A stretch of DNA of 64,000 nt from Aequorivita sp. CIP111184 (lineage in GTDB: Bacteria; Bacteroidota; Bacteroidia; Flavobacteriales; Flavobacteriaceae), in the NCBI RefSeq assembly GCF_900489465.1, contig NZ_UEFQ01000028.1, positions 124,001-188,000 of the forward strand, in the 5' to 3' direction. A program made the position numbers and the translations under genes. Below, in pieces: positions 1 through 64,000 of the stretch (positions are counted from its first letter, which is position 1; every line of letters starts with the position of its first letter). The notes below the pieces were generated by a model. It saw only the letters and a program-made list of their open reading frames with translations. It was not told the DNA's origin and searched no databases.

Positions 1-15
1 GAAGCATTACGTTAT

Positions 16-2163
16 ATGGATAGAAAAAATTTACAAAACATCGAATTGAAGACGGAAACTTCCGAAGGTCAACCTGAGCCTGTCGAAGGTATGCAACCAG
101 TAACTACTATTACCGCTGAGGAAATAACCATCAAAAAGCAATACACAACTGAAGACCTTAAAAACCTTCAGCACTTAAACTTCGTTGCCGGAATAGCGCC
201 ATACCTTCGTGGACCTTACTCAACAATGTATGTCCGCCGTCCGTGGACCATCCGTCAATACGCAGGCTTTTCCACAGCAGAAGATAGCAACGCATTTTAC
301 AGAAGAAACTTAGCCGCCGGCCAAAAAGGACTTTCCGTAGCGTTCGATCTTGCCACACACCGCGGTTACGACAGCGACCACGAAAGAGTAGAGGGCGACG
401 TAGGGAAAGCTGGCGTAGCCATAGATAGCGTAGAGGATATGAAAATCCTTTTCGACCAAATTCCGTTAGACAAGATGAGCGTTTCCATGACCATGAACGG
501 CGCTGTGCTTCCCATTATGGCTTTTTATATAGTTGCCGCCGAAGAACAGGGCGTTTTACCAAAAGACTTGGAAGGAACCATCCAAAATGACATTTTAAAA
601 GAATTCATGGTGCGGAACACTTACATCTATCCGCCTACGCCTTCCATGAAAATCATCAGCGATATTTTCGAATTCGCTTCCAAGAATATGCCCAAGTTCA
701 ATAGCATCTCCATCTCCGGCTACCATATGCAGGAAGCGGGAGCCACGGCAGATATTGAACTTGCTTACACATTAGCAGACGGTCTAGAATACATCCGCAC
801 TGGTATAAAAGCGGGAATGGACATAGATACTTTCGCCCCGCGCTTATCCTTTTTCTGGGGGATTGGTATGAACCACTTTATGGAAATCGCAAAGATGCGT
901 GCCGCCAGAATGCTTTGGGCAAAAATTGTAAAACAGTTCAACCCCAAAAGCGAAAAATCACTTGCATTAAGAACCCACTGCCAAACCAGCGGTTGGAGTC
1001 TTACCGAACAAGATCCATTTAACAACGTGGCACGAACAGTTATTGAAGCCACCGCCGCAGTTTTCGGTGGCACGCAATCTTTACATACAAACGCTTTGGA
1101 TGAAGCCATTGCGCTTCCAACAGATTTCTCTGCGCGTATTGCAAGAAACACCCAGATTTTCCTTCAAACCGAAACCCAGATTACCAAAACGGTTGACCCT
1201 TGGGCAGGAAGTTATTATGTGGAAAATCTTACCAACGAAATCGCCAACAAAGCCTGGGCGCTAATAGAGGAAGTGGAAGAGCTTGGCGGAATGACCAAAG
1301 CCATTGAGGCTGGCATTCCCAAACTGCGCATAGAGGAAGCTTCCGCAAGAAAGCAAGCGCGTATTGATAGCGGACAGGATATTATTGTGGGCGTAAACAA
1401 ATACCGCCTCGCAAAAGAAGACCCGTTGCAAATTTTGGATGTGGACAACCAAAAAGTCCGCACTTCGCAGATTGAAAGACTAAACCATATAAAAGCCACT
1501 CGCGATACCAAAAAGGTAGAAAAGTCACTGACAGATATTACTGAATGTGCAAAGACAGGTCAGGGAAATTTATTAGCTTTAGCCGTAGAAGCTGCCCGCT
1601 ACAGGGCAACACTTGGCGAAATCTCTACTGCGATGGAAAAGGAATTCGGTAGGTATAAAGCACAAATTAGATCTTTTAGCGGCGTGTATAGTAAAGAAAT
1701 AAAGAAAGACGAAAGTTTTGAAAAAGCAAGGCAAATGGCAGACCAGTTCGCGGAATTGGAAGGTCGTCGTCCACGTATTATGATTGCCAAAATGGGACAG
1801 GACGGTCACGATCGTGGCGCCAAAGTAGTAGCCACAGGCTATGCCGATGTAGGTTTTGATGTAGATATTGGCCCATTGTTCCAAACCCCCGCCGAAGCCG
1901 CAAAACAAGCCGTAGAAAACGATGTGCACATCCTCGGTGTTTCCTCCCTTGCCGCAGGCCACAAAACTTTAGTGCCACAGGTTATTGAAGCCCTAAAAAA
2001 GTACGGCCGCGAAGATATTATGGTTATCGTGGGCGGTGTAATCCCACACCAAGATTATCAATACCTTTTTGATGCTGGTGCAGTTGCCGTTTACGGTCCC
2101 GGCACTCGTATTAGTGATGCGGCTATTGAGATGTTGGGGATTTTGATTGAGGGGGTGGAGTGA
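16..2163 (+). CDS. scpA: methylmalonyl-CoA mutase, large (catalytic) subunit
   Basis: This enzyme interconverts (R)-methylmalonyl-CoA and succinyl-CoA with adenosylcobalamin, in the cytosolic propionate/succinate pathway. The 715 residues fit the family: an N-terminal TIM-barrel mutase domain (substrate loop [11 protein letters not shown] near residue 75) and a C-terminal B12-binding domain with the DxHxxG motif, D596-G-H598-D-R-G601, where H598 is the lower axial cobalt ligand. The start [11 protein letters not shown] resembles flavobacterial homologues, but the frame stays open to base 1 (E-A-L-R-Y before the Met), so a slightly longer protein is possible. The small subunit gene is expected just upstream, outside the window. 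Cobalamin uptake genes lie at the other end of the window. Confidence 0.96.
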
Positions 2164-2241
2164 ATTTTGGGAATTACCTTCAAATTAAAAATTTAATTTT
2201 TAATAAAATACATTTGTCTTGTAATATTAAATCTTAAATAG

Positions 2242-2688
2242 ATGTCAAACATTAAATGTATTTTAAAAAACCCTATTGTTGAATTAAAAAAATTAAACAA
2301 TCTTTCTCACGAAGATTGTAATCGAGGAATAAGCTTAGTTTATTTACATAGTATCCGAAATTATTTTTTACACGATCAACAAACTTATTTAGAATCAATC
2401 AGAATTTTAGATAGCGACGATAATAACAATTTACAAGTTCTCGATTATGATTGTGAAATTCTGAATTTGGAAATTATTAATTTTAAAAAATGTTCAATTG
2501 ATTTATTAGTAAAAATAGATCTGTTTTTTAAAGTTCGAGAGTTTGGAAATATGAATAAATACCCACTTAGACATTTTCAGTTAAATGCTAAAACGATTCT
2601 TATTTTTAATGAACCATATAACCATAAAATAGTTTTTAAAGATATTGATTATAAAGAACTTAAGATGAACATCTCTATTATGTCATGA
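2242..2688 (+). CDS. hypothetical protein, 148 aa
   Basis: I do not recognise this protein. It is 148 residues, without signal peptide or membrane segment, rich in Asn, Ile and Leu, with alternating hydrophobic stretches suggesting a mixed alpha/beta cytosolic domain. It starts 78 bases after the mutase gene and is followed by another unknown gene on the same strand. Its very AT-rich composition differs clearly from the upstream mutase gene, which fits an accessory gene. The size and setting would suit an immunity-type protein, but nothing in the sequence shows that. ORF length and context are the only support for coding. Confidence 0.6.
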   Translation: MSNIKCILKNPIVELKKLNNLSHEDCNRGISLVYLHSIRNYFLHDQQTYLESIRILDSDDNNNLQVLDYDCEILNLEIINFKKCSIDLLVKIDLFFKVREFGNMNKYPLRHFQLNAKTILIFNEPYNHKIVFKDIDYKELKMNISIMS

Positions 2689-2747
2689 TTTGTTTGTATT
2701 TAATTATATCCAAAATATTGAAATATTTACTCTAATAATTCCAAATC

Positions 2748-3332
2748 ATGAAAATAGTCAATATTATAGTTTTCCTCTTCTTTATTTCTACAGCTAATAG
2801 TCTTGCACAAATAGCACAAAATGATTACAATATTTTTCAAGCAAAGGAATTTAGTAAAGATATCTCCCTTTTTAAATCGAAGACATTCTTGCTTCACAAT
2901 GTTTTAGCTATAAAGGAGACAGTATTGACTTTTGAGTCGATTCCTTTGGCTGCTGCGAGTTCTGGAGAATTAACGACATTGCTTTATCGTTGTGAACAAT
3001 TAAATAAAGAAGGACTTATTTTAGGATTTTACGGAGATTATTGGAATGATTCAGGTGTTACATTTCAAGGTTACGGTTTTAAAAATTTACCCAAGGAAAA
3101 AGCAATCGAGTTTTTTAATAAAATTGAAAAGTCAATTGAAGAAAATAAAAAGTTCTTAAAAGATAGTAATGATTACAATAACATAGCATTTAGCTTTGAT
3201 GATATGAAAATCTTAATTTGGACAATTTCTGGTAGTTATAAAATCAGGGTTTATTGGAATGGTTTTGATTCCACATGGGAGCAAATCTCTTATGAAAGAT
3301 CAAAAAAAAGATTTGAAAAAAAAATAAACTAA
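2748..3332 (+). CDS. hypothetical secreted protein, 194 aa
   Basis: The protein starts with a clear signal peptide (MKIVNIIVFLFFISTANSLAQ), so it is probably periplasmic or surface exposed. The mature part is about 173 residues, with Trp/Tyr-rich segments near the C-terminus (about residues 155-180) and a very basic tail (KKRFEKKIN). I see no catalytic motif and no sorting domain. It follows the 148-residue unknown gene by 59 bases on the same strand and may be co-transcribed. The family is not recognised. Confidence 0.65.
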   Translation: MKIVNIIVFLFFISTANSLAQIAQNDYNIFQAKEFSKDISLFKSKTFLLHNVLAIKETVLTFESIPLAAASSGELTTLLYRCEQLNKEGLILGFYGDYWNDSGVTFQGYGFKNLPKEKAIEFFNKIEKSIEENKKFLKDSNDYNNIAFSFDDMKILIWTISGSYKIRVYWNGFDSTWEQISYERSKKRFEKKIN

Positions 3333-3344
3333 CTCTCGCAATCG

Positions 3345-3480
3345 CACGTTTGAATGGTGTGTTCGCAAACTTGCTCACAACCAATCGCAGTTTTGCCAAA
3401 GGCAAGGAAGGCGTTGCAAATGCGAACCAGCGAGTTAATTTTGCCAAAGGAAAGAAACGCGTTGCAACACACACCAGCAC
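3345..3480. repeat. GC-rich intergenic repeat element with internal direct repeats
   Basis: Between two convergent unknown genes lies a stretch much richer in GC than its flanks. It holds a 29-base direct repeat, 3391-3419 and 3439-3467, matching at 26 of 29 positions; both copies begin TTTTGCCAAAGG and end GCGTTGCAA. The segment near 3345 (CGCACGTTT...GGTGTGTT) resembles one near 5103. Similar GC-rich strings recur between genes in flavobacterial genomes as I remember them, but I cannot search for copies. A 78-codon reading frame on the minus strand mirrors the DNA repeat and is probably not a gene. Confidence 0.6.
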
Positions 3481-3494
3481 ATGGATAAATCTTT

Positions 3495-3962
3495 TTATAA
3501 TTTTGGTCGGCTTAGAATACTGATGTTCCCATCTTCATTATAACTGACAATGATTAATATAAAATTTGTTTCCCAAAAGAAAGCATCATTATATTTAACG
3601 TGAGATTTAAAGCGCTTATCTAATATTTTTGAAATTAAATTTATACCATTGCCATCCGATTTAGTTATGATTATGTGCTCTAAATCTCCTTGCGAATTAA
3701 AATAAGCCCTTCCGGTATCAAAACCGAGATCTGAAAAAATATTATATTCATCATCACCGCTAAGCAGGGTCAAAAGATTTGTCATTCTTGTAATCCAATA
3801 AGTTTTTTTTTCAGATTTAACCGATGAAACATCGCCTTCTTCAAGTGGATATTCGGTAATTTTTTTATAATAATCAACATTTAAAAATGTATAATCATTT
3901 TGTGAGAGTGCAAGAGAAATAAAAGAAAGAAAAATAAATATAGAGAGCAGAATTTTTTTCAT
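3495..3962 (-). CDS. hypothetical secreted protein, 155 aa
   Basis: A signal peptide is clear (MKKILLSIFIFLSFISLALSQ), giving a mature exported protein of about 134 residues. The mature part has acidic and aromatic segments without recognisable catalytic motifs, cysteine pairs or repeats. It is convergent with the preceding 194-residue gene, separated by the GC-rich repeat element. No family could be assigned. The signal peptide and even codon use support it being a real gene. Confidence 0.65.
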   Translation of the reverse strand: MKKILLSIFIFLSFISLALSQNDYTFLNVDYYKKITEYPLEEGDVSSVKSEKKTYWITRMTNLLTLLSGDDEYNIFSDLGFDTGRAYFNSQGDLEHIIITKSDGNGINLISKILDKRFKSHVKYNDAFFWETNFILIIVSYNEDGNISILSRPKL

Positions 3963-4275
3963 TGTCTTTAATTTTAATACAAATATACCATTATAATTTC
4001 TTGTTTTATTTTAGAATAAATATAGGTTTTATCGCTCCGCTAGCGCCACCGTCCCGCTCATGCCTATTCCTCCAAAACCCTTTTAAAGTTTTAACCCATA
4101 ATTTCAAAGACACTATATTTCTTTAATCATTAGCTTTTCTGGAAAATGAGAGACTTCAATGGAAAGGATTATTTTTAGAAAACCAATTACGATTTTTAAT
4201 TGGAGTATTTTTGTCGATATTAGGTACAGCTCATTTGTAAAACTTGAGCTTTCATTTATTAAAATTATAAGACTT
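3963..4275. other. intergenic region with a short GC-rich island
   Basis: About 310 bases without a convincing gene. Most is AT-rich, but 4032-4072 is a sharp GC-rich island that includes the palindrome GCTAGC inside CGCTCCGCTAGCG. It looks like another fragment of dispersed repeat material. A reading frame from 4159 joins the following gene, but its first 39 residues look like translated non-coding DNA. Confidence 0.4.
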
Positions 4276-4938
4276 ATGAAAATACATATGAAGATTACCG
4301 ATTTAAAGAAGGTTAGCGAACTGGATTTTTATTGGAAAAATTCTGATTATAAAAATCTTCTTAAAGAATTTGGTTATGCTGATGTTGAAGGTATTCCAGA
4401 AAATGAAATTCTGGACTATCTTTTTTTGGCAATTTTAGATTATAAACCGGCAGAAGCTGCAGCGGTTATTTTAACCTATAAAATGAGTGATAAATTAAAC
4501 GAGGGTCAGATTCAAAACCTGGCTAATGAAATGTTGTTGGATAAGTTAGCTGAAGAATATCCAGACCCGGCTTTGCATTTTGATATATTTAATATAAATC
4601 AATTTTTACGAAAAGCATATAACGGTTCATTTCCAGATACAGAAGCAACCATTATTACCGCAGAAATTCAGGGAATGGGCGAGGATGTTGAAATGACAAA
4701 GGAGATCCTGATTAAAACTTTATCTCATGGTTTAAGGGATAGCAATTTAGTGAAAAGACTTTATGGTGATCAATTAAACGGCACTTTGCCTTTTGAGGAT
4801 GCTGGAAAGGTAATTTGGCATTTTAGGAAATTATCTGAAAATGAAGTAGAAATCATTACCTCAAATTATTTGATTGCCAGAGAAGACTTCGGATTAATGG
4901 AGTTTGAGACGGAGTTAAAATATTTTGAGGAAGATTAA
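4276..4938 (+). CDS. hypothetical protein, about 220 aa
   Basis: Cytosolic, acidic protein of unknown family without signal peptide or membrane segments. Predicted largely helical, with regions such as DYLFLAILDYKPAEAAAVIL. The frame extends upstream to 4159, but that part is rich in Ile/Phe/Arg and unlike the rest; ATG at 4276 (or 4288, MKITDLKK) is the more likely start. The stop codon at 4936-4938 is followed in the same frame by the relic of a YoeB toxin gene, so the present C-terminus (KYFEED) may lie at a recombination junction. No function can be given. Confidence 0.6.
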   Translation: MKIHMKITDLKKVSELDFYWKNSDYKNLLKEFGYADVEGIPENEILDYLFLAILDYKPAEAAAVILTYKMSDKLNEGQIQNLANEMLLDKLAEEYPDPALHFDIFNINQFLRKAYNGSFPDTEATIITAEIQGMGEDVEMTKEILIKTLSHGLRDSNLVKRLYGDQLNGTLPFEDAGKVIWHFRKLSENEVEIITSNYLIAREDFGLMEFETELKYFEED

Positions 4939-5091
4939 GAAGAAACTCCTTTTGAAGGTATAGGTAAACCCGAAGCTTTAAAATATCAGCTCACAGGATT
5001 CTGGTCTAGGCGAATTAATAGAGAACATCGTTTAATTTATAAAATCAAATCTTAGATAATAACAGTATATTCTCTAAAAGGGCATTATTAA
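4939..5091 (+). pseudogene. relic of a YoeB-family toxin gene (C-terminal two thirds, with internal stop)
   Basis: Translation from 4939 gives [13 protein letters not shown], then [17 protein letters not shown], a stop at 5053-5055, and in the same frame VYSLKGHY followed by TAA at 5089-5091. Laid on E. coli YoeB (84 aa), this covers about residues 35-84 without a gap. The catalytic E46, R65 and H83 and the final Tyr are kept, and one codon (position 73) has become TAG. The first ~34 residues and any start codon are missing, and no YefM antitoxin gene is nearby. YoeB is a ribosome-dependent mRNA interferase, and this copy cannot make a full protein. Confidence 0.85.
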
Positions 5092-5095
5092 TACC

Positions 5096-5131
5096 GCACA
5101 CTAGCGCACGTTTCTAAAGTGTGTCCATGTA
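5096..5131. repeat. short GC-rich repeat-like segment
   Basis: Directly after the YoeB relic a GC-rich stretch appears in AT-rich surroundings: GCGCACGTTT at about 5104, then AAAGTGTGTCC. It shares the pattern CGCACGTTT...GTGTGT with the segment near 3345. The flanking CACAC and GTGTG can pair imperfectly. Interpreted as a second fragment of the same repeat family. Confidence 0.35.
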
Positions 5132-5233
5132 GTTTTTCAGAAACATTTTCCACAGGCTATAAAAATAAAGAAAACACAACCAAAACAATATTCGTATCTT
5201 GTAAGAAACTATTTACTAAATACTTATAAGATT

Positions 5234-6025
5234 ATGAAAGCAAAAATTAAATTTAGTATTGCGCTACTACTATTGGCTTTTGGAATTGTTTCATTTACAA
5301 GTAACGAAGAAGTTTTGATTCACCCTAATGAGACTATCGCTTCATCAAAGATTGAAACCTTTACCTTTTCATCAAATGGAACAAGTTATAATGGTAAAAT
5401 ATTCTTGCCGGCCGCTTTTGAAAAAAATAAAAACCTGCCAGTTATCTATTTAATAGATTTTTCAGATCAACATTTTAAACTTGCAACTGACGAATTTGAA
5501 AAGGTAATTGATGGTGTAAACCAAATTCAGGGGCTTGATGCACTTGTTGTTAGTTTAGAAAACATTCCTGATTTTGACGCTGAACCCGAAACATTTCAAA
5601 AGCATTATGAGATTTATAAAAATATGGCAAGGTATGTTGATAGTAAATACACCGAAAACGCATCTAGAACATTAATTGGAAGAGGAAGTGAAGCAGGTAT
5701 AATTCTTATGGCTCTTTTTGTTGAAAACTCAGAAACTTCGGTTTTTGATAATTTTATTGTAACAGATCCATCTCCTAAATATGCATCAGCTATTATAGAT
5801 TTAATTGAAGATGATTCTATTCCGAAAAACAAAAAGAATAAAAAGCTCCATTATTCCTTCTCAATAAGTAATGATCGTGCAAAATGTACCAAACTTATCA
5901 ATCTGATAAAAGATGCTAATTATGGATGGTTACAAGTACAATCAATTGAATACACGAATATTGATTATGAAAATACATATCCAATTGCTTATACAGCTGG
6001 AATAAAATACATTTTCAACAAATAA
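5234..6025 (+). CDS. exported esterase-like alpha/beta-hydrolase homologue lacking obvious catalytic residues
   Basis: The 263-residue protein has an N-terminal signal/anchor (residues 5-22). The layout resembles the Esterase D/enterochelin esterase fold: a beta strand then LPVIYLIDF (68-76), a nucleophile-elbow-like LIGRGSEAG (147-155) and a C-terminal GIKYIF. In active relatives the elbow is GxSxG; here the aligned residue is G151, with S152 shifted by one. The C-terminal segment where the catalytic His usually lies reads ENTYPIA. It is therefore either a non-catalytic relative or only a distant one. A TTGTAAGAAA stretch before the start may be promoter sequence. Fold assignment is by motif memory only. 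Confidence 0.5.
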   Translation: MKAKIKFSIALLLLAFGIVSFTSNEEVLIHPNETIASSKIETFTFSSNGTSYNGKIFLPAAFEKNKNLPVIYLIDFSDQHFKLATDEFEKVIDGVNQIQGLDALVVSLENIPDFDAEPETFQKHYEIYKNMARYVDSKYTENASRTLIGRGSEAGIILMALFVENSETSVFDNFIVTDPSPKYASAIIDLIEDDSIPKNKKNKKLHYSFSISNDRAKCTKLINLIKDANYGWLQVQSIEYTNIDYENTYPIAYTAGIKYIFNK

Positions 6026-6303
6026 TTTAGGACAATACAAGCTAAAACCTAACAATAAAAAAATTGACAAACTAGAAATAGTTAAAGTAATTGTTAGCAA
6101 CACAGCAGATGTATTACCAGACATAGAAGCACAAAACATTGCAATAGGCGATCGTTTAGTGGATTGGGCAGAAAATTCAATAGACCGTGCAGATATTGTA
6201 ATAATTACCTTGAAGTCATTATCGCTAGCTATTCCAATGTTGGAACTTGCATATGCAAATACTTTCGGAGATTTAGTAGATAGAATTCATGCACATATGT
6301 AAA
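6006..6303 (+). pseudogene. start-less ORF remnant of unknown family
   Basis: A frame open from 6006 to the stop at 6301-6303 has protein-like composition: ...IVKVIVSNTADVLPDIEAQN, then DRLVDWAENSIDRADIVIIT, and a C-terminus ending DLVDRIHAHM. It has no ATG, GTG or TTG at a sensible position upstream of this conserved-looking part and overlaps the end of the preceding gene. I read it as the 3' end of a gene whose front part was lost. The family is not recognised. It fills most of the 347-base gap before the PETase-like gene. Confidence 0.45.
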
Positions 6304-6371
6304 CCTTTTGATATATAACCGTTTATTAGTAAAAACACAAACTCACGTATTCACCTAATCACTTATTCACA

Positions 6372-7466
6372 TTAGTTTCTTACAATCTTCACAGTTTCAT
6401 TTCCTAAACGCACATAATAAAGCCCTTTCGCAAAGTTTGAAAAGTCAATCTGCTTTTCACTTTGGGTAAGTTCACCAGACAGTAATCGTTGCCCAAGCGC
6501 AGAATACACTTCAAAATGTACGGGATTGGTACTATTTATATTTACAAAGTCGTGCGTAGGGTTTGGATATACGCTTATCGCAAAGCTATTATCAGGCACA
6601 CTAAGCAACTCACATTCAAAACTAGATAGTACTTTAGAAGCCGCTGGAGGATCTACTAATAGTGACTCAGTTAATAACGGACAATAACAGTCATTTTCAT
6701 CTACATATAACTTAAGCCAAGAAAGCGCTATTTTACCCACAGCACCATTGCCACCGTTTGGTGTATTCGCTACCGAATGGTTTCCATTTTCAATTTCAAA
6801 AAGTAGCTTATTGGTTGTATTTGGAGTAGCTGCATAATGCAGGTCTGCGTGTTGTGCAGGAGGGGCAGTGGGGTCATTTTCGCCGCTAAAAATCAACACA
6901 GGACTGTCGTGGTTTAAGGAAGCGTTTGGTAGCCAAGGACACAAAGCAACCACACCTTTTATGGTATTGTCCAATACAGCTGCACGTTGCGCGCCGCCGC
7001 CGCCCATAGACCATCCGCTCACTGCAAATTTGTCAACATCAAGCTGGTTTTCTAATGGAGATGAGCTTCGGGTATTTTCCTGGCGCATAGTTTCTAAAGC
7101 GTCAATAAGCGCAACGGCTCTTTCCTCTGGAAAATCAAAAAGAGAATTGGTTCCAATAATGATGGTAACTATTCCGTGGGAAGCATAAAAAGGCCCCCAT
7201 TCTTCAACACTGGAAGGGAGTGCGGTAAACCCAGGAACAATGGCAATACTGGCAAAAGGAGGTGTAGCATTTGTGGGATAATATACCGTGGCACCTTGAT
7301 AATCTGGGCCATTTCTAAGGCCATCCGCTTCAGTAAGTGTAGCAACTTCATAGGGCCCTGGGTTTGTTAAACTCTCTATGGTTACATCGCCACATTGCGC
7401 AAATATAATATTTGGTGCAAAAGAGGTTGCTAAGAAGAAAAGCGCTACTGCGTAAATTTTTTTCAT
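6372..7466 (-). CDS. secreted PETase/cutinase-like polyester hydrolase with type IX secretion sorting domain
   Basis: Counting from the first Met of the 370-residue frame (7484), a signal peptide (residues 7-29, ending IIFAQ) leads to an alpha/beta hydrolase closely patterned on PET hydrolases: VPGFTAL (83-89, F86 where IsPETase has Y87), GWSMGGGG (157-164, nucleophile S159), CPW with W184 at the second aromatic clamp position, ENDPTAP with D204, and GNHSVAN with H236. A cysteine-bearing segment (DCYCPL) follows. The last ~70 residues are a type A sorting domain (VYPNPTHDFVNI ... GLYYVRL), so export by the type IX system is expected. Start chosen at 7466 (residue 7) because it opens the signal peptide. 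Bacteroidota enzymes of this architecture with activity on PET are known; natural substrates are uncertain. Confidence 0.88.
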   Translation of the reverse strand: MKKIYAVALFFLATSFAPNIIFAQCGDVTIESLTNPGPYEVATLTEADGLRNGPDYQGATVYYPTNATPPFASIAIVPGFTALPSSVEEWGPFYASHGIVTIIIGTNSLFDFPEERAVALIDALETMRQENTRSSSPLENQLDVDKFAVSGWSMGGGGAQRAAVLDNTIKGVVALCPWLPNASLNHDSPVLIFSGENDPTAPPAQHADLHYAATPNTTNKLLFEIENGNHSVANTPNGGNGAVGKIALSWLKLYVDENDCYCPLLTESLLVDPPAASKVLSSFECELLSVPDNSFAISVYPNPTHDFVNINSTNPVHFEVYSALGQRLLSGELTQSEKQIDFSNFAKGLYYVRLGNETVKIVRN

Positions 7467-7573
7467 ATGTATAATTTTAAACAACTGTTTCCATGTTGAA
7501 AAATAGACTTTTTAAAGTTTTCATCAAAATATAAACCGCGCAAATAGCAATTAACTCCCCTAAAATATTTCAT

Positions 7574-7581
7574 TATCTTTG
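7574..7581 (+). promoter_or_regulatory. -7 promoter element of the DinB-like gene
   Basis: TATCTTTG matches the Bacteroidetes TAnnTTTG element, 32 bases before the ATG at 7613. No clear -33 TTG is seen, so confidence is moderate. Confidence 0.45.
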
Positions 7582-7612
7582 AAGTGCAATCATTCGAAGA
7601 TAATCAAGCCTC

Positions 7613-8077
7613 ATGAACGAATCAAAACGCATTCAAACACTTTTCATAGATCTATACCACGGCCATCCTTGGCTGGACGTAACATTGGATGACACTCTTA
7701 GCTTTATTACTGCAGCCCAAGCCGTTCAGCGCCCCATAAAAGACGCAAATACCATCTGGGAAATAGTAAATCACATAATAGCTTGGCGTGAAAATGTACT
7801 AAAAAGAGTGCAGGGGGAAATAATAGAAACCCCTTCAAACAATTATATTGAAAAGATAAAAGATCCTTCTGAACAAGCGTGGCGCATAACTCGTGAAGCA
7901 CTTGAAACTAGCCAAAAAAAGTGGCTCTACTTTTTAGGCACTTTTAACGAAGCAGATTTCATTAATGAATATCCTGTTAATAAACTCACCTATTATCAGC
8001 ACATCCACGGCATCATTCAGCACGACGCCTATCATTTGGGGCAAATTGTGCTTTTGGCAAAAATTACCAATCCCTAA
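7613..8077 (+). CDS. DinB-like family protein (putative metal-binding four-helix bundle)
   Basis: The 154 residues fit the DinB/YfiT-like bundle. The three-histidine metal site is visible: H54 in IVNHIIAWRE and the H137-xxx-H141 pair in QHDAYHLGQ. The usual DinB context NHIIAWRENVL and HGIIQHDAYHLGQI is well conserved. Members include thiol-dependent transferases and many proteins of unknown role; no substrate can be named here. It begins at an ATG 32 bases after a TAnnTTTG element and is followed by DUF6122 after only 8 bases, so the two are probably co-transcribed. Confidence 0.85.
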   Translation: MNESKRIQTLFIDLYHGHPWLDVTLDDTLSFITAAQAVQRPIKDANTIWEIVNHIIAWRENVLKRVQGEIIETPSNNYIEKIKDPSEQAWRITREALETSQKKWLYFLGTFNEADFINEYPVNKLTYYQHIHGIIQHDAYHLGQIVLLAKITNP

Positions 8078-8085
8078 GTTGATCA

Positions 8086-8391
8086 ATGCTTCAAACGATA
8101 GTACATTACACTTTGCATTTGCTGGTTCCCGGCCTCATTGCCTTTATTTTTTTCAGAAAAGAATGGAAAAAAGCGTGGCTCATTATGCTAGCAACCATGT
8201 TGGTAGATTTAGATCATCTTTTTGCTACTCCAATATTTGACCCTGGCCGTTGCAGTATAAATCTTCACCCTTTGCACACCTATTGGGCAATGGCAGTTTA
8301 TGTAGTGTTGTTATTTTTTAAAAAGACAAGAATAATTGCTGTAGGACTATTGTTCCATATGTTTACTGACTTTACAGATTGCCAATGGTAA
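8086..8391 (+). CDS. DUF6122 family small membrane protein
   Basis: A 101-residue integral membrane protein with three to four hydrophobic helices and the conserved features of this Bacteroidota family: an N-terminal HYTLHLLVPG, MLVDLDHLF, HPLHTYWAM and a C-terminal HMFTDFTDC. The repeated His/Asp positions within membrane segments resemble metal-dependent membrane hydrolase arrangements, but the function is unknown. It follows the DinB-like gene closely and is convergent with rlmH. Confidence 0.8.
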   Translation: MLQTIVHYTLHLLVPGLIAFIFFRKEWKKAWLIMLATMLVDLDHLFATPIFDPGRCSINLHPLHTYWAMAVYVVLLFFKKTRIIAVGLLFHMFTDFTDCQW

Positions 8392-8427
8392 ATAGCCAAT
8401 TTAAAATCTAAAAATCTAAGAATTCAA

Positions 8428-8901
8428 TTATCTATGATGATACGGTTCATTCCTGAGAATTGTAAAACCCCGATAAAGTTGTTCGATAAAAAAAAGCCGC
8501 ACCATTTGGTGCGAAAAAGTCATAGAAGAAAGTGAAACCTTTCCATTTGCGCGTGCATAAACTGCTTCACTAAATCCATAGGGGCCGCCAATTACGAAGA
8601 TGAGGTTTTTTAAACCACTGTTCATTTTTTTCTGAAGAAATTCCGCAAAGCCTTCCGAAGTAAACGTTTTTCCTTTTTCATCAAGCAGAATTAATTCATC
8701 AGTAGTGGTAGTGCGTTTCAATATTTCTTCGCCTTCTGCTTGCTTTTGAAGCATCTGGGAGAGATTTTTTGCATTCTTAATATCTGGAATTACTTCCATT
8801 TCAAAAGAAATATAAAAACCCAACCGCTTGCAGTAGTCATCCATCAAGATTTGCAGTTGGTTATTGTCTGTTTTGCCTATTGCGAGCAGTGTAATTTTCA
8901 T
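8428..8901 (-). CDS. rlmH: 23S rRNA (pseudouridine(1915)-N(3))-methyltransferase RlmH
   Basis: RlmH methylates pseudouridine 1915 in helix 69 of 23S rRNA, using SAM, on assembled 70S ribosomes. The 157-residue protein starting MKITLLAIGKT has the family's usual length and the SPOUT knot motifs: LILLDEKGK, FVIGGPYGFSE, the SLSSMTFSHQMVR segment and the C-terminal YRGFTILRNEPYHHR. The frame extends upstream to 9063, but that part overlaps the divergent nadC gene and is not family-like, so ATG at 8901 is chosen. Confidence 0.96.
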   Translation of the reverse strand: MKITLLAIGKTDNNQLQILMDDYCKRLGFYISFEMEVIPDIKNAKNLSQMLQKQAEGEEILKRTTTTDELILLDEKGKTFTSEGFAEFLQKKMNSGLKNLIFVIGGPYGFSEAVYARANGKVSLSSMTFSHQMVRLFFIEQLYRGFTILRNEPYHHR

Positions 8902-9007
8902 TGAAATATTTTCAGAATTCAAAAATACAAAGATAAAAGTTGCTACTTCCCACTTCCCCCTTCGTCCTTCAAACTTTTTAAAGTATTTTAGCTGAAATTT
9001 CCTTGCT

Positions 9008-9868
9008 ATGATTTCAGATAAACAATTTAACAAAGAAATAGATATTATTATTGCGAACGCCATAAGGGAAGATGTGGGCGATGGCGATCACAGTTCGTTG
9101 GCCTGTATTCCCGAGGATGCAAGAGGCTCCGCAAAACTTTTGGTAAAAGATGAAGGCATTATTGCTGGCGTAGAATTTGCCCGACAAGTTTTTGAATATG
9201 TAGATCCGGGTCTGGAACTGGATATAAAAATAAAAGATGGTAGCCCTGTAAAGTTTGGGGATGTGTGCTTTTATGTTTCGGGTCTTTCCCAATCAATCTT
9301 AAAATCTGAACGATTAGTGCTGAATGCAATGCAACGTATGAGTGCGATTGCAACCAAGACCAACCAATATGTAAAATTACTGGAAGGAACCCACACACAA
9401 ATCCTAGATACTCGCAAAACAACTCCGGGAATTCGTGCTTTGGAAAAATGGGCCGTAAAAATTGGAGGCGGGGAGAACCACCGTTTTGCACTGTATGATA
9501 TGGTGATGCTGAAGGACAACCACATAGATTTCTGTGGCGGAATAACAAAAGCGATTGAAAAAACAAAAAGCTATTTGGAAAATCATCAACTCGATCTTAA
9601 AATAATAGTGGAAGCCAGAAACCTTGTGGAAATAGAAGAAATACTAAAAACCGAAGGTGTTTACAGAATCTTAATAGATAACTTCAACTATGAAGATACA
9701 CGAAAGGCGGTAAAACTCATAAACGGAAAATGCCTCACAGAATCCAGCGGAGGTATTACTTTACAAACCGCTAGAAAATATGCTGAATGTGGTGTAGATT
9801 ACATTTCAAGTGGTGCGCTTACTCATTCCGTTCATAATATGGACCTAAGTTTAAAAGCCGTTAAATGA
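9008..9868 (+). CDS. nadC: nicotinate-nucleotide diphosphorylase (carboxylating)
   Basis: NadC converts quinolinate and PRPP to nicotinate mononucleotide, CO2 and PPi in de novo NAD synthesis. At 286 residues it is normal in length. Recognisable are EDVGDGDHSS, the RMSAIAT segment, LDTRKTTPG (quinolinate/PRPP-binding RKT), the HR in GGGENHRFALYD, MLKDNH and the C-terminal SSGALTHSV. It is divergent from rlmH and overlaps the next gene by four bases (ATGA at 9865-9868), suggesting translational coupling. Confidence 0.97.
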   Translation: MISDKQFNKEIDIIIANAIREDVGDGDHSSLACIPEDARGSAKLLVKDEGIIAGVEFARQVFEYVDPGLELDIKIKDGSPVKFGDVCFYVSGLSQSILKSERLVLNAMQRMSAIATKTNQYVKLLEGTHTQILDTRKTTPGIRALEKWAVKIGGGENHRFALYDMVMLKDNHIDFCGGITKAIEKTKSYLENHQLDLKIIVEARNLVEIEEILKTEGVYRILIDNFNYEDTRKAVKLINGKCLTESSGGITLQTARKYAECGVDYISSGALTHSVHNMDLSLKAVK

Positions 9869-10779
9869 ACGAAGAAGAGGAAAAAGAAATAGACATCCCT
9901 GTAATTCGGGATTTGATAAAGCTTAGCAAAAGAATAAAACTCCCCGGACTTGGTGAGTTTTCACTCTATAATTTAATTGATATTTATGGAACAGGCGTTT
10001 TAAAGGGAACATTTTCTTTTCGGGCCAGCTCCATAGCATATAGTTTTTTTCTTGCTCTGTTTCCTTTTTTATTGCTTCTTCTTAACCTTATACCATATAT
10101 TCCTATAGCAGGTTTTCAAACGCGATTTCTTATATTTTTTGAAGCTCTTTTACCTGCACAGACCACGCAATTTTTTTACCCAATTATAGCAGATATTGCG
10201 GTAAACCCTAGAGCGGGTTTGCTATCGATAGTATTCTTTCTATCCATCTTTTTGTCAACCAATGGCGTAAATGCCATTTTTAGTGCTTTTGAACATTCTT
10301 TTCACGTAAACATCAACCGCTCCTTTTTTAGACAGTATTTTGTGGCACTACTAGTTTCCATTTTCTTGGCATTGTTGTTGTTAACCACTGTGGGGGTCAT
10401 CCTCTATGGAGAATATATTATTCACGACCTTCAATCCAGAGCCTATATAGAAAATGATGTTTTCTGGATTCAGTTCTTTCAATTTCTTGTTTTTGTGATC
10501 ATGATTTATGTAGTGATAGCAACTCTTTATTATTTTGGCACTAAAGAAGGAAAGTCATCAAGCTTTTTTTCAATAGGCGCAGTTTCAACCACAATATTGT
10601 TTTTGTTAACTACTTACTTATTTGGTGTTTACATAAATAATTTTTCAAACTATAACGAGTTATATGGCTCCATTGGTGCACTATTGATTTTGATGTTATA
10701 TATTTGGATAAATGCAAACCTTTTGCTGTTAGGTTTTGAGCTTAACATCTCAATAAAGCGGCTAAAAGAAAAAATGTAA
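9865..10779 (+). CDS. YihY/virulence factor BrkB family membrane protein
   Basis: A 304-residue inner-membrane protein with about six hydrophobic helices and the family hallmarks: FRASSIAYSFFLALFPF near residue 55, LSTNGVNAIFSAFEHSFHV, and a C-terminal YGSIGALLILMLYIWIN. A cytosolic basic stretch precedes the first helix. The role of YihY proteins is not settled; older names (RNase BN, BrkB) are misleading. Overlap with nadC makes co-expression likely. Confidence 0.9.
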   Translation: MNEEEEKEIDIPVIRDLIKLSKRIKLPGLGEFSLYNLIDIYGTGVLKGTFSFRASSIAYSFFLALFPFLLLLLNLIPYIPIAGFQTRFLIFFEALLPAQTTQFFYPIIADIAVNPRAGLLSIVFFLSIFLSTNGVNAIFSAFEHSFHVNINRSFFRQYFVALLVSIFLALLLLTTVGVILYGEYIIHDLQSRAYIENDVFWIQFFQFLVFVIMIYVVIATLYYFGTKEGKSSSFFSIGAVSTTILFLLTTYLFGVYINNFSNYNELYGSIGALLILMLYIWINANLLLLGFELNISIKRLKEKM

Positions 10780-10801
10780 CAATAAACCTAATTTTTAAAC
10801 T

Positions 10802-11230
10802 ATGAAGAAAATACTTTTAACTATCTCCCTTGTTGCTCTTACGGTTATGACGGCCGTGGCGCAAGATGTAACCGGAAAATGGAAAACCGTTGACGATGAA
10901 ACAGGTAAAGAAAAATCTATTGTTGAAATCTACAAACAAAACGGAAAAGTTTACGGAAAAGTAGTAGACATTCTTGATCCAAAAAAGCGTGATTTAACTT
11001 GCGTAGAATGTTCAGGCAGCGATAAAGACAAGCCAATAATGGGCCTTGTAATTATAAAGGGACTTGAAAAAGATGGAGATGAATATAACGATGGAACTAT
11101 TACTGATCCTAACAACGGAAAAGTATACAAATGTTACATTGAATTAGATGGCGCTAACACATTGAATGTACGTGGTTATATTGGTTTCTCTCTATTGGGA
11201 AGAACACAAACCTGGACACGAGTTAACTAA
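10802..11230 (+). CDS. DUF2147 domain-containing exported protein
   Basis: The protein has a signal peptide (MKKILLTISLVALTVMTAVAQ) followed by the DUF2147 fold: DVTGKWKTVDDETG, IVEIYKQNGKVYGKV, a Cys pair (LTCVEC), GDEYNDGTITDPNNGKVYKC and VRGYIG. DUF2147 proteins are small periplasmic beta-rich proteins of unknown role, common in Bacteroidota. It lies 22 bases after the YihY-family gene and is followed by a good terminator. Confidence 0.92.
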   Translation: MKKILLTISLVALTVMTAVAQDVTGKWKTVDDETGKEKSIVEIYKQNGKVYGKVVDILDPKKRDLTCVECSGSDKDKPIMGLVIIKGLEKDGDEYNDGTITDPNNGKVYKCYIELDGANTLNVRGYIGFSLLGRTQTWTRVN

Positions 11231-11253
11231 AAAATATTAAAAGTACTATCTTT

Positions 11254-11280
11254 AGGCCACCACTTTTGGTGGCTTTTTTT
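11254..11280 (+). terminator. rho-independent terminator after the DUF2147 gene
   Basis: GCCACC (11256-11261) pairs with GGTGGC (11268-11273) around a short loop and is followed by eight T residues. It closes the nadC/YihY/DUF2147 unit and lies 36 bases before priA. Confidence 0.85.
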
Positions 11281-11315
11281 ATTCACAAAACAGCTAACCC
11301 TATAATTTTTTCAGA

Positions 11316-13766
11316 GTGTATTTTATAGACGCCATTCTTCCTATTCCACTAAAGCAAGCTTTCACATATAGTGTGAATAAAGACGAGGCGGCTTTTTTAA
11401 AACAAGGTATGCGTGTGGCAATTCCTTTTGGAAAATCTAAGGTTTATACGGGAATTGTGTATCAAGTGCATGATCAGGCTCCGGTAGGTTATGAAACAAA
11501 ATCTATTGATCATATTTTAGATGAAGAACCCATAATTACGGCTATCCAAATTAAACATTGGGAATGGTTGGCAAATTATTATATGTGTTCTTTAGGTGAA
11601 GTAATAAAAGCGGCCCTGCCAAGTGCTTTTCTGTTGGAAAGTGAAACCATCATCAAACTTTCTTCCCAAAATTTTCAGGACGAAGCATCCTTAACTGATG
11701 ATGAATTTGTCTTGTATGAAGCGCTGCAGCATCAATCATCAATTCACATTAACGATGCCCGCTCTATTTTGGATAGAAAGAATATCGTTTCCGTAATTCA
11801 AAAATTGCTTGATAAAAACATCATTGAAGTAGAGGAAACGGTTTACGAACAATATACTCCAAAACTAAAACGCTATATAAAATTAGCTTCTGAATATACT
11901 TCGGAAGAAAGTCTGCGGGAATTACTAGATTCATTAAACCGTGCACACAAACAGCGCGAAGTACTGATGCATCTTTTTATGCTGAATACACAGACAAAAA
12001 AGCCTATCAGTTCCACAACACTACAAAAGAAAAGTGAGGCATCTGCAGCTACCTTAAAAGCGCTTATAGACAAAGGCATTTTGGAAGAATATTTTATTCA
12101 GCAAGACCGTGTTGCGTTTTTGGGAGAGGCTTCGTCAGAAATTAAAACGTTGAACGAAGCACAAAGTGTTGCATACCAAGAAATAAAAACATCCTTTAAA
12201 ACAAATGATACTGTTTTACTTCATGGCGTCACTTCCAGCGGAAAGACAGAAATTTACGTTCGGCTTATTGAGGAAGCGATTTCAAAAGGCAAGCAGGTTT
12301 TGTACATGCTCCCGGAGATTGCTTTAACTACCCAGTTAATTAGTCGGCTTCAGAAATATTTTGGTGAAAAGATTTCTGTGTATCACTCAAAGTTTTCGGT
12401 AAACGAACGTGTTGAGGTTTGGAATAATGTACTTACAGAAAAACCGAAAGCACAAATAGTTATTGGCGCCCGTTCGTCTTTATTTCTTCCCTTTAAAAAT
12501 TTAGGACTTATAATTGTTGACGAAGAACACGAACCCAGTTTTAAACAATACAGTCCCGCGCCCCGATACAACGCTCGCGACAGCGCCATTGTATTGGCAA
12601 ATTTTCAAAATACGAAACTGTTGATGGGTTCCGCAACACCATCTTTGGAAAGTTACCACAACGCAAAGACTGGTAAATTTGGATTGGTTACTTTGAAAAA
12701 ACGTTTCGGAAATGTGCTGATGCCAGAAATTGAATTGGTAGATGTAAAAGAGAAAAATCGCAAAAAACAAATGACGGGCCATTTCAGTGATCGGTTACTG
12801 GAGGAAATGCACGAGGTTTTAAAAAATGGCGAACAAATTATACTTTTTCAGAACAGAAGAGGTTTTTCGCCCGTTGTTGAATGTACTACCTGCGGGGTTT
12901 CACCCCAGTGTCCAAACTGTGATGTGAGTTTGACTTTCCATCAACACAGAAACCAGTTGCGTTGTCATTATTGCGGTTATAATATGGCGATGATGCAAAG
13001 CTGTATTGCCTGCGGAAGTGAAACCTTGGACACAAAGGGTTTTGGTACCGAGCAAATTGAGACTGAGTTAAAAACCTTGTTTCCAAACCACAAAGTTGCG
13101 CGGATGGACCAAGACACAACTAAGGGAAAAAATTCATATTCAAAATTAATTGAAGCCTTGGAAAACGAAGAAATTGATATTTTGGTGGGAACACAAATGC
13201 TTGCCAAAGGATTGGATTTTAGAAATATAAGTTTAGTAGGCGTGATGAACGCGGATAATCTTTTGAATTTTCCAGATTTTCGGGCACACGAGCGCAGTTT
13301 CCAATTATTGCAACAAGTTTCGGGTAGGGCAGGGCGCACCCAAAAACGCGGGAAGGTATTGATACAGACTTACAATCCGTATCATCAAATTTTGAAGCAA
13401 GTTAGCGTGAATGATTATGAGGGAATGTATAAAGAGCAGCTTGAAGAGCGTTACAATTATAAATATCCACCTTTTTTCAGAACAATAAAAATTGTTTTTA
13501 AGGATAAAAACTTGGCGCGTGTGCAGAAAGCTTCAGCGTGGTTTGGTCAAGCCTTGGAAATGCAGTTCAAAGAAAACGTTTTGGGCCCTGAGCCACCGCC
13601 AGTTGGAAGGATTAAAAATAAATACATCATCAATCTGCTTGTCAAAATTCCTAAAAATCAATCGTTGGATAAGACAAAAAAGTACATAGAAAATGTGCAG
13701 CGCAGTTTTAACTCCTTAAAGGACTTTTCAAGCGTTCGGGTGAATATTGATGTAGATAATTATTAA
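11316..13766 (+). CDS. priA: primosomal protein N' (replication restart helicase PriA)
   Basis: PriA is a 3'-5' superfamily 2 DNA helicase that recognises abandoned forks and reloads the replisome. The 816 residues contain the N-terminal 3'BD (FIDAILPIPLKQAFTY), Walker A GVTSSGKTE near residue 305, the DEEH box at 402-405, paired zinc-binding cysteines between about 525 and 570, and the helicase C domain ending in QVSGRAGR. The start is GTG at 11316, chosen because the conserved N-terminus begins there. The TAA stop overlaps the stop of the convergent LytTR gene. Confidence 0.97.
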   Translation: MYFIDAILPIPLKQAFTYSVNKDEAAFLKQGMRVAIPFGKSKVYTGIVYQVHDQAPVGYETKSIDHILDEEPIITAIQIKHWEWLANYYMCSLGEVIKAALPSAFLLESETIIKLSSQNFQDEASLTDDEFVLYEALQHQSSIHINDARSILDRKNIVSVIQKLLDKNIIEVEETVYEQYTPKLKRYIKLASEYTSEESLRELLDSLNRAHKQREVLMHLFMLNTQTKKPISSTTLQKKSEASAATLKALIDKGILEEYFIQQDRVAFLGEASSEIKTLNEAQSVAYQEIKTSFKTNDTVLLHGVTSSGKTEIYVRLIEEAISKGKQVLYMLPEIALTTQLISRLQKYFGEKISVYHSKFSVNERVEVWNNVLTEKPKAQIVIGARSSLFLPFKNLGLIIVDEEHEPSFKQYSPAPRYNARDSAIVLANFQNTKLLMGSATPSLESYHNAKTGKFGLVTLKKRFGNVLMPEIELVDVKEKNRKKQMTGHFSDRLLEEMHEVLKNGEQIILFQNRRGFSPVVECTTCGVSPQCPNCDVSLTFHQHRNQLRCHYCGYNMAMMQSCIACGSETLDTKGFGTEQIETELKTLFPNHKVARMDQDTTKGKNSYSKLIEALENEEIDILVGTQMLAKGLDFRNISLVGVMNADNLLNFPDFRAHERSFQLLQQVSGRAGRTQKRGKVLIQTYNPYHQILKQVSVNDYEGMYKEQLEERYNYKYPPFFRTIKIVFKDKNLARVQKASAWFGQALEMQFKENVLGPEPPPVGRIKNKYIINLLVKIPKNQSLDKTKKYIENVQRSFNSLKDFSSVRVNIDVDNY

Positions 13767-14476
13767 GCGTTCTGAGTAGCCGCCAATGCTTCAACAAGAT
13801 CAGCTTTTCTGTTTCGACTTAAAGGAAGTTTATCTTTATCTAATTCAATAGTTTTGCTATTGTAGCGTTGTACTTTGTCTAAATTCACAATGTAAGATTT
13901 GTGAATTCTTAAAAAACGTTCATTTGGTAGCAAAGATTGAAATGCTTTCATTGTTGAAAGCACTACAAGAGAGTCGTGTTCGGTAACCAATTTAACATAA
14001 TCGCCCAAAGCTTCAATATAACGAAGTTCATTCAAGAAAACTTTTCGTTTTTTAAGGTTACTTTTAACAAAGATAAAATCTTCATCATCAAAGCCTTCTT
14101 CATTCTTCAGCTTATAATTGCTAATTGCTTTGTGAACGGCATTCAAGAAACGATCTTTTGCAATAGGCTTACGAAGGTAATCTACCGCATCATAATCGAA
14201 GGCTTTGAATGCGTATTTGGTTTTTCCGGTAACAAAAATAACTTGAGGTTTTCTTTGAATATCATCTAATAGATCAAATCCTGAAAGGATAGGCATTTCG
14301 ATATCTAGAAAAATCAGGTCAATTTCTGTGGTAGCGAGACCCATTTTGGCCTCAATAGCATTTTTATACTCCCCAACAAGTTCAAGAGATGGGTGCATTT
14401 GGATGAGCTTTACAATTGAAAGCCGTTGCAGTGTAGAATCATCTACAATTGCACATTTTAGTATGGTTTTTTCCAC
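13763..14476 (-). CDS. LytTR-family two-component response regulator
   Basis: A receiver domain (acidic pair in AIVDD, phosphoacceptor Asp in LIFLDIEMP, Lys in YLRKPI) is followed by a LytTR DNA-binding domain (RYIEALGDYVKLV, FLRIHKSYIVNLDKV, LPLSRNRKADL). It thus regulates transcription after phosphorylation by a partner histidine kinase, which is not seen nearby. No ATG fits: candidates are GTG at 14476 (giving MEKTILKCAIVDD) or TTG at 14500; GTG is preferred because it opens close to the receiver domain. Its stop shares bases with the priA stop. Confidence 0.93.
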   Translation of the reverse strand: MEKTILKCAIVDDSTLQRLSIVKLIQMHPSLELVGEYKNAIEAKMGLATTEIDLIFLDIEMPILSGFDLLDDIQRKPQVIFVTGKTKYAFKAFDYDAVDYLRKPIAKDRFLNAVHKAISNYKLKNEEGFDDEDFIFVKSNLKKRKVFLNELRYIEALGDYVKLVTEHDSLVVLSTMKAFQSLLPNERFLRIHKSYIVNLDKVQRYNSKTIELDKDKLPLSRNRKADLVEALAATQNA

Positions 14477-14603
14477 AATAGTAGGTTTTGCGCAAGGCAA
14501 TAATATGCAAATAATCGATGAAATGCAACTTTTTTTGGTTTTAATCGAAATAAATACACACTTCGTCTAAAAACTTTAAATTTTAAGTATAGTAGCGATT
14601 GGG

Positions 14604-14634
14604 TTTGATAATACAAAATAAAGTATTATTTTTG
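14604..14634 (+). promoter_or_regulatory. promoter of the rpsF-rpsR-rplI operon
   Basis: TTTG at 14604-14607, 19 bases, then TATTTTTG at 14627-14634 match the Bacteroidetes -33/-7 consensus. The leader then carries a small hairpin, TTGGC (14642-14646) with GCCAA (14652-14656), before the ATG at 14688. Confidence 0.85.
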
Positions 14635-14687
14635 CACCCTCTTGGCAGAAAGCCAAAAGTTTAATCATTAATTTTAATAGATTTTTT

Positions 14688-15026
14688 ATGAATCATTACG
14701 AAACTGTTTTCATCTTAAATCCCGTTTTATCTGAAGATCAGATAAAGGAAACAGTAAAGAAATACGAAGATCTTCTTGTTTCTAAAGGTGCTAAGATGAT
14801 ATCCAAAGAGAATTGGGGCTTGAAAAAACTTGCTTACCCAATTCAAAACAAAAAAAGTGGCTTTTATCACTTGTTTGAATATACTGTTGAAGGTGAAGCA
14901 ACACACGAACTTGAAACTGAATTTAAAAGGGATGAACGTTTTATGCGTTACCTTACAGTGAGCCTTGACAAGCATGCAATTGCTTGGGCAGAAAAAAGAA
15001 GAAACCGCGATAAAAAATCAGCATAA
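14688..15026 (+). CDS. rpsF: 30S ribosomal protein S6
   Basis: S6 binds the central domain of 16S rRNA as a heterodimer with S18. The 112 residues begin MNHYETVFILNPVLSEDQI and include WGLKKLAYPIQNKKSGFY and RFMRYLTVSLDKHA, all typical of S6. First gene of the rpsF-rpsR-rplI operon, 3 bases before rpsR. Confidence 0.98.
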   Translation: MNHYETVFILNPVLSEDQIKETVKKYEDLLVSKGAKMISKENWGLKKLAYPIQNKKSGFYHLFEYTVEGEATHELETEFKRDERFMRYLTVSLDKHAIAWAEKRRNRDKKSA

Positions 15027-15029
15027 GTT

Positions 15030-15326
15030 ATGGCAACGTTACAACAACAAGCAAAAGGAAAAAAGGACGGAGAGATCAGATATCTTACTCCGCTTAATAT
15101 AGAAACCAACAAAACTAAAAAATACTGTCGCTTCAAAAGATCCGGTATTAAGTATGTTGACTACAAAGACGCAGATTTCTTATTGAAATTTGTGAACGAA
15201 CAAGGTAAAATTCTTCCAAGAAGACTTACTGGAACTTCTTTGAAGTACCAAAGAAAAGTGGCCGTTGCCGTTAAAAGAGCGCGCCATTTGGCACTTATGC
15301 CTTACGTAGCCGATTTATTAAAATAA
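15030..15326 (+). CDS. rpsR: 30S ribosomal protein S18
   Basis: S18 partners S6 in the 30S platform. The 98-residue protein is longer than the usual 75 because of a basic N-terminal extension; the core ([48 protein letters not shown]) is standard. It sits between rpsF and rplI with very short spacers. Confidence 0.98.
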
Positions 15327-15341
15327 AAACCAGAGAATATT

Positions 15342-15872
15342 ATGGAACTTATATTAAAGAAAGACGTAGAAAATCTGGGATTTGCAGATGATCTTGTAAG
15401 CGTAAAAAACGGTTACGGAAGAAACTTTTTGATTCCTCATGGGCATGCAGTACTTGCGACGCCTTCGGCTAAAAAAGTATTGGCTGAAACATTGAAGCAA
15501 CGTGCTTTCAAAGAAAAGAAAGTGGTTGATGAAGCTAAAACACAAGCTGAAAAATTGAACGGACTTGACATTAAAATCATAGCCAAAACTGGTGAAGGTG
15601 ATAAATTATTTGGTTCGGTAACTAATGGAGATCTTTCTGAAGCCCTTGCAAAAGAAGGCGTTTCTATCGAGAAAAAGTATATCACAATTGCAGGTGGTGC
15701 TATTAAGAGAACCGGCCCTTATGATGCTACTATTCGTTTCCACAGAGACGTGGTAAGCAACTTCACTTTTGAAGTGGTTGCTGAAGCTAAACCTGAAGTA
15801 AAGACTAAAGCTAAACCAGAAGTAAAAGCTAAAGTTGAAGCAGAAGCAGAAGATAACTCAGAAGCTAAATAA
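15342..15872 (+). CDS. rplI: 50S ribosomal protein L9
   Basis: L9 binds 23S rRNA near the L1 stalk base and spans outward from the ribosome. The N-terminal domain (MELILKKDVENLGFADDLVSVKNGYGRNFL) is canonical, followed by the connecting helix and the C-terminal domain (KIIAKTGEGDKLFGSVTN). At 176 residues it is longer than the ~148 of E. coli because of a Lys/Glu-rich tail with repeated KPEVK units from about residue 150. Last gene of the operon, followed by a strong terminator. Confidence 0.98.
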   Translation: MELILKKDVENLGFADDLVSVKNGYGRNFLIPHGHAVLATPSAKKVLAETLKQRAFKEKKVVDEAKTQAEKLNGLDIKIIAKTGEGDKLFGSVTNGDLSEALAKEGVSIEKKYITIAGGAIKRTGPYDATIRFHRDVVSNFTFEVVAEAKPEVKTKAKPEVKAKVEAEAEDNSEAK

Positions 15873-15891
15873 ATAAAATAATTATTTGTTA

Positions 15892-15928
15892 TAAAACCTT
15901 TCCCATCTTGGGGAAGGTTTTATTATTT
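15892..15928 (+). terminator. rho-independent terminator after rplI
   Basis: TAAAACCTTTCCC (15892-15904) pairs with GGGGAAGGTTTTA (15910-15922) around a 5-base loop, followed by a T-rich run. The hairpin makes the upstream extension of the next reading frame (from 15908) unlikely to be coding. Confidence 0.88.
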
Positions 15929-15937
15929 TATAGAATT

Positions 15938-16411
15938 ATGAAGTACACTAGATTAACAAAAGAACAATTTGAGGAACTGAGCCAAGAATTTATAAATTTT
16001 CTAGCTACACAGTCAATTACAGCAGATGAATGGAAAAAACTAAAGACTGAAAAACCTGAAGTTGCCGAGCAGGAGCTGGACGTTTTTAGTGATTTAATTT
16101 GGGAAGGGGTTCTAAAAAAAGTGAAATATTTAGAACACATTTCACCTAAGCAATTGATGCTTTTTCACATTACGGAAGCTTTTATGGAACTTATTGCCAT
16201 AAAAGTTGAGGATGATAATATAGATATCACCACAGATTACGGCTACAAATGGCTTCAGCAAAACATGCACGACGACACCGTAACTCTTTTCACTTCTACA
16301 AAAGCTATAAAAGACGATCGCAACAAAGACATTTTTGTATTGATTCAACAAGGTTCTGTTATTACAAAGGGAGAGCTTTATAATTATTTTAGCGAATTGT
16401 TAAGTGAATAG
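15938..16411 (+). CDS. DUF6495 family protein
   Basis: A 157-residue cytosolic protein starting MKYTRLTKEQFEELSQEFINFL, a Bacteroidota family of unknown function. Conserved elements are FLATQSITADEW, DVFSDLIWEGVL and a C-terminal KGELYNYF. The frame opens at 15908 inside the rplI terminator, so ATG 15938 is the start. It is monocistronic and convergent with the ABC permease gene. Confidence 0.85.
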   Translation: MKYTRLTKEQFEELSQEFINFLATQSITADEWKKLKTEKPEVAEQELDVFSDLIWEGVLKKVKYLEHISPKQLMLFHITEAFMELIAIKVEDDNIDITTDYGYKWLQQNMHDDTVTLFTSTKAIKDDRNKDIFVLIQQGSVITKGELYNYFSELLSE

Positions 16412-16416
16412 CGTAA

Positions 16417-16440
16417 AAATAGATTTTTAATAATCTATTT
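16417..16440. terminator. short AT-rich hairpin between convergent genes
   Basis: AAATAGATT (16417-16425) pairs with AATCTATTT (16432-16440) around a 6-base loop. It could stop transcription from either side; the right arm overlaps the stop codon of the permease gene. AT-rich, so modest stability. Confidence 0.45.
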
Positions 16441-17680
16441 ATTCATATCTCAAACTTTCTATAGGATCCAGTCCTGCAGCTTTTGAAGCTGGGTAAGAGC
16501 CAGCAATAACCGCAACAATAAAGGTTATAATTGTTGCCCAAATTATTGCCGACCACGGAAGTGTAAAATCGAATTTGAAAAATTTTGCAAATCCAAATCC
16601 GGTCAATACTCCAAGAATAATTCCCAAAACGCTTCCAAATTGGCCAATTACAATGGTTTCAATAAAAAATTGGGTAGAAATAGTGGAACGTTTTGCCCCC
16701 AGCGCTTTGCGCACACCAATTTCGCGCGTACGTTCAGAAACTGAAACCAACATAATATTCATCAGTGCAATGGAAGAGCCAAGAATGGTAATAATACTGA
16801 TGATCCATGCGGCAATTTCCAAATATTGAGTAATAGATGCAATTCGGTTTATCAAATCGTCGCTGCGCTCAATTCCGAAGTTGTTTGCTTCCACGGGATT
16901 TAATTTGCGAATATTTCTAAAAGTGATGATCGCTTCGTCCTGTGCAGCTTCCATCATCTGTTTGTCATCCACTTTTACGCTTATGTTGTAGTTTATATTT
17001 GGCTGTGTGTAAATACCACGTGCAACTTGCACAGGAATCAAAACCTTTAAATCTTGATTATTTCCAAAAGTGGAACCTTTGGACTCCAATAAACCTATAA
17101 TCTTGAATTTTATCCCGCGAATGCTTATAGTTTTGTTGATTGGATCTTCATTTTGAAAAAGATTTTTCACAAAATCAGCGCCTATCAAACAAACTTTATT
17201 GTTGTTTTCAATATCGAAAATGGTAAAGTTTCTACCTTGATCAATATCGGTTCCCGTGTTGTCGAGATAATTTTCATTAACGCCATATACTTGAACTTCC
17301 GGATCGGTTTTTTCAGAACCGTACCTAACTTCGGCTGCAGCTGTTCCTTGGAAAGATAGCGATGTTTTGGTTGATGGAAATTCATATTTATCTACAAACT
17401 CCCGAACGTTGTTATAACTAATTATAGGGTTTATTTTCTCTCTTTCACCACTTCTGTTTGTTTGAACTGTAAATTCATATTGTTGAATATTGAATGTGTT
17501 GGCGCCCATAGAAGCAAAATTCCCAGAAATGGTAGTTTCCAAAGCTTTCACGGCACTCAAAATTCCAACGAGTGCCCAAATACCTATTCCTATAATTACA
17601 ATGGTTAGGATCGTCCTAAGCAATTGGCTCCTGATGGAATCCAGCGCAATACGGACATTTTCCCAGAAAAGTGAAAACAT
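16439..17680 (-). CDS. MacB-like ABC transporter permease (FtsX family)
   Basis: A 413-residue inner-membrane protein with the MacB topology: one N-terminal helix (RTILTIVIIGIGIWALVGI), a large periplasmic MacB_PCD domain (about 60-275) and three C-terminal helices of the FtsX domain, including VSERTREIGVRKALGAKR and a C-terminal PASKAAGLDPIESLRYE. Such permeases work as mechanotransmission exporters with a separate ATPase. No ATPase gene lies next to it here, so its partner must be encoded elsewhere. It is divergent from hisS. Confidence 0.93.
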   Translation of the reverse strand: MFSLFWENVRIALDSIRSQLLRTILTIVIIGIGIWALVGILSAVKALETTISGNFASMGANTFNIQQYEFTVQTNRSGEREKINPIISYNNVREFVDKYEFPSTKTSLSFQGTAAAEVRYGSEKTDPEVQVYGVNENYLDNTGTDIDQGRNFTIFDIENNNKVCLIGADFVKNLFQNEDPINKTISIRGIKFKIIGLLESKGSTFGNNQDLKVLIPVQVARGIYTQPNINYNISVKVDDKQMMEAAQDEAIITFRNIRKLNPVEANNFGIERSDDLINRIASITQYLEIAAWIISIITILGSSIALMNIMLVSVSERTREIGVRKALGAKRSTISTQFFIETIVIGQFGSVLGIILGVLTGFGFAKFFKFDFTLPWSAIIWATIITFIVAVIAGSYPASKAAGLDPIESLRYE

Positions 17681-17837
17681 ATTTTTAGTTTGTGTTTCTC
17701 GTTAGACTGCAAACGCACGATAAAGTTACAGAATTACAGTGAAGCTGATAATGATTCCGACAATCTTATTGTGGTAAACTTCATTATTATTTAGGATATT
17801 TGCCAAGTAGAAAATTCAAACTTCAAAAACTTAAGTC

Positions 17838-19217
17838 TTGTCTAAAAAACCATCCATCCCCAAAGGAACCCGCGATTTCAATCCGGAAGAAGTTTCCAGG
17901 CGCAATTATATTTTCAAGGTAATTAAAGAAACCTTTTCATTGTACGGTTTTCAACCTATTGAGACACCGTCTTTTGAAAATAGTGAAACCTTGATGGGAA
18001 AATATGGAGAAGAAGGTGACCGGTTAATTTTTAAGATTTTGAATAGCGGGGATTTTTTGTCAAAAGTTGACGATAATTTATATGCTGAAAAGGATAGCGT
18101 TAAAATAACATCAAATATTTCTGAAAAAGCACTCCGCTATGATTTAACCGTTCCTTTTGCGCGTTACGTAGTACAACACCAAAATGAAATATCATTTCCT
18201 TTTAAACGCTATCAAATACAACCCGTTTGGCGTGCAGACAGACCACAGAAAGGGCGTTTTCGCGAATTTTTTCAATGTGATGCCGATGTAGTGGGTTCTA
18301 CTTCGCTTTGGCAAGAAGTTGAATTTGTGCAGCTTTATGATGCTGTTTTCAACCAACTCGGTTTAAAAGGAGTAACCATAAAAATAAATAACCGTAAAAT
18401 ATTGAGCGGCATTGCTGAAACAATTGGCGCTGAAGACAAGTTGATAGATTTTACTGTGGCGTTGGACAAGCTTGATAAAATAGGGGAGGAAGGCGTGAAA
18501 AAAGAAATGCGCGAAAAAGGCATTTCAGAAGATGCGTTGCAAAAATTACAGCCTTTGTTTTCGCTAACTGGAACTGCAAAAGAACAGTTAAAAAATCTCA
18601 AAGTATTATTGAACAATTCCAAAGTGGGAATTAAAGGCGTGGAAGAGCTTGAATTTATAACGAAGCATATAGAAACACTCGGTTTGCACTCTGCATCATT
18701 ACAAATTGATGTTACGCTTGCTCGCGGTTTAAACTACTACACGGGCGCAATTTTTGAAGTTTCAGCTCCAGCGGAAGTAAATATGGGCAGTATTGGTGGT
18801 GGCGGTAGATATGATGACCTAACGGGAATATTTGGACTGAAGGATATGAGTGGTGTAGGTATTTCTTTCGGTTTGGATAGAATTTATTTGGTTTTGGAAG
18901 AGCTCAATCTTTTCCCAGAAACCGTTTCGGAAAACAGTAAAGCACTCTTTATAAATTTCGGAGAAAAAGAAGCACTATATGCAATGAAAGCAGTAACCAA
19001 CTTGCGAAATGCTGGAATTAAAGCTGAATTGTATCCCGATTCTACAAAAATGGGAAAACAAATGGGCTATGCAGATAAACGGAATATTCCGTTTACAATT
19101 TTAGCTGGTGAAAAAGAAATGGAGTCAAAGCTATACACGCTTAAGAATATGAAAAGCGGGGAACAATCCGAGCTTAATTTTGAAGAATTGCTACAAGCGC
19201 TAAAGGGTGAAAAATAG
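17838..19217 (+). CDS. hisS: histidine--tRNA ligase
   Basis: HisRS charges tRNA-His. The 459 residues show class II motifs: PKGTRDF at the N-terminus, motif 2 around [14 protein letters not shown], the His-specific [14 protein letters not shown], and motif 3 [11 protein letters not shown], then the anticodon-binding domain. The start is TTG at 17838: an in-frame stop (17832-17834) lies just before it and the conserved IPKGTRDF follows immediately, so no ATG start is possible. Divergent from the MacB-like permease. Confidence 0.97.
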
Positions 19218-19225
19218 AAAGACAG

Positions 19226-19369
19226 TCAACTAAAATTTAATTGGTTTAAATTTTCAGAAGGCTCAATTTTATGAGCTTGCACTATTCTTTCTTCCACCTC
19301 TAATCTTGCGGCTTCAGAAAGCATGCCACATATTCGTAGCTTTGTTACGTTTTTTAAGGTGTCATTCAT
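19226..19369 (-). CDS. small 47-aa protein, translationally coupled
   Basis: A short reading frame on the minus strand encodes MNDTLKNVTKLRICGMLSEA and continues for 27 further residues, rich in Glu and Leu and ending NQLNFS. Its ATG overlaps the TGA of the preceding 201-codon gene (ATGA at 19366-19369), and a Shine-Dalgarno-like GGGGAGGA lies just upstream, unusual in this window. These two signs support real translation. The protein looks helical and cytosolic; the family is not recognised. Its 3' end lies 8 bases from the hisS stop. Confidence 0.6.
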   Translation of the reverse strand: MNDTLKNVTKLRICGMLSEAARLEVEERIVQAHKIEPSENLNQLNFS

Positions 19370-19968
19370 TCCTCCCCAATTTCGTTAATAATTTTTTCAT
19401 AGGAAATAACGTACTCAATCTGCTTTTCCTCAGAAACATGTTTGCGGGGAGTTTCTAGAATTATAAAGTCAAAAAGTTTTGAGATAATAATTTTTAAGCG
19501 TTTCTCCGAAGTCAATACTGCTTTGTGTAAATAATGAGATGCTATGGTTAATGTTATGGAAACAAGAAGTAGTCCTATAAAATATACCGAAGTAGAGAAA
19601 TCAGACATCGGCATAAAAGTATATATCAAAAAAAATATTCCTACGAAAAGAAAGGAGTTGCTAATATATCTAAAAGAAGTTTTAAACTCCGTTAAGTTTT
19701 CACTGGCATATTTTAGAAGAAGACCAGAACATATTGCCATTAATGGGAGGCTAAGTGAAAACATAAAAGAGGACATAAAGGAAAAACCTAAAATGCCCTC
19801 TCTATCATTAAAGAGATAAAATATGTGCGAAAATGGAGATAATACCGCCACTGCAGCAAGAATAGTAATGTAAATACTAATCTTGGATTTATTCTTGAGA
19901 ATCAAGGATCCCGTTACAGTTTCTGTCTCCTGGGGGGCATACTTTTGGTTTTTCAATTGCTTGTTCAT
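19366..19968 (-). CDS. hypothetical membrane protein, about 200 aa, four predicted helices
   Basis: A multi-pass membrane protein of unknown family. Hydrophobic helices lie around residues 32-52, 64-85, 105-122 and 127-145, followed by a charged cytosolic C-terminal domain (about 150-201) with YVISYEKIINEIGEE. The first 27 or so codons overlap, out of frame, the end of a small lipoprotein gene; ATG at 19968 (or GTG at 19971) gives the full frame, while a TTG near 19903 would avoid most of the overlap and start right at the first helix. The stop overlaps the ATG of a 47-codon gene. Confidence 0.65.
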   Translation of the reverse strand: MNKQLKNQKYAPQETETVTGSLILKNKSKISIYITILAAVAVLSPFSHIFYLFNDREGILGFSFMSSFMFSLSLPLMAICSGLLLKYASENLTEFKTSFRYISNSFLFVGIFFLIYTFMPMSDFSTSVYFIGLLLVSITLTIASHYLHKAVLTSEKRLKIIISKLFDFIILETPRKHVSEEKQIEYVISYEKIINEIGEE

Positions 19969-20044
19969 CACTAATTTGGTTTTCTGGGGTACAGCTAATT
20001 GCTACACTGGCTAGCATTAAAAATGCAAAAAAATACTTTGTCAT
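19889..20044 (-). CDS. small lipoprotein, 51 aa, with Ca-binding-like tail
   Basis: The frame encodes MTKYFFAFLMLASVAISC, a signal peptide with lipobox (A-I-S-C, lipidated Cys18), then a short linker and the tail GDRNCNGILDSQE. The DxNxNGxxD pattern resembles the calcium-binding loops of thrombospondin type 3 and dockerin repeats. Two cysteines (CPPGDRNC) may form a disulfide. The 3' half overlaps the start of the following membrane-protein gene in another frame. Its short length and clear lipobox support a real surface or periplasmic lipoprotein. Confidence 0.65.
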   Translation of the reverse strand: MTKYFFAFLMLASVAISCTPENQISDEQAIEKPKVCPPGDRNCNGILDSQE

Positions 20045-20183
20045 AATATGGGGTTTTAAAGGTTCAACGGTAAAAATAAACCTTTTAAAAACTCATATTA
20101 AAGTGTTCCTAAATAAGTTGTTAACTCATTTTTAACAAATGTAAGAATAATCACCAAATGTGCAAATATATTTTGTGAGGGGG

Positions 20184-20215
20184 AAATAAAAAACCCTTCA
20201 GTGTTTGAAGGGTTT
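20184..20215 (-). terminator. terminator downstream of tRNA-Met
   Basis: AAACCCTTCA (20191-20200) and TGAAGGGTTT (20206-20215) form a 10-base stem with 5-base loop; on the minus strand a T-rich run follows, directly after the tRNA. Confidence 0.8.
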
Positions 20216-20220
20216 AACTG

Positions 20221-20294
20221 TAGCGAGAGGGGGGCACGATCCCCCGACCTCCGGGTTATGAATCCGACGCTCTAACCAACTGAGCTACCTCGCC
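20221..20294 (-). tRNA. tRNA-Met (anticodon CAT)
   Basis: On the minus strand the gene starts GGCGAGGTAGCTCAGTTGG, with D-arm GCTC/GAGC, anticodon loop TTCATAA (CAT), T-stem GGGGG/CCCCC and acceptor end TCTCGCT followed by A73. The acceptor stem starts with a G-U-type pair rather than the C-A mismatch of initiators in many bacteria, so an elongator Met tRNA is most likely. The 3' CCA is not encoded (CAG follows). The last anticodon-stem pair (31-39) is an A-C mismatch, a pattern I recall from other flavobacterial copies. Confidence 0.93.
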
Positions 20295-20499
20295 GTAATT
20301 TGAAATAATGGCAGCCTAAGCATTTTGCGTAGGCGGGTGCAAAGATAGAAACAAAATTATCTGTCGCAAATATTAGGTTCTCTTTTTATTGAAATTATTT
20401 CGCCTATTGTGAGCGTGTCTTTTTAAATAAAAAATTTTCAATCTTTCATTTGAGGTTAAAATTAATATATATATATTGGGCATCAACTAACAGAAAGAT

Positions 20500-20886
20500 A
20501 TGGAAGACAAAATAAAATATGAATTGGAATTTCCCATACAGGTTTCCCCTTCATTGTTATATCAATATATTTCAACGCCTTCTGGCCTTTCGGAATGGTA
20601 TGCCGATAACGTAAATTCACGAGGAGAGTTTTATACTTTTATTTGGTCCCAAAGTGAAGAAAAGGCTAAATTATTAAGTAAAAAAAGTCCTGAGCGAATT
20701 AAATTTAGATGGATTGAGGACGAAGGAGAAGAGTTCTATTTTGAGCTTCGAATCCAGGTGGATGAAATTACCAAAGATGTTTCATTAATGATAACAGATT
20801 TTGCTGAAGAAGATGAAGTGGATGAAGGTAAAATGCTTTGGGAAAACATGGTTTCAAACTTAAAGCAAATTTTAGGCTCGACCTAA
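20500..20886 (+). CDS. START-like domain protein (SRPBCC superfamily)
   Basis: A 128-residue cytosolic protein with the AHSA1/START-like layout: an N-terminal strand (YELEFPIQVSPSLLYQYIS), PSGLSEWYADNV, FRWIEDEGEEFYFELRI and a long C-terminal helix (LWENMVSNLKQIL). It belongs to a Bacteroidota START-like family of unknown ligand. It is alone after the tRNA and is followed by a hairpin that abuts the next gene. Confidence 0.85.
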   Translation: MEDKIKYELEFPIQVSPSLLYQYISTPSGLSEWYADNVNSRGEFYTFIWSQSEEKAKLLSKKSPERIKFRWIEDEGEEFYFELRIQVDEITKDVSLMITDFAEEDEVDEGKMLWENMVSNLKQILGST

Positions 20887-20913
20887 AAAACCCTTTAAAA
20901 TATAGGACCTTTG

Positions 20914-20944
20914 GCCCGTCCTCCCAAAAAAGGGCGGTTTTTTT
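20914..20944 (+). terminator. probable terminator between START-like gene and aminotransferase
   Basis: GCCC (20914-20917) and GGGC (20932-20935), with CCG/CGG and CCC/GGG alternatives, form a GC-rich hairpin followed by seven T. The T run ends directly at the ATG of the next gene (20945), so that gene would have no separate leader. Confidence 0.5.
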
Positions 20945-21790
20945 ATGGTAAATCTAAACGGAACATTAATAGAGGATAAAAAAACATTCCTTGCAATTGA
21001 CAATAGAGGTCTTAATTATGGCGATGCCGTTTTTGAAACCCTGCGTTTTTCGGGTGGAAAAATTTATTTTTGGGAAGATCACTATTTTCGTTTAATGTCT
21101 TCAATGCGTATTCTACGAATGGAAATCCCAATGGATTTCACCATGGAATTTCTTGAGGAAGAAATTTTAAAAACAATAAATATATCTGAAATAAAGGATG
21201 CTTCATTGCGTATAAAGTTTATAGTTTGGCGCAAAGCTGGTGGAAAATACACGCCAATTAGCAATGAAATTGAATATGCAATTTCTTTTGAAAAGCTTGA
21301 AACACCATTTTATATTTTAAATGAAACGAATTACGAAGTAGAGCTTTTTAAAGATCATTATATCACTTCCGGACTTCTTTCAACTTTAAAAAGCACAAAT
21401 AGGCTTATCAATATTTTGGGAAGTATTTTTGCGAAAGAGAATGATTATCAAAATTGTTTGCTCTTAAATGAAAATAAGCAGATGGTGGAAGCACTGAACG
21501 GTAATGTATTTTTGGTTTCGGGTAATAACATTAAAACTCCTCCACTTTCAGACGGTTGTTTAAACGGAATTTTGCGGAAACAACTCATTTCAATAATAAA
21601 AGAGATTCCAGATTTCACACTTCAAGAAGCTTCAATTAGTCCGTTTGAACTTCAAAAATCTGATGAGATTTTCATAACTAATGTAATTCAAGGAATTATC
21701 CCAATAACAAAATATAGAAAAAAGGAATTTGGAGATAAAATAGTTAAGCAAATATTACCAAAACTGAACCTAAAAGCTCGAATGGGTTAG
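20945..21790 (+). CDS. class IV PLP-dependent aminotransferase (PabC/IlvE-like)
   Basis: A 281-residue fold-type IV PLP enzyme. The hallmark RGLNYGDAVFET (21-32) and the PLP lysine K149 in STLKSTNRL are present, with GNVFLVSGN, LNGILR and a C-terminal ITNVIQGIIPI. Length and motifs resemble 4-amino-4-deoxychorismate lyase more than branched-chain aminotransferase, but substrate cannot be decided from the sequence. The ATG lies directly after a terminator-like hairpin. The stop overlaps that of the convergent YqgE gene. Confidence 0.88.
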   Translation: MVNLNGTLIEDKKTFLAIDNRGLNYGDAVFETLRFSGGKIYFWEDHYFRLMSSMRILRMEIPMDFTMEFLEEEILKTINISEIKDASLRIKFIVWRKAGGKYTPISNEIEYAISFEKLETPFYILNETNYEVELFKDHYITSGLLSTLKSTNRLINILGSIFAKENDYQNCLLLNENKQMVEALNGNVFLVSGNNIKTPPLSDGCLNGILRKQLISIIKEIPDFTLQEASISPFELQKSDEIFITNVIQGIIPITKYRKKEFGDKIVKQILPKLNLKARMG

Positions 21791-22347
21791 TTGAAACTTG
21801 GATTTTCTGGAGCATTAGACCATAAAATATAATCTCCACCAAATTCAATCATCTTTTCTTTCCAAAAATTGATGTTGGTTTTACCAATAATACTGTTATT
21901 ATAGTTGTTTGGAACTACCACCCAACTATTCACTTCTAGTTCCTGTTCCAATTGGTCACTTTCCCAACCCGAATAACCGAGAAAGAAGCGTATTTGGTCT
22001 TTTTTCAGTTTATCTTCTTTTAATAAATCTATTATTGCGCTAAAATCACCTCCCCAATAAATTCCACTAGAGATCTCAATACTGTCTGGAATAATTTCGG
22101 GAATACAGTGAATAAAATACAAATTGTCTTGTTCCACAGGACCACCATTATAGACAGGAAGTTTTGAGTTTACTTCCGGCACAAAGTCACGAAGCTTGTG
22201 TTCAAGGGGCTTGTTGAGAATAAATCCTACTGATCCACCTTCATTGTACTCTGCCAGAAGTACGACTGAACGGTTAAAGGAAACGTCTCCAATAATGGAT
22301 GGTTCTGCTACCAATAGCAATCCTTTGGCAGGTTTTAAGGTGGTCAT
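21787..22347 (-). CDS. YqgE/AlgH family protein
   Basis: A 186-residue member of the YqgE/AlgH family (DUF179): KGLLLVAEPSIIGDVSFNRSVVLLAEYN at the N-terminus, VGFILNKPLEH, YNGGPVEQDNLYFIH, and FLGYSGWESDQLEQEL. The biochemical role is unknown; AlgH has been linked to regulation in pseudomonads. The frame opens at 22365, but ATG 22347 matches the family start. Its TAA stop overlaps the aminotransferase stop on the other strand. Confidence 0.92.
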   Translation of the reverse strand: MTTLKPAKGLLLVAEPSIIGDVSFNRSVVLLAEYNEGGSVGFILNKPLEHKLRDFVPEVNSKLPVYNGGPVEQDNLYFIHCIPEIIPDSIEISSGIYWGGDFSAIIDLLKEDKLKKDQIRFFLGYSGWESDQLEQELEVNSWVVVPNNYNNSIIGKTNINFWKEKMIEFGGDYILWSNAPENPSFN

Positions 22348-22482
22348 ATTAGTTTTTTTGGTCAAATAAATCTAAGTATTAAATTTAAAATTACCAAAAA
22401 TTAACTCATTTGATATTAAAATTAGCATTTTTCGTTATTTAACTGACAGAATCTTACCTTAAAAAGGTAGATATTGTTGAAT

Positions 22483-22518
22483 AAAAAATCCTTCTTTTCT
22501 CATAAATGAAAAGAAGGA
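22483..22518 (-). terminator. terminator downstream of the HU gene
   Basis: TCCTTCTTTTC (22489-22499) pairs with GAAAAGAAGGA (22508-22518) around an 8-base loop, with a run of six T on the minus strand beyond. It ends the HU transcript. Confidence 0.85.
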
Positions 22519-22546
22519 CTCCTAAACTAGTAAATATTATTTACAA

Positions 22547-22819
22547 TTAGTTTACGCTGTTTTGTAAGTCTGAACCAGCTTTAAATTTTACTACTTTTTT
22601 AGCAGCAATTTTAATGGTTTTACCAGTTTGAGGATTTCTACCTTCTCTTGCAGCTCTTTTAGATACTGACCAAGATCCGAAACCTACAAGTGATACTCTA
22701 TCACCTTTTTTAAGGGATTTTTCAACGTTGCCTAAGAAAGACTCTAAAGATTTCTTAGCAGCAGCTTTTGTAATTCCGGCATCAGCTGCCATTGCATCGA
22801 TTAAATCTGATTTGTTCAT
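22547..22819 (-). CDS. hup: HU family DNA-binding protein
   Basis: A 90-residue histone-like protein that bends and compacts DNA as a dimer. The sequence MNKSDLIDAMAADAGITK, the hydrophobic core LVGFGSWSV and the DNA-contacting arm GRNPQTGKTIKI are canonical. A good promoter lies upstream and a strong terminator downstream, so it is monocistronic. Confidence 0.97.
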   Translation of the reverse strand: MNKSDLIDAMAADAGITKAAAKKSLESFLGNVEKSLKKGDRVSLVGFGSWSVSKRAAREGRNPQTGKTIKIAAKKVVKFKAGSDLQNSVN

Positions 22820-22866
22820 AATTTTTTTAAATTAAATTGTTGGTTAAACTTCGATTAATTGCTCTA

Positions 22867-22896
22867 CAAATTTAACAGGAATATCCGTTCAGGCAA
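22867..22896 (-). promoter_or_regulatory. promoter of the HU gene
   Basis: On the minus strand TTG (22896-22894), 19 bases, then TAAATTTG (22874-22867) match the Bacteroidetes promoter consensus, leaving a leader of about 40 bases before the ATG at 22819. Confidence 0.75.
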
Positions 22897-23000
22897 GTAA
22901 CCACGCAGTAAATCCCTATTTTTGTTGATAACTTGGGGTGTTTGTTAATAAACTTGACGCTTTTTTCAATGATTTTAATGAAATCAGTGCTGACAAGGGT

Positions 23001-23960
23001 TTACGTTAGTTTACTATCATTATCAAAAGAATACCCATTCGAAAGTGAAGAAACGTCCATTTTACGTTTTCCTGGAAGTTGTATTTCTTTAATCATAATG
23101 TAACCATCCGAACAAGCTACTTTCAGCTCTTTTTTTGAAGTTTGAATAGTTCCTAATTCCTGATCGTGATTTGTTTTCTCGAAACTCACGGCATAAACTT
23201 TGGCTTTCAATTCTTCTTTATTATTATAAAGCATTGACCAAGCCACAGGATAGGGTGAAAGTCCGCGGATAAATGCGTCTATCTCTTCTCCAGGTTTTGT
23301 CCAATCTATACGTGTGTTTTCAGGGGTAAGTTTTGGTGCGTCTTTTAAATTTTTGTTTTCAGGTTGCCCTTTCGCATCAGCATTGTCATTTTCTATTAGT
23401 GTGAGCGTTTCCAAAACCAATTCACTTCCTTTTTCCATTAACTTATCGTGAAGTGTTGCTGCAGTTTCCTCCTTTTCAATAATAACTTCCTTGTTTGCAA
23501 TGATGGATCCGGTATCAATCTTTTCATCAATAAAAAAAGTAGTTACGCCCGTTTTCTTCTCTTTATTAATTATTGCCCAATTGATGGGCGCAGCACCTCT
23601 ATATTGTGGTAAAAGTGAAGCGTGAAGATTGAAAGTGCCCAATTTAGGCATTTGCCAAACTACTTTTGGCAGCATTCGAAAAGCAACTATAACTTGAAGG
23701 TTGGCGTCCAAATTTTTTAATTCTTCCAGAAAAGATTCATCTTTTAAATTTGTGGGCTGGAGTACGGTTAAGTTCTTAGAAACAGCATATTCTTTAACTG
23801 CTGAAGCCATTAACTTTCTACCCCGGCCGGCGGGTTTATCTGGCGCGGTAATTACACCTACAATATTTTTGTTGGCCTCAACCATTTCCTTCAAAACTCC
23901 AACAGCAAAATCGGGGGTCCCCATAAACACAATTCTCAAATCTTTTGGCATTTTTTTCAT
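23001..23960 (-). CDS. fmt: methionyl-tRNA formyltransferase
   Basis: Fmt formylates initiator Met-tRNA using 10-formyl-THF. The 319 residues contain RIVFMGTPDFAVGVL, FNLHASLLPQYRGAAPINWA (formyl-THF/catalytic region), GVTTFFIDEKIDTG and the C-terminal OB-fold with IRGLSPYPVAW. Start is ATG at 23960 or three codons later. It overlaps recQ by four bases as part of a three-gene operon (ATPase-recQ-fmt). Confidence 0.97.
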   Translation of the reverse strand: MKKMPKDLRIVFMGTPDFAVGVLKEMVEANKNIVGVITAPDKPAGRGRKLMASAVKEYAVSKNLTVLQPTNLKDESFLEELKNLDANLQVIVAFRMLPKVVWQMPKLGTFNLHASLLPQYRGAAPINWAIINKEKKTGVTTFFIDEKIDTGSIIANKEVIIEKEETAATLHDKLMEKGSELVLETLTLIENDNADAKGQPENKNLKDAPKLTPENTRIDWTKPGEEIDAFIRGLSPYPVAWSMLYNNKEELKAKVYAVSFEKTNHDQELGTIQTSKKELKVACSDGYIMIKEIQLPGKRKMDVSSLSNGYSFDNDSKLT

Positions 23961-25855
23961 TTTAAATAATATTGATTTTTCGGGTTGATTTTTATTTTTT
24001 CGGCATCCATTAAAAGACGGATTACTTTTAAAATATTGGTCTCGGCAAAAGTAAGATTTTCTGAAATCTCTCGTGAGCTTAAATCATTTCCTTCAAGTAA
24101 GGCTAGTATTTGTTTAGCGAGAACCTGCATCTCTTTGTTTGATAAATTGGAATTTGGTGGTTTACAAACAGAACAGATGCCGCATTTGCTTGCTGTAGTT
24201 TCACCAAAATAAGAAACCAACTGAACACTTTTGCACGTTTTATTGTTGTCTATATAATGAAGAACGGAATTTACCTGCGCTGATTTTTTTCTGTTCAATG
24301 CTTCCACTTCGCGCGAAATCACATTGATGGTTTTATCGTCTTCCCTAGGGACGAGAAAGGTCAACGTAGCATCAGTAATTTGAAGCATCATTTCAACCAC
24401 ATGCTCCCGTTCCATTTTTTTTAGTACTGAAATTATGGTTTCTATAGATTGCCCAGTTTTTGAGACAATCAAATCGAGGTTTATCGCGGTTGGCATTTCA
24501 AAAATCCCACCATAGATTCTCAGGATTGTTTTTCCGATTACTGAAATGGTTATGTCTTTTTCAAAATAACTCAAGACCTTTTCCGAAGAGATTAAAAACT
24601 GGACAGTGGATTTCCGCCCAAATTCCTGCGATAGCTGAATAATCCCCAAACGGTCTAAATTGTTTAGCGCATTGTATGTAAGAAGTGTGTTGAGGCTATA
24701 AATTTTGCAGAAGTCAGCAAAGGCAAAATTATGTTTTGTAAATTCCCCTTCGCCGTAAGGAATCTGAAAATAATTGTTGAGAGTACGGTAAATCTTTTTT
24801 AAATCTGAAGTAGTTGGCAGTGATTCCACAAATTGTTGTTTTACATACATTTTATCGTACTCATTATAGAGTAACACTGCTGAAGCATATTCACCATCAC
24901 GCCCAGCACGGCCTGCTTCCTGAAAATAACTTTCAAGACTCTCGGGAATTTGAAGGTGAATAACGAAACGAACATTTGGATGGTCAATGCCCATTCCGAA
25001 AGCGTTTGTAGCAACCATTGTGGAAATCCTGCCGTTACGCCAAGATTCTAGTTTTTCTGCTTTTTCTTTTGCCGAAATCCCGCCGTGATAAAATGTAGCC
25101 GAAATTCCCAAGCTATTGAGTTGTTCACTTATTTCAATAGTGCCTTTTCTATTTCTCACATAAACGATTGCCGAACCAGAATTATTTTTAAGTAATTGTT
25201 CGGCTCTATAAAGTTTATCGTCTTCTTTAAAAACTTGGTACGAAAGATTTCCACGAACAAACGAATTTTTGAAAACAGCTGGCAGTTCCATTCGCAATTC
25301 TGAAATAGTATCTTCCAAAACTTCTGGCGTTGCTGTTGCCGTTAATGCAATAATTGGAACTAGCGGATGAATTTCCCGAAGTACCGTTATGTTTTTATAA
25401 GCTGGCCTAAAATCGTTGCCCCATTGTGAAATACAGTGCGCTTCGTCAACAGCGATTAAGTTGACGTTCATCTGCTTAATGTAATTTTGAACTATTTCCT
25501 GTTGTAGCCTTTCGGGCGAGAGGTAGAGAAATTTGTAGTTTCCGTAAAGCGCATTGTCGAGCAACGTATTTAATTCGTCAAAAGAAATTCCGCCAGTAAG
25601 TTTTAATGCTTTTATGCCGCGTTGCTTTAGTGTGTTTATTTGATCACCCATCAACGCTACCAAAGGTGAAATAACAATACAAATTCCATCCATCGCCAAA
25701 GCTGGAACTTGAAAGCACAATGATTTTCCGCCGCCAGTTGGTAAAAGTGCCACGGTATCTTTTCCGTCCATAACTGAAGCAATAATTTCTTCCTGCATCG
25801 GTTTGAAAGAAGTAAAATTCCAATATTTGGTCAGGATGTTTTGGACATTTATCAA
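23957..25855 (-). CDS. recQ: ATP-dependent DNA helicase RecQ
   Basis: RecQ is a 3'-5' helicase in recombination and fork repair. The 632 residues show Walker A LLPTGGGKS near residue 40, the DEAH box AVDEAHCISQWG near 137, motif VI QEAGRAGRDG, the zinc cysteines (CGICSVC with an upstream Cys) and a winged-helix region. The C-terminus continues into a small helical domain rather than a clear HRDC domain. Start and stop overlap its neighbours by four bases each, indicating translational coupling. Confidence 0.96.
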   Translation of the reverse strand: MINVQNILTKYWNFTSFKPMQEEIIASVMDGKDTVALLPTGGGKSLCFQVPALAMDGICIVISPLVALMGDQINTLKQRGIKALKLTGGISFDELNTLLDNALYGNYKFLYLSPERLQQEIVQNYIKQMNVNLIAVDEAHCISQWGNDFRPAYKNITVLREIHPLVPIIALTATATPEVLEDTISELRMELPAVFKNSFVRGNLSYQVFKEDDKLYRAEQLLKNNSGSAIVYVRNRKGTIEISEQLNSLGISATFYHGGISAKEKAEKLESWRNGRISTMVATNAFGMGIDHPNVRFVIHLQIPESLESYFQEAGRAGRDGEYASAVLLYNEYDKMYVKQQFVESLPTTSDLKKIYRTLNNYFQIPYGEGEFTKHNFAFADFCKIYSLNTLLTYNALNNLDRLGIIQLSQEFGRKSTVQFLISSEKVLSYFEKDITISVIGKTILRIYGGIFEMPTAINLDLIVSKTGQSIETIISVLKKMEREHVVEMMLQITDATLTFLVPREDDKTINVISREVEALNRKKSAQVNSVLHYIDNNKTCKSVQLVSYFGETTASKCGICSVCKPPNSNLSNKEMQVLAKQILALLEGNDLSSREISENLTFAETNILKVIRLLMDAEKIKINPKNQYYLK

Positions 25856-26397
25856 ATTACAGTTTTCAATTTATTCAATATATAATCCACTCGCTCTTTA
25901 ATAGAGCCTACAGGCACTTCATGTATTTTATAATCGTAATTTTCATAACCTATTTTTAGGAAATAAAAGATTTTTTCAGCCTGCTCAAAAGATTCATAAC
26001 GCTCATTGTCCTGTTCATAAATATCTTCCCATGGTGGAAGTACAAAAACTTCAGTATATCTGTTTTCAACACACGTTTTGGGAAAATGTTTGGGGTAGAC
26101 CGTTTCAACAAAATCCATATAGGCTGTTACGTCTGGCATACCGCGGTCATAAAAGAGAATTGGAGCTTCGCAGTTTTTTCCTTCGTGAAATTGCTTCAGC
26201 CTTCCTTCTAGTAATTTTTCACTAAAAAGAATTGGGTTTTCTAAAAATAATTGTTCAATTCCTGCTTTCTGTGCTTCAAGAATGACTTGTCGCGAAATTT
26301 CGTGCATAACGGGGTAGCCCTCTTTTTCCAAATAAGTGATTAGTGCTGTTTTCCCTGAACCTGGTCCGCCAGTGATTACAATTTTTTTTGTTTCCAA
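25852..26397 (-). CDS. AAA family ATPase/kinase-like protein
   Basis: A 181-residue P-loop protein (Walker A GGPGSGKTAL, residues 10-19) of the AAA_28 type, with HEISRQVI, LFYDRGMPDVTAYMDF and a C-terminal RVDYILNKL. Such proteins resemble nucleotide or small-molecule kinases; the substrate is unknown. First gene of the ATPase-recQ-fmt operon, overlapping recQ by four bases, and divergent from the DUF493 gene. Confidence 0.88.
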   Translation of the reverse strand: METKKIVITGGPGSGKTALITYLEKEGYPVMHEISRQVILEAQKAGIEQLFLENPILFSEKLLEGRLKQFHEGKNCEAPILFYDRGMPDVTAYMDFVETVYPKHFPKTCVENRYTEVFVLPPWEDIYEQDNERYESFEQAEKIFYFLKIGYENYDYKIHEVPVGSIKERVDYILNKLKTVI

Positions 26398-26448
26398 TAA
26401 GTTTTAATTTTATACAAAGTAAGTAAATAAATATTTGTGGTGAAAGTG

Positions 26449-26456
26449 TATCTTTG
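26449..26456 (+). promoter_or_regulatory. -7 promoter element of the DUF493 gene
   Basis: TATCTTTG matches TAnnTTTG, 26 bases before the ATG at 26482. The -33 side is not clear. Confidence 0.5.
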
Positions 26457-26481
26457 TTGCTTAGCCCGCTAAAATTGTTTG

Positions 26482-26772
26482 ATGGATCAAGATAAAAAAA
26501 CTGCAGAGTTTTACGAACGCTTAAAAAAGCAACTTCAAGAAGATACTACATGGCCTTCGCTATATCTTTTCAAATTTATAGTGCCTGCAAATCTTGAAAA
26601 AATTGCCGAGATAAGAGCGATTTTTGATGCAACCGATGCCGAGATCAACACCCGTGATTCTGCGAAAGGGACTTATACAAGTGTTTCCATAAAAGTAACT
26701 ATGGAATCTCCAGACCTTGTGGTTAAAAAATATCTTGAAGTTTCTAACATTGAAGGTGTTATTTCATTATAA
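26482..26772 (+). CDS. DUF493 family protein
   Basis: A 96-residue cytosolic protein of the DUF493 (YbeD-like) family with an ACT-like ferredoxin fold: WPSLYLFKFIVPANLEKIAEI, then RDSAKGTYTSVSIKVTMESPD. The family is thought to have regulatory or ligand-binding roles, without a settled function. ATG at 26482 is used; a TTG directly before it would add one residue. It is followed by DUF4290 and murA on the same strand. Confidence 0.9.
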   Translation: MDQDKKTAEFYERLKKQLQEDTTWPSLYLFKFIVPANLEKIAEIRAIFDATDAEINTRDSAKGTYTSVSIKVTMESPDLVVKKYLEVSNIEGVISL

Positions 26773-26844
26773 TTTTTAGTATTTTGCGAGGGAAACGATT
26801 TCAATCTTTCCCAATAAATAATTTCTTCCCTTAATAAAAACATT

Positions 26845-27519
26845 TTGATACAAGAAGTAGCACAGATAGAATATAATACAGAACGCCCAAAATTGATTAT
26901 TCCTGAGTATGGACGCCATATTCAGAAAATGGTAGATCAGGCCATTGCCACCGAAGATAGAGACGAGCGTAATAAAATTGCAAAAAGCATCATTGCAGTT
27001 ATGGGAAATTTGAATCCCCATCTACGTGATGTGCCAGATTTTCAACCAATGCTTTGGGATCAATTATTTATTATCTCAGATTTTAAATTGGATGTAGATT
27101 CCCCTTTCCCCATTCCTTCTCGAGAGGAACTTATGGAGCGTCCGGAACCATTAGAATATCCACAAAACTTTCCGAAGTATCGTTTTTATGGAAACAATAT
27201 TAAAAGAATGATTGATGTGGCAAACAGTTGGGAGGAAGGAGACAAAAAAGAAGGGCTTATCCTTACCATCGCAAACCACATGAAGAAGTGTTTCCTTAAC
27301 TGGAACAAAGACACGGTGGAAGATGATGTGATTTTTGGACATCTTTTTGAGCTTTCCGATGGGAAAATTAATCTTAAAAACAGCGATGAAGATTTGAGCG
27401 ATGCTTCAAATTTATTAAAAACCAAAAAACGTTTCAATACGAATAATTCCGGCAAGAAAAATTACAAGTCTAATTCTAATTCCAATTCTAATAACAACCG
27501 CAACCGCAAGCGTTATTAA
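26845..27519 (+). CDS. DUF4290 domain-containing protein
   Basis: A 224-residue Bacteroidota protein: IEYNTERPKLIIPEYGRHIQ, KMVDQAIATEDRDERNKIAK, LNPHLRDVPDF, LWDQLFII and YPQNFPKYRFYGNNIK are family features. No ATG exists between the upstream in-frame stop (26815) and the conserved start, so the start is TTG at 26845. The last ~25 residues are a low-complexity Asn/Ser/Lys tail (SNSNSNSNNNRNRKRY). Placed 17 bases before murA and probably co-transcribed; function unknown. Confidence 0.9.
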   Translation: MIQEVAQIEYNTERPKLIIPEYGRHIQKMVDQAIATEDRDERNKIAKSIIAVMGNLNPHLRDVPDFQPMLWDQLFIISDFKLDVDSPFPIPSREELMERPEPLEYPQNFPKYRFYGNNIKRMIDVANSWEEGDKKEGLILTIANHMKKCFLNWNKDTVEDDVIFGHLFELSDGKINLKNSDEDLSDASNLLKTKKRFNTNNSGKKNYKSNSNSNSNNNRNRKRY

Positions 27520-27536
27520 AATCTCAGTCATTATTT

Positions 27537-28850
27537 ATGGGAACTTTTCAAATTGAAGGAGGGCACAAACTGAAAGGCGAAATTACGCCTCAGGGAGCCA
27601 AAAATGAAGCGTTACAAATTCTTTGTGCGGTTTTATTGACACCCGAAAAAGTGATCATTGAAAACATTCCAGATATTTTGGATGTTAACAAACTGATTAC
27701 AATTCTTGGAAATCTTGGTGTTAAAATTCAAAAGTTAGGAAAAGGTAAATTTGCTTTTATAGCAGATGAAATCAATCTTGATTATCTTGAATCTGAACTT
27801 TTTAAACAGGAGGGAAGCTCCCTGCGTGGCTCTATTATGATTGTTGGCCCACTTTTGGCAAGGTTCGGTAAGGGTTACATTCCAAGACCTGGAGGAGACA
27901 AAATAGGTAGAAGAAGACTCGATACACACTTTGAAGGTTTTATAAAACTAGGCGCAAAATTCAGATACAATAAAGAGGAACGTTTTTACGGTGTAGAGGC
28001 ACCAAAAGGTTTAAAGGGAACTTATATGCTTTTAGACCAAGCCTCAGTAACAGGCACGGCGAACATTGTTATGGCAGCTGTTTTAGCCAAAGGAACCACC
28101 ACAATCTACAATGCCGCTTGCGAACCCTATATTCAGCAACTTTGTAAAATGCTGAACGCTATGGGAGCAAATATTACAGGAGTAGGCTCAAACCTTTTGG
28201 TTATTGAAGGCGTAGAAAAGTTAGGGGGTTGCGAGCACCGAATTTTACCGGATATGATTGAAATAGGTAGCTGGATTGGCCTTGCTGCAATGACTCGTAG
28301 TGAAATCACTATTAAAAATGTAAGCTGGGAAAACCTCGGGCTTATTCCAGAAACCTTCCGAAAACTTGGTATAAAACTTAATAAGAAAGGGGATGATATA
28401 CATATTCCTTCTCAAAAAGAATACGAAATTCAAGGGTATATCGATGGTTCAATACTAACAGTATCTGATGCTCCATGGCCTGGTTTTACACCTGATTTGT
28501 TGAGTATAGTTTTAGTAGTTTGTACCCAAGCAAAGGGCAGTGTGCTCATTCATCAAAAAATGTTTGAAAGCCGCCTTTTCTTTGTAGATAAATTAATTGA
28601 TATGGGGGCAAAGATTATTCTTTGCGATCCACACCGCGCGACAGTAATAGGTCATAATTTCCAATCAAATCTTAAAGCAACTACGATGGTTTCGCCAGAT
28701 ATCAGGGCGGGAATTTCATTGTTGATAGCCGCACTTTCCGCTCAAGGAACAAGTACTATCCACAATATTGAACAAATAGATAGAGGTTACGAGAACATTG
28801 ATGAAAGACTTCGAGCTATTGGTGCAAAAATCACGAGAACAGAACCGTAA
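27537..28850 (+). CDS. murA: UDP-N-acetylglucosamine 1-carboxyvinyltransferase
   Basis: MurA transfers enolpyruvate from PEP to UDP-GlcNAc, the first committed step of peptidoglycan synthesis. The 437 residues keep the inside-out barrel motifs: GAKNEALQILCA with catalytic Lys22, IPRPGGDKIGRRRLD, DQASVTGTANI and MIEIGSWI. The residue at the position of the fosfomycin-targeted E. coli Cys115 is Asp (D121 in GGDKIG). Asp at this site in other bacteria keeps activity but gives fosfomycin insensitivity. It is the last gene after DUF493 and DUF4290. Confidence 0.97.
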   Translation: MGTFQIEGGHKLKGEITPQGAKNEALQILCAVLLTPEKVIIENIPDILDVNKLITILGNLGVKIQKLGKGKFAFIADEINLDYLESELFKQEGSSLRGSIMIVGPLLARFGKGYIPRPGGDKIGRRRLDTHFEGFIKLGAKFRYNKEERFYGVEAPKGLKGTYMLLDQASVTGTANIVMAAVLAKGTTTIYNAACEPYIQQLCKMLNAMGANITGVGSNLLVIEGVEKLGGCEHRILPDMIEIGSWIGLAAMTRSEITIKNVSWENLGLIPETFRKLGIKLNKKGDDIHIPSQKEYEIQGYIDGSILTVSDAPWPGFTPDLLSIVLVVCTQAKGSVLIHQKMFESRLFFVDKLIDMGAKIILCDPHRATVIGHNFQSNLKATTMVSPDIRAGISLLIAALSAQGTSTIHNIEQIDRGYENIDERLRAIGAKITRTEP

Positions 28851-28856
28851 AACAAT

Positions 28857-29444
28857 TTATGCTTTCCGGTTTTTGTTGATTTCGTCTTGTAATTTTCTGC
28901 GCAACTTTTGTTCACGTTCAAGACTATTACGGCGATAATCTTCAAGTTCCATTTCCATTTCGACCATTTTTAGCTCTGCTGCATTTGTGATTTTTGAACT
29001 ATTTAAAAATCTATAAAAAAGAAAACCTACGGACAAAAGCAATAAAACGATAATACTCCACATAATAGTATTGTAAGTAGTTTTTGAAGTTAAAATGCCA
29101 AAAATAGCTATTCCGTCTTCTTTCTCTTTTGAATTAGATAGATTTTGTTGGGTGTTTTTTAAATTCTGACGGAGTGAATCAACTTCTTTTTTTTGTTGGC
29201 CTAATTCACTTTCCTGACTATTTATTTTTTTTTCCAAGGAAGAAACGGAATCTAAAATATTACGTTTTAAAGTCGCAAGCTGTGTCTTTTTCACAACCTT
29301 ATATTCTTGATAACTGTTACTTTTGTCAAAAGCATCAGTCATTTGCTCATTAAGTGTATTTTTTCGAATTTGAATGGAATCTTGCGCTGCCATATGCAGC
29401 GTAAATAAAAATAGGGGGAGGGTTAGAAATAAAATCTTCTTCAT
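28857..29444 (-). CDS. coiled-coil membrane protein of unknown function
   Basis: A 195-residue protein with a signal peptide (MKKILFLTLPLFLFTLHMAAQ), a coiled-coil region (about residues 55-110), one transmembrane helix (about 127-147) and a charged C-terminal coiled coil rich in Glu/Arg. Similar flavobacterial proteins sometimes carry the label tRNA (guanine-N1)-methyltransferase, which the sequence does not support. It is convergent with murA, 6 bases away. Confidence 0.8.
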   Translation of the reverse strand: MKKILFLTLPLFLFTLHMAAQDSIQIRKNTLNEQMTDAFDKSNSYQEYKVVKKTQLATLKRNILDSVSSLEKKINSQESELGQQKKEVDSLRQNLKNTQQNLSNSKEKEDGIAIFGILTSKTTYNTIMWSIIVLLLLSVGFLFYRFLNSSKITNAAELKMVEMEMELEDYRRNSLEREQKLRRKLQDEINKNRKA

Positions 29445-29560
29445 AATTTCAGGCTTGTTGCTTTGTTAACTGTGCAAGAGTAGCAAAATTGTGCAAAACA
29501 GCATAAAATTACCGTTCATTTACCTTTTTTTTAACAACCTGTTTTTATGAAGCTCTACAT

Positions 29561-30865
29561 TTAAGAAACTGCTTCCTTATAAACCCGTAAACATCTTTCT
29601 CGCGCTTCTTTGTGGTCAACTATTTTTTCGGGATAGTTTTCTGATTCTAATTCAGGAACATATATTTTGATGTACTTATAATCTTTATCAAATTTTTCAA
29701 TTTGTGTAGTTGGATTAAAAATTCTGAAATAAGGTGCTGCATCAACACCACTTCCTGCGGCCCACTGCCAGTTTCCTACATTGCTTGACATTTCATAATC
29801 AAGTAACTTTTCAGCAAAATAGGCTTCTCCCCAACGCCAATCTATTAAAAGATGTTTGCAAAGAAAACTTGCAACAACCATTCTAACACGGTTGTGCATA
29901 TAACCAGTTTTATTTAGTTGGCGCATTCCGGCATCCACTAAAGGATATCCAGTTTTTCCATCTTTCCATTTTTGGAATTCCTCTTCGTTATTTCTCCATT
30001 CAATTCTGTCATATTTTTTTTTGAAAGCATTCTTTAAGGTTTCGGGGAAATGCCATAATATTTGCATAAAAAATTCCCGCCATATTAGTTCCTGCCAAAA
30101 GACCTCATTTTTTTCAGCTGTTGCTTTTTTAATCATTTTTCGGATGCTAACGGTTCCAAAGCGGAGGTGTGGTCCTAAATGTGAAGTTGAATCCATGGCG
30201 GGAAAATTCCGCGTCTTTTCGTATTCTTCGATGGTTGTTGGCGTAACATCATATTGAGGAATCTCAATTTTGGATTTTTCGAAACCAATATCACTTAACG
30301 AGAGATTTGGAAGTCGCGAATTTTGATGCAAATTTTTCAAAAATTCGTGGGTGTAATATATCTTTTCGTCAAAATTACTCTTAAACTTTTCCTTCCAGCG
30401 CTTCATATAAGGCGTGTAAACGATATACGGATTACCATCGTCTTTTACCACTTCGTCCTTTTCAAAAATTACTTGGTCTTTATATGTATAAAAACCTATT
30501 TCTTTTTGAGAGAGAAACTTTTTAATCTGTTCATCACGGTTTTTTGCATACGGTTCATAATCGTGATTTACTATCACATTTTGAATATCAAATTCTAAAA
30601 TAATTTTTTTAAAAACCTCTTCCGGTTTGCCCTGATAAATTGCAAGGCTACTTCCCTTTTCCTGTAATTCAGTGCGCATCTTTTGAACTGTTTCAAAAAT
30701 AAAAGTAACCCGTGCATCATCTTTCGGAAGCTCGTTTACTATTTCTGAATCGAATATGAAAATGGGCAATACGGGAAATTTTCCGTTAAGCGCTTTGTAA
30801 AATCCCACGTTGTCATCCAATCGTAGATCTCTTCGGAACCAAAATATATTAACTTTTTCTGGCAA
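29561..30865 (-). CDS. cryptochrome/deoxyribodipyrimidine photo-lyase family protein
   Basis: A 434-residue flavoprotein with the N-terminal antenna domain (FWFRRDLRLDDN) and the FAD domain: WQELIWREFF, GYPLVDAGMRQL, GYMHNRVRMVVASFL, DWRWGEAYFAEKLLDYE and NVGNWQWAAGSG. These are class I CPD photolyase signatures, including the Asn-Arg and Trp positions that bind FAD and carry electrons. The start is TTG at 30865, one base after the stop of the SDR gene (TAA-A-TTG), so it is probably coupled to it. It would repair UV-induced pyrimidine dimers with light. Confidence 0.93.
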   Translation of the reverse strand: MPEKVNIFWFRRDLRLDDNVGFYKALNGKFPVLPIFIFDSEIVNELPKDDARVTFIFETVQKMRTELQEKGSSLAIYQGKPEEVFKKIILEFDIQNVIVNHDYEPYAKNRDEQIKKFLSQKEIGFYTYKDQVIFEKDEVVKDDGNPYIVYTPYMKRWKEKFKSNFDEKIYYTHEFLKNLHQNSRLPNLSLSDIGFEKSKIEIPQYDVTPTTIEEYEKTRNFPAMDSTSHLGPHLRFGTVSIRKMIKKATAEKNEVFWQELIWREFFMQILWHFPETLKNAFKKKYDRIEWRNNEEEFQKWKDGKTGYPLVDAGMRQLNKTGYMHNRVRMVVASFLCKHLLIDWRWGEAYFAEKLLDYEMSSNVGNWQWAAGSGVDAAPYFRIFNPTTQIEKFDKDYKYIKIYVPELESENYPEKIVDHKEARERCLRVYKEAVS

Positions 30866-30866
30866 T

Positions 30867-31562
30867 TTAATTGACGTTTAAAGTTGAAAGACCACCGTCC
30901 ACACCAAAAACCTGACCTGTGATCCATTGTGACTCATCATTCAGAAGAAATGCGGCCATTGATGCAATATCATCAGTTGTGCCTACTTTCTTCAAAGGGT
31001 GACGCTCGGCCATTTTTTCTTTTTTGGCATCGTTATTCAAAAGTTTTGAAGCCAAAGGCGAATCTGTTAGTGAAGGTGCAATTACGTTTACACGGAAGTT
31101 TGGAGCATATTCAGCTGCAAATGCTTTGGCAAAACCTTCAATAGCACCTTTTGATGCCGAAACGCTGGTGTGAAAGGGCATACCAACTTTAACAGCAACC
31201 GTGCTGAAAAAAACCAGACTTGCCTGGTCTGCATTTTTCAGTTTTGGCAACAATCCATGGACCACGCGAACGAGGGAGTGGAAATTGAGTTCCATATCTT
31301 GGATGAAAGATTCGTGACTCATCATTTTGAAAGGTTTTAAATTTATACTGCCTGGACAGTAAACCAGCCCGTCAATCTTTTCGGGCAGATCTAAAGTTTT
31401 AATATCATCTTTCAACGCATCAAAGGTAAGGTGTGTAATTCCATTCGGAATATTCACGTTGCTTCGGGATGCAATGATTACGTTGTGGTTTTCTTTCAGC
31501 TTGGCAGCAATAGAAGCTCCAATTCCGTAGGAACCGCCGATTAGAAGTATATTTTTTTGCAT
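30867..31562 (-). CDS. divergent SDR family oxidoreductase lacking the catalytic Tyr
   Basis: A 231-residue Rossmann protein starting MQKNILLIGGSYGIG (NAD(P)-binding GGSYGIG, residues 9-15) with S120 at the catalytic Ser position. The YxxxK motif is altered: V134-S-A-S-K138 has Val where Tyr should be. The rest (GFAKAFAAEYAP, IAPSLTDSPLA, QWITGQVFGVDGG) is normal SDR. I recall similar Tyr-less SDRs next to photolyase genes in marine bacteria. Start ATG 31562 avoids the overlap with the SRPBCC gene that the longer frame (31625) would create. Confidence 0.88.
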   Translation of the reverse strand: MQKNILLIGGSYGIGASIAAKLKENHNVIIASRSNVNIPNGITHLTFDALKDDIKTLDLPEKIDGLVYCPGSINLKPFKMMSHESFIQDMELNFHSLVRVVHGLLPKLKNADQASLVFFSTVAVKVGMPFHTSVSASKGAIEGFAKAFAAEYAPNFRVNVIAPSLTDSPLASKLLNNDAKKEKMAERHPLKKVGTTDDIASMAAFLLNDESQWITGQVFGVDGGLSTLNVN

Positions 31563-31578
31563 TGTTTTGTTTTTGAAA

Positions 31579-32040
31579 TTATATGGCTCCAAAGAGTTCA
31601 ACCAATTTATTTTTTCGGTATTCAAAAATTTCGTTTAATTTCGGTTTTACCAAAAAAGGATGTACTAGCTGTCCAAGAATTCCAAACGGAAGTTTGTAAT
31701 GGAGCAAGTCCTCCATTTCCACCCCACCATCAATTTCTTTAATAAAATGTTTGTGATGCCAAAGTGCATAAGGCCCAAAACGCTGTTCGTCCACAAAATA
31801 TTCTTTATCTACCACGTGGGTTATTTCTGTAACCCATTTGGTTTTTATCCCTAAAATAGGGGTTACGATATATTCAATGATCTGCCCTGCAAACATAGGT
31901 CTGTCTGCACCCGACTGAATATTGAAACCCATATAATCTGGCGTAATTACTTTTAGGTTTTTCGGGTTCGATAAAAAATTCCAAGCCTCCTCCATAGTTA
32001 TGGGAAGATTTTGTTTTGCGTGCAGTGTATATATTTTCAT
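31579..32040 (-). CDS. SRPBCC family protein (cell-division-inhibitor-like)
   Basis: A 153-residue helix-grip protein: LPITMEEAWNFLSNPKNL, ITPDYMGFNI, GQIIEYIVTPILGIKTKWVTEI, ENQ-type segment DEQRFGPYALWHHKHF and MEDLLHYKLPFGILG. This matches the SRPBCC module that in other genomes is fused to or paired with TIGR01777/SulA-type epimerases. The ligand is unknown. It is upstream of the SDR (16 bases) and photolyase genes, forming one operon. Confidence 0.88.
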   Translation of the reverse strand: MKIYTLHAKQNLPITMEEAWNFLSNPKNLKVITPDYMGFNIQSGADRPMFAGQIIEYIVTPILGIKTKWVTEITHVVDKEYFVDEQRFGPYALWHHKHFIKEIDGGVEMEDLLHYKLPFGILGQLVHPFLVKPKLNEIFEYRKNKLVELFGAI

Positions 32041-32046
32041 TAAGCC

Positions 32047-32163
32047 TTATTTGTTCTGCTTAAAAGTAAGTTTTCTGTTCATACGCAGTAATCTATACGT
32101 ATTGGTTTCCACGGCTCTATTTGAAAACCTTATTCTGAATGTTTTAAGTAATTGTTTTAGCAT
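32047..32163 (-). CDS. possible small basic protein, 38 aa
   Basis: A short frame on the minus strand encodes MLKQLLKTFRIRFSNRAV and 20 further residues, strongly basic and ending LTFKQNK. It ends 6 bases before the ATG of the SRPBCC gene, as expected for the first gene of that operon. There is no Shine-Dalgarno sequence, which is usual here. Length and composition give only limited support. Confidence 0.4.
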   Translation of the reverse strand: MLKQLLKTFRIRFSNRAVETNTYRLLRMNRKLTFKQNK

Positions 32164-32214
32164 ATTAATTTCAATTTTTGTTTAAAATTACTTTGTTTTA
32201 TCATATTAAAAAAA

Positions 32215-32240
32215 GTTTAAACAAAAGATTAACAATTGTT
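32215..32240. promoter_or_regulatory. palindromes upstream of the SRPBCC-SDR-photolyase operon
   Basis: Two perfect palindromes sit close together: GTTTAAAC (32215-32222) and AACAATTGTT (32231-32240). They lie about 50-75 bases upstream of the small ORF on the minus strand and about 140 bases before the DUF2911 gene. No TAnnTTTG element is seen nearby on the minus strand, so an operator or alternative-sigma promoter is possible. AT-rich sequence makes chance palindromes likely. Confidence 0.3.
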
Positions 32241-32375
32241 CCGTATTGGTACAATAGCTTTAATTCATGCTAATTTGAGAAATTTTAAGTTTTTACTTTT
32301 TTAGGGTTTTCTTAACTTTTAAAAAAAATTCAAACAGTAACTTCGTAAAAATATAAACACCTTAAAACCATTATT

Positions 32376-33221
32376 ATGAAAAAGATTATTTTACTTTTTT
32401 CTGCCTTGATGCTAACTGTTGGCATTCAAGCACAGATTCAAACACCACAACCCAGTCCGTTTCAAAAAATTGAACAAAAAGTGGGGCTTACCGATGTAAC
32501 TTTGGAATATTCAAGACCTTCAATGAGAGGTAGAACAATTATGGGAAATTTAGTTCCTTATGATAAAATGTGGCGTACAGGGGCTAATGCAAATACAAAG
32601 ATAACTTTTGGTGAAGATGTTGAAGTTGGGGGCAAAACCCTAAAAGCTGGATCGTACGCCATATATACAAAACCAGGTAGTTCAAACTGGGAAGTGTTTT
32701 TCTATAATGACACATCAAACTGGGGAACTCCTGAAAAATGGGATGATAGTAAAGTAGCAGCCCAAGTTTCGGTTCAAGCGTACCCAATACCAATGGATAT
32801 CGAAACATTTACAATGTCTTTTGATGATTTGAAGAATGATTCGGCAATGTTAGGGATGATGTGGGAAAAAACATATGTAGGCGTGCCCATTAAATTTGGA
32901 ACAGACAAAACGGTTTCTGAAAATATTCAGAAAGTGATGAATGGCCCTGGAGCAAACGAATATTACGCTGCGGCTGTTTACTACCTTGAAGCTGGGAAGG
33001 ATATAAACCAAGCAAAAACCTGGATTGACAAAGCGATTGATATGAATAAAGAACCTGCTTACTGGCAGTTACGTCAAAAATCGTTGATTTATGCAAAGGC
33101 AGGTGATAAGAAAGGAGCTATTGAAGCTGCAAAAAAATCAAAAGAACTAGCTAAAGCTGCTGGAAATAATGATTATGTTGCTTTAAATGAAAAATCCTTG
33201 AAGGAGTGGGGCGCAATGTAA
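32376..33221 (+). CDS. DUF2911 domain-containing exported protein
   Basis: A 281-residue protein with a signal peptide (MKKIILLFSALMLTVGIQAQ), a DUF2911 domain (VTLEYSRPSMRGR, MWRTGANANTKITF, AGSYAIYTKPG, WEVFFYND; about 35-185) and a C-terminal helical, tetratricopeptide-like part (AAAVYYLEAGKDINQA, AGDKKGAIEAAKKSKELA). DUF2911 proteins are common periplasmic proteins of unknown role in Bacteroidota. It ends at a bidirectional terminator. Confidence 0.93.
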   Translation: MKKIILLFSALMLTVGIQAQIQTPQPSPFQKIEQKVGLTDVTLEYSRPSMRGRTIMGNLVPYDKMWRTGANANTKITFGEDVEVGGKTLKAGSYAIYTKPGSSNWEVFFYNDTSNWGTPEKWDDSKVAAQVSVQAYPIPMDIETFTMSFDDLKNDSAMLGMMWEKTYVGVPIKFGTDKTVSENIQKVMNGPGANEYYAAAVYYLEAGKDINQAKTWIDKAIDMNKEPAYWQLRQKSLIYAKAGDKKGAIEAAKKSKELAKAAGNNDYVALNEKSLKEWGAM

Positions 33222-33239
33222 TTAGCCTAATTAAAATAA

Positions 33240-33267
33240 AAAAAGCCCCAAAGTTGGGGCTTTTTTT
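33240..33267. terminator. bidirectional terminator between DUF2911 gene and ECF operon
   Basis: AAAAGCCCC (33241-33249) pairs with GGGGCTTTT (33256-33264), flanked by A runs on one side and T runs on the other. The stop codon of the convergent gene (33266-33268) lies inside the T run. Confidence 0.88.
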
Positions 33268-33718
33268 ATTTTGGACCTTTAGAGCCTTTTTCGCCTTTAC
33301 TTTGTCTGTAACGATCTAAAAGCTCCCTTTTAAAATCATCCTCTGCTTTTTTGAGGATTATTATTTTTTTTGGAGAAATTACGTTTCGCAATTCTGTAAT
33401 CATTTGTTTGCGCAGCTCCAGTTCTTCACTTTCAAGAGATAAACTTTTATCTATTAAGTTATTGGCTTCAGTTTCGTTTAAATTATCCAAACCATTACGT
33501 AACTTCTGAAATATTTCACTTTTTTCCTTCTTGCGCAAGTCGTGAAACTTTTCTTCATATCTGTTATAAACAGGCCAAAACTTTTCAGCTTCTGAGGAAG
33601 TAAGTGCTAATTTTTCCGTTATATAAGCTGTCTTTAAAGCTTTAATTTTTTCGTGTTTTCCATCTTGCGCATTTATTGTTACGGTGGCAAGTAAGAATAT
33701 AAAAAATAACTTTTTCAT
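33266..33718 (-). CDS. periplasmic sensor-like protein of an ECF sigma operon
   Basis: A 150-residue exported protein (signal peptide MKKLFFIFLLATVTINA) that is almost entirely helical, with ITEKLALTSSEAEKFWPVYNRYEEK and LRKQMITELRNVISPKK. It resembles the Spy/CpxP-like helical proteins encoded at the end of flavobacterial ECF sigma operons. Its ATG overlaps the TGA of the preceding gene. Likely regulatory or chaperone-like in the periplasm; this is inference from layout. Confidence 0.8.
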   Translation of the reverse strand: MKKLFFIFLLATVTINAQDGKHEKIKALKTAYITEKLALTSSEAEKFWPVYNRYEEKFHDLRKKEKSEIFQKLRNGLDNLNETEANNLIDKSLSLESEELELRKQMITELRNVISPKKIIILKKAEDDFKRELLDRYRQSKGEKGSKGPK

Positions 33719-34215
33719 TGTTCGTTTATTAGGGTTTCTTCATCCATATTCTCTAAAATATAGTTTTCCAACGCTTGATCAGAAAATTGGCTAGTTTCAA
33801 AATTTACCGCTTTAATATCTTCATCGTCTATAAAGGAAGTTAAATCATATAAATCCAAATTTAAATTCCCTTCTTCAATATAATTGTCTATTGCCGCCAA
33901 TTGTAAGGTATCTAGGGTTGACTTGGAAGTATCAGTATTAAAAATCGTAAAACCAAGGATCAAACAAGCGGCAATTGCAGCAGCGTAACCAAAATATTTT
34001 TTCGGAAAAAGCGAAATTACTTTCTGAGATTTTTCTGAAGCATTCATGGTTTTCAAAACTCGTGCATCCAAATTATCAAAGTAACTGTCGGGAACTTTAA
34101 AGCCAGCAGATTTAGGAAAATTCTCTTCCGAGATCTTGCTAAAAAGACGTTCCTCAAAAGTTTCAAAATAACCTTCTGGTATTCTAAAATCGGGTATGTT
34201 TTCTTCTTTTTTCAA
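33715..34215 (-). CDS. putative membrane-anchored anti-sigma factor
   Basis: A 166-residue protein with a soluble N-terminal half (IPEGYFETFEERLFSKI, FKVPDSYFDNLDARVL: a repeated PxxYFxxxxxR motif), one transmembrane helix (about 73-90, YFGYAAAIAACLILGFTIF) and an acidic C-terminus. It follows the ECF sigma gene by 23 bases and overlaps the next by four, the usual place for an anti-sigma factor. No zinc-binding ZAS motif is seen. Confidence 0.75.
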   Translation of the reverse strand: MKKEENIPDFRIPEGYFETFEERLFSKISEENFPKSAGFKVPDSYFDNLDARVLKTMNASEKSQKVISLFPKKYFGYAAAIAACLILGFTIFNTDTSKSTLDTLQLAAIDNYIEEGNLNLDLYDLTSFIDDEDIKAVNFETSQFSDQALENYILENMDEETLINEQ

Positions 34216-34238
34216 TTTAAATTATGACTGTTAATAGG

Positions 34239-34790
34239 TTATAAAGTTTCATTAGTCTTTATGAATTCAGTGATTTTTTTCACTGCAATGTGATAACTAC
34301 TTTTCAAACCACCCACAGAGGTTTCTAAAATTGCTGAAAGCTCTTCAAAAGTGTGGTCTTCAAAGTATTTCATTGTGAATATCAACCGTTGTTTTTCTGG
34401 TAGCGTTGCAATCGCTTTTTGAAATTGTAGCTGGATTGCATCCCCTTCAAAATATACATCGCTCTCTAGTTTACGCACGGCATTATCTTTCATATTCTCA
34501 ATGGACACATTGTTACGTTTCGCTTTTTTGTTGAGAAAAGTTATGGATTCATTTGCGGCAATTCTGTACATCCACGTGTGCAACTTGCTGTCTCCTTTAA
34601 ATGAATTAATGTTTCTGAAAACCTTGATAAAAGTATTCTGTAGGACATCATCAGCGTCATCGTGGTCCAAAACCATATTACGGATTTGCCAATAAAGCCG
34701 TTCCTTATACTGTGAAACAAGCTCCCGAAATGCAGACTCTTTATCTGCTTCGGTCTGTAATGCCGTAACTAGTTCTTTTTCTTCAACCAT
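34239..34790 (-). CDS. ECF-type RNA polymerase sigma factor
   Basis: A 183-residue sigma-70 family factor with region 2 (HDDADDVLQNTFIKVFRNI, SKLHTWMYRIAANES) and region 4 (LPEKQRLIFTMKYFEDHTFEELSAIL, VGGLKSSYHIAVKKI). It directs RNA polymerase to an alternative promoter set, controlled by the downstream membrane protein. First gene of a three-gene operon; no own-consensus promoter could be defined by eye. Confidence 0.93.
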   Translation of the reverse strand: MVEEKELVTALQTEADKESAFRELVSQYKERLYWQIRNMVLDHDDADDVLQNTFIKVFRNINSFKGDSKLHTWMYRIAANESITFLNKKAKRNNVSIENMKDNAVRKLESDVYFEGDAIQLQFQKAIATLPEKQRLIFTMKYFEDHTFEELSAILETSVGGLKSSYHIAVKKITEFIKTNETL

Positions 34791-34855
34791 TTTTAAGTGC
34801 GCAACTTATTTATAGGACTAAGTTACTTCAGAATGGTTTAATTGAATGTTAAGAA

Positions 34856-36682
34856 TTATGCAAGAGATTGCATTTCCACTAAACTGTAGTAAACTCCTTT
34901 TTTCTCCAAAAGCTCTTGGTGCTTGCCCTGTTCCACAATTTTTCCTTTGGAAAGAACCACAATATTATCAGCATTTTGAATAGTTGAAAGTCGGTGTGCA
35001 ATAACGATTGAAGTTCTATTTTTCATCATTTTTTCCAAAGCATCCTGTACCAGACGTTCGCTTTCAGTATCCAAAGCAGAAGTTGCTTCGTCCAAAATCA
35101 TTATCGGTGGGTTTTTCAGAACCGCGCGGGCAATGCTCAAGCGCTGTTTCTGACCGCCGCTCAGTTTGTTTCCGCTATCGCCAATATTGGTTTCAAAGCC
35201 TTCAGGAAGGTCTTTTATGAATTCATATGAATTACTAATTTCCGCAGCTTCCATCAATTCTAAATCGGAAGCTAAGGGTTTTCCAAGTTTTAAGTTATTG
35301 CCCACGGAATCATTAAAAAGAATAGAATCCTGCGAAACGATGCCCATCAAACCACGTAGCGATCTTTTTGAAATGTCTTTTATATCTACACCATCAATTT
35401 CTATACTGCCTTGGTTTACATCGTAAAAGCGAGTAAGTAAATTCGCAATAGTGCTTTTTCCGCTACCGGACTGGCCAACAAGGGCAACGGTTTTTCCTTT
35501 AGGAATTTCCAATGAAAAATCTTTTAAAACATATTGATCATCATATTTGAACGAAATATTTTTGATAGAAATCACGCTGTCAAAACCTTCTTTTTGAACC
35601 GGGTTTTCAATATCTGTAATTGTATTTTCGGTTTCCAATAATTCGAAAATACGTTTTGCAGAACCATCTGCGCGTTTTATGGAATAGCTCGCCTTTGCAA
35701 TGGCTTTAGCCGGAGTAAGAATGTTGTATGCAAGCGTAATATAGCCAATAAAAAAACTGGCCTCAAGTGTTTTGTCAATAAATACTAAATAGCCTCCAAA
35801 AACCAAAAGCACCCCGATAGTTATAATTCCTAAAAGTTCACTAACCGGAGAAGCGAGGTTTTGTCTATTTGTTACATTGTTGGAATATTTATAAAACCGT
35901 TCATTGCTATCTTCAAATTTTTTCTGAAATAGATTTTCAGCGTGAAATGCTTTAATTATTCGCAATCCACCCATTGTTTCTTCTAAAATAGAAAGAAAAA
36001 TACCTTGTTCTTCCTGTACTTTTAAGGAACGTTTTTTCAAAGACTTTCCAATTTTTGAAATTAAAAAACCCGAAATTGGTAAAAATAGAAATACAAAAAG
36101 AGTCAGTTTTGCACTGATAAGCAGCATCGTTATTAACGAAAATAGTATGGTAAGTGGCTCACGGACAATCATTTCCAACACGGAAAGTACCGAATTTTTA
36201 ACTTCATCTACATCGCCGCTCAATCGTGAAATTGTATCGCCCTTTCTTTTTTCGGAATAAAACGCCAAAGGAAAGCTGATTACCTTTCTATAAAGGTCGT
36301 TGCGAAGATCCCTTAAAACCCCATTTCGCATAAAGGTGGAGTAGAACATTGCCAAATAATTGCTCAAGTTTTTCAATAAAAAAAGTGAGATAATTATTCC
36401 CACCATAGACATAAGCACTTTAAACTCTCCGTATTTATTGATGTTATCAATAATAACATAATTTAACGATTCCTGTAAATAGTCTTTTATTTTTGAAATA
36501 CCTTCATATACTGGTTTTGCTTCAAGTGTGCGATTATTGCTAAATATAATTTCAAAAACTGGAATAAGCGCAACAAATGAGAGTGTGCCAAACAACGCAT
36601 ACAAAACATTGAAAAATATATTTAAATACGCATACCTTTTATAAGGGAGGACATATCGTATTACTTTTTTGAAATAATTCAT
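34856..36682 (-). CDS. ABC transporter, fused permease/ATPase (MsbA-like exporter)
   Basis: A 608-residue type IV exporter with six helices in the N-terminal half (18-330) and an ATPase domain: Walker A GQSGSGKST, LSGGQKQRLSIARA, Walker B PIMILDEATSALD and the H-loop AHRLSTI. MsbA-like proteins flip lipid A or other lipids and drugs; substrate not decidable. Its ATG overlaps the stop of the phosphosugar mutase by one base (TAATG). Confidence 0.93.
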   Translation of the reverse strand: MNYFKKVIRYVLPYKRYAYLNIFFNVLYALFGTLSFVALIPVFEIIFSNNRTLEAKPVYEGISKIKDYLQESLNYVIIDNINKYGEFKVLMSMVGIIISLFLLKNLSNYLAMFYSTFMRNGVLRDLRNDLYRKVISFPLAFYSEKRKGDTISRLSGDVDEVKNSVLSVLEMIVREPLTILFSLITMLLISAKLTLFVFLFLPISGFLISKIGKSLKKRSLKVQEEQGIFLSILEETMGGLRIIKAFHAENLFQKKFEDSNERFYKYSNNVTNRQNLASPVSELLGIITIGVLLVFGGYLVFIDKTLEASFFIGYITLAYNILTPAKAIAKASYSIKRADGSAKRIFELLETENTITDIENPVQKEGFDSVISIKNISFKYDDQYVLKDFSLEIPKGKTVALVGQSGSGKSTIANLLTRFYDVNQGSIEIDGVDIKDISKRSLRGLMGIVSQDSILFNDSVGNNLKLGKPLASDLELMEAAEISNSYEFIKDLPEGFETNIGDSGNKLSGGQKQRLSIARAVLKNPPIMILDEATSALDTESERLVQDALEKMMKNRTSIVIAHRLSTIQNADNIVVLSKGKIVEQGKHQELLEKKGVYYSLVEMQSLA

Positions 36683-38397
36683 TAACTGATGTTTAGTTGT
36701 GCAGCAATGGCTTCTATTTTTTTCTGAAGTATTTCTTCAAAATTTTCTTTTTCCGAAGTGTTCACGCTAATGTAGAACTTTATTTTGGGTTCTGTGCCGC
36801 TGGGTCGCGCTGCAATTTTGCTACCATCTTCGGTGTAATAGATCAATACATTGGATTTTGGAAGATTTAATGACAAAGTTTCCTGTTTTTTGAAATCTGT
36901 AGTTTCGTTTTTTGAAACATCATCCATTCTAATTACATTACTTCCAGCAATTTCTTTGAAAGGATTTTCACGTAGCGTTTTCATTATTGCAGAAATTTCT
37001 TCTGCCCCTTTTTTTCCTTTTTTCGTAATTGAAATAAGATGCTCGCGATAGTTCCCAAATTGATTGTAAATAGCATTCAAATATTGAAACATACTGCTTC
37101 CTTCGGCTTTTTTCTGTGCTGCAATCTCGCAAGCTAATAGAGTAGCGGTAACCGCATCTTTATCACGTACAAAATCGCCCACTAAATATCCAAAACTTTC
37201 TTCGCCGCCGCCAATAAATTCAAGCTCGGGAAAATCCTTGATCATTTTCGCAATCCACTTAAAACCTGTAAGTCCTTCAATATATTTTACATTGAAATGT
37301 TCCGCAACCTTTTCTACCATTGGGGTTGAAACTATTGTGGAAGCTACAAACTGTTTTCCGTTCAGTTTCCCAGCTTTTTTCCATTGTTCCAAAAGGAAAT
37401 GCGTCATCAAAACCATAGTCTGGTTTCCATTGAGCAAAACCATTTTATTTTCGTCGTTTCTTACAGCAATTCCCAATCGGTCACAGTCGGGATCGGTTCC
37501 AATTACAATATCTGCATTTTCTTTTTCAGCAAGTTCCAATGCCATTTTTAAAGCGGCTGGTTCTTCCGGATTTGGCGATTTTACCGTTGGAAAATCTCCG
37601 TTTGGTTCGGCTTGTTCTTCAACAATAGAAACATTTTTATAACCTGCATACTCCAAAACCTTCGGAATCATTGTGATTGAAGTGCCGTGAAGCGAAGTAA
37701 AAACAATTTTTAAGTTGTCTTTAGCTTCTTGAGAGGTATTGAAAGTTCCATTTTTAATTGAAGCATTTGCAAATGCTTCATCTACTTCTGAATCTATAAA
37801 TTGAATCAAATTTTCATTCGCTTCAAATTGTATATCTTCATATTTCAATGAATTTATTTCAGCAATTATTTCGCCATCCTGCGGCGGAACGAGCTGTCCG
37901 CCGTCTTCCCAATACACTTTATAGCCGTTGTATTCAGGAGGATTGTGTGAAGCAGTCAAAACGATTCCAGCTTGACAGTCCAACTGTTTTACCGCAAAAG
38001 AAAGCTCTGGTGTGGGTCGTAATTCTGAAAAAAGAAAAACTTTTATTCCGTTAGCCGAAAAAACATCTGCTACTATTTTTGCAAATTCTTTGCTATTGTG
38101 GCGACAGTCGTATGCAATTGCAACTTTAATTTCTTTATTCGGAAACTGTTTTAGGAGATAATTTGAAAGTCCTTGCGTATTTTTACCTAAAGTATATTTA
38201 TTGATTCGGTTGTCGCCAAGGCCCATTATACCTCGCATTCCGCCAGTTCCGAATTCAAGGTTTTTATAAAAACTGTCTTCCAATCCTTCGGGATCGTAAG
38301 CAATCATTTCTTTAATATCGTGTTTGGTTTTTTCGTCGAAAAAGGGGGTAAGCCACTGGTTAACGCGGGCTAAAATTTTCGGGTCTACGTAAATCAT
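36682..38397 (-). CDS. phospho-sugar mutase (phosphoglucomutase/phosphomannomutase)
   Basis: A 571-residue alpha-D-phosphohexomutase. The phosphoserine loop LTASHNPPEYNGYK, metal loop GTDPDCDRLGIA, sugar loop GGGEESFGYLVGD and phosphate loop RPSGTEPKIKFY are all present. Length fits the PgcA-like long form that interconverts glucose-1- and glucose-6-phosphate. It precedes the MsbA-like exporter with a TAATG overlap and follows the GT2 gene, perhaps within a cell-envelope sugar unit. Confidence 0.94.
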   Translation of the reverse strand: MIYVDPKILARVNQWLTPFFDEKTKHDIKEMIAYDPEGLEDSFYKNLEFGTGGMRGIMGLGDNRINKYTLGKNTQGLSNYLLKQFPNKEIKVAIAYDCRHNSKEFAKIVADVFSANGIKVFLFSELRPTPELSFAVKQLDCQAGIVLTASHNPPEYNGYKVYWEDGGQLVPPQDGEIIAEINSLKYEDIQFEANENLIQFIDSEVDEAFANASIKNGTFNTSQEAKDNLKIVFTSLHGTSITMIPKVLEYAGYKNVSIVEEQAEPNGDFPTVKSPNPEEPAALKMALELAEKENADIVIGTDPDCDRLGIAVRNDENKMVLLNGNQTMVLMTHFLLEQWKKAGKLNGKQFVASTIVSTPMVEKVAEHFNVKYIEGLTGFKWIAKMIKDFPELEFIGGGEESFGYLVGDFVRDKDAVTATLLACEIAAQKKAEGSSMFQYLNAIYNQFGNYREHLISITKKGKKGAEEISAIMKTLRENPFKEIAGSNVIRMDDVSKNETTDFKKQETLSLNLPKSNVLIYYTEDGSKIAARPSGTEPKIKFYISVNTSEKENFEEILQKKIEAIAAQLNIS

Positions 38398-38436
38398 TCG
38401 CTTAGATTAAGGTGCAAAAATAAAGAATCTCTTAGT

Positions 38437-39390
38437 TTAATCTTTGAAGTTTCTTTGTTCTTTGATAATGTAGTTTCGGGAATCTTTTTTACTTCTGAGA
38501 ATCAATTCGCCCAAAAATCCTGCGAGGAAGAGTTGGGATCCCAAAATCATTGCGGTTAGTGCAATATAAAACTGTGGTCGCTCTGTAATGAGCCTGCCAT
38601 AAGGATTCAAAAATAGTTTATCAATTCCTAGATAAAGCGCCAAAAAGAAACCTATTATAAGCATTATTGCGCCCCATGCGCCAAAAAGATGCATCGGCCG
38701 TTTTCCGAAACGTGATAAAAACCAAATGGTTATCAAATCCAAGAAACCACGGATAAAACGTTCTGCGCCAAATTTTGTGGTTCCGTATTTTCGTGCCTGA
38801 TGCAAAACAGGTTTTTCTGAAATTTTATTGAAGCCTGCATTTTTAGCTAGCACAGGAATATATCTGTGCATTTCGCCCGTAACTTCAATAGATTTTACGA
38901 CATCACGCTTATAAGCTTTCAAGCCACAATTAAAGTCGTGCAGTTTTACGCCTGAAGTTTTTCGCGCTGCGTAATTGAATAATTTTGAAGGCATGTTTTT
39001 GCTGATAACAGAATCGTACCGTTTCTTTTTCCAGCCTGAAACAAGGTCGAAACCTTCCTCGGTAATCATTTTATAAAGTTCTGGAATTTCCTCAGGATTG
39101 TCCTGCAAATCGGCATCCATTGTTATAATCACATCTCCTTTCGCCATCGCAAAACCAGCGTGCAGCGCTTGTGATTTTCCATAATTTTTTTGAAAACGAA
39201 TTCCTTTTACTTCCTTATTTTCTTCAGAAAGTTTTTCAATGATCTTCCATGAACTATCTGTACTGCCATCATCAATAAATATGAGCTCGTATAAAAAACC
39301 ATTGGATTGCATAACGGATGCAATCCAACGGTACAATTCATTAAGTGATTCTTCTTCGTTAAGAAGCGGGATGACGATGGATATGTTCAT
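38437..39390 (-). CDS. family 2 glycosyltransferase (polyprenyl-phosphate sugar type)
   Basis: A 317-residue GT-A enzyme: VIPLLNEEESLNELY, FIDDGSTDSSW, the DxD region MDADLQDNPEEIP, and two C-terminal transmembrane helices (about 235-258 and 272-295). This is the arrangement of dolichol-/undecaprenyl-phosphate sugar synthases such as GtrB and ArnC, which load a sugar onto a lipid carrier on the inner membrane. The sugar is unknown. Confidence 0.92.
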   Translation of the reverse strand: MNISIVIPLLNEEESLNELYRWIASVMQSNGFLYELIFIDDGSTDSSWKIIEKLSEENKEVKGIRFQKNYGKSQALHAGFAMAKGDVIITMDADLQDNPEEIPELYKMITEEGFDLVSGWKKKRYDSVISKNMPSKLFNYAARKTSGVKLHDFNCGLKAYKRDVVKSIEVTGEMHRYIPVLAKNAGFNKISEKPVLHQARKYGTTKFGAERFIRGFLDLITIWFLSRFGKRPMHLFGAWGAIMLIIGFFLALYLGIDKLFLNPYGRLITERPQFYIALTAMILGSQLFLAGFLGELILRSKKDSRNYIIKEQRNFKD

Positions 39391-39393
39391 TAA

Positions 39394-39936
39394 TTAGTTT
39401 AACGGGTTTGGGTTTTTCGTTTTAAAGATCAGTGCTACAAGCAGTCCGATAACACTCATAAATGCAAGTCCAAAGACATAATTTTTCAGTTGGGATAAAA
39501 TTGCGAAATTATCCTGATCTGCCATTTTAGCCATTTGTTTATCAATTTCTATTTGTGGTGTACCTAATTTTTGCAAAAATTCTGCTGTCATTTCTAAAGT
39601 TCTCTCTTGTAGAAAGGCTGCTAAATCAGGATCGATAATGTTGAATATTAAAATTCCAACCAACGTACTTATAAGAGATCCAATAGCAACAGTTATAAAA
39701 TAAACTGTAAATGCTTCCTTAAAGCTCATTACTCCGCCAAGAATTCCTTTTGCTTTTGCTACAGAAACAATTGCAACTACAATAACAATAAGAAAACTTA
39801 AAATTCCTATCCACCATTTTGTAAAAAGTTCGGTATTTAACACATACATTAATGTGGTCATTAGAGCAAGCACGACACCTAGAATGAGGCCATAGTTAAC
39901 TGCAGATTTTTTAATCGAAATTGGTTGGGTTTCCAT
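39394..39936 (-). CDS. DUF4199 domain-containing membrane protein
   Basis: A 180-residue membrane protein with four helices (YGLILGVVLALMTTLMYVL, WWIGILSFLIVIVVAIVS, FTVYFITVAIGSLISTLVGI and a C-terminal one) and the DUF4199 pattern. Start is placed at 39936 (METQPISIKKSAVNYG), as the longer frame from 39984 adds an unrelated leader. It precedes the GT2 gene by three bases and is likely co-transcribed. Function unknown. Confidence 0.87.
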   Translation of the reverse strand: METQPISIKKSAVNYGLILGVVLALMTTLMYVLNTELFTKWWIGILSFLIVIVVAIVSVAKAKGILGGVMSFKEAFTVYFITVAIGSLISTLVGILIFNIIDPDLAAFLQERTLEMTAEFLQKLGTPQIEIDKQMAKMADQDNFAILSQLKNYVFGLAFMSVIGLLVALIFKTKNPNPLN

Positions 39937-40037
39937 TTTTATAATGTTTTTTTGGTTCGCGTTGTTAGTAAACAAAGATAGCAAAACGTTACATTTGCCA
40001 GCGATTATGAAATGAATTAAAAAAGTGAATAATTTTG

Positions 40038-40092
40038 TTGCTAGTTTCCAATTAATACTTAAATTTGCAAACTCAATTCCGAAAGGTCGGAA
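40038..40092 (+). promoter_or_regulatory. promoter and leader hairpin of rpmE2
   Basis: TTG (40038-40040), 19 bases, then TAAATTTG (40060-40067) match the consensus. In the leader TTCCGA (40077-40082) pairs with TCGGAA (40087-40092) around AAGG, a possible autoregulatory site for a ribosomal protein. Confidence 0.6.
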
Positions 40093-40128
40093 GAGCGCAT
40101 TTTAAATAATAATATTACAATTACAGAG

Positions 40129-40410
40129 ATGAAAAAAGGTATCCACCCAGAAAATTATAGATTAGTTGCTTTTAAGGACATGAGCAATGAAGATGTGTTC
40201 CTTACAAAGTCAACTGCAGATACTAGAGAAACTATCGAGGTAGATGGTGTTGAGTATCCTTTGGTAAAGATGGAGATTTCACGTTCTTCACATCCTTTTT
40301 ATACCGGAAAAGCAAAACTTATCGATACTGCAGGACGTATTGACAAATTCAAAAACAAATACGACAAGTTTAAAAAGCCTGCTGCTAAAGAAGCTAAAAC
40401 TGAAGAATAA
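40129..40410 (+). CDS. rpmE2: 50S ribosomal protein L31, type B
   Basis: A 93-residue L31 without the CxxC zinc-binding cysteines, i.e. the zinc-independent C- form. [32 protein letters not shown] and [10 protein letters not shown] are canonical. The Lys/Ala/Glu-rich tail is typical of Bacteroidota. It has its own promoter and a terminator and is monocistronic. Confidence 0.97.
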
Positions 40411-40432
40411 TCTTCAATTTGGTAAAACATAT

Positions 40433-40463
40433 AAAAGCCTTCGAGAAATCGAGGGCTTTTTTT
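40433..40463 (+). terminator. terminator after rpmE2
   Basis: AAAAGCCTTCGA (40433-40444) pairs with TCGAGGGCTTTT (40449-40460) around GAAA, with a T run beyond. Confidence 0.85.
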
Positions 40464-40516
40464 ATTATTGTTAGGTGGAGCTTTATTATCTTTAATTCTT
40501 AATAAAAATTAAATAA

Positions 40517-40834
40517 ATGATACTACCGTGGGCAAAGCTGATACCAACCGCCATCTCTATAGTAGAAATGGCTGGAAGTGTACTCTCTTCCAATCAAAAG
40601 GCAAAGGCAAGATTAGCAAAAATCAATGATTTTGATCCAGAAAGTTTATCGAAACGTATCGAAGTTCTAGAAAGTAACGAGCTGAAACAAGCAGAGCTTA
40701 TTCAACAAATGGCACAGCAAAATCTAACCCTAATTAAAAAAGCCGAAAACAATTATAAGCTAGCAATTCTAGGTTTTATTATTGCATTAATATCGATAGT
40801 TTTATTTTTCATACTATTCTTTTTGAAGCTTTAA
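40517..40834 (+). CDS. small coiled-coil membrane protein, 105 aa
   Basis: A protein of unknown family with a coiled-coil part (about 36-75, LSKRIEVLESNELKQAELIQ) and one C-terminal transmembrane helix (about 82-103, rich in Ile/Leu/Phe). The N-terminal WAKLIPTAISIVEMAGSVL is mildly hydrophobic. It lies between rpmE2 and a GlmU-like gene, 27 bases before the latter. Confidence 0.7.
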   Translation: MILPWAKLIPTAISIVEMAGSVLSSNQKAKARLAKINDFDPESLSKRIEVLESNELKQAELIQQMAQQNLTLIKKAENNYKLAILGFIIALISIVLFFILFFLKL

Positions 40835-40861
40835 AACTCAAACATAACAACCATAAATAAA

Positions 40862-42037
40862 ATGAATTATATTCTCTTTGACGGAAACGTCCGTGACCAA
40901 TTGTTGCCTTTCACATTTACACGTCCAGTGGCAGATATTCGAGTGGGAATTTTGACTATTCGTGAAAAATGGGAACACCTTTTGGGTTTTACCACAACTA
41001 CGGTTACTGAAGATTATCTTTCAGAAAAGTATCCCTTTTTGGAGCTCGAAAAGAATATTCTTATAAACGCTTCTTTTCTTCCTTCCGAAAATTTGGTAAA
41101 CATTATTAAAGGTTTAGAAGAAAATCAAGCCGTTTTTTTTGATGACGAACCCATAGCCTTTTATACAACTGAAGGGCAAGAAGTAGATTTTGAAAACTTT
41201 GATATCATTCAATACAAACACAACGATGTTTTACGAATAGAACACACTTGGGATATTTTTTCAAAAAATGGCGAAGCAATAAAACGCGATTTTGAAATGC
41301 TTACTGAAGGACGTAAATCACAAGCCATTCCCAAAGGTGTTTGGACAAAAAATCCTGAAAATATTTTTATTGAAGAAGGAGCAAAAATTGAATTTTGCAC
41401 TTTAAATGCTTCCGAAGGGCCAATCTATATAGGCAAAGATGCTGAAATAATGGAAGGTTCATTGGTGCGCGGACCTTTTGTATTATGCGAACATTCAACT
41501 CTAAAAATGGGTGCAAAAATATACAGCAATACTACAATCGGACCACACTGTAAAGTTGGGGGAGAAGTGAATAATTCGGTTATTTTTGGATATTCAAACA
41601 AAGGGCACGATGGATTTTTAGGGAATTCCGTTTTGGGGGAATGGTGCAATTTAGGTGCGGACACTAATACATCCAACTTAAAAAATAATTACGCGGAAGT
41701 GCGGCTTTGGGATTATGAAACTGAAGGTTTTGCCCGAACTGGACTTCAATTTTGTGGTTTAATGATGGGCGATCACAGCAAATGTGGCATAAATACAATG
41801 TTCAATACAGGAACAGTTGTGGGCGTAAGCGCCAATATTTTTGGAAGCGGTTTTCCTCGTAATTATGTGCCAAGTTTCAGTTGGGGCGGAAGCGGTGGTT
41901 TTACAACCTATAAAACTGACAAAGCTTTTGAAGTTGCAAAAGTGGTGATGGACAGAAGAAATATTGAATTTTCAGAAATGGATGCCAATATTTTGGAGCA
42001 TATTTTTGAAGAAACGACAAATGGGAGAAAGATTTAA
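40862..42037 (+). CDS. GlmU family / sugar nucleotidyltransferase-like protein
   Basis: A 391-residue protein with an N-terminal nucleotidyltransferase-like part (MNYILFDGNVRDQLLPFTFTRPVADIRVG) and a C-terminal left-handed beta-helix of hexapeptide repeats (GPIYIGKDAEIMEGS, GAKIYSNTTIGPHCKVGGEV, GDHSKCGINTMFNTG). The usual G-x-G-T-R-x nucleotide loop is not evident, so the transferase activity is uncertain. Flavobacterial relatives are named GlmU family protein. The stop overlaps the stop of the small pseudogene on the other strand. Confidence 0.86.
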   Translation: MNYILFDGNVRDQLLPFTFTRPVADIRVGILTIREKWEHLLGFTTTTVTEDYLSEKYPFLELEKNILINASFLPSENLVNIIKGLEENQAVFFDDEPIAFYTTEGQEVDFENFDIIQYKHNDVLRIEHTWDIFSKNGEAIKRDFEMLTEGRKSQAIPKGVWTKNPENIFIEEGAKIEFCTLNASEGPIYIGKDAEIMEGSLVRGPFVLCEHSTLKMGAKIYSNTTIGPHCKVGGEVNNSVIFGYSNKGHDGFLGNSVLGEWCNLGADTNTSNLKNNYAEVRLWDYETEGFARTGLQFCGLMMGDHSKCGINTMFNTGTVVGVSANIFGSGFPRNYVPSFSWGGSGGFTTYKTDKAFEVAKVVMDRRNIEFSEMDANILEHIFEETTNGRKI

Positions 42038-42306
42038 TGAAGGAATAAAAAGTATATTATCGTTGAAATAATTATAATCATTACGCCGCCAAAAACAATT
42101 GCTAGGTTTTTTTGGCGGCGTAACTCGTTTTCTTTCAAACGTTTCTTGAATGTTTCAAATTGGTAGGGCGACATTTTTTTGTAATCATCAATCTTCCCCT
42201 AATGTTTATTCGTTTCGGATATATCTTTTTCGAATTTATTTTTTCGGGTTCTCTTGTTGTTTTTAAGAGAAGTTATCATTGATTGAGCATTCCCGCCTAA
42301 AATTAT
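42034..42306 (-). pseudogene. disrupted gene for a small flavobacterial membrane protein
   Basis: On the minus strand one frame runs from ATA at 42306 (I-I-L-G-G-N-A-Q-S-M) to TAA at 42036-42034, broken only by TAG at 42201-42199. Before the stop it encodes SMITSLKNNKRTRKNKFEKD, after it DDYKKMSPYQFETFKKRL and a C-terminal membrane helix. I know the layout (GGN/GPSxSM, SLKNNKR, KKxSxxQ, final helix) from small proteins common in this family. Here an ATG start seems lost (ATA) and a nonsense codon sits mid-gene. The part from ATG 42174 alone gives a 46-residue membrane peptide that could still be made. Confidence 0.6.
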
Positions 42307-42357
42307 TTTCTGTAATTTTTCAGATAATATACAAAAAATGAAATTTAACTATTAAAC

Positions 42358-43938
42358 CTAATGCACCGCCGAAGTATCAACCTTTCCAGCACCTTTCTTA
42401 ATTAAAAGAACAAAAGGAACACAAAGTAGAAATAATGTTCCCATATAAAGGAAAACTTCCATATACGTTAAAACTGTTCCCTGAACTGTTATTGTTCCTT
42501 CCAAAACCTGATAGGCACGTGCCAAAGCTTCGTTTGCGCTAAAACCTTTTCCCATAAACATTTGTTGCAAACCTTGAATACGGTTTTGCACATTCGGTTT
42601 TGTGGGATCGATACTCGGTATTAAATCCACGCGATGTTGTTGGTTGAATCTGAAAATCATTGTAGTTATAATCGCAATTCCGAAAGAACCTCCCAATTGG
42701 CGCATCATTCCGGTAAAAGCTGCACCTTCTCCAATTTCTTTTCCTTTTAGAGTGGAAAGCGCCAAAGTGGTAATAGGAACAAATAGAAGTCCTAATCCAA
42801 CTCCACGAACTACAAGTGGCCAAAACAGATGTTCACTTCCTGTATCAGGCGTCATTAAATTGTGCATCCAAAGGCTGAAAATGAAAAATGTTATAAAACC
42901 AGCAGCCACCAAGTACTTTTGTGGTACACCGCGTTCAATCAGTTTTCCTATAATAGGCATCATCAATCCCGTAGTTATTGAACTTGGAATGAGTAGTAAA
43001 CCTGCATCGGTAGCCGTCCAGCCCAAAATAGATTGCGTATAAATTGGGATGATAAAAGTGGTTCCGTAAAGACCAAATCCTAAGATAAAAGTCATTATTG
43101 TCCCAACCATTAAATTGCTGTTCCGCAAGACACGAAGGTTTACAATGGGGTGTTTATAAACCATTTCGCGCCAGATAAAAGCAATTAACCCAAAAACGGT
43201 AACAACACTCAGAGCTGTGATTAAATTGTCATTGAACCAATCGTCCTGTTGCCCGTGTTCCAGTACAAATTGAAGCGAACCAATAAAGGAGGCCAAGAAC
43301 AAAATTCCCCACCAATCCACTTGATTTACCTTCAATTTTTCCCCGTATTTAGGACTTCGAACGTACGCCAAGGTTAAAAGGGTAGCAATAATTCCAATAG
43401 GAATATTTATATAAAAAATATAGGGCCACGAAAAATTATCTACTAAATATCCACCCAAAGGTGGTCCTAAAGTTGGACCGACAATTACGCCCATTCCATA
43501 AATAGCCTGAGCCATTCCTCGTTTTGCAATAGGATAACTTTCCGTAATAATTGTTTGGGCGGTTACAAGCAACGCACCACCTCCCAATCCTTGAATAAAG
43601 CGAAAGGCAACCAATTCCCAAATATTTGAGGCATTTCCGCAGAGAAAAGAAGCAACCGTAAAAATAACAATGGAAGCTGCAAAATAATTTCGTCTTCCAA
43701 ATTGCTTTGAAAGCCAGCTCGTCATCGGTATTACAATTACGTTTGCAATGGCATAAGCAGTAATTACCCAAGCAATATCTGTTAATGTTGCTCCCAAACT
43801 ACCGCGCATATCGTTTAATGCAACGTTTACGATGGTTGTGTCAATTATTTCTAAAAGCGCACACAGTACAGCGGTAATGGTAATAATGATCCTTCTTGTA
43901 CCGTATTCTACAAGACTGTCTTCTTCTTTCTCCTGCAT
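42358..43938 (-). CDS. DHA2 family efflux MFS transporter (EmrB-like)
   Basis: A 526-residue transporter with 14 predicted helices: IIDTTIVNVALNDMRGSLGAT (motif D1 region), WVITAYAIANVIVIPMTSWLS, FGRRNYF (motif A), FRFIQGLGGGALLV and IYGMGVIVGPTLGPPLGGYL (motif C). It exports drugs or other hydrophobic compounds by proton antiport. Last gene of a TetR-TolC-HlyD-MFS operon, two bases after the HlyD gene, forming a tripartite pump through both membranes. Confidence 0.95.
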   Translation of the reverse strand: MQEKEEDSLVEYGTRRIIITITAVLCALLEIIDTTIVNVALNDMRGSLGATLTDIAWVITAYAIANVIVIPMTSWLSKQFGRRNYFAASIVIFTVASFLCGNASNIWELVAFRFIQGLGGGALLVTAQTIITESYPIAKRGMAQAIYGMGVIVGPTLGPPLGGYLVDNFSWPYIFYINIPIGIIATLLTLAYVRSPKYGEKLKVNQVDWWGILFLASFIGSLQFVLEHGQQDDWFNDNLITALSVVTVFGLIAFIWREMVYKHPIVNLRVLRNSNLMVGTIMTFILGFGLYGTTFIIPIYTQSILGWTATDAGLLLIPSSITTGLMMPIIGKLIERGVPQKYLVAAGFITFFIFSLWMHNLMTPDTGSEHLFWPLVVRGVGLGLLFVPITTLALSTLKGKEIGEGAAFTGMMRQLGGSFGIAIITTMIFRFNQQHRVDLIPSIDPTKPNVQNRIQGLQQMFMGKGFSANEALARAYQVLEGTITVQGTVLTYMEVFLYMGTLFLLCVPFVLLIKKGAGKVDTSAVH

Positions 43939-43940
43939 AA

Positions 43941-45023
43941 CTATTTCAAGTGAACATCCACATCTGCATTCATTCCGGAACGTAAACGTGCAAGTTTTTC
44001 GGCATCATTATTTTTAGTGAATTCAATTTTTACGGGAAGTCGCTGAATAGTTTTCACGAAGTTTCCCGTAGCATTATCTGGTGGCAACAGGGAAAATTTT
44101 GATCCAGTTGCGGGTGAAAAAGTTGCAATAGTTCCATCAAAATCCTCGCCTGGATAAGCATCAATTTCAATAGTTACTTTTTGCCCAACTCTCATTTTGT
44201 CCAGCTGTGTTTCTTTAAAATTGGCAACAACCCATTTATTATCGGTGTTTATCAAATAAAATAGAGATTGTCCCGCTTGCACAAATTGACCGGGCTGCAT
44301 ATTTACTTCACTCAATTGGCCGTCTATTGGCGCTAAAACCACTGTATAATCAAGATTTAATTGGGCTGCATCAACCATAGCTTGCGCACTTTTTACATTT
44401 GCCTCTGCTACATTCACTTGTTTTTCTGAAATGGTTGTTTGCGAATTTGCTGCATTACTTTGGCTAGAAGCAGCCTTCTGCTGACTTTGAAGTATCTTTA
44501 ACTGATTTTCGGCTTCTTCTTTTGCAGCTAAAGCTTGCTCGTATTGTTGTGCAGTTATTGAATGGTTTGAATAAAGATTTTCATAACGTTTAAAATCGCT
44601 TGTTGCTCGCCCCAATTTTATACGCGCACTCTCAATATTTCCACCTGCGGAAGAAACTTGAGCAGTGGAAGCTGCGGCATTTGCACGATACGAACCAATG
44701 CTGGCTTCGGCTACATTTACTTGACTTTCGGCAGCGGCTAATTGTGCTTTTGCTTGTTCCAATTTTACCAAATAATCATTTGTGTTTATGGTGAAAAGAG
44801 TGTCTCCTTTTTTAACTTTTTGATTGTCGGTTACATATACTTTATCAATATAACCGCCCACGTGAGGAATGATTGAATTCATATTAGATTCAATCTGAGC
44901 ATCATCCGTACTTTCGTGAGAAAGGGAATGAATGTATTTATAACCTCCGTAAACTAAGCCTACAAGAACTAATGTAGAAATGATTATTATAAATTTCTTA
45001 TTGGTTTTTTTCTTTTGTTCCAT
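43941..45023 (-). CDS. HlyD/EmrA family periplasmic adaptor
   Basis: A 360-residue membrane-fusion protein with one N-terminal helix (FIIIISTLVLVGLVYGGYKY), a biotinyl-lipoyl-like strand (IIPHVGGYIDKVYVTDNQ), a long alpha hairpin coiled coil (about 85-215, Ala/Gln-rich) and the beta-barrel part (VLAPIDGQLSEVNMQPGQFV). It links the MFS pump to the TolC-like channel encoded on either side. Confidence 0.95.
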   Translation of the reverse strand: MEQKKKTNKKFIIIISTLVLVGLVYGGYKYIHSLSHESTDDAQIESNMNSIIPHVGGYIDKVYVTDNQKVKKGDTLFTINTNDYLVKLEQAKAQLAAAESQVNVAEASIGSYRANAAASTAQVSSAGGNIESARIKLGRATSDFKRYENLYSNHSITAQQYEQALAAKEEAENQLKILQSQQKAASSQSNAANSQTTISEKQVNVAEANVKSAQAMVDAAQLNLDYTVVLAPIDGQLSEVNMQPGQFVQAGQSLFYLINTDNKWVVANFKETQLDKMRVGQKVTIEIDAYPGEDFDGTIATFSPATGSKFSLLPPDNATGNFVKTIQRLPVKIEFTKNNDAEKLARLRSGMNADVDVHLK

Positions 45024-45036
45024 TGCAATTAAAAAA

Positions 45037-46347
45037 TTATTGTTGGTTGAATTGATTGGTTAAAACTCCTTTTGCTGTAAGCAGTTCGTAATATTTTTGA
45101 TTAATATTTGCTTGTGAATAAGCTAAATCTATTTTGGATTGAAGTTGCTGAACATCTGCTTCCAGCAAATCGTTGGTGTCTGAAAGGCCATTGTCGTATT
45201 TATCTTTTACGATTCTGTAATTTTCAATCGCTTGTTCCTCAGATTGGGTGTAAACTTCAAATTTTTTCTGTGAAAGCTCATATTCCTGTTTCGCGTTTTC
45301 AACCTGAACTTTTATTTTATCGGAAATCATACTTACTGTATATTCCATTTCCTGCACTTTGCTTTTTGCAAGTTTTACATCACTTTTTGTTTTGAAAATA
45401 TTTGAAAGATTATAGGAAACCCCAACCCCAATATTCATTGCATTAGTAACCGTAAGGGCATTGTTAAGATCCAAGGCAATATACCCGCCAACCAATGCTA
45501 ACGACGGATAATATGCGCTCTTGGCAACCTTTATCTGGTCTTTGGCAGCTTCTTCCTGAAACTGAAGTGCCTGTAAATCATTACGTGCAATTTCAGATGA
45601 AATTAAACCCGAAACATTTCCAAAATCAGTATCGATGGTTTCAATTACTGTGTTTTCGGGAAGCTTTAGAGTAACCGCTAGTGTGTAGTTTAAAATGCGT
45701 TCGTTCTTTTTTGCTTCCTCGAGACTTATTTCAATATTAGACTGCTGAAGTTTCGCTTTTAAAAGATCATTTCGAGCCAGTAGTCCGTTTTCTTCCATAT
45801 TTGAAAAATCGGTTACGCGCTGCTTTGCACTCTTCATATTTTCTTCAATTAATTCAATGGTTTTGTTGGCCTTATATAGGTTTAAATAATTCTGAATAGT
45901 TTGTAGTGCAATTTGTTCCTTTTCATTTTTCGCATTGAACTGCGCGGCTTTGTATTGATTTTCACCAGCTTTAATAGTGTTTTTCAATTTGAAACCTGAA
46001 AAAATAGGCATTGAAACATTGGCCTGCCCCAATAACAAACTATTTACATTTGGTTGTGCTGTTTGTACACCGCCGGCACTGTCTGAAGTTTGTGTCCTTA
46101 ATTTAACATCGGCCCCCGTCAAATATCTGTACTGACCGGAAATGTCTACATCGGGATATTGCAGGTTTTTAGTAACATTTAATTGGCTTTCTGCATTGGC
46201 AACTTTTGTGTCCACAATTTTTGAAGCATCGCTATTTTGAATAGCCAAATTAACTGCCTCTTCTAAAGTAAGTTGTTTTATTTGTTGGGCCTCCATATTT
46301 GCAGTTCCCAAAACTAAAAGGGAAAGCAATAAAAATTTAATCCGCAT
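45037..46347 (-). CDS. TolC family outer-membrane efflux protein
   Basis: A 436-residue outer-membrane factor with signal peptide (MRIKFLLLSLLVLGTANMEAQ) and two OEP repeats, rich in Gln and Ala helices (LEEAVNLAIQNS, GLLARNDLLKAKLQQSN, VKDKYDNGLSDTNDLLEADVQQLQ). The longer frame to 46503 lies within the tetR gene; ATG 46347 opens the signal peptide. The first 11 bases overlap the end of tetR, coupling translation. Confidence 0.95.
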   Translation of the reverse strand: MRIKFLLLSLLVLGTANMEAQQIKQLTLEEAVNLAIQNSDASKIVDTKVANAESQLNVTKNLQYPDVDISGQYRYLTGADVKLRTQTSDSAGGVQTAQPNVNSLLLGQANVSMPIFSGFKLKNTIKAGENQYKAAQFNAKNEKEQIALQTIQNYLNLYKANKTIELIEENMKSAKQRVTDFSNMEENGLLARNDLLKAKLQQSNIEISLEEAKKNERILNYTLAVTLKLPENTVIETIDTDFGNVSGLISSEIARNDLQALQFQEEAAKDQIKVAKSAYYPSLALVGGYIALDLNNALTVTNAMNIGVGVSYNLSNIFKTKSDVKLAKSKVQEMEYTVSMISDKIKVQVENAKQEYELSQKKFEVYTQSEEQAIENYRIVKDKYDNGLSDTNDLLEADVQQLQSKIDLAYSQANINQKYYELLTAKGVLTNQFNQQ

Positions 46348-46960
46348 AAGTAAGTAGCGCTTTAATGGTTTGTTGAATATGTTTTGTAAGGGTTGTGTGG
46401 ACAAATTCATCGAGTGAGATTTCATCCGTAAGATTATGTAGTGAAGTATAAAATCGTTTGTTGTAATAAAAATGGAAATAGGTGCCCATAATTGTGGGAA
46501 CAATAAGTGGAATGTTCACCTTTTTCGAAAAAAATCCTTCCTTTTGTCCGTTTTTCACGAAGGCTTCAATTACTCTGTAGTTTTCATCTTTTTGCTGAAG
46601 ATACTTTTCAAAATTGATGCTTTGTGAATCATCTTTGGAATATTCAAAATTTACAATTTTGTGCGTCCGTCTATTTTTGTGAATACGCATTACTACAAAT
46701 GCAACTATTTCATCTATTTTTTCTGGATAGCTTATCTCTTTTGAAAGAATTGATTTTAATTGGATTTTAAAATCTGCCATTCTATAACCCAAAAGTGCCT
46801 CGAGCATTTTCTCTTTACTTCCGAAGTAATAGGAGATCATAGCCACATTAACGTCGGCTTCTTTTGAAATTTGCCTCACCGAAGTTCCATCAAAGCCATT
46901 TTCTGCAAAGAGTTTTTCGGCAACCTCTAAAATCTGAATCTGTTTTTCGTTCAATTCCAT
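46337..46960 (-). CDS. TetR/AcrR family transcriptional repressor of the efflux operon
   Basis: A 207-residue regulator with an N-terminal helix-turn-helix (ILEVAEKLFAENGFDGTSVRQISKEADVNVAMISYYFGSKEKM, split here by its two parts: turn at DVNVAM, recognition helix ISYYFGSKE). The C-terminal part is a ligand-binding helical domain. Start ATG 46960 is preferred over 46996 because the longer start falls inside the operator palindromes. It is the first gene of the efflux operon and probably represses its own promoter. Confidence 0.93.
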   Translation of the reverse strand: MELNEKQIQILEVAEKLFAENGFDGTSVRQISKEADVNVAMISYYFGSKEKMLEALLGYRMADFKIQLKSILSKEISYPEKIDEIVAFVVMRIHKNRRTHKIVNFEYSKDDSQSINFEKYLQQKDENYRVIEAFVKNGQKEGFFSKKVNIPLIVPTIMGTYFHFYYNKRFYTSLHNLTDEISLDEFVHTTLTKHIQQTIKALLTYAD

Positions 46961-46988
46961 AAGCGAATATTTAAATTCGGGCACAAAA

Positions 46989-47021
46989 TTAAACAATTGT
47001 TTAAATTAAACGTTTGTTTAA
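46989..47021. promoter_or_regulatory. tandem palindromic operator of the TetR-controlled efflux operon
   Basis: TTAAACAATTGTTTAA (46989-47004) is a perfect 16-base palindrome. A second site TTAAAC-GTTT-GTTTAA (47006-47021) has the same arms with a non-symmetric centre. Centres are 17 bases apart, allowing two repressor dimers on nearby faces. The sites start 28 bases before the tetR ATG. Confidence 0.8.
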
Positions 47022-47100
47022 TTATTTAATTTTTCAAGTTTAACATTTTTATAAAAAATGAGTTAGATTTCACAATCGGAATTGATTGTTTTAGAAATTA

Positions 47101-48741
47101 TTATTTAGTCTTTTTTACATACTTCAAAACCAAAAAATTCTGAGGATTTATGCCAAGTCCCGACACTTTTTTATTAATAAAGCGCACGGCCATATCATAG
47201 AAGAGAGGTACTATTGGCGCTGCTTCAATAACCACAGAATCCATTTTGCTGTAAAGGATTTTACGTTCACTTATGTCTGAAATTGTGAGTGATTTTTCAT
47301 ATATACTATCAAAAACAGGACTGTTGAAGTGCATATAGTTTGGACCATCTGGCGCAAAATTAGGGCTATAGAAAAGGGAAAGATAGTTTTCGGCATCTGG
47401 ATAATCAGCAATCCAGCTGGCTCGAAAAATATCAAGCTCGCCGCTGCTTTTCATCTGTCTAAGTGTGGAAGGCGGCATCACATCTATTGTTACCGTAATT
47501 CCTAATTTTTCAAGTTCACGCTGCACATATTCACATAAATCTAAATATTGACTATTCGTGCCAATAGTTATTTCTGGATTTTTATCTCCCGTTTCCGTTT
47601 TATATTGCTCAATTAATTGTTTCGCCTTTTCTGGGTTATATGTATAACCATCAATCTCAGCATATCCCGGTAAACCTTTAGGAATAAAGCCGTGAATGGC
47701 TGGAATTCCCATTCCGTTTCGCAAATAAGTAACCATTTTTTGGCGATCGAAACCATAATTGACGGCTTGTCGTAAGGTTTTGCTTTGTATCTCGGGCGTA
47801 TTGGCTTCAAGAAAAAAGCCAAGGTATTCTGTGTTTAAATAGGGCCCGGTAATCATATATGCCAAGTCATTATATTTTGGTTGCAATTTTCCGTGGGTGG
47901 TTAAAAGTTCATCTTTATAACTGCTGTCCAAACCAGAAATGAAATCCAATTTTCCTTGTGCGAATTGTAAAAATTCACTTTGCTTATCAGGCAAAAAAGT
48001 GATGGCGACTGCTTCCAAATAAGGGAGCTTGTTACCATTTTCATCTCTTTCAAAGTAAAGGGGGTTTTTTCTGAAAACGAGTTTTACGTTTTCTTCCCAC
48101 ATTTTAAATTGAAAAGGACCGGTTCCCACTGGATTTCTTCGGAATTCATTACCGTAAAATTCCACCGCTTCTTTTGGGACAACTGAGCAATAACGCATAG
48201 AAAGCAATCCCAGAAATGCAGGAAATGGTTGTTTTAGCTGAATGACCAAAGTGGTGTCATTTTCTGCTTTATAGCTTTCCACATAATTCATCACCCAACT
48301 TCCTGATGAAGCTATTTTTTCATCGGTCAATCTATCAAAACTGTAAACAAAATCTTGGGCGATAACTTTTCGCGTATAGCGCGTTGGAGCGTGAAGTCCT
48401 TTTTTTGCGAAGGCTTTATTTTGATGAAAAAAAACATCGTTCCTTAGAAAAAAAGTGTAGGTATAGGTTGAATCGTTTATGATCCAACTTTTTGCAATAT
48501 CTGGTATTATATTTAAGGAATCGTCCAACTGAATTAAACCATTATAAAGCTGGTTGTCGGGCCAAATGGCTTGTGGATTTCTTGCAAATGCGGGATCGAG
48601 GGTGGGAATGTTTCCGACCTCGTTATAACGGAAAACAAGGTGGTCTTTTTCCGATTCTACATTATTTTCACAAGAGAACAAAATAAGAATGGCGCAACAT
48701 ATTGAAATTCTTTGGATTAGGTTTTTTAAAGGCTCTTGCAT
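47101..48741 (-). CDS. ABC transporter substrate-binding lipoprotein (family 5, peptide type)
   Basis: A 546-residue periplasmic binding protein of the SBP_bac_5 class, with a lipoprotein signal (ICCAILILFSC, lipidated Cys). Recognisable are GNIPTLDPAFARNP, YTFFLRNDVFFHQNKAF, NPVGTGPFQFKMWEENVKLVF and YNPEKAKQLIEQY. Such proteins bind oligopeptides or similar ligands for an ABC importer; no permease genes lie next to it. The frame extends to 48792, but Met at 48741 gives a proper signal peptide. Divergent from mtaB. Confidence 0.93.
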   Translation of the reverse strand: MQEPLKNLIQRISICCAILILFSCENNVESEKDHLVFRYNEVGNIPTLDPAFARNPQAIWPDNQLYNGLIQLDDSLNIIPDIAKSWIINDSTYTYTFFLRNDVFFHQNKAFAKKGLHAPTRYTRKVIAQDFVYSFDRLTDEKIASSGSWVMNYVESYKAENDTTLVIQLKQPFPAFLGLLSMRYCSVVPKEAVEFYGNEFRRNPVGTGPFQFKMWEENVKLVFRKNPLYFERDENGNKLPYLEAVAITFLPDKQSEFLQFAQGKLDFISGLDSSYKDELLTTHGKLQPKYNDLAYMITGPYLNTEYLGFFLEANTPEIQSKTLRQAVNYGFDRQKMVTYLRNGMGIPAIHGFIPKGLPGYAEIDGYTYNPEKAKQLIEQYKTETGDKNPEITIGTNSQYLDLCEYVQRELEKLGITVTIDVMPPSTLRQMKSSGELDIFRASWIADYPDAENYLSLFYSPNFAPDGPNYMHFNSPVFDSIYEKSLTISDISERKILYSKMDSVVIEAAPIVPLFYDMAVRFINKKVSGLGINPQNFLVLKYVKKTK

Positions 48742-48746
48742 GCGTT

Positions 48747-48776
48747 TTTGGGAACCGAATTTAGTTTGTATTTTTG
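48747..48776 (+). promoter_or_regulatory. promoter of mtaB
   Basis: TTTG (48747-48750), 18 bases, then TATTTTTG (48769-48776), a full consensus match, 27 bases before the ATG at 48803. It lies in the 61-base space to the divergent binding-protein gene. Confidence 0.82.
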
Positions 48777-48802
48777 TGCCCTCGTTTGCCAAAAATACAA
48801 TA

Positions 48803-50134
48803 ATGAACGCACCAAAAAAAGTCGCTTTCTACACTTTGGGTTGTAAACTCAACTTTAGCGAAACTTCCACAATAGCCAGAAATTTTGAAGGAGAGGGATT
48901 TCAGCGTGTTGATTTTTCTGAAAAAGCTGATATTTATGTAATAAACACCTGCAGTGTTACAGAAAATGCGGATAAGCGCTTTAAAACAATTGTAAAACAA
49001 GCTCAAAAGGCAAATCCCGAAGCTTTTGTTGCCGCGGTTGGTTGTTATGCCCAATTAAAACCACAAGAATTGGCAGATGTTGACGGTGTGGATTTGGTAC
49101 TTGGGGCAACTGAGAAATTCAAAATCACAGACTATTTAAACGATCTAACAAAAAATGATTTTGGCGAAGTACATTCCTGTGAAATAGAAGAAGCAGATTT
49201 TTACGTAGGTTCCTATTCCATTGGAGATAGAACGCGGGCTTTCCTAAAAGTGCAGGATGGCTGTGATTATAAATGCACGTATTGTACCATTCCCTTGGCA
49301 CGGGGCATTTCACGAAGTGATACTTTGGAAAATGTTTTGCAGAACGCTTTTGAAATTTCACAACAGGGAATAAAGGAAATCGTTTTAACAGGTGTAAACA
49401 TTGGCGATTATGGAAAAGGAGAGTTCGGAAATAAAAAACACGAGCACACTTTTCTTGAATTGGTGAAAGCTTTGGATGAAGTTGAAGGTATTGAGAGGCT
49501 TCGTATCTCTTCTATAGAGCCAAATCTTCTTAAAAACGAAACTATTGATTTCGTTTCAAAATCGAAAACATTCGTGCCGCATTTTCATATTCCATTGCAA
49601 AGTGGAAGCAATCAAATTTTAAAATTGATGCGCCGTCGTTATATGCGCGAACTTTACACAGAAAGGGTAGAGAAAATACGCGAAGTTATGCCGCACGCCT
49701 GTATTGGGGTGGATGTTATTGTTGGTTTTCCAGGGGAGACCGAAGAACATTTTTTGGAAACCTATCATTTTTTAAATGAGATGGATATTTCTTATTTGCA
49801 CGTTTTTACATATTCCGAAAGAGATAACACTCCTGCAGCGGAGATGGAAGGGGTAGTGTCCAAGAAAGTTAGAAACAAACGGAGCAAAATGTTGCGTGGC
49901 CTTTCAGCAAAAAAGAGAAGGGCTTTTTATGAAAGCCAGTTGGGTACTGAAAGAACTGTTCTTTTTGAAGGGGAAAACAAAGAAGGATATATTCACGGAT
50001 TTACTGAAAATTATGTGAAGGTAAAAACTCCGTGGAATCCTGAATTGGTAAATACATTACAGCAAATTACCCTCTCTGAAATTGGCGACGACGGATTGGT
50101 TAGATTCGAAATTGCAGCCCCTGTATTACAATAG
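48803..50134 (+). CDS. mtaB: tRNA t6A37 methylthiotransferase MtaB
   Basis: MtaB is a radical SAM enzyme that converts t6A37 to ms2t6A37 in ANN-decoding tRNAs. The 443 residues show the UPF0004 domain cysteines (TLGCKLNFSE, INTCSVTE, VGCYAQ), the radical SAM CxxxCxxC (DGCDYKCTYCTIPLARG), LTGVNIGDYG and the C-terminal TRAM domain. The frame extends upstream to 48689, but ATG 48803 matches the family and the promoter location. Confidence 0.95.
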   Translation: MNAPKKVAFYTLGCKLNFSETSTIARNFEGEGFQRVDFSEKADIYVINTCSVTENADKRFKTIVKQAQKANPEAFVAAVGCYAQLKPQELADVDGVDLVLGATEKFKITDYLNDLTKNDFGEVHSCEIEEADFYVGSYSIGDRTRAFLKVQDGCDYKCTYCTIPLARGISRSDTLENVLQNAFEISQQGIKEIVLTGVNIGDYGKGEFGNKKHEHTFLELVKALDEVEGIERLRISSIEPNLLKNETIDFVSKSKTFVPHFHIPLQSGSNQILKLMRRRYMRELYTERVEKIREVMPHACIGVDVIVGFPGETEEHFLETYHFLNEMDISYLHVFTYSERDNTPAAEMEGVVSKKVRNKRSKMLRGLSAKKRRAFYESQLGTERTVLFEGENKEGYIHGFTENYVKVKTPWNPELVNTLQQITLSEIGDDGLVRFEIAAPVLQ

Positions 50135-50139
50135 TATTG

Positions 50140-50439
50140 CTAAATGTTAATCCCTACGGGAAGTAATTCTTTGTACTTTCTACGGTTTTTTCGCATAAAG
50201 CCTGCAATTTCAGGACTAGTGGGTACTAAACTAATGCCTCGTTTTTTTACTTCTTCAAAAACCGCTTTAATAAAAATATCACGAAAACCCTGTTCTTCCA
50301 AATCATCCGGCATTTGGTATTTAGTTAGAAATATTTTTCGATCTTGAAGAGCATATTCTATGCACGCCATATTATCACCAATTTCAAGTTCAAACTGTCT
50401 TAAAAATTCGTTGTCTGTAATTTCTACATCTTCTATCAT
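50140..50439 (-). CDS. small GNAT-fold N-acetyltransferase-like protein (YjdJ/GTNAT type)
   Basis: A 99-residue mini-GNAT domain: FELEIGDNMACIEYALQDRKIFLTKYQMPDDLEEQG, split by its features as an N-terminal sheet and the acetyl-CoA loop region GFRDIFIKAVFEEVKKRGISLVP. These short proteins (Acetyltransf_CG family) are thought to bind acetyl-CoA; targets are unknown. It is convergent with mtaB, 5 bases apart. Confidence 0.85.
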   Translation of the reverse strand: MIEDVEITDNEFLRQFELEIGDNMACIEYALQDRKIFLTKYQMPDDLEEQGFRDIFIKAVFEEVKKRGISLVPTSPEIAGFMRKNRRKYKELLPVGINI

Positions 50440-50686
50440 TGTGAAGTTGTTTTAAAAATTTGTTAAGCACTTTTACTTTTAGTAATTGAGTGCGTTACTT
50501 TAAAATAGTAGTTTTTAATGAAAAACTATTATTTCATATTCAGTATTAAAAAATGTCTGGTTTGGTTTCAAAGTAAATTATCAGTAGGTTTTTCAGTTTT
50601 TAAGGAAACTATAGTATAATTTTATCTTTGTACCCGTAAATTTACGAATAATCTTTGGGCTATGCCATTTTCTTCACAAAAGACTT
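50440..50686. other. intergenic region with one promoter element
   Basis: About 250 AT-rich bases between divergent genes. The only feature I can support is TATCTTTG at 50623-50630, a TAnnTTTG element 57 bases before the hydrolase ATG. No small ORF or RNA was evident. Confidence 0.45.
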
Positions 50687-51346
50687 ATGAATTCTGAAAA
50701 AACACACGTTTATTTTGTTCCCGGAATGGCTGCCGGTAGTGAAATTTTTAGGAACATCAAATTTCCCGAAAACTATAAAATCCATATTTTGGAATGGTTG
50801 ATTCCAGAGAAAGATGAAAACCTGGAGGCTTACGCTAAAAGAATGGCGATAGAAGTAAAGGAAAAAGATGCAATATTGATTGGAGTTTCCTTTGGGGGCG
50901 TTGTTGTTCAAGAAATGAATCATTTTTTAAAATTGAGAAAACTGATAATCATTTCCAGCGTAAAAACACGAAATGAACTGCCGCGGCGCATGAAACTTGC
51001 AAGTCTGACCAAAGCTTATAAACTTATTCCCACCAGTTTGGTTTTAAGTGCAGAAGATTTAACCAAGTTTTCCGTTGGTCCAAAATCAAAAAAGAGATTG
51101 GCGATGTATCAGGAATATCTTCACGTACGCAACAAACAATATCTAGATTGGGCACTTGAAAAAATGGTGACTTGGAACCAAAAGGAAAAAATTGAAAATA
51201 TCATTCATATTCACGGCGAAAAAGATATGGTTTTCCCCATAAAATATATTGATGAATGTAAAGTTATTAAAGGGGGAACACATATAATGATTTTGAACAA
51301 AGGCAAGGAAATCTCAAAAAAACTGGTAGAAATATTTGAGGAATAA
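50687..51346 (+). CDS. alpha/beta hydrolase
   Basis: A 219-residue cytosolic hydrolase with VYFVPGMAAGSEIF (oxyanion region), the nucleophile elbow LIGVSFGGVVVQEM (GxSxG), and a C-terminal HIHGEKDMVFP and GGTHIMI supplying Asp and His of the triad. The substrate is unknown. It has its own TAnnTTTG element and precedes a lytic transglycosylase on the same strand. Confidence 0.88.
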   Translation: MNSEKTHVYFVPGMAAGSEIFRNIKFPENYKIHILEWLIPEKDENLEAYAKRMAIEVKEKDAILIGVSFGGVVVQEMNHFLKLRKLIIISSVKTRNELPRRMKLASLTKAYKLIPTSLVLSAEDLTKFSVGPKSKKRLAMYQEYLHVRNKQYLDWALEKMVTWNQKEKIENIIHIHGEKDMVFPIKYIDECKVIKGGTHIMILNKGKEISKKLVEIFEE

Positions 51347-51405
51347 TTTTTGCTTTTCTATTGAAAAATAGCATTATTAAGTATCTTTATTAAAAATTAG
51401 ATTAT

Positions 51406-52326
51406 ATGAAGACGATAGGTAAAATAGGCTTGGGAATAGCGGTTTTGACAGTTTGTGCATTAAGCATTCACGCAGTGCAAGATGCTCCAACTGATGAGAA
51501 TTTTGAAAAGAAATTGGTAAATGATTATAATGTATATGCATTGCCTTTGCCAGAAAAAATGGATTTTGCGGGTGAAGCCGTTCCACTTCAAAATCCAGAT
51601 ATTCGCGAGCGAATGGATAGAGAGTTGTTAGTAAATACCTATTGGCAATCCAATGGACTTTTGCTTTTTAAAAGAGCCAATAAATATTTTCCGCTAATTG
51701 AGCCTTTATTGAAAAAATATGGTTTGCCAGACGATTTTAAATATTTGGCGGTAGCTGAAAGCGGTTTGGAATATACCAGCTCTCCTGCAGGAGCCTCTGG
51801 CATTTGGCATTTTATGAAGGGTACGGGCTTGGAATACGGCCTTGAAATCAATGATTATGTTGATGAGCGCTACAATCTTGAAAAAGCAACAATGGTTGCG
51901 GCAGAATATTTAAAAAGTGCCAAAAACAAATTTGGAAGTTGGACCATGGCAGCCGCATCTTATAATGCAGGAGTAGGGGGAATGAACAAGCAAATAAACA
52001 GACAAAAAGAAACCAGTTATTACGATTTACTTTTAAATGATGAAACAAGTCGCTACGTTTTTAGAATAATGGCTTTGAAGGAAATTATGACTCATCCGCA
52101 GCAATATGGATTTAATTTTAGAGAAAAGGATCTCTACTCAAGCATCCCTACATTTAAAGTAAAAGTAGATACTCCTGTTGATGATTGGGCTGAGTGGGTA
52201 AAACCTTATGGTATTAATTATAAAATCCTCAAACTTCACAATCCTTGGCTTCGCGATACTTTTTTGAAAAATTCTTCTGGGAAAGAATATTTTATAGAAA
52301 TTCCTGAAAAAGGATACTATAACTAA
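51406..52326 (+). CDS. lytic transglycosylase domain protein (MltD-like)
   Basis: A 306-residue exported protein with a signal peptide (IGLGIAVLTVCALSIHAVQ). The goose-type lysozyme/SLT domain shows AVAESGLEYTSSPAGASGIW with the catalytic Glu, YNLEKATMVAAEYLK and MAAASYNAGVGGM. It cleaves peptidoglycan glycan strands with 1,6-anhydro products. LysM repeats of full MltD are absent. A strong bidirectional terminator follows. Confidence 0.93.
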   Translation: MKTIGKIGLGIAVLTVCALSIHAVQDAPTDENFEKKLVNDYNVYALPLPEKMDFAGEAVPLQNPDIRERMDRELLVNTYWQSNGLLLFKRANKYFPLIEPLLKKYGLPDDFKYLAVAESGLEYTSSPAGASGIWHFMKGTGLEYGLEINDYVDERYNLEKATMVAAEYLKSAKNKFGSWTMAAASYNAGVGGMNKQINRQKETSYYDLLLNDETSRYVFRIMALKEIMTHPQQYGFNFREKDLYSSIPTFKVKVDTPVDDWAEWVKPYGINYKILKLHNPWLRDTFLKNSSGKEYFIEIPEKGYYN

Positions 52327-52344
52327 AACTAAAATATTTATAAA

Positions 52345-52377
52345 AAAACCCGTAAAATTTTAAATTTTACGGGTTTT
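52345..52377. terminator. bidirectional terminator
   Basis: AAAACCCGTAAAAT (52345-52358) pairs with ATTTTACGGGTTTT (52364-52377) around a 5-base loop, with A and T runs on the flanks. The stop codon of the convergent TlpA-like gene (52367-52369) lies in the right arm. Confidence 0.88.
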
Positions 52378-53074
52378 GTTTTGATGCAAGATGTTCTTTT
52401 TCTTCACCTCCAGAGTTTTTTAGTAACGATATTCCATTTAGGAATGAATTATAGTTCAGCTCAAAAGAAATTTCATATTTTTCGTTGTAGGGATGAAGTA
52501 CACCGCGCCTTACATCAACAATGCGTTTATTTTCATCAATAAAAAAAGAAGTTGGAAAACCGAGACTGTGTTTCATTATTTCCACAATATGGTCATTGGT
52601 GTTTTCCTTTTCATCCACATAAATAATGTTTATTTTGCTGGAGTACTCGCGTGCTGATTTTCGAACATTTTCTTTGGAATCCCAAAAAAGGACAACAAAA
52701 TCAATGTCTTTATAATACTTTTCAGCAATTTCATTCAAAGCAGGAATTTCACCTACACCCGGTGTACACCAAGAAGCGTAAGTCATTAAAAAAACAGGCT
52801 TTTCAAATTTGTAAAGCTCAATTTTTTTTCCTGAAAATTTTCTAACTTTAAAATTGTCGAGATAACTTCCGTTCACCACATTATTTATAAGGGAATCGAA
52901 TAGAAATTCTGCACGCTCAAAATCTCGATCTGCATATGCATCTTGAGAATTTTTGACGTACTTTTTAATATTTCTACCAATAGCTTCAGAAAAGAAAGAG
53001 CTTTGCTCGATCTGTGACTGCGCTGTAATAGTAATAAATAGGAAAAGATAAAGTAGTTTTCTACCCATAAGCAT
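52367..53074 (-). CDS. TlpA-like thioredoxin-fold protein with a single active-site cysteine
   Basis: A 235-residue exported protein (signal peptide about 1-21) with an N-terminal helical part and a thioredoxin-fold domain from about residue 80. The active site reads ASWCTPGVGEIP: C103 is kept, but the second Cys of WCxxC is G106. The cis-Pro loop (LGFPTSFFID) is intact. Without a resolving Cys it cannot act as an ordinary disulfide reductase; a peroxidase-like, mixed-disulfide or structural role is possible. Start ATG 53074 or two codons later. Confidence 0.87.
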   Translation of the reverse strand: MLMGRKLLYLFLFITITAQSQIEQSSFFSEAIGRNIKKYVKNSQDAYADRDFERAEFLFDSLINNVVNGSYLDNFKVRKFSGKKIELYKFEKPVFLMTYASWCTPGVGEIPALNEIAEKYYKDIDFVVLFWDSKENVRKSAREYSSKINIIYVDEKENTNDHIVEIMKHSLGFPTSFFIDENKRIVDVRRGVLHPYNEKYEISFELNYNSFLNGISLLKNSGGEEKEHLASKQNP

Positions 53075-53185
53075 AAGCTTTGGGCAAAGTTAATGTAGTT
53101 CTGATTCTTATAATGAGCTATTCGACAAATAGTTATAAAAATCGTTGAAATGCATAATAGGCTAAATGCTTTTCAGGGAATGAGT

Positions 53186-53752
53186 TTAAAACCTTCTTCC
53201 GCCACGGCCACTGCGTCCAAATTGCTGTTTCGGCTGCCCCATTTTTTTCATTTGTTGCTGCATCATTTTTATTTGTTCATCCAGCATACCATGATTATCA
53301 AGTTTTTTTGCTTCGGCAAGTAATAAATCAGCCTCTCTTTTACGATTCTTCGTCATTGAAATACCCGCCAAATTCAATTTGGTCATTGCCATATCTGCAG
53401 ACATATTCAAACCAAGTTTTTCAGCTTTCTTAAAGTATTTTTCTGCCTCAACCATATTGGTTTGAGAAACCATTAAACCATTCAGATAATTGTAATAACC
53501 TTCCTGTTTAGGAACTAATGCAGCACTTGGATTGCCAATTTTATCAAGCCATCTTTTGGCTCCAGGAAAATCTTGCTTACGAAGGCGAAGAAAGGCTAGC
53601 AATATGATTTCGTTTTTGAAATAGAGAAAAACAAATATCAAAGAAAGCAAAATAAGCATAATACCGTTGCCAATATTTGTTTCTGTGAATTGCCAAACTG
53701 CCGCTCCTATTACCAGCGCGGACAAAACTAATTTTATATTTTTATTGAACAT
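53186..53752 (-). CDS. membrane protein with TPR-like cytosolic domain
   Basis: A 188-residue protein with two N-terminal helices (about 8-24 and 28-44), then helical repeats resembling TPRs (YLNGLMVSQTNMVEAEKYFKKAEKLG, KLNLAGISMTKNRKREADLLLAEAKKL) and a C-terminal Gln/Met- and Gly/Arg-rich tail ending GRSGRGGRRF. Family not recognised with certainty; related flavobacterial proteins carry a DUF2892 label. Monocistronic on the minus strand. Confidence 0.75.
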   Translation of the reverse strand: MFNKNIKLVLSALVIGAAVWQFTETNIGNGIMLILLSLIFVFLYFKNEIILLAFLRLRKQDFPGAKRWLDKIGNPSAALVPKQEGYYNYLNGLMVSQTNMVEAEKYFKKAEKLGLNMSADMAMTKLNLAGISMTKNRKREADLLLAEAKKLDNHGMLDEQIKMMQQQMKKMGQPKQQFGRSGRGGRRF

Positions 53753-53928
53753 GGATCATCTTTAAAATGGCCTGCAAAGGTATAAAAACTAAATCCTTTT
53801 TAGTAGATTTTGTATTGTTCTGAAAGAATTATTTTTCTAAAATTGAAACAAACAGAATGAAAGGAGCTATTAAATATTTAAGTATTACTTCATAACGTAA
53901 AACTTTGCTTATTTTTTTTCAAAAAAGG

Positions 53929-53959
53929 TTTGCCTAAGTGAAAACTTGTTGTATTTTTG
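53929..53959 (+). promoter_or_regulatory. promoter of rpmH
   Basis: TTTG (53929-53932), 19 bases, then TATTTTTG (53952-53959): a full match to the Bacteroidetes consensus, with a 55-base leader before the rpmH ATG. Confidence 0.85.
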
Positions 53960-54019
53960 CACCCGACTTTGAAGAAAGGTCACCAAACAAAGATATTACA
54001 GAAGTTAAAGAATAAGAAA

Positions 54020-54181
54020 ATGAGCAAAAGAACATTTCAGCCATCAAAAAGAAAAAGAAGAAACAAACACGGTTTTAGAGAGCGTATGGCTTCTGTAAAC
54101 GGAAGAAAGGTTTTGGCTGCCCGCAGAGCGAAAGGCAGAAAGAAACTATCTGTATCTACTGAATCCCGTCACAAAAAATAA
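54020..54181 (+). CDS. rpmH: 50S ribosomal protein L34
   Basis: A 53-residue, highly basic L34: [20 protein letters not shown], then [22 protein letters not shown]. The frame extends upstream to 53957 but that part overlaps the promoter; ATG 54020 is the family start. In many bacteria rpmH neighbours dnaA and rnpA; here it stands alone before carB. Confidence 0.97.
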
Positions 54182-54200
54182 TGTTGATAAATTTTATATA

Positions 54201-54236
54201 AAAGGTGTTGTTTAACTAAGCAACACCTTTTTTTTA
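54201..54236 (+). terminator. terminator after rpmH
   Basis: AAAGGTGTTG (54201-54210) pairs with CAACACCTTT (54221-54230), followed by a run of T. The carB promoter element begins 16 bases further on. Confidence 0.88.
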
Positions 54237-54251
54237 TACCCGAACGCGTCG

Positions 54252-54259
54252 TAATTTTG
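54252..54259 (+). promoter_or_regulatory. -7 promoter element of carB
   Basis: TAATTTTG matches TAnnTTTG, 23 bases before the carB ATG. Its -33 region falls in the T run of the rpmH terminator, where no clear TTG is seen. Confidence 0.6.
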
Positions 54260-54281
54260 CAACACCAAAAAAGTAAAAGAA

Positions 54282-57134
54282 ATGCCTAAAAATCTCTCCA
54301 TTAAATCAGTCTTAATTATTGGCTCTGGGCCTATTGTTATTGGTCAAGCGTGTGAGTTTGATTATGCCGGTTCCCAATCGTTACGCTCATTGCGTGAAGA
54401 TGGAATTGAAACGGTATTAATTAACAGCAATCCCGCAACAATTATGACCGACCCATCTATGGCCGATCATATTTATCTTTTGCCGCTTACCACAAAATCA
54501 TTAGTGCAAATTTTAAAGGAGCACCCGCAAATTGATGCAGTTTTGCCAACCATGGGAGGACAGACAGCGCTTAACCTTTGTATTGAAGCCGATGAAAAAG
54601 GAATTTGGAAAGATTTTGGCGTAAAATTAATAGGGGTAGATATTGACGCAATAAATATTACCGAAGACCGCGAACAGTTTAGAGGTTTGATGGAAAAGAT
54701 AGGGGTGGGTATGGCACCACAAGCCACTGCGAATTCCTATCTGCAAGGAAAAGAAATTGCGCAACAATTTGGTTTCCCATTGGTTATTAGGGCTTCCTAT
54801 ACTTTGGGAGGCGCTGGTGCTTCTATAGTTTATAAAGAAGAGGATTTTGACGAACTATTATCATACGGATTGGAAATTTCGCCAATCCATGAAGTGATGA
54901 TAGATAAGGCAATGATGGGATGGAAGGAATATGAACTTGAACTTCTTCGCGATAAAAATGATAATGTTGTTATTATATGTGCCATAGAAAATATGGACCC
55001 GATGGGAATTCATACGGGTGATTCTATAACTGTTGCTCCCGCAATGACACTTAACGACCGAACGTACCAAAAAATGCGTGATATGGCAATCCTTATGATG
55101 CGCAGTATTGGTGACTTTGCTGGTGGTTGTAACGTTCAGTTTGCGGTAAGCCCAGATGAAAATGAAGAAATTATTGCCATCGAAATAAATCCTCGAGTAT
55201 CTCGATCATCAGCTTTGGCTTCAAAGGCAACAGGATATCCTATTGCAAAAATTGCTACAAAATTAGCTATTGGGTATAATTTGGACGAGTTGAAAAACCA
55301 AATTACCAAGTCAACTTCGGCACTATTTGAGCCAACTTTAGATTACGTAATCGTAAAAATTCCACGTTGGAATTTTGACAAGTTCGAAGGATCAGACAGA
55401 ACCTTAGGACTTCAAATGAAATCTGTGGGGGAAGTTATGGGAATTGGCCGTTCGTTTCAGGAAGCGCTTCATAAGGCGACACAATCGCTAGAAATAAAAA
55501 GAAATGGAATTGGCGCCGACGGAAAAAGCTATACCAATTACGAACAGATTCTCGATAAACTTAAAAATGCAAGTTGGGACCGTGTTTTCGTAATCTATGA
55601 TGCAATTCAGATTGGAATTCCTTTAAGTAGAATTCACGAAATCACTAAAATTGATATGTGGTTCCTTCGTCAATACGAAGAACTATATTTATTAGAAAAA
55701 GAAATTTCAAAATATACTTTAGATACACTTCCGAGGGAATTGCTTTTAGAGGCTAAACAAAAAGGATACGGCGACAGACAGATTGCACATATGCTGAAAT
55801 GTTTGGAAAGCCAGATTTATAAAAAACGTGAGGAAATGAATATTCAGCGCGTTTATAAATTGGTTGATACCTGTGCCGCTGAATTCAAAGCGGAAACACC
55901 TTATTATTATTCTACTTTTGAAAATGAAATCCAGCTTGAAGGTGAAAAACCCTATTCAGAAAATGATAGCGTTGTAACCGAAAAGAAAAAAATAATCGTA
56001 CTCGGTTCGGGTCCAAACAGAATAGGGCAGGGCATTGAGTTTGATTACTGCTGTGTGCACGGCGTTTTAGCGGCTGCGGAATGTGGTTACGAAACAATAA
56101 TGATAAACTGTAACCCTGAGACGGTTTCCACAGATTTTGACGTTGCGGACAAACTTTACTTTGAGCCTGTTTTTTGGGAACATATTTACGACATCATCCG
56201 TCACGAAAAACCCGAAGGCGTAATTGTACAGTTAGGTGGACAAACAGCCTTGAAATTGGCAGAAAAACTTGACAGATACGGAATAAAAATTATCGGGACT
56301 ACCTACAAATCGTTGGATCTAGCCGAAGATCGCGGGAGCTTTTCAAATATTTTAAAAGAAAACAATATTCCCTATCCAGAATTTGGAGTAGCTGAAACAA
56401 CTGAGGAAGCTCTAGCTTTAGCTGATAAACTAGATTTTCCGTTGTTGATTCGCCCTTCTTATGTTTTGGGTGGACAGGGAATGAAGATTGTAATTAACAA
56501 AAAGGAATTGGAAGAACACGTTGTAGATTTGCTTCGAAAAATTCCAAATAACAAGTTATTGCTAGATCACTATCTAGACGGTGCCATTGAGGCTGAAGCA
56601 GATGCCATTTGTGATGGTGAAAATGTATATATTATTGGAATAATGGAACACATTGAACCTTGCGGAATCCATTCCGGAGATTCAAATGCAACGTTGCCTC
56701 CTTTCAATATTGGTGAGTTTGTGATGCAGCAGATAAAAGACCACACGATTAAAATAGCAAAATCATTAAATACAGTGGGGCTAATAAACGTACAGTTTGC
56801 TATAAAGGATGATATCGTATATATTATTGAAGCCAATCCACGGGCTTCGCGTACGGTTCCATTTATAGCAAAAGCTTATGGAGAGCCTTATGTAAACTAT
56901 GCTACGAAAGTAATGCTGGGCCACAATAAGGTAACTGATTTTGATTTTAATCCGAAGTTAGAAGGTTTTGCAATCAAGCAACCAGTATTTAGTTTCAACA
57001 AATTTCCAAACGTTAATAAACAATTGGGACCAGAAATGAAAAGTACGGGTGAAAGCATATTGTTTATTGACAGTTTGAAAGATGATGCTTTTTATGATTT
57101 ATACGCGAGAAGAAAAATGTATCTAAGCAAATAA
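54282..57134 (+). CDS. carB: carbamoyl-phosphate synthase large chain, lacking the allosteric domain
   Basis: CarB makes carbamoyl phosphate from bicarbonate, ATP and ammonia from CarA, for pyrimidines and arginine. Two ATP-grasp halves are intact: IGSGPIVIGQACEFDYAGSQ and LGGAGASIVYKEED in the first, LGSGPNRIGQGIEFDYCC and GGQGMKIV in the second. At 950 residues it is about 120 shorter than E. coli CarB (1073): it stops soon after GPEMKSTGES, so the C-terminal MGS-like domain that binds UMP and ornithine is missing. Flavobacterial CarB of about this length is, as I remember, common. carA is not adjacent. Confidence 0.96.
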   Translation: MPKNLSIKSVLIIGSGPIVIGQACEFDYAGSQSLRSLREDGIETVLINSNPATIMTDPSMADHIYLLPLTTKSLVQILKEHPQIDAVLPTMGGQTALNLCIEADEKGIWKDFGVKLIGVDIDAINITEDREQFRGLMEKIGVGMAPQATANSYLQGKEIAQQFGFPLVIRASYTLGGAGASIVYKEEDFDELLSYGLEISPIHEVMIDKAMMGWKEYELELLRDKNDNVVIICAIENMDPMGIHTGDSITVAPAMTLNDRTYQKMRDMAILMMRSIGDFAGGCNVQFAVSPDENEEIIAIEINPRVSRSSALASKATGYPIAKIATKLAIGYNLDELKNQITKSTSALFEPTLDYVIVKIPRWNFDKFEGSDRTLGLQMKSVGEVMGIGRSFQEALHKATQSLEIKRNGIGADGKSYTNYEQILDKLKNASWDRVFVIYDAIQIGIPLSRIHEITKIDMWFLRQYEELYLLEKEISKYTLDTLPRELLLEAKQKGYGDRQIAHMLKCLESQIYKKREEMNIQRVYKLVDTCAAEFKAETPYYYSTFENEIQLEGEKPYSENDSVVTEKKKIIVLGSGPNRIGQGIEFDYCCVHGVLAAAECGYETIMINCNPETVSTDFDVADKLYFEPVFWEHIYDIIRHEKPEGVIVQLGGQTALKLAEKLDRYGIKIIGTTYKSLDLAEDRGSFSNILKENNIPYPEFGVAETTEEALALADKLDFPLLIRPSYVLGGQGMKIVINKKELEEHVVDLLRKIPNNKLLLDHYLDGAIEAEADAICDGENVYIIGIMEHIEPCGIHSGDSNATLPPFNIGEFVMQQIKDHTIKIAKSLNTVGLINVQFAIKDDIVYIIEANPRASRTVPFIAKAYGEPYVNYATKVMLGHNKVTDFDFNPKLEGFAIKQPVFSFNKFPNVNKQLGPEMKSTGESILFIDSLKDDAFYDLYARRKMYLSK

Positions 57135-57214
57135 TTTGACATTTTAATTATTGCTGGATTTTGTGTTAATTTTTTTTCGTAAATTTAAATAACTAACCTA
57201 CTAACACTTCATTA

Positions 57215-57790
57215 ATGAAAAAAATTACTTTATTCCTTTGTTTTATTGCAATGAACATTCTCTCTGCGCAGAATGTTTTTGAGATTGCATGGGGGCAAGG
57301 CATAAATGAATCTGTAGCCAGTCCCACAATTGAAGTGGGCGATACAGTACTTTGGACCTGGATAAATGGGTCGCAAAAAAGTGTTTCAGCACTTCCAAAC
57401 GGAACTGAAAATTTTGATAGTGGTTCCCTTAAGGGAATCAACAATGAGTTTTCATATACTTTTTCGAAAACTGGAGTTACTGAATATCAAAATGATTCAG
57501 ATCCATCCATGCGCGGTAAAGTAACTGTTGTTGGCAAACTTTCAACGGAAGATAAGTTTGTGAAAAATCTAAATTTTTATCCCAATCCTGTAAGAAACGA
57601 TTTGACTATATCTTCACTTTTTAAAATTGACAATTATCAAATCTTTAATGTTTTAGGAACGCTCGTTTCTCAAGGAAAAGGCTCAGGAAATTATACACAA
57701 GTGGATATGAGCAGGCTAAACAGCGGTTTGTATTTTGTAAAAGTTACTTCAAACAGTATGCAAACCACTTTAAAAATCGCTAAAAAGTAA
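57215..57790 (+). CDS. secreted cupredoxin-like protein with type IX sorting domain
   Basis: A 191-residue protein with a signal peptide (1-19), a plastocyanin/azurin-like domain (about 20-107: VASPTIEVGDTVLWTWING, FSYTFSKTG) and a C-terminal type A sorting domain (NFYPNPVRNDLTIS ... GLYFVKV). The copper ligands look lost: the N-terminal His position reads GSQKSV (54-55) and the C-x-x-H loop reads YQNDSDPSM, with only M99 kept. It is thus probably a copper-free relative on the cell surface. Confidence 0.82.
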   Translation: MKKITLFLCFIAMNILSAQNVFEIAWGQGINESVASPTIEVGDTVLWTWINGSQKSVSALPNGTENFDSGSLKGINNEFSYTFSKTGVTEYQNDSDPSMRGKVTVVGKLSTEDKFVKNLNFYPNPVRNDLTISSLFKIDNYQIFNVLGTLVSQGKGSGNYTQVDMSRLNSGLYFVKVTSNSMQTTLKIAKK

Positions 57791-57821
57791 TTCTTTATAT
57801 TTCGTATTTGAATGCTCTCTT

Positions 57822-58190
57822 TTAATTTCTGTTAAAGTGAGGAGAATTTTCTTGTTCCACTTCAGTGATGAAATATTTGGTTTCTCCCCAAATTGCAAAA
57901 GATGCAAAACGCTCCACATAAGTAACTTTTACATAGCTACCCTGAAAATCTTTTAGCTTCTCTATTACATCCTTATCTTGGTCTAAAACGGAGAATGAAA
58001 AAATCTGTGCACCACTTATACCTTGGCTTATTTCGCCTTCCCAAGTTTTAATGACAACACCGCGATGGCTGAATTTTATGAGTTCCCCAGCACGTGTACC
58101 TTCACTATACGGAACGTAATATATAAATGCAAAATAAAGCAGGTAAAGTGCCAAAAGGCTTCCAAGGATAATGAATAGAATTTTTTTCAT
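57822..58190 (-). CDS. small membrane-anchored protein, 122 aa
   Basis: One N-terminal helix (about 4-27) is followed by an exposed beta-rich domain (ELIKFSHRGVVIKTWEGEISQG, FSFSVLDQDKDVIEKL, GSYVKVTYVERFA). Flavobacterial relatives are often mislabelled 6-phosphogluconate dehydrogenase; nothing here supports that. It starts two bases after the rmuC stop and is probably the last gene of that operon. Confidence 0.78.
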   Translation of the reverse strand: MKKILFIILGSLLALYLLYFAFIYYVPYSEGTRAGELIKFSHRGVVIKTWEGEISQGISGAQIFSFSVLDQDKDVIEKLKDFQGSYVKVTYVERFASFAIWGETKYFITEVEQENSPHFNRN

Positions 58191-58192
58191 AG

Positions 58193-59527
58193 TTAATTTT
58201 TTAGAAGCTTCTCATTGTCATTATCGTCTCTTTTAAGTAATTTTTCGTCAATATTTTTACTGGTAATAGCACCTAATTTACGAAGTTTTTCTACTCTTCT
58301 TACTAGATTGCCTTTTCCTTCCAATTTTATTAATGCATTGTCAAAAGAGCCTTGAACAGTTCCCAATTGTTTTCTTATTTTATTTAATTCATCTAAAAGC
58401 CCAACGAAAGAATCATATAATCTTCCAGCCTCTGTTGCTATTTCGAGTGTATTCTTTTTCTGATTGTCATTTTCCCACAAATTTTCAACCAGACGCAATG
58501 CTGCTAAAAGCGTAGATGGTGTTACAATCATTACCTTTCTTTTGAATGCTTCTTGATACAAATTTTTCTGATTAGCGACTGCAATAGCAAAAGCAGGTTC
58601 AATGGGAACGAACATAAAAATTGTATCTGGGCTCTCGTTTATGGCGTGATAGTATTTCTTTTCACTTAAAGTAACAATGTGGCGTTTAATAGAGTCAATA
58701 TGATCTTTTAGATATTTTCTTTTAATATCTTCATTTTCTTCGGAAACGTATCTTTCAAAATCGGTCAAGGAAACTTTACTATCAATTATCATTTTTTTTC
58801 CGTCCGGCAAATGAATAATAACGTCTGTTTGCAGTTTACCGCCATCAGGGTTATCGTGACTGTCCTGAATGGTATATTCTCTTCCTTTTTCCAAGCCGGA
58901 TTCTTCCAAGACTCTGGACAAAATCATTTCTCCCCAATTTCCTTGAATTTTAGAATCTCCTTTTAATGCCTTGGTAAGATTATCGGCTTCTTGGCTTATT
59001 TTAATATTCTGCTCGTTCAAAAACTGTAGCTGTTTGCCTAATTCAGCATGTGTTCTAATAAAATCTACATTGTTTTTTCCAACCTTTTCTTCAAACTCCT
59101 TGATTTTTTCATTCAAAGGTTTTAATATATTTTCAATATTCTTTTTATTGGAGTCTGTAAATACCTCTGTTTTATCAATCAAAATTTTATTGGCTAGGTT
59201 TTCAAATTTATCTTTAAAGTCCTTTTCAAAATTTTGAAATCGTTCTTTTTCCTTTTCAAGTTCGGTATAAAGTGCAGCGTATTCAGCACTTTGCTTTGAA
59301 AGTTTCATATTTACCTGTTCTTTTTCTTTTTGCAAAACATCTTTTTCCGATGTTAAAATGACCAACCGTTCAGTAAGTTTTTCTTCCTGTAACAAAGTAT
59401 TTTGAAGGCGTTCCTCTAATCTACTGGTTTCTGTTTTGTTTTTTAAACGTGCAAACAGATTGCCAATAAAAGCCCCAATCAATAAACAGATAGCAGCAAG
59501 TAAAAGGAATAGAAAAGTTTCGTTCAT
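58193..59527 (-). CDS. rmuC: DNA recombination protein RmuC
   Basis: A 444-residue protein with one N-terminal helix, a long coiled coil (about 28-125, Glu/Lys/Leu-rich) and the RmuC nuclease-like domain: KGDSKIQGNWGEMILSRVLEESGL, TDVIIHLPDGKKMIIDSKVSL, MFVPIEPAFAIA and TPSTLLAALRLVENLW. RmuC limits inversions at short inverted repeats. It follows the ABC ATPase gene by 26 bases. Confidence 0.94.
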   Translation of the reverse strand: MNETFLFLLLAAICLLIGAFIGNLFARLKNKTETSRLEERLQNTLLQEEKLTERLVILTSEKDVLQKEKEQVNMKLSKQSAEYAALYTELEKEKERFQNFEKDFKDKFENLANKILIDKTEVFTDSNKKNIENILKPLNEKIKEFEEKVGKNNVDFIRTHAELGKQLQFLNEQNIKISQEADNLTKALKGDSKIQGNWGEMILSRVLEESGLEKGREYTIQDSHDNPDGGKLQTDVIIHLPDGKKMIIDSKVSLTDFERYVSEENEDIKRKYLKDHIDSIKRHIVTLSEKKYYHAINESPDTIFMFVPIEPAFAIAVANQKNLYQEAFKRKVMIVTPSTLLAALRLVENLWENDNQKKNTLEIATEAGRLYDSFVGLLDELNKIRKQLGTVQGSFDNALIKLEGKGNLVRRVEKLRKLGAITSKNIDEKLLKRDDNDNEKLLKN

Positions 59528-59553
59528 TGCAATAGATTTTAAAGTAAATATAA

Positions 59554-60348
59554 TTATTTCCGAATAGTAAACCTGCCGGTTTTAGAATCAAAGTCGATGG
59601 TTTCTTTTGGAAAAAGTGTTTCAAACCTTCCGCTTTCTATCAATTTGCAGGGATCGTCAAAATAGGTTTCATTTTTTGCCATCACCAACATTTTATCTGT
59701 AAGTTGAATTGCCAAATCTATTTCGTGGGTTGAAAAAAAGATGGTTTTTCCAGTTTCCTTGGCAAGTTTTTTCAAAAGTTTGAGAATGTAAGCCCGATGA
59801 TATAAATCTAAATGTGTTGTTGGCTCATCGAGAATAATCAACTGTGTATCCTGCGCCAAAGCACGAGCAATAGCCACTCGCTGCATTTGTCCATCACTAA
59901 GCTCAAAGCACTTTCGGTGTTTAAGGGTAGTGGTTTCTGTAGCTTCCAATGCAAAATTAACCGCTTTTTTATCTTCCTCTGAAAGTGATCCAATCCAATT
60001 GGTATATGGTTGCCTTCCCAATGAAACCAATTCCAAAACTGAAAGATTTTTAGAGGAAGGCGCTTCTGTCAAAACTACGCTCAAGTGCGTTGCTAGTTGG
60101 AAGGATGTATATTCTTTTAAATTCTTTTCATTCAAAAAAACACTTCCTTTCAATGCATTCTGCATTCCCATCAAAGTACGTAAAAGGGTAGACTTTCCAA
60201 TGCCGTTTGCGCCAACAAGGCTCACTAATTCTCCTTTCGCAATAGAAAAATTGATTCCTTCGGCTATTAAGGAATTACTTTTTTTTCCCGAATAACCAAT
60301 GCTTAAATCGTGGACTTGTAAAATGATATTTTTTTCTTCCGAAGCCAT
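59554..60348 (-). CDS. ABC transporter ATPase of an iron/cobalamin importer (FecE/BtuD-like)
   Basis: A 264-residue ATPase with Walker A GANGIGKST, the signature LSDGQMQRVAIARA, Walker B LIILDEPTTHLD and H-loop STHEIDLA. This combination (LSDGQ, PTTHLDL) is typical of siderophore, heme and B12 importers. Start ATG 60348 overlaps the permease stop (TAATG); the longer frame (60384) lies in the permease gene. Confidence 0.92.
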   Translation of the reverse strand: MASEEKNIILQVHDLSIGYSGKKSNSLIAEGINFSIAKGELVSLVGANGIGKSTLLRTLMGMQNALKGSVFLNEKNLKEYTSFQLATHLSVVLTEAPSSKNLSVLELVSLGRQPYTNWIGSLSEEDKKAVNFALEATETTTLKHRKCFELSDGQMQRVAIARALAQDTQLIILDEPTTHLDLYHRAYILKLLKKLAKETGKTIFFSTHEIDLAIQLTDKMLVMAKNETYFDDPCKLIESGRFETLFPKETIDFDSKTGRFTIRK

Positions 60349-61379
60349 TAAAAAAAGAGTTTTCGTTTTCGGATTAGTAACCAAATAACAACGGGGGCAC
60401 CAATTATGGAGGTTATTGCGTTAATTGGCAGTGTGTATTCGCTGAAAGGCAATTGTGCCACGGTATCGCAAATTAGCATCAATAGACTACCGCAAAGTAA
60501 CACAGCGGGCAAAAGAACCAAATGGTTGGAAGTTTTATAAATTTGTCTAACCAAATGTGGCACAGCCAAGCCTATGAAAGCAATTGGCCCAACAAATGCA
60601 GTAATGCTTCCTGCAAGAATGCTGGTGGCAAGAATTATTATAAAAGTGGTCCGTTTTATGTGAAGCCCCATACTTTTTGCATAATTCTCGCCTAAAAGTA
60701 ATGCATTTAATGATTTAGTACTAAACAGACTTAAAGCCAAACCTATAAAAAAACACACACTTAAAATTAAAACACCTTGCCAAGATTGGTTTCCCAAACT
60801 TCCAAAGGACCAAAAAATGTATTGTTGCAATTGTTCCGCATTGCTGAAATAGGAAAGAACTGAAACCACGGCAGTTGTCACGCTACCAAACATCAGCCCG
60901 ATTATTAAAATTGCCATTGTATCTTTAATTCTGAATGTTACCGCCAAAACTGCCAACAACACCAAAAAGCTGCCCAATGCAGAAGCAATTACTAAACTCC
61001 ATTGACTCAATAACATTATCCCAAAAAAACCTCCAAAAGCACTTGCTCCCAAAATTAGAATGGCTACGCCTAAACTGGCACCGCTACTCAACCCTAATAC
61101 AAAAGGACCGGCTAATGGATTTCTAAAAAGTGTTTGCATCAACAATCCTGAAATAGCCAATCCGCCACCGGCAAGTATTGCAGTTATTGCTTTGGGTAAT
61201 CTATAATCAATTAAAATATATTGCCACGTTTCTTTTGAAGCGCCATTTCCTATAAAAACAGAGATTATTTCTTTTAATGGAATAGAAACCGATCCCATAC
61301 TCAAATTCACTAAAAAAGCAATGATGAGTACTAAAAAAAGTAGGATGAAATGAACTCTATATTTTTGGGAATGCTGCAT
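60348..61379 (-). CDS. FecCD/BtuC family ABC importer permease
   Basis: A 343-residue membrane protein with about ten helices and family motifs: IDYRLPKAITAILAGGGLAISGLLMQTLFRNPLAGPFVLG (in two parts), GAPVVIWLLIRK at the end and GPIAFIGLAVPHLVR, the loop contacting the ATPase. It imports Fe-siderophores, heme or cobalamin. TAATG overlaps on both sides couple the three genes. Confidence 0.94.
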   Translation of the reverse strand: MQHSQKYRVHFILLFLVLIIAFLVNLSMGSVSIPLKEIISVFIGNGASKETWQYILIDYRLPKAITAILAGGGLAISGLLMQTLFRNPLAGPFVLGLSSGASLGVAILILGASAFGGFFGIMLLSQWSLVIASALGSFLVLLAVLAVTFRIKDTMAILIIGLMFGSVTTAVVSVLSYFSNAEQLQQYIFWSFGSLGNQSWQGVLILSVCFFIGLALSLFSTKSLNALLLGENYAKSMGLHIKRTTFIIILATSILAGSITAFVGPIAFIGLAVPHLVRQIYKTSNHLVLLPAVLLCGSLLMLICDTVAQLPFSEYTLPINAITSIIGAPVVIWLLIRKRKLFF

Positions 61380-62524
61380 TACTGAAGTTTATCAAAAAAG
61401 TAAAGTTCGTGACTTTTAAACAAATCTGGGTGTAAAATTGCAATCAGGTCTTTTAAAACCAAATCGGGACGGTTAGGCGCCAATTCAAAATAGAGCACGC
61501 CTCCCGTCGCTCCTTTTTTCATACTGTAAGAGTAAACCCTGCCGCCTTTAAAGGCTTTAAACTGGGTGTATGCTTTACTAGCATTCTTTATTTCATCCAA
61601 AGCAGTAAATTGTCCCGGTCCAATCCAAACTTCAGCTTCGAATCCTTTTTCTAAAACAGATTCCAAATTTAATGACAAACTGCCCGTACCTTTTGAATCC
61701 TTCCAAAGATAATTGCCATTGGCATCTGCTATAAATTGTGCCCCCCAACTGTCACCCTGCGGCATATACCAGACATCCTTATACATCGCTCCACTAATAA
61801 CGGTAGGGGTTTCTTTTGCTTTGGAAGCTATTTTTTTTGCTGAAAGATATTCGGTTTCAATAGTTCTGAAAATGCTATCTGCTTCTTTTTCTTTGTCGAA
61901 AAGAACACCGAAAAATTTGATCCATTCTGCCTTTCCTAAAGGGGAGGTTTCCGTCCAATCTGAATTATAAAGTACAGGAATTCCGGTATTCTCAATTGTT
62001 GCAAATGTTGAATTGTTTCCGTCTATTGCAAAGCCAATTACAGCATCTGGAGCTAAGTCGATTAAAATTTCAGTATTTATATCTTCATTTTTACCGAGTT
62101 CCGTAATTTTTTCATCTAAAATTCGCTGTCGTGTCTTTTCCGAAGAAATATAATCGAGGCTGGGAAAACCAACCAAGGCTGCACTTTCACCCAGCATTTC
62201 TAAAGAAGGTATGTGAGTGGTGGAGGTAACTACGATTCTTTTAAGTGGAACCTCAACAACCGCGTCATAATTTTTGTCATTGGGAAGAACGGTTCCCTTT
62301 TCAACCAAAGCATATTTAAATGTTTTTTCAGTTCCAGGCCAAGGGTTTTTGAGTGTAATTGTTTTGTAGCCATCAAAAGCGTTTATTTCGAAGCCTTGTG
62401 CATATTGAATGTTAATGGATTCTTTTTCAACATTCGTTGTATCTGTAGATTTTTTATCGTGATCATTGTTTTTGCAAGCGGCAAAAACGAATAGAAAAAA
62501 GAAGAGGGAAACAATTTTTTGCAT
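61379..62524 (-). CDS. FecB/BtuF-like substrate-binding lipoprotein
   Basis: A 381-residue lipoprotein (VSLFFFLFVFAAC, lipidated Cys) with a class III periplasmic binding fold: KRIVVTSTTHIPSLEMLGES, TEILIDLAPDAVIGF and WIGPGQF. The cobalamin-riboswitch-controlled receptor runs divergently from it, 285 bases away. That favours cobalamin as the ligand, but iron complexes cannot be excluded. Start ATG 62524 is used instead of the TTG six bases upstream. A TATTTTTG element (62535-62528) lies so close to the ATG that the transcript may be leaderless. Confidence 0.9.
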   Translation of the reverse strand: MQKIVSLFFFLFVFAACKNNDHDKKSTDTTNVEKESINIQYAQGFEINAFDGYKTITLKNPWPGTEKTFKYALVEKGTVLPNDKNYDAVVEVPLKRIVVTSTTHIPSLEMLGESAALVGFPSLDYISSEKTRQRILDEKITELGKNEDINTEILIDLAPDAVIGFAIDGNNSTFATIENTGIPVLYNSDWTETSPLGKAEWIKFFGVLFDKEKEADSIFRTIETEYLSAKKIASKAKETPTVISGAMYKDVWYMPQGDSWGAQFIADANGNYLWKDSKGTGSLSLNLESVLEKGFEAEVWIGPGQFTALDEIKNASKAYTQFKAFKGGRVYSYSMKKGATGGVLYFELAPNRPDLVLKDLIAILHPDLFKSHELYFFDKLQ

Positions 62525-62544
62525 CCTCAAAAATAATGGTTTTG

Positions 62545-62577
62545 TTTGGGTGAACTAGTTTTTAAACTCTATTTTTG
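62545..62577 (+). promoter_or_regulatory. promoter of the riboswitch/TonB-receptor transcript
   Basis: TTTG (62545-62548), 21 bases, then TATTTTTG (62570-62577), directly before the riboswitch. Confidence 0.75.
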
Positions 62578-62579
62578 CG

Positions 62580-62770
62580 ATGAATTTTGGTGAGCAGTTT
62601 TCATAACAAGAAAATGCTCTTAAAAGGGAATTCGGTTAAAAACCGAAGCTGTTCCCGCAACTGTAAGTCGTCCCGAACTATTATTTGGGCGTGCATACTT
62701 CAAAACCACTGTCCGTTTTTTGGATGGGAAGGTCGCACAAAAGACAAGTCAGGAGACCTGCCAAATTCAT
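62580..62770 (+). promoter_or_regulatory. cobalamin (adenosylcobalamin) riboswitch
   Basis: The conserved core is visible: AAAAGGGAATTCGGTTAAA, then GCTGTTCCCGCAACTGTAAG, and the B12 box AGTCAGGAGACCTGCC. The closing stem P1 is ATGAATTTTGG (62580-62590) with CCAAATTCAT (62761-62770). The TonB-dependent receptor ATG follows 39 bases later, so ligand binding should reduce expression of the receptor when cobalamin is plentiful. Confidence 0.97.
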
Positions 62771-62809
62771 AACATAAAATTATCAAACTTTCGGGATAAA
62801 GGTTGAATT

Positions 62810-64000
62810 ATGAAGCAAAACTGTTTCCATATTATTTTGGCATTTTTCCTGTGCACGTTATCTACGTATGCGCAGTTGGACAGTATTCAGCAATTGCCCG
62901 AAGTATTGCTAACAGATTCCAAGTTCGTGCATTTTTCAAAAGGGTTTAAGCTTGAAAAACTAAACGATTCCATAATTGAAAGAAATGCTACTTCGCTAAC
63001 TGAAACACTTCGTTATAATTCTTCAATATATTTTAAAGAAAATGGCTCTGGAATGGTTTCATCACCTTCCTTTCGGGGCACCAATGCGGCACAGACGGCA
63101 GTTATTTGGAACGGAATAAACATCAACTCCGTGTTTACGGGACAAACGGATTTCAATACAATTTCACCTTTAAATTATGACGAAATTTCAATAAGAAGTG
63201 GCGGCGGTGGTGTACAATATGGCAGTGGGGCCGTGGGCGGAAGTATTCATTTAAACAATACTTTTACTTTTGAAAAGATTGATACTACCCAAATTACAAT
63301 TAACCATGGGAGTTTTTCAACCATCGGTGGAAATGCCAGTACAACCCAAGCCTGGGGCGACCACTATTTAAATGTGGGAGTAGATTTTATAAGTTCTGAG
63401 AATGATTATAATTATATAGAAAAAAACCAAAAAAACAAGCACGGAGAGTTTTTACGATTTGCGGCAAAAGTAAATGAAGCTCGAAGGTTGAAAAACGGCA
63501 TAGCCACTTGGAATTCGGAATATACTTACAATGACCGCAACTTTTCTGGGAGTTTGAATACTATTGGGAAAGATAAGTATAAAGATTTATCAACTAGAAA
63601 CCTTTGGCAATTACATCAAACATTTGGTGCTTTTGATGCAAAGGCAAGCGTTGCCCATCTTTTTGAGCAGTATAGATATTTCCCTGATAGTGAAAAACAA
63701 CTTTACGATGAAGGTAGAGCGAATACTTTTATAGGCTTTTTTCAATCTGAAGTTTTACTTCAAAAAAAGTTTCGGATAAATGGGAAGGTTGAATATTCCT
63801 ATATAAACGCCGAGGGCGATAATGTGGGGGAAAATTCCAGAAAGACTTTGGCAACTGTTCTTTTGTTAAATCATAAAGTATCTGACGACTTCAGTTACGG
63901 CTTAAATTTCCGAAAGGAATTTTTAAACGATTTTGACAATCCTTTTCTTTTTTCAGCAGATGCGAAGTGGAAGGTTTCAAAAAATTACGCACTTCGTTTA
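62810..64000 (+). CDS. TonB-dependent receptor, probably for cobalamin (partial, cut by window end)
   Basis: The frame starts MKQNCFHIILAFFLCTLSTY with a signal peptide ending YAQ and stays open to base 64000 (397 codons). It has a plug domain (LTETLRYNSSIYFKENGSG, SPSFRGTNAAQTAVIWNGI, ISIRSGGGGVQYGSGAVGGS) followed by beta-barrel strands. Because it lies behind a cobalamin riboswitch, it is most likely a BtuB-type receptor that moves corrinoids across the outer membrane with TonB energy; the FecB/BtuF-FecCD importer beside it would handle the inner-membrane step. The barrel end is outside the window. Confidence 0.93.
   Translation, partial: MKQNCFHIILAFFLCTLSTYAQLDSIQQLPEVLLTDSKFVHFSKGFKLEKLNDSIIERNATSLTETLRYNSSIYFKENGSGMVSSPSFRGTNAAQTAVIWNGININSVFTGQTDFNTISPLNYDEISIRSGGGGVQYGSGAVGGSIHLNNTFTFEKIDTTQITINHGSFSTIGGNASTTQAWGDHYLNVGVDFISSENDYNYIEKNQKNKHGEFLRFAAKVNEARRLKNGIATWNSEYTYNDRNFSGSLNTIGKDKYKDLSTRNLWQLHQTFGAFDAKASVAHLFEQYRYFPDSEKQLYDEGRANTFIGFFQSEVLLQKKFRINGKVEYSYINAEGDNVGENSRKTLATVLLLNHKVSDDFSYGLNFRKEFLNDFDNPFLFSADAKWKVSKNYALRL

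Follow-up and report, generated by a model that had tools for sequence, protein, structure and literature searches.

A PETase-like esterase gene with a type IX sorting domain in Aequorivita, a probable orthologue of PET27, PET28 and PET29

The window analyzed here, a stretch of 64,000 nucleotides from an Aequorivita assembly of 3,536,078 bases, carries a gene that raises the question of which ester hydrolase it encodes, whether the product attacks PET, and what it acts on in nature. The initial annotation described this gene as encoding a PETase-like polyester hydrolase exported by type IX secretion. The open reading frame (6372..7466, reverse strand) starts with ATG, encodes 364 amino acids with no internal stop, and has a computed product mass of 39.24 kDa. 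The motifs GWSMGGGG, ENDPTAP, and GNHSVAN were all found, starting at residues 151, 196, and 228, and the earlier observation was confirmed except for its residue numbers: S159, D204, H236, W184, and F86 are each six too high for the annotated ATG and match a count from a TTG at 7484, which opens an alternative frame of 370 amino acids. Counted from the ATG, these residues are S153, D198, H230, W178, and F80, and M154 completes the Phe-Met-Trp set. Enzymes of this kind are already known, as T9SS-exported PETase-like Aequorivita esterases were published and partly characterized in 2022 according to PMC8767016; the gene in the window is either a further orthologue of these or encodes the type enzyme. 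We consider it very probable that the protein is an Aequorivita orthologue of PET27, PET28, and PET29, namely a serine esterase that is exported by the Sec and type IX systems, acts on a natural ester, and would have PET hydrolysis at most as a side activity.

The hydrophobic leader of the protein ends in FAQC, and a signal peptide was predicted for residues 1-23 (7398..7466, as for all features of the gene on the reverse strand), with the mature protein starting at Gln24. The pair Gln24-Cys25 is invariant in an alignment of 30 rows (the window protein and 29 relatives), and cleavage between residues 23 and 24 is given for PET27-PET30 in Table 3 of PMC8767016. The preprotein would cross the inner membrane via Sec, and cleavage by signal peptidase probably leaves Gln24 at the N-terminus, where it may turn to pyroglutamate; a cut before Gln would fit the Bacteroidota Q-rule (PMC5837995). 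The catalytic alpha/beta-hydrolase domain covers residues 30-266 (6669..7379), based on the PETase family PF12740 (191.8 bits against a cut-off of 28, E 2e-56, in a profile search of the window protein) and on the Foldseek match to 7pzj. It is followed by a T9SS type A C-terminal sorting domain (Por_Secre_tail) at residues 299-361 (6384..6572), matched by PF18962 (residues 299-361, E 3.1e-12) and TIGR04183 (residues 299-362, E 2e-11). Additionally, the host genome encodes SprA, the T9SS translocon (2882.9 bits), so that the protein shares with PET27/PET30-type esterases a sorting domain in a T9SS-encoding genome, and the sorting domain noticed initially is borne out by both family matches. The same genome holds 33 further matches to the window protein, 32 of which begin at residue 271 or beyond, in the linker and sorting domain, as is expected of many T9SS cargoes. 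The C-terminal domain would route the enzyme through the type IX system.

The nucleophile elbow GWSMGGGG (residues 151-158, 6993..7016) contains Ser153 and Met154, which aligned with Ser160 and Met161 of IsPETase. Asp198 (6873..6875), aligned with IsPETase Asp206, is the predicted catalytic acid, and His230 (6777..6779), within GNHSVAN, the predicted base. All three residues are invariant in the 30-row alignment, and this conservation together with the fold match suggests that Ser153-Asp198-His230 forms the catalytic triad. Putative aromatic clamp residues are Phe80 on the first side (7227..7229), aligned with IsPETase Tyr87, and Trp178 on the second (6933..6935), aligned with IsPETase Trp185 and occupied by Tyr in PET30; the earlier reading of both positions therefore holds by alignment. 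The invariant residues Cys262 (6681..6683) and Cys285 (6612..6614) presumably form a disulfide, their numbering being that of the PET30 bond reported in PMC8767016. Judged by these residues, the protein would possess one C-terminal disulfide and none at the active site (Gly195/Val232), as well as the triad and the Phe-Met-(Trp/Tyr) cleft of PET27/PET30-type esterases. The mature enzyme would be a serine ester hydrolase acting through Ser153-His230-Asp198 with a cleft of Phe80-Met154-Trp178, which, by analogy with tested relatives, should take esters with short to medium acyl chains as well as aliphatic polyesters. A side observation concerns five genes of uncultured marine Flavobacteriaceae (L041-L044 and L049), a marine sub-branch with an altered subsite residue, in which His replaces the Trp of the nucleophile elbow (5/5) and the gene lies directly behind polA (4/5).

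The structure prediction proposed as a check in the initial annotation was run, and the predicted fold matched that of PET30. An AlphaFold model built on the 30-row alignment had a mean pLDDT of 84.0 and a pTM of 0.71, and a Foldseek search with this model placed PET30 of Kaistella jeonii (7pzj) first (rmsd 1.3, TM 0.90 over the target), followed in order by LCC, Ple629, PET44, and IsPETase. PET30 was also the top PDB match by sequence (residues 1-363, E 3.6e-154), followed by Ple628, 7cwq, and Ple629. The names given by PDB depositors (PET30 as 'Lipase', 7cwq as 'DLH domain-containing protein') are labels only. With IsPETase (6eqe), the window protein shares the fold, the triad, and the equivalents of Trp159, Met161, Trp185, and Ser238; however, it is only 37.6% identical, carries the added T9SS domain, and has Phe80 for Tyr87, Gly195/Val232 for Cys203/Cys239, and His206/His210 for Ser214/Ile218. 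Ser214 and Ile218 beside the clamp Trp are typical of IsPETase. Among the Type IIb features, the combination of Ser238 and Trp159 is present as Ser231 and Trp152, whereas the second active-site disulfide and the Ser214/Ile218 pair are replaced as described above. The score against NF051441, the bis(hydroxyethyl) terephthalate hydrolase model, was 146 bits, far below its cut-off of 520. By these sequence comparisons, the window protein groups with PET27-PET30 rather than with IsPETase.

The four reference enzymes originate from Aequorivita sp. CIP111184 (PET27), A. viscosa (PET28), A. vladivostokensis (PET29), and K. jeonii (PET30) according to PMC8767016. In Table 1 of that report, all four are active on pNP esters, tributyrin, PCL, BHET, and Impranil, and terephthalate is released from PET by PET27 and PET30 and by neither PET28 nor PET29; the report also gives IsPETase as 4.7-fold and about 253-fold more active on PET than PET27 and PET30, respectively. 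Therefore, the initial statement that such enzymes hydrolyze PET and other esters stands for the other esters in all four and for PET in two of them, and it fails for PET in PET28 and PET29. The proposed alignment with known Bacteroidota PET hydrolases was carried out with the homologues found in the A. vladivostokensis and A. viscosa genomes, of 365 amino acids each, which were taken as PET29 (WP_052671284) and PET28 (WP_073216622) because species and length agree. Identity over residues 25-266 was 96.3% to PET29, 80.6% to PET28, and 75.2% to PET30. PET29, reported as PET-inactive in PMC8767016, has the T9SS domain, agrees with the window protein at each of the 39 active-site and cysteine positions compared, and differs by nine substitutions in residues 25-266, nine in residues 267-298, and a sorting domain of 71.2% identity. 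PET28 has the same architecture but differs near the cleft (e.g., L83Q, L179Y, and T200V), and is likewise listed as PET-inactive in PMC8767016. PET30, with weak PET activity reported in the same source, ranks first by both sequence and fold; it has Tyr178 where the window protein has Trp178, and its sorting domain is 40% identical. The family, the export signal, and the sequence and fold match to PET30 agree with the earlier assignment alongside the enzymes from Aequorivita and Kaistella, and the prediction that this gene encodes a PET27/PET30-type polyester hydrolase is well supported.

The gene was found in 10 of 28 Aequorivita genomes (E 1e-20 or better) and in 15 of 397 genomes of an evenly drawn family sample (E 1e-60), its own included in both counts, and the host genome has no second PF12740 match (1/1). 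Neighboring open reading frames were clustered over 32 loci (the window and L019-L049), with polA, priA, nadC, and YihY named by eye from sequence and DUF2147, DUF6122, and DinB-type by Pfam. All seven Aequorivita loci at the shared site (the window and L019-L024) keep one flank consisting of priA, DUF2147, YihY-type, nadC, and DUF6122 genes, and a dinB cluster lies in this conserved flank in six of the seven. The dinB gene of that site occurs in 15 of the 28 genus genomes, and the esterase gene is absent from eight of those 15; in G001, presumably the genome of A. sublithincola by our guess, the dinB and esterase genes are about 119 kb apart. The gene immediately follows polA in 13 of the 24 loci L026-L049. 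Recurring neighbors among the clustered loci, judged by eye from sequence, resemble DNA polymerase I, ribosomal proteins L13, S9, and S2, and pyruvate carboxylase. Inference of the substrate from gene neighbors was rejected, as these differ by lineage and are housekeeping genes or lack an assignment.

In the gene tree of 39 rows, 22 of the 35 inner branches are open, so we make no claim on transfer or loss. The tree rows L064 and L067 are identical, the same open reading frame having been entered for both; L048 was left out of the tree and the identity alignment by a motif filter and is included in the 30-row alignment, and rows L010-L014, L016, and L018 of the identity alignment duplicate genes of named loci. 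The locus of L064 and L067 (G195:C35:27893-29923), from one member of the family, contains two tandem PETase-like genes with 58% and 54% identity to the window catalytic domain. On the other flank of the window gene, positions 2242-6025, between a methylmalonyl-CoA mutase gene and the esterase gene, hold five open reading frames, all without a Pfam match; this flank varies among the Aequorivita loci and is a stretch of variable gene content. One of these frames (5234-6025, forward strand, 263 amino acids), with no Pfam family at E 0.01, has a leader-like start and by eye resembles a degenerate alpha/beta hydrolase with GRGSEAG at the expected elbow.

Catalytic-domain dN/dS between the window gene and five congeners was 0.029, 0.050, 0.034, 0.020, and 0.063, of which two ratios are rough as dS exceeded 1, and the gene is under strong purifying selection in all five comparisons. 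The sorting domain drifts, from 93.9% down to 60.6% identity across the same five congeners. Ring-hydroxylating dioxygenases of PF00848, the family to which we take terephthalate dioxygenase to belong, were not found in the host genome, against 4 positives among 14 control genomes; growth on PET is therefore unlikely. The tannase/MHETase family PF07519 had no matches in the host genome, nor in the controls. Taken together, the purifying selection, the scattered presence within the genus (10/28), and the lack of a PF00848 match in the genome point to an ester as the natural substrate, and the first two argue for a substrate older than plastics. This substrate would most likely be an ester of marine organic matter.

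Other assignments of the natural role were weighed against this reading. Dienelactone hydrolase (EC 3.1.1.45) has a Cys nucleophile, whereas the window protein has Ser153 in GWSMGGGG. It passes the DLH family model PF01738 taken alone, at 23.9 bits just above the cut-off of 21, and PET30 was deposited as a lipase; however, the 191.8 bits for PF12740 favor a PETase-like protein, as initially proposed, over the DLH family, and PCL and Impranil were cleared by all four of PET27-PET30 in PMC8767016. A plain dienelactone hydrolase, or a small-ester lipase without polyester activity, is thus highly improbable. Depolymerization of cutin or polyhydroxyalkanoate as the natural role would agree with a fold shared with bacterial cutinases, LCC among them, and with the attack on aliphatic polyesters by PET27-PET30 described in PMC8767016, but we regard it as unlikely: PF10503, the one PHB-esterase family searched, was not found in the host genome (2 of 14 controls positive), and the neighbors, varying by lineage and either housekeeping or without assignment, give no clue to the substrate. 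The natural substrates suggested in the initial annotation, cutin and polyhydroxyalkanoate-like material, are unsupported, and an ester of marine organic matter remains the preferred reading.

The chances seem evenly balanced that the protein functions as a PET hydrolase, in which case it may be PET27 (WP_111881932) of Aequorivita sp. CIP 111184. PET27 is given with 364 amino acids in PMC8767016 and with Ser153, Asp198, His230, and Cys262-Cys285 in PMC11509169, and its length, triad numbers, cysteine pair, Phe-Met-Trp residues, and T9SS domain are all those of the window protein. However, the same residues are common to the Aequorivita relatives, including the PET-inactive PET29 (39/39 positions), and the printed weight of PET27 in PMC8767016 is 37.8 kDa against the 39.24 kDa computed here; the weights printed there for PET28 and PET30 are also more than 1 kDa below the computed values, and that of PET29 agrees. 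Neither weight nor the type III polyketide synthase family, present in 9 of 10 genomes, discriminated. For Aequorivita sp. CIP 111184, PMC6139392 gives a genome of 3.5 Mb and 16S identities of 98% (A. antarctica) and 96% (A. sublithincola). The host assembly has 3,536,078 bases, its partial, N-gapped 16S sequence (contig C32) is 99.2% identical to that of A. antarctica and 98.3% to that of G001 over 1148 bases, and the nearest protein is also that of A. antarctica (97.5% over residues 25-266), which fits PET27 and is not proof of it.

Judged from its sequence, the protein has about even odds of being active on PET. PET29, the nearest tested relative among those aligned and 96.3% identical in the catalytic domain, lacked PET activity in one test reported in PMC8767016; any action of the window protein on PET would be secondary, and the protein may or may not possess it. 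Should the host be CIP 111184 and the window protein PET27, only nine substitutions within residues 25-266 would separate an enzyme active on PET from one that is not, and none of the nine would fall on the triad, the clamp residues, or the 39 compared positions; we hold this reading to be somewhat short of an even chance. As a counter-reading, the inactivity of PET29 on PET would be an assay effect, since PET29 was obtained mostly as inclusion bodies, though PET27 was likewise. If the two enzymes do differ in this way, a handful of residue swaps could map the determinants by which a general polyester esterase becomes a PET hydrolase. The main practical use of the window protein would be in comparison with PET29, as two close relatives from which the basis of PET activity might be worked out.

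In addition, a contig of the same assembly outside the window (G000:C23, 4,688 bases; L069) carries a full-length 16S sequence with about 74% identity to Aequorivita and 83.6% to E. coli. This sequence is probably contamination, and the N-gapped 16S of contig C32 is likely the true one.
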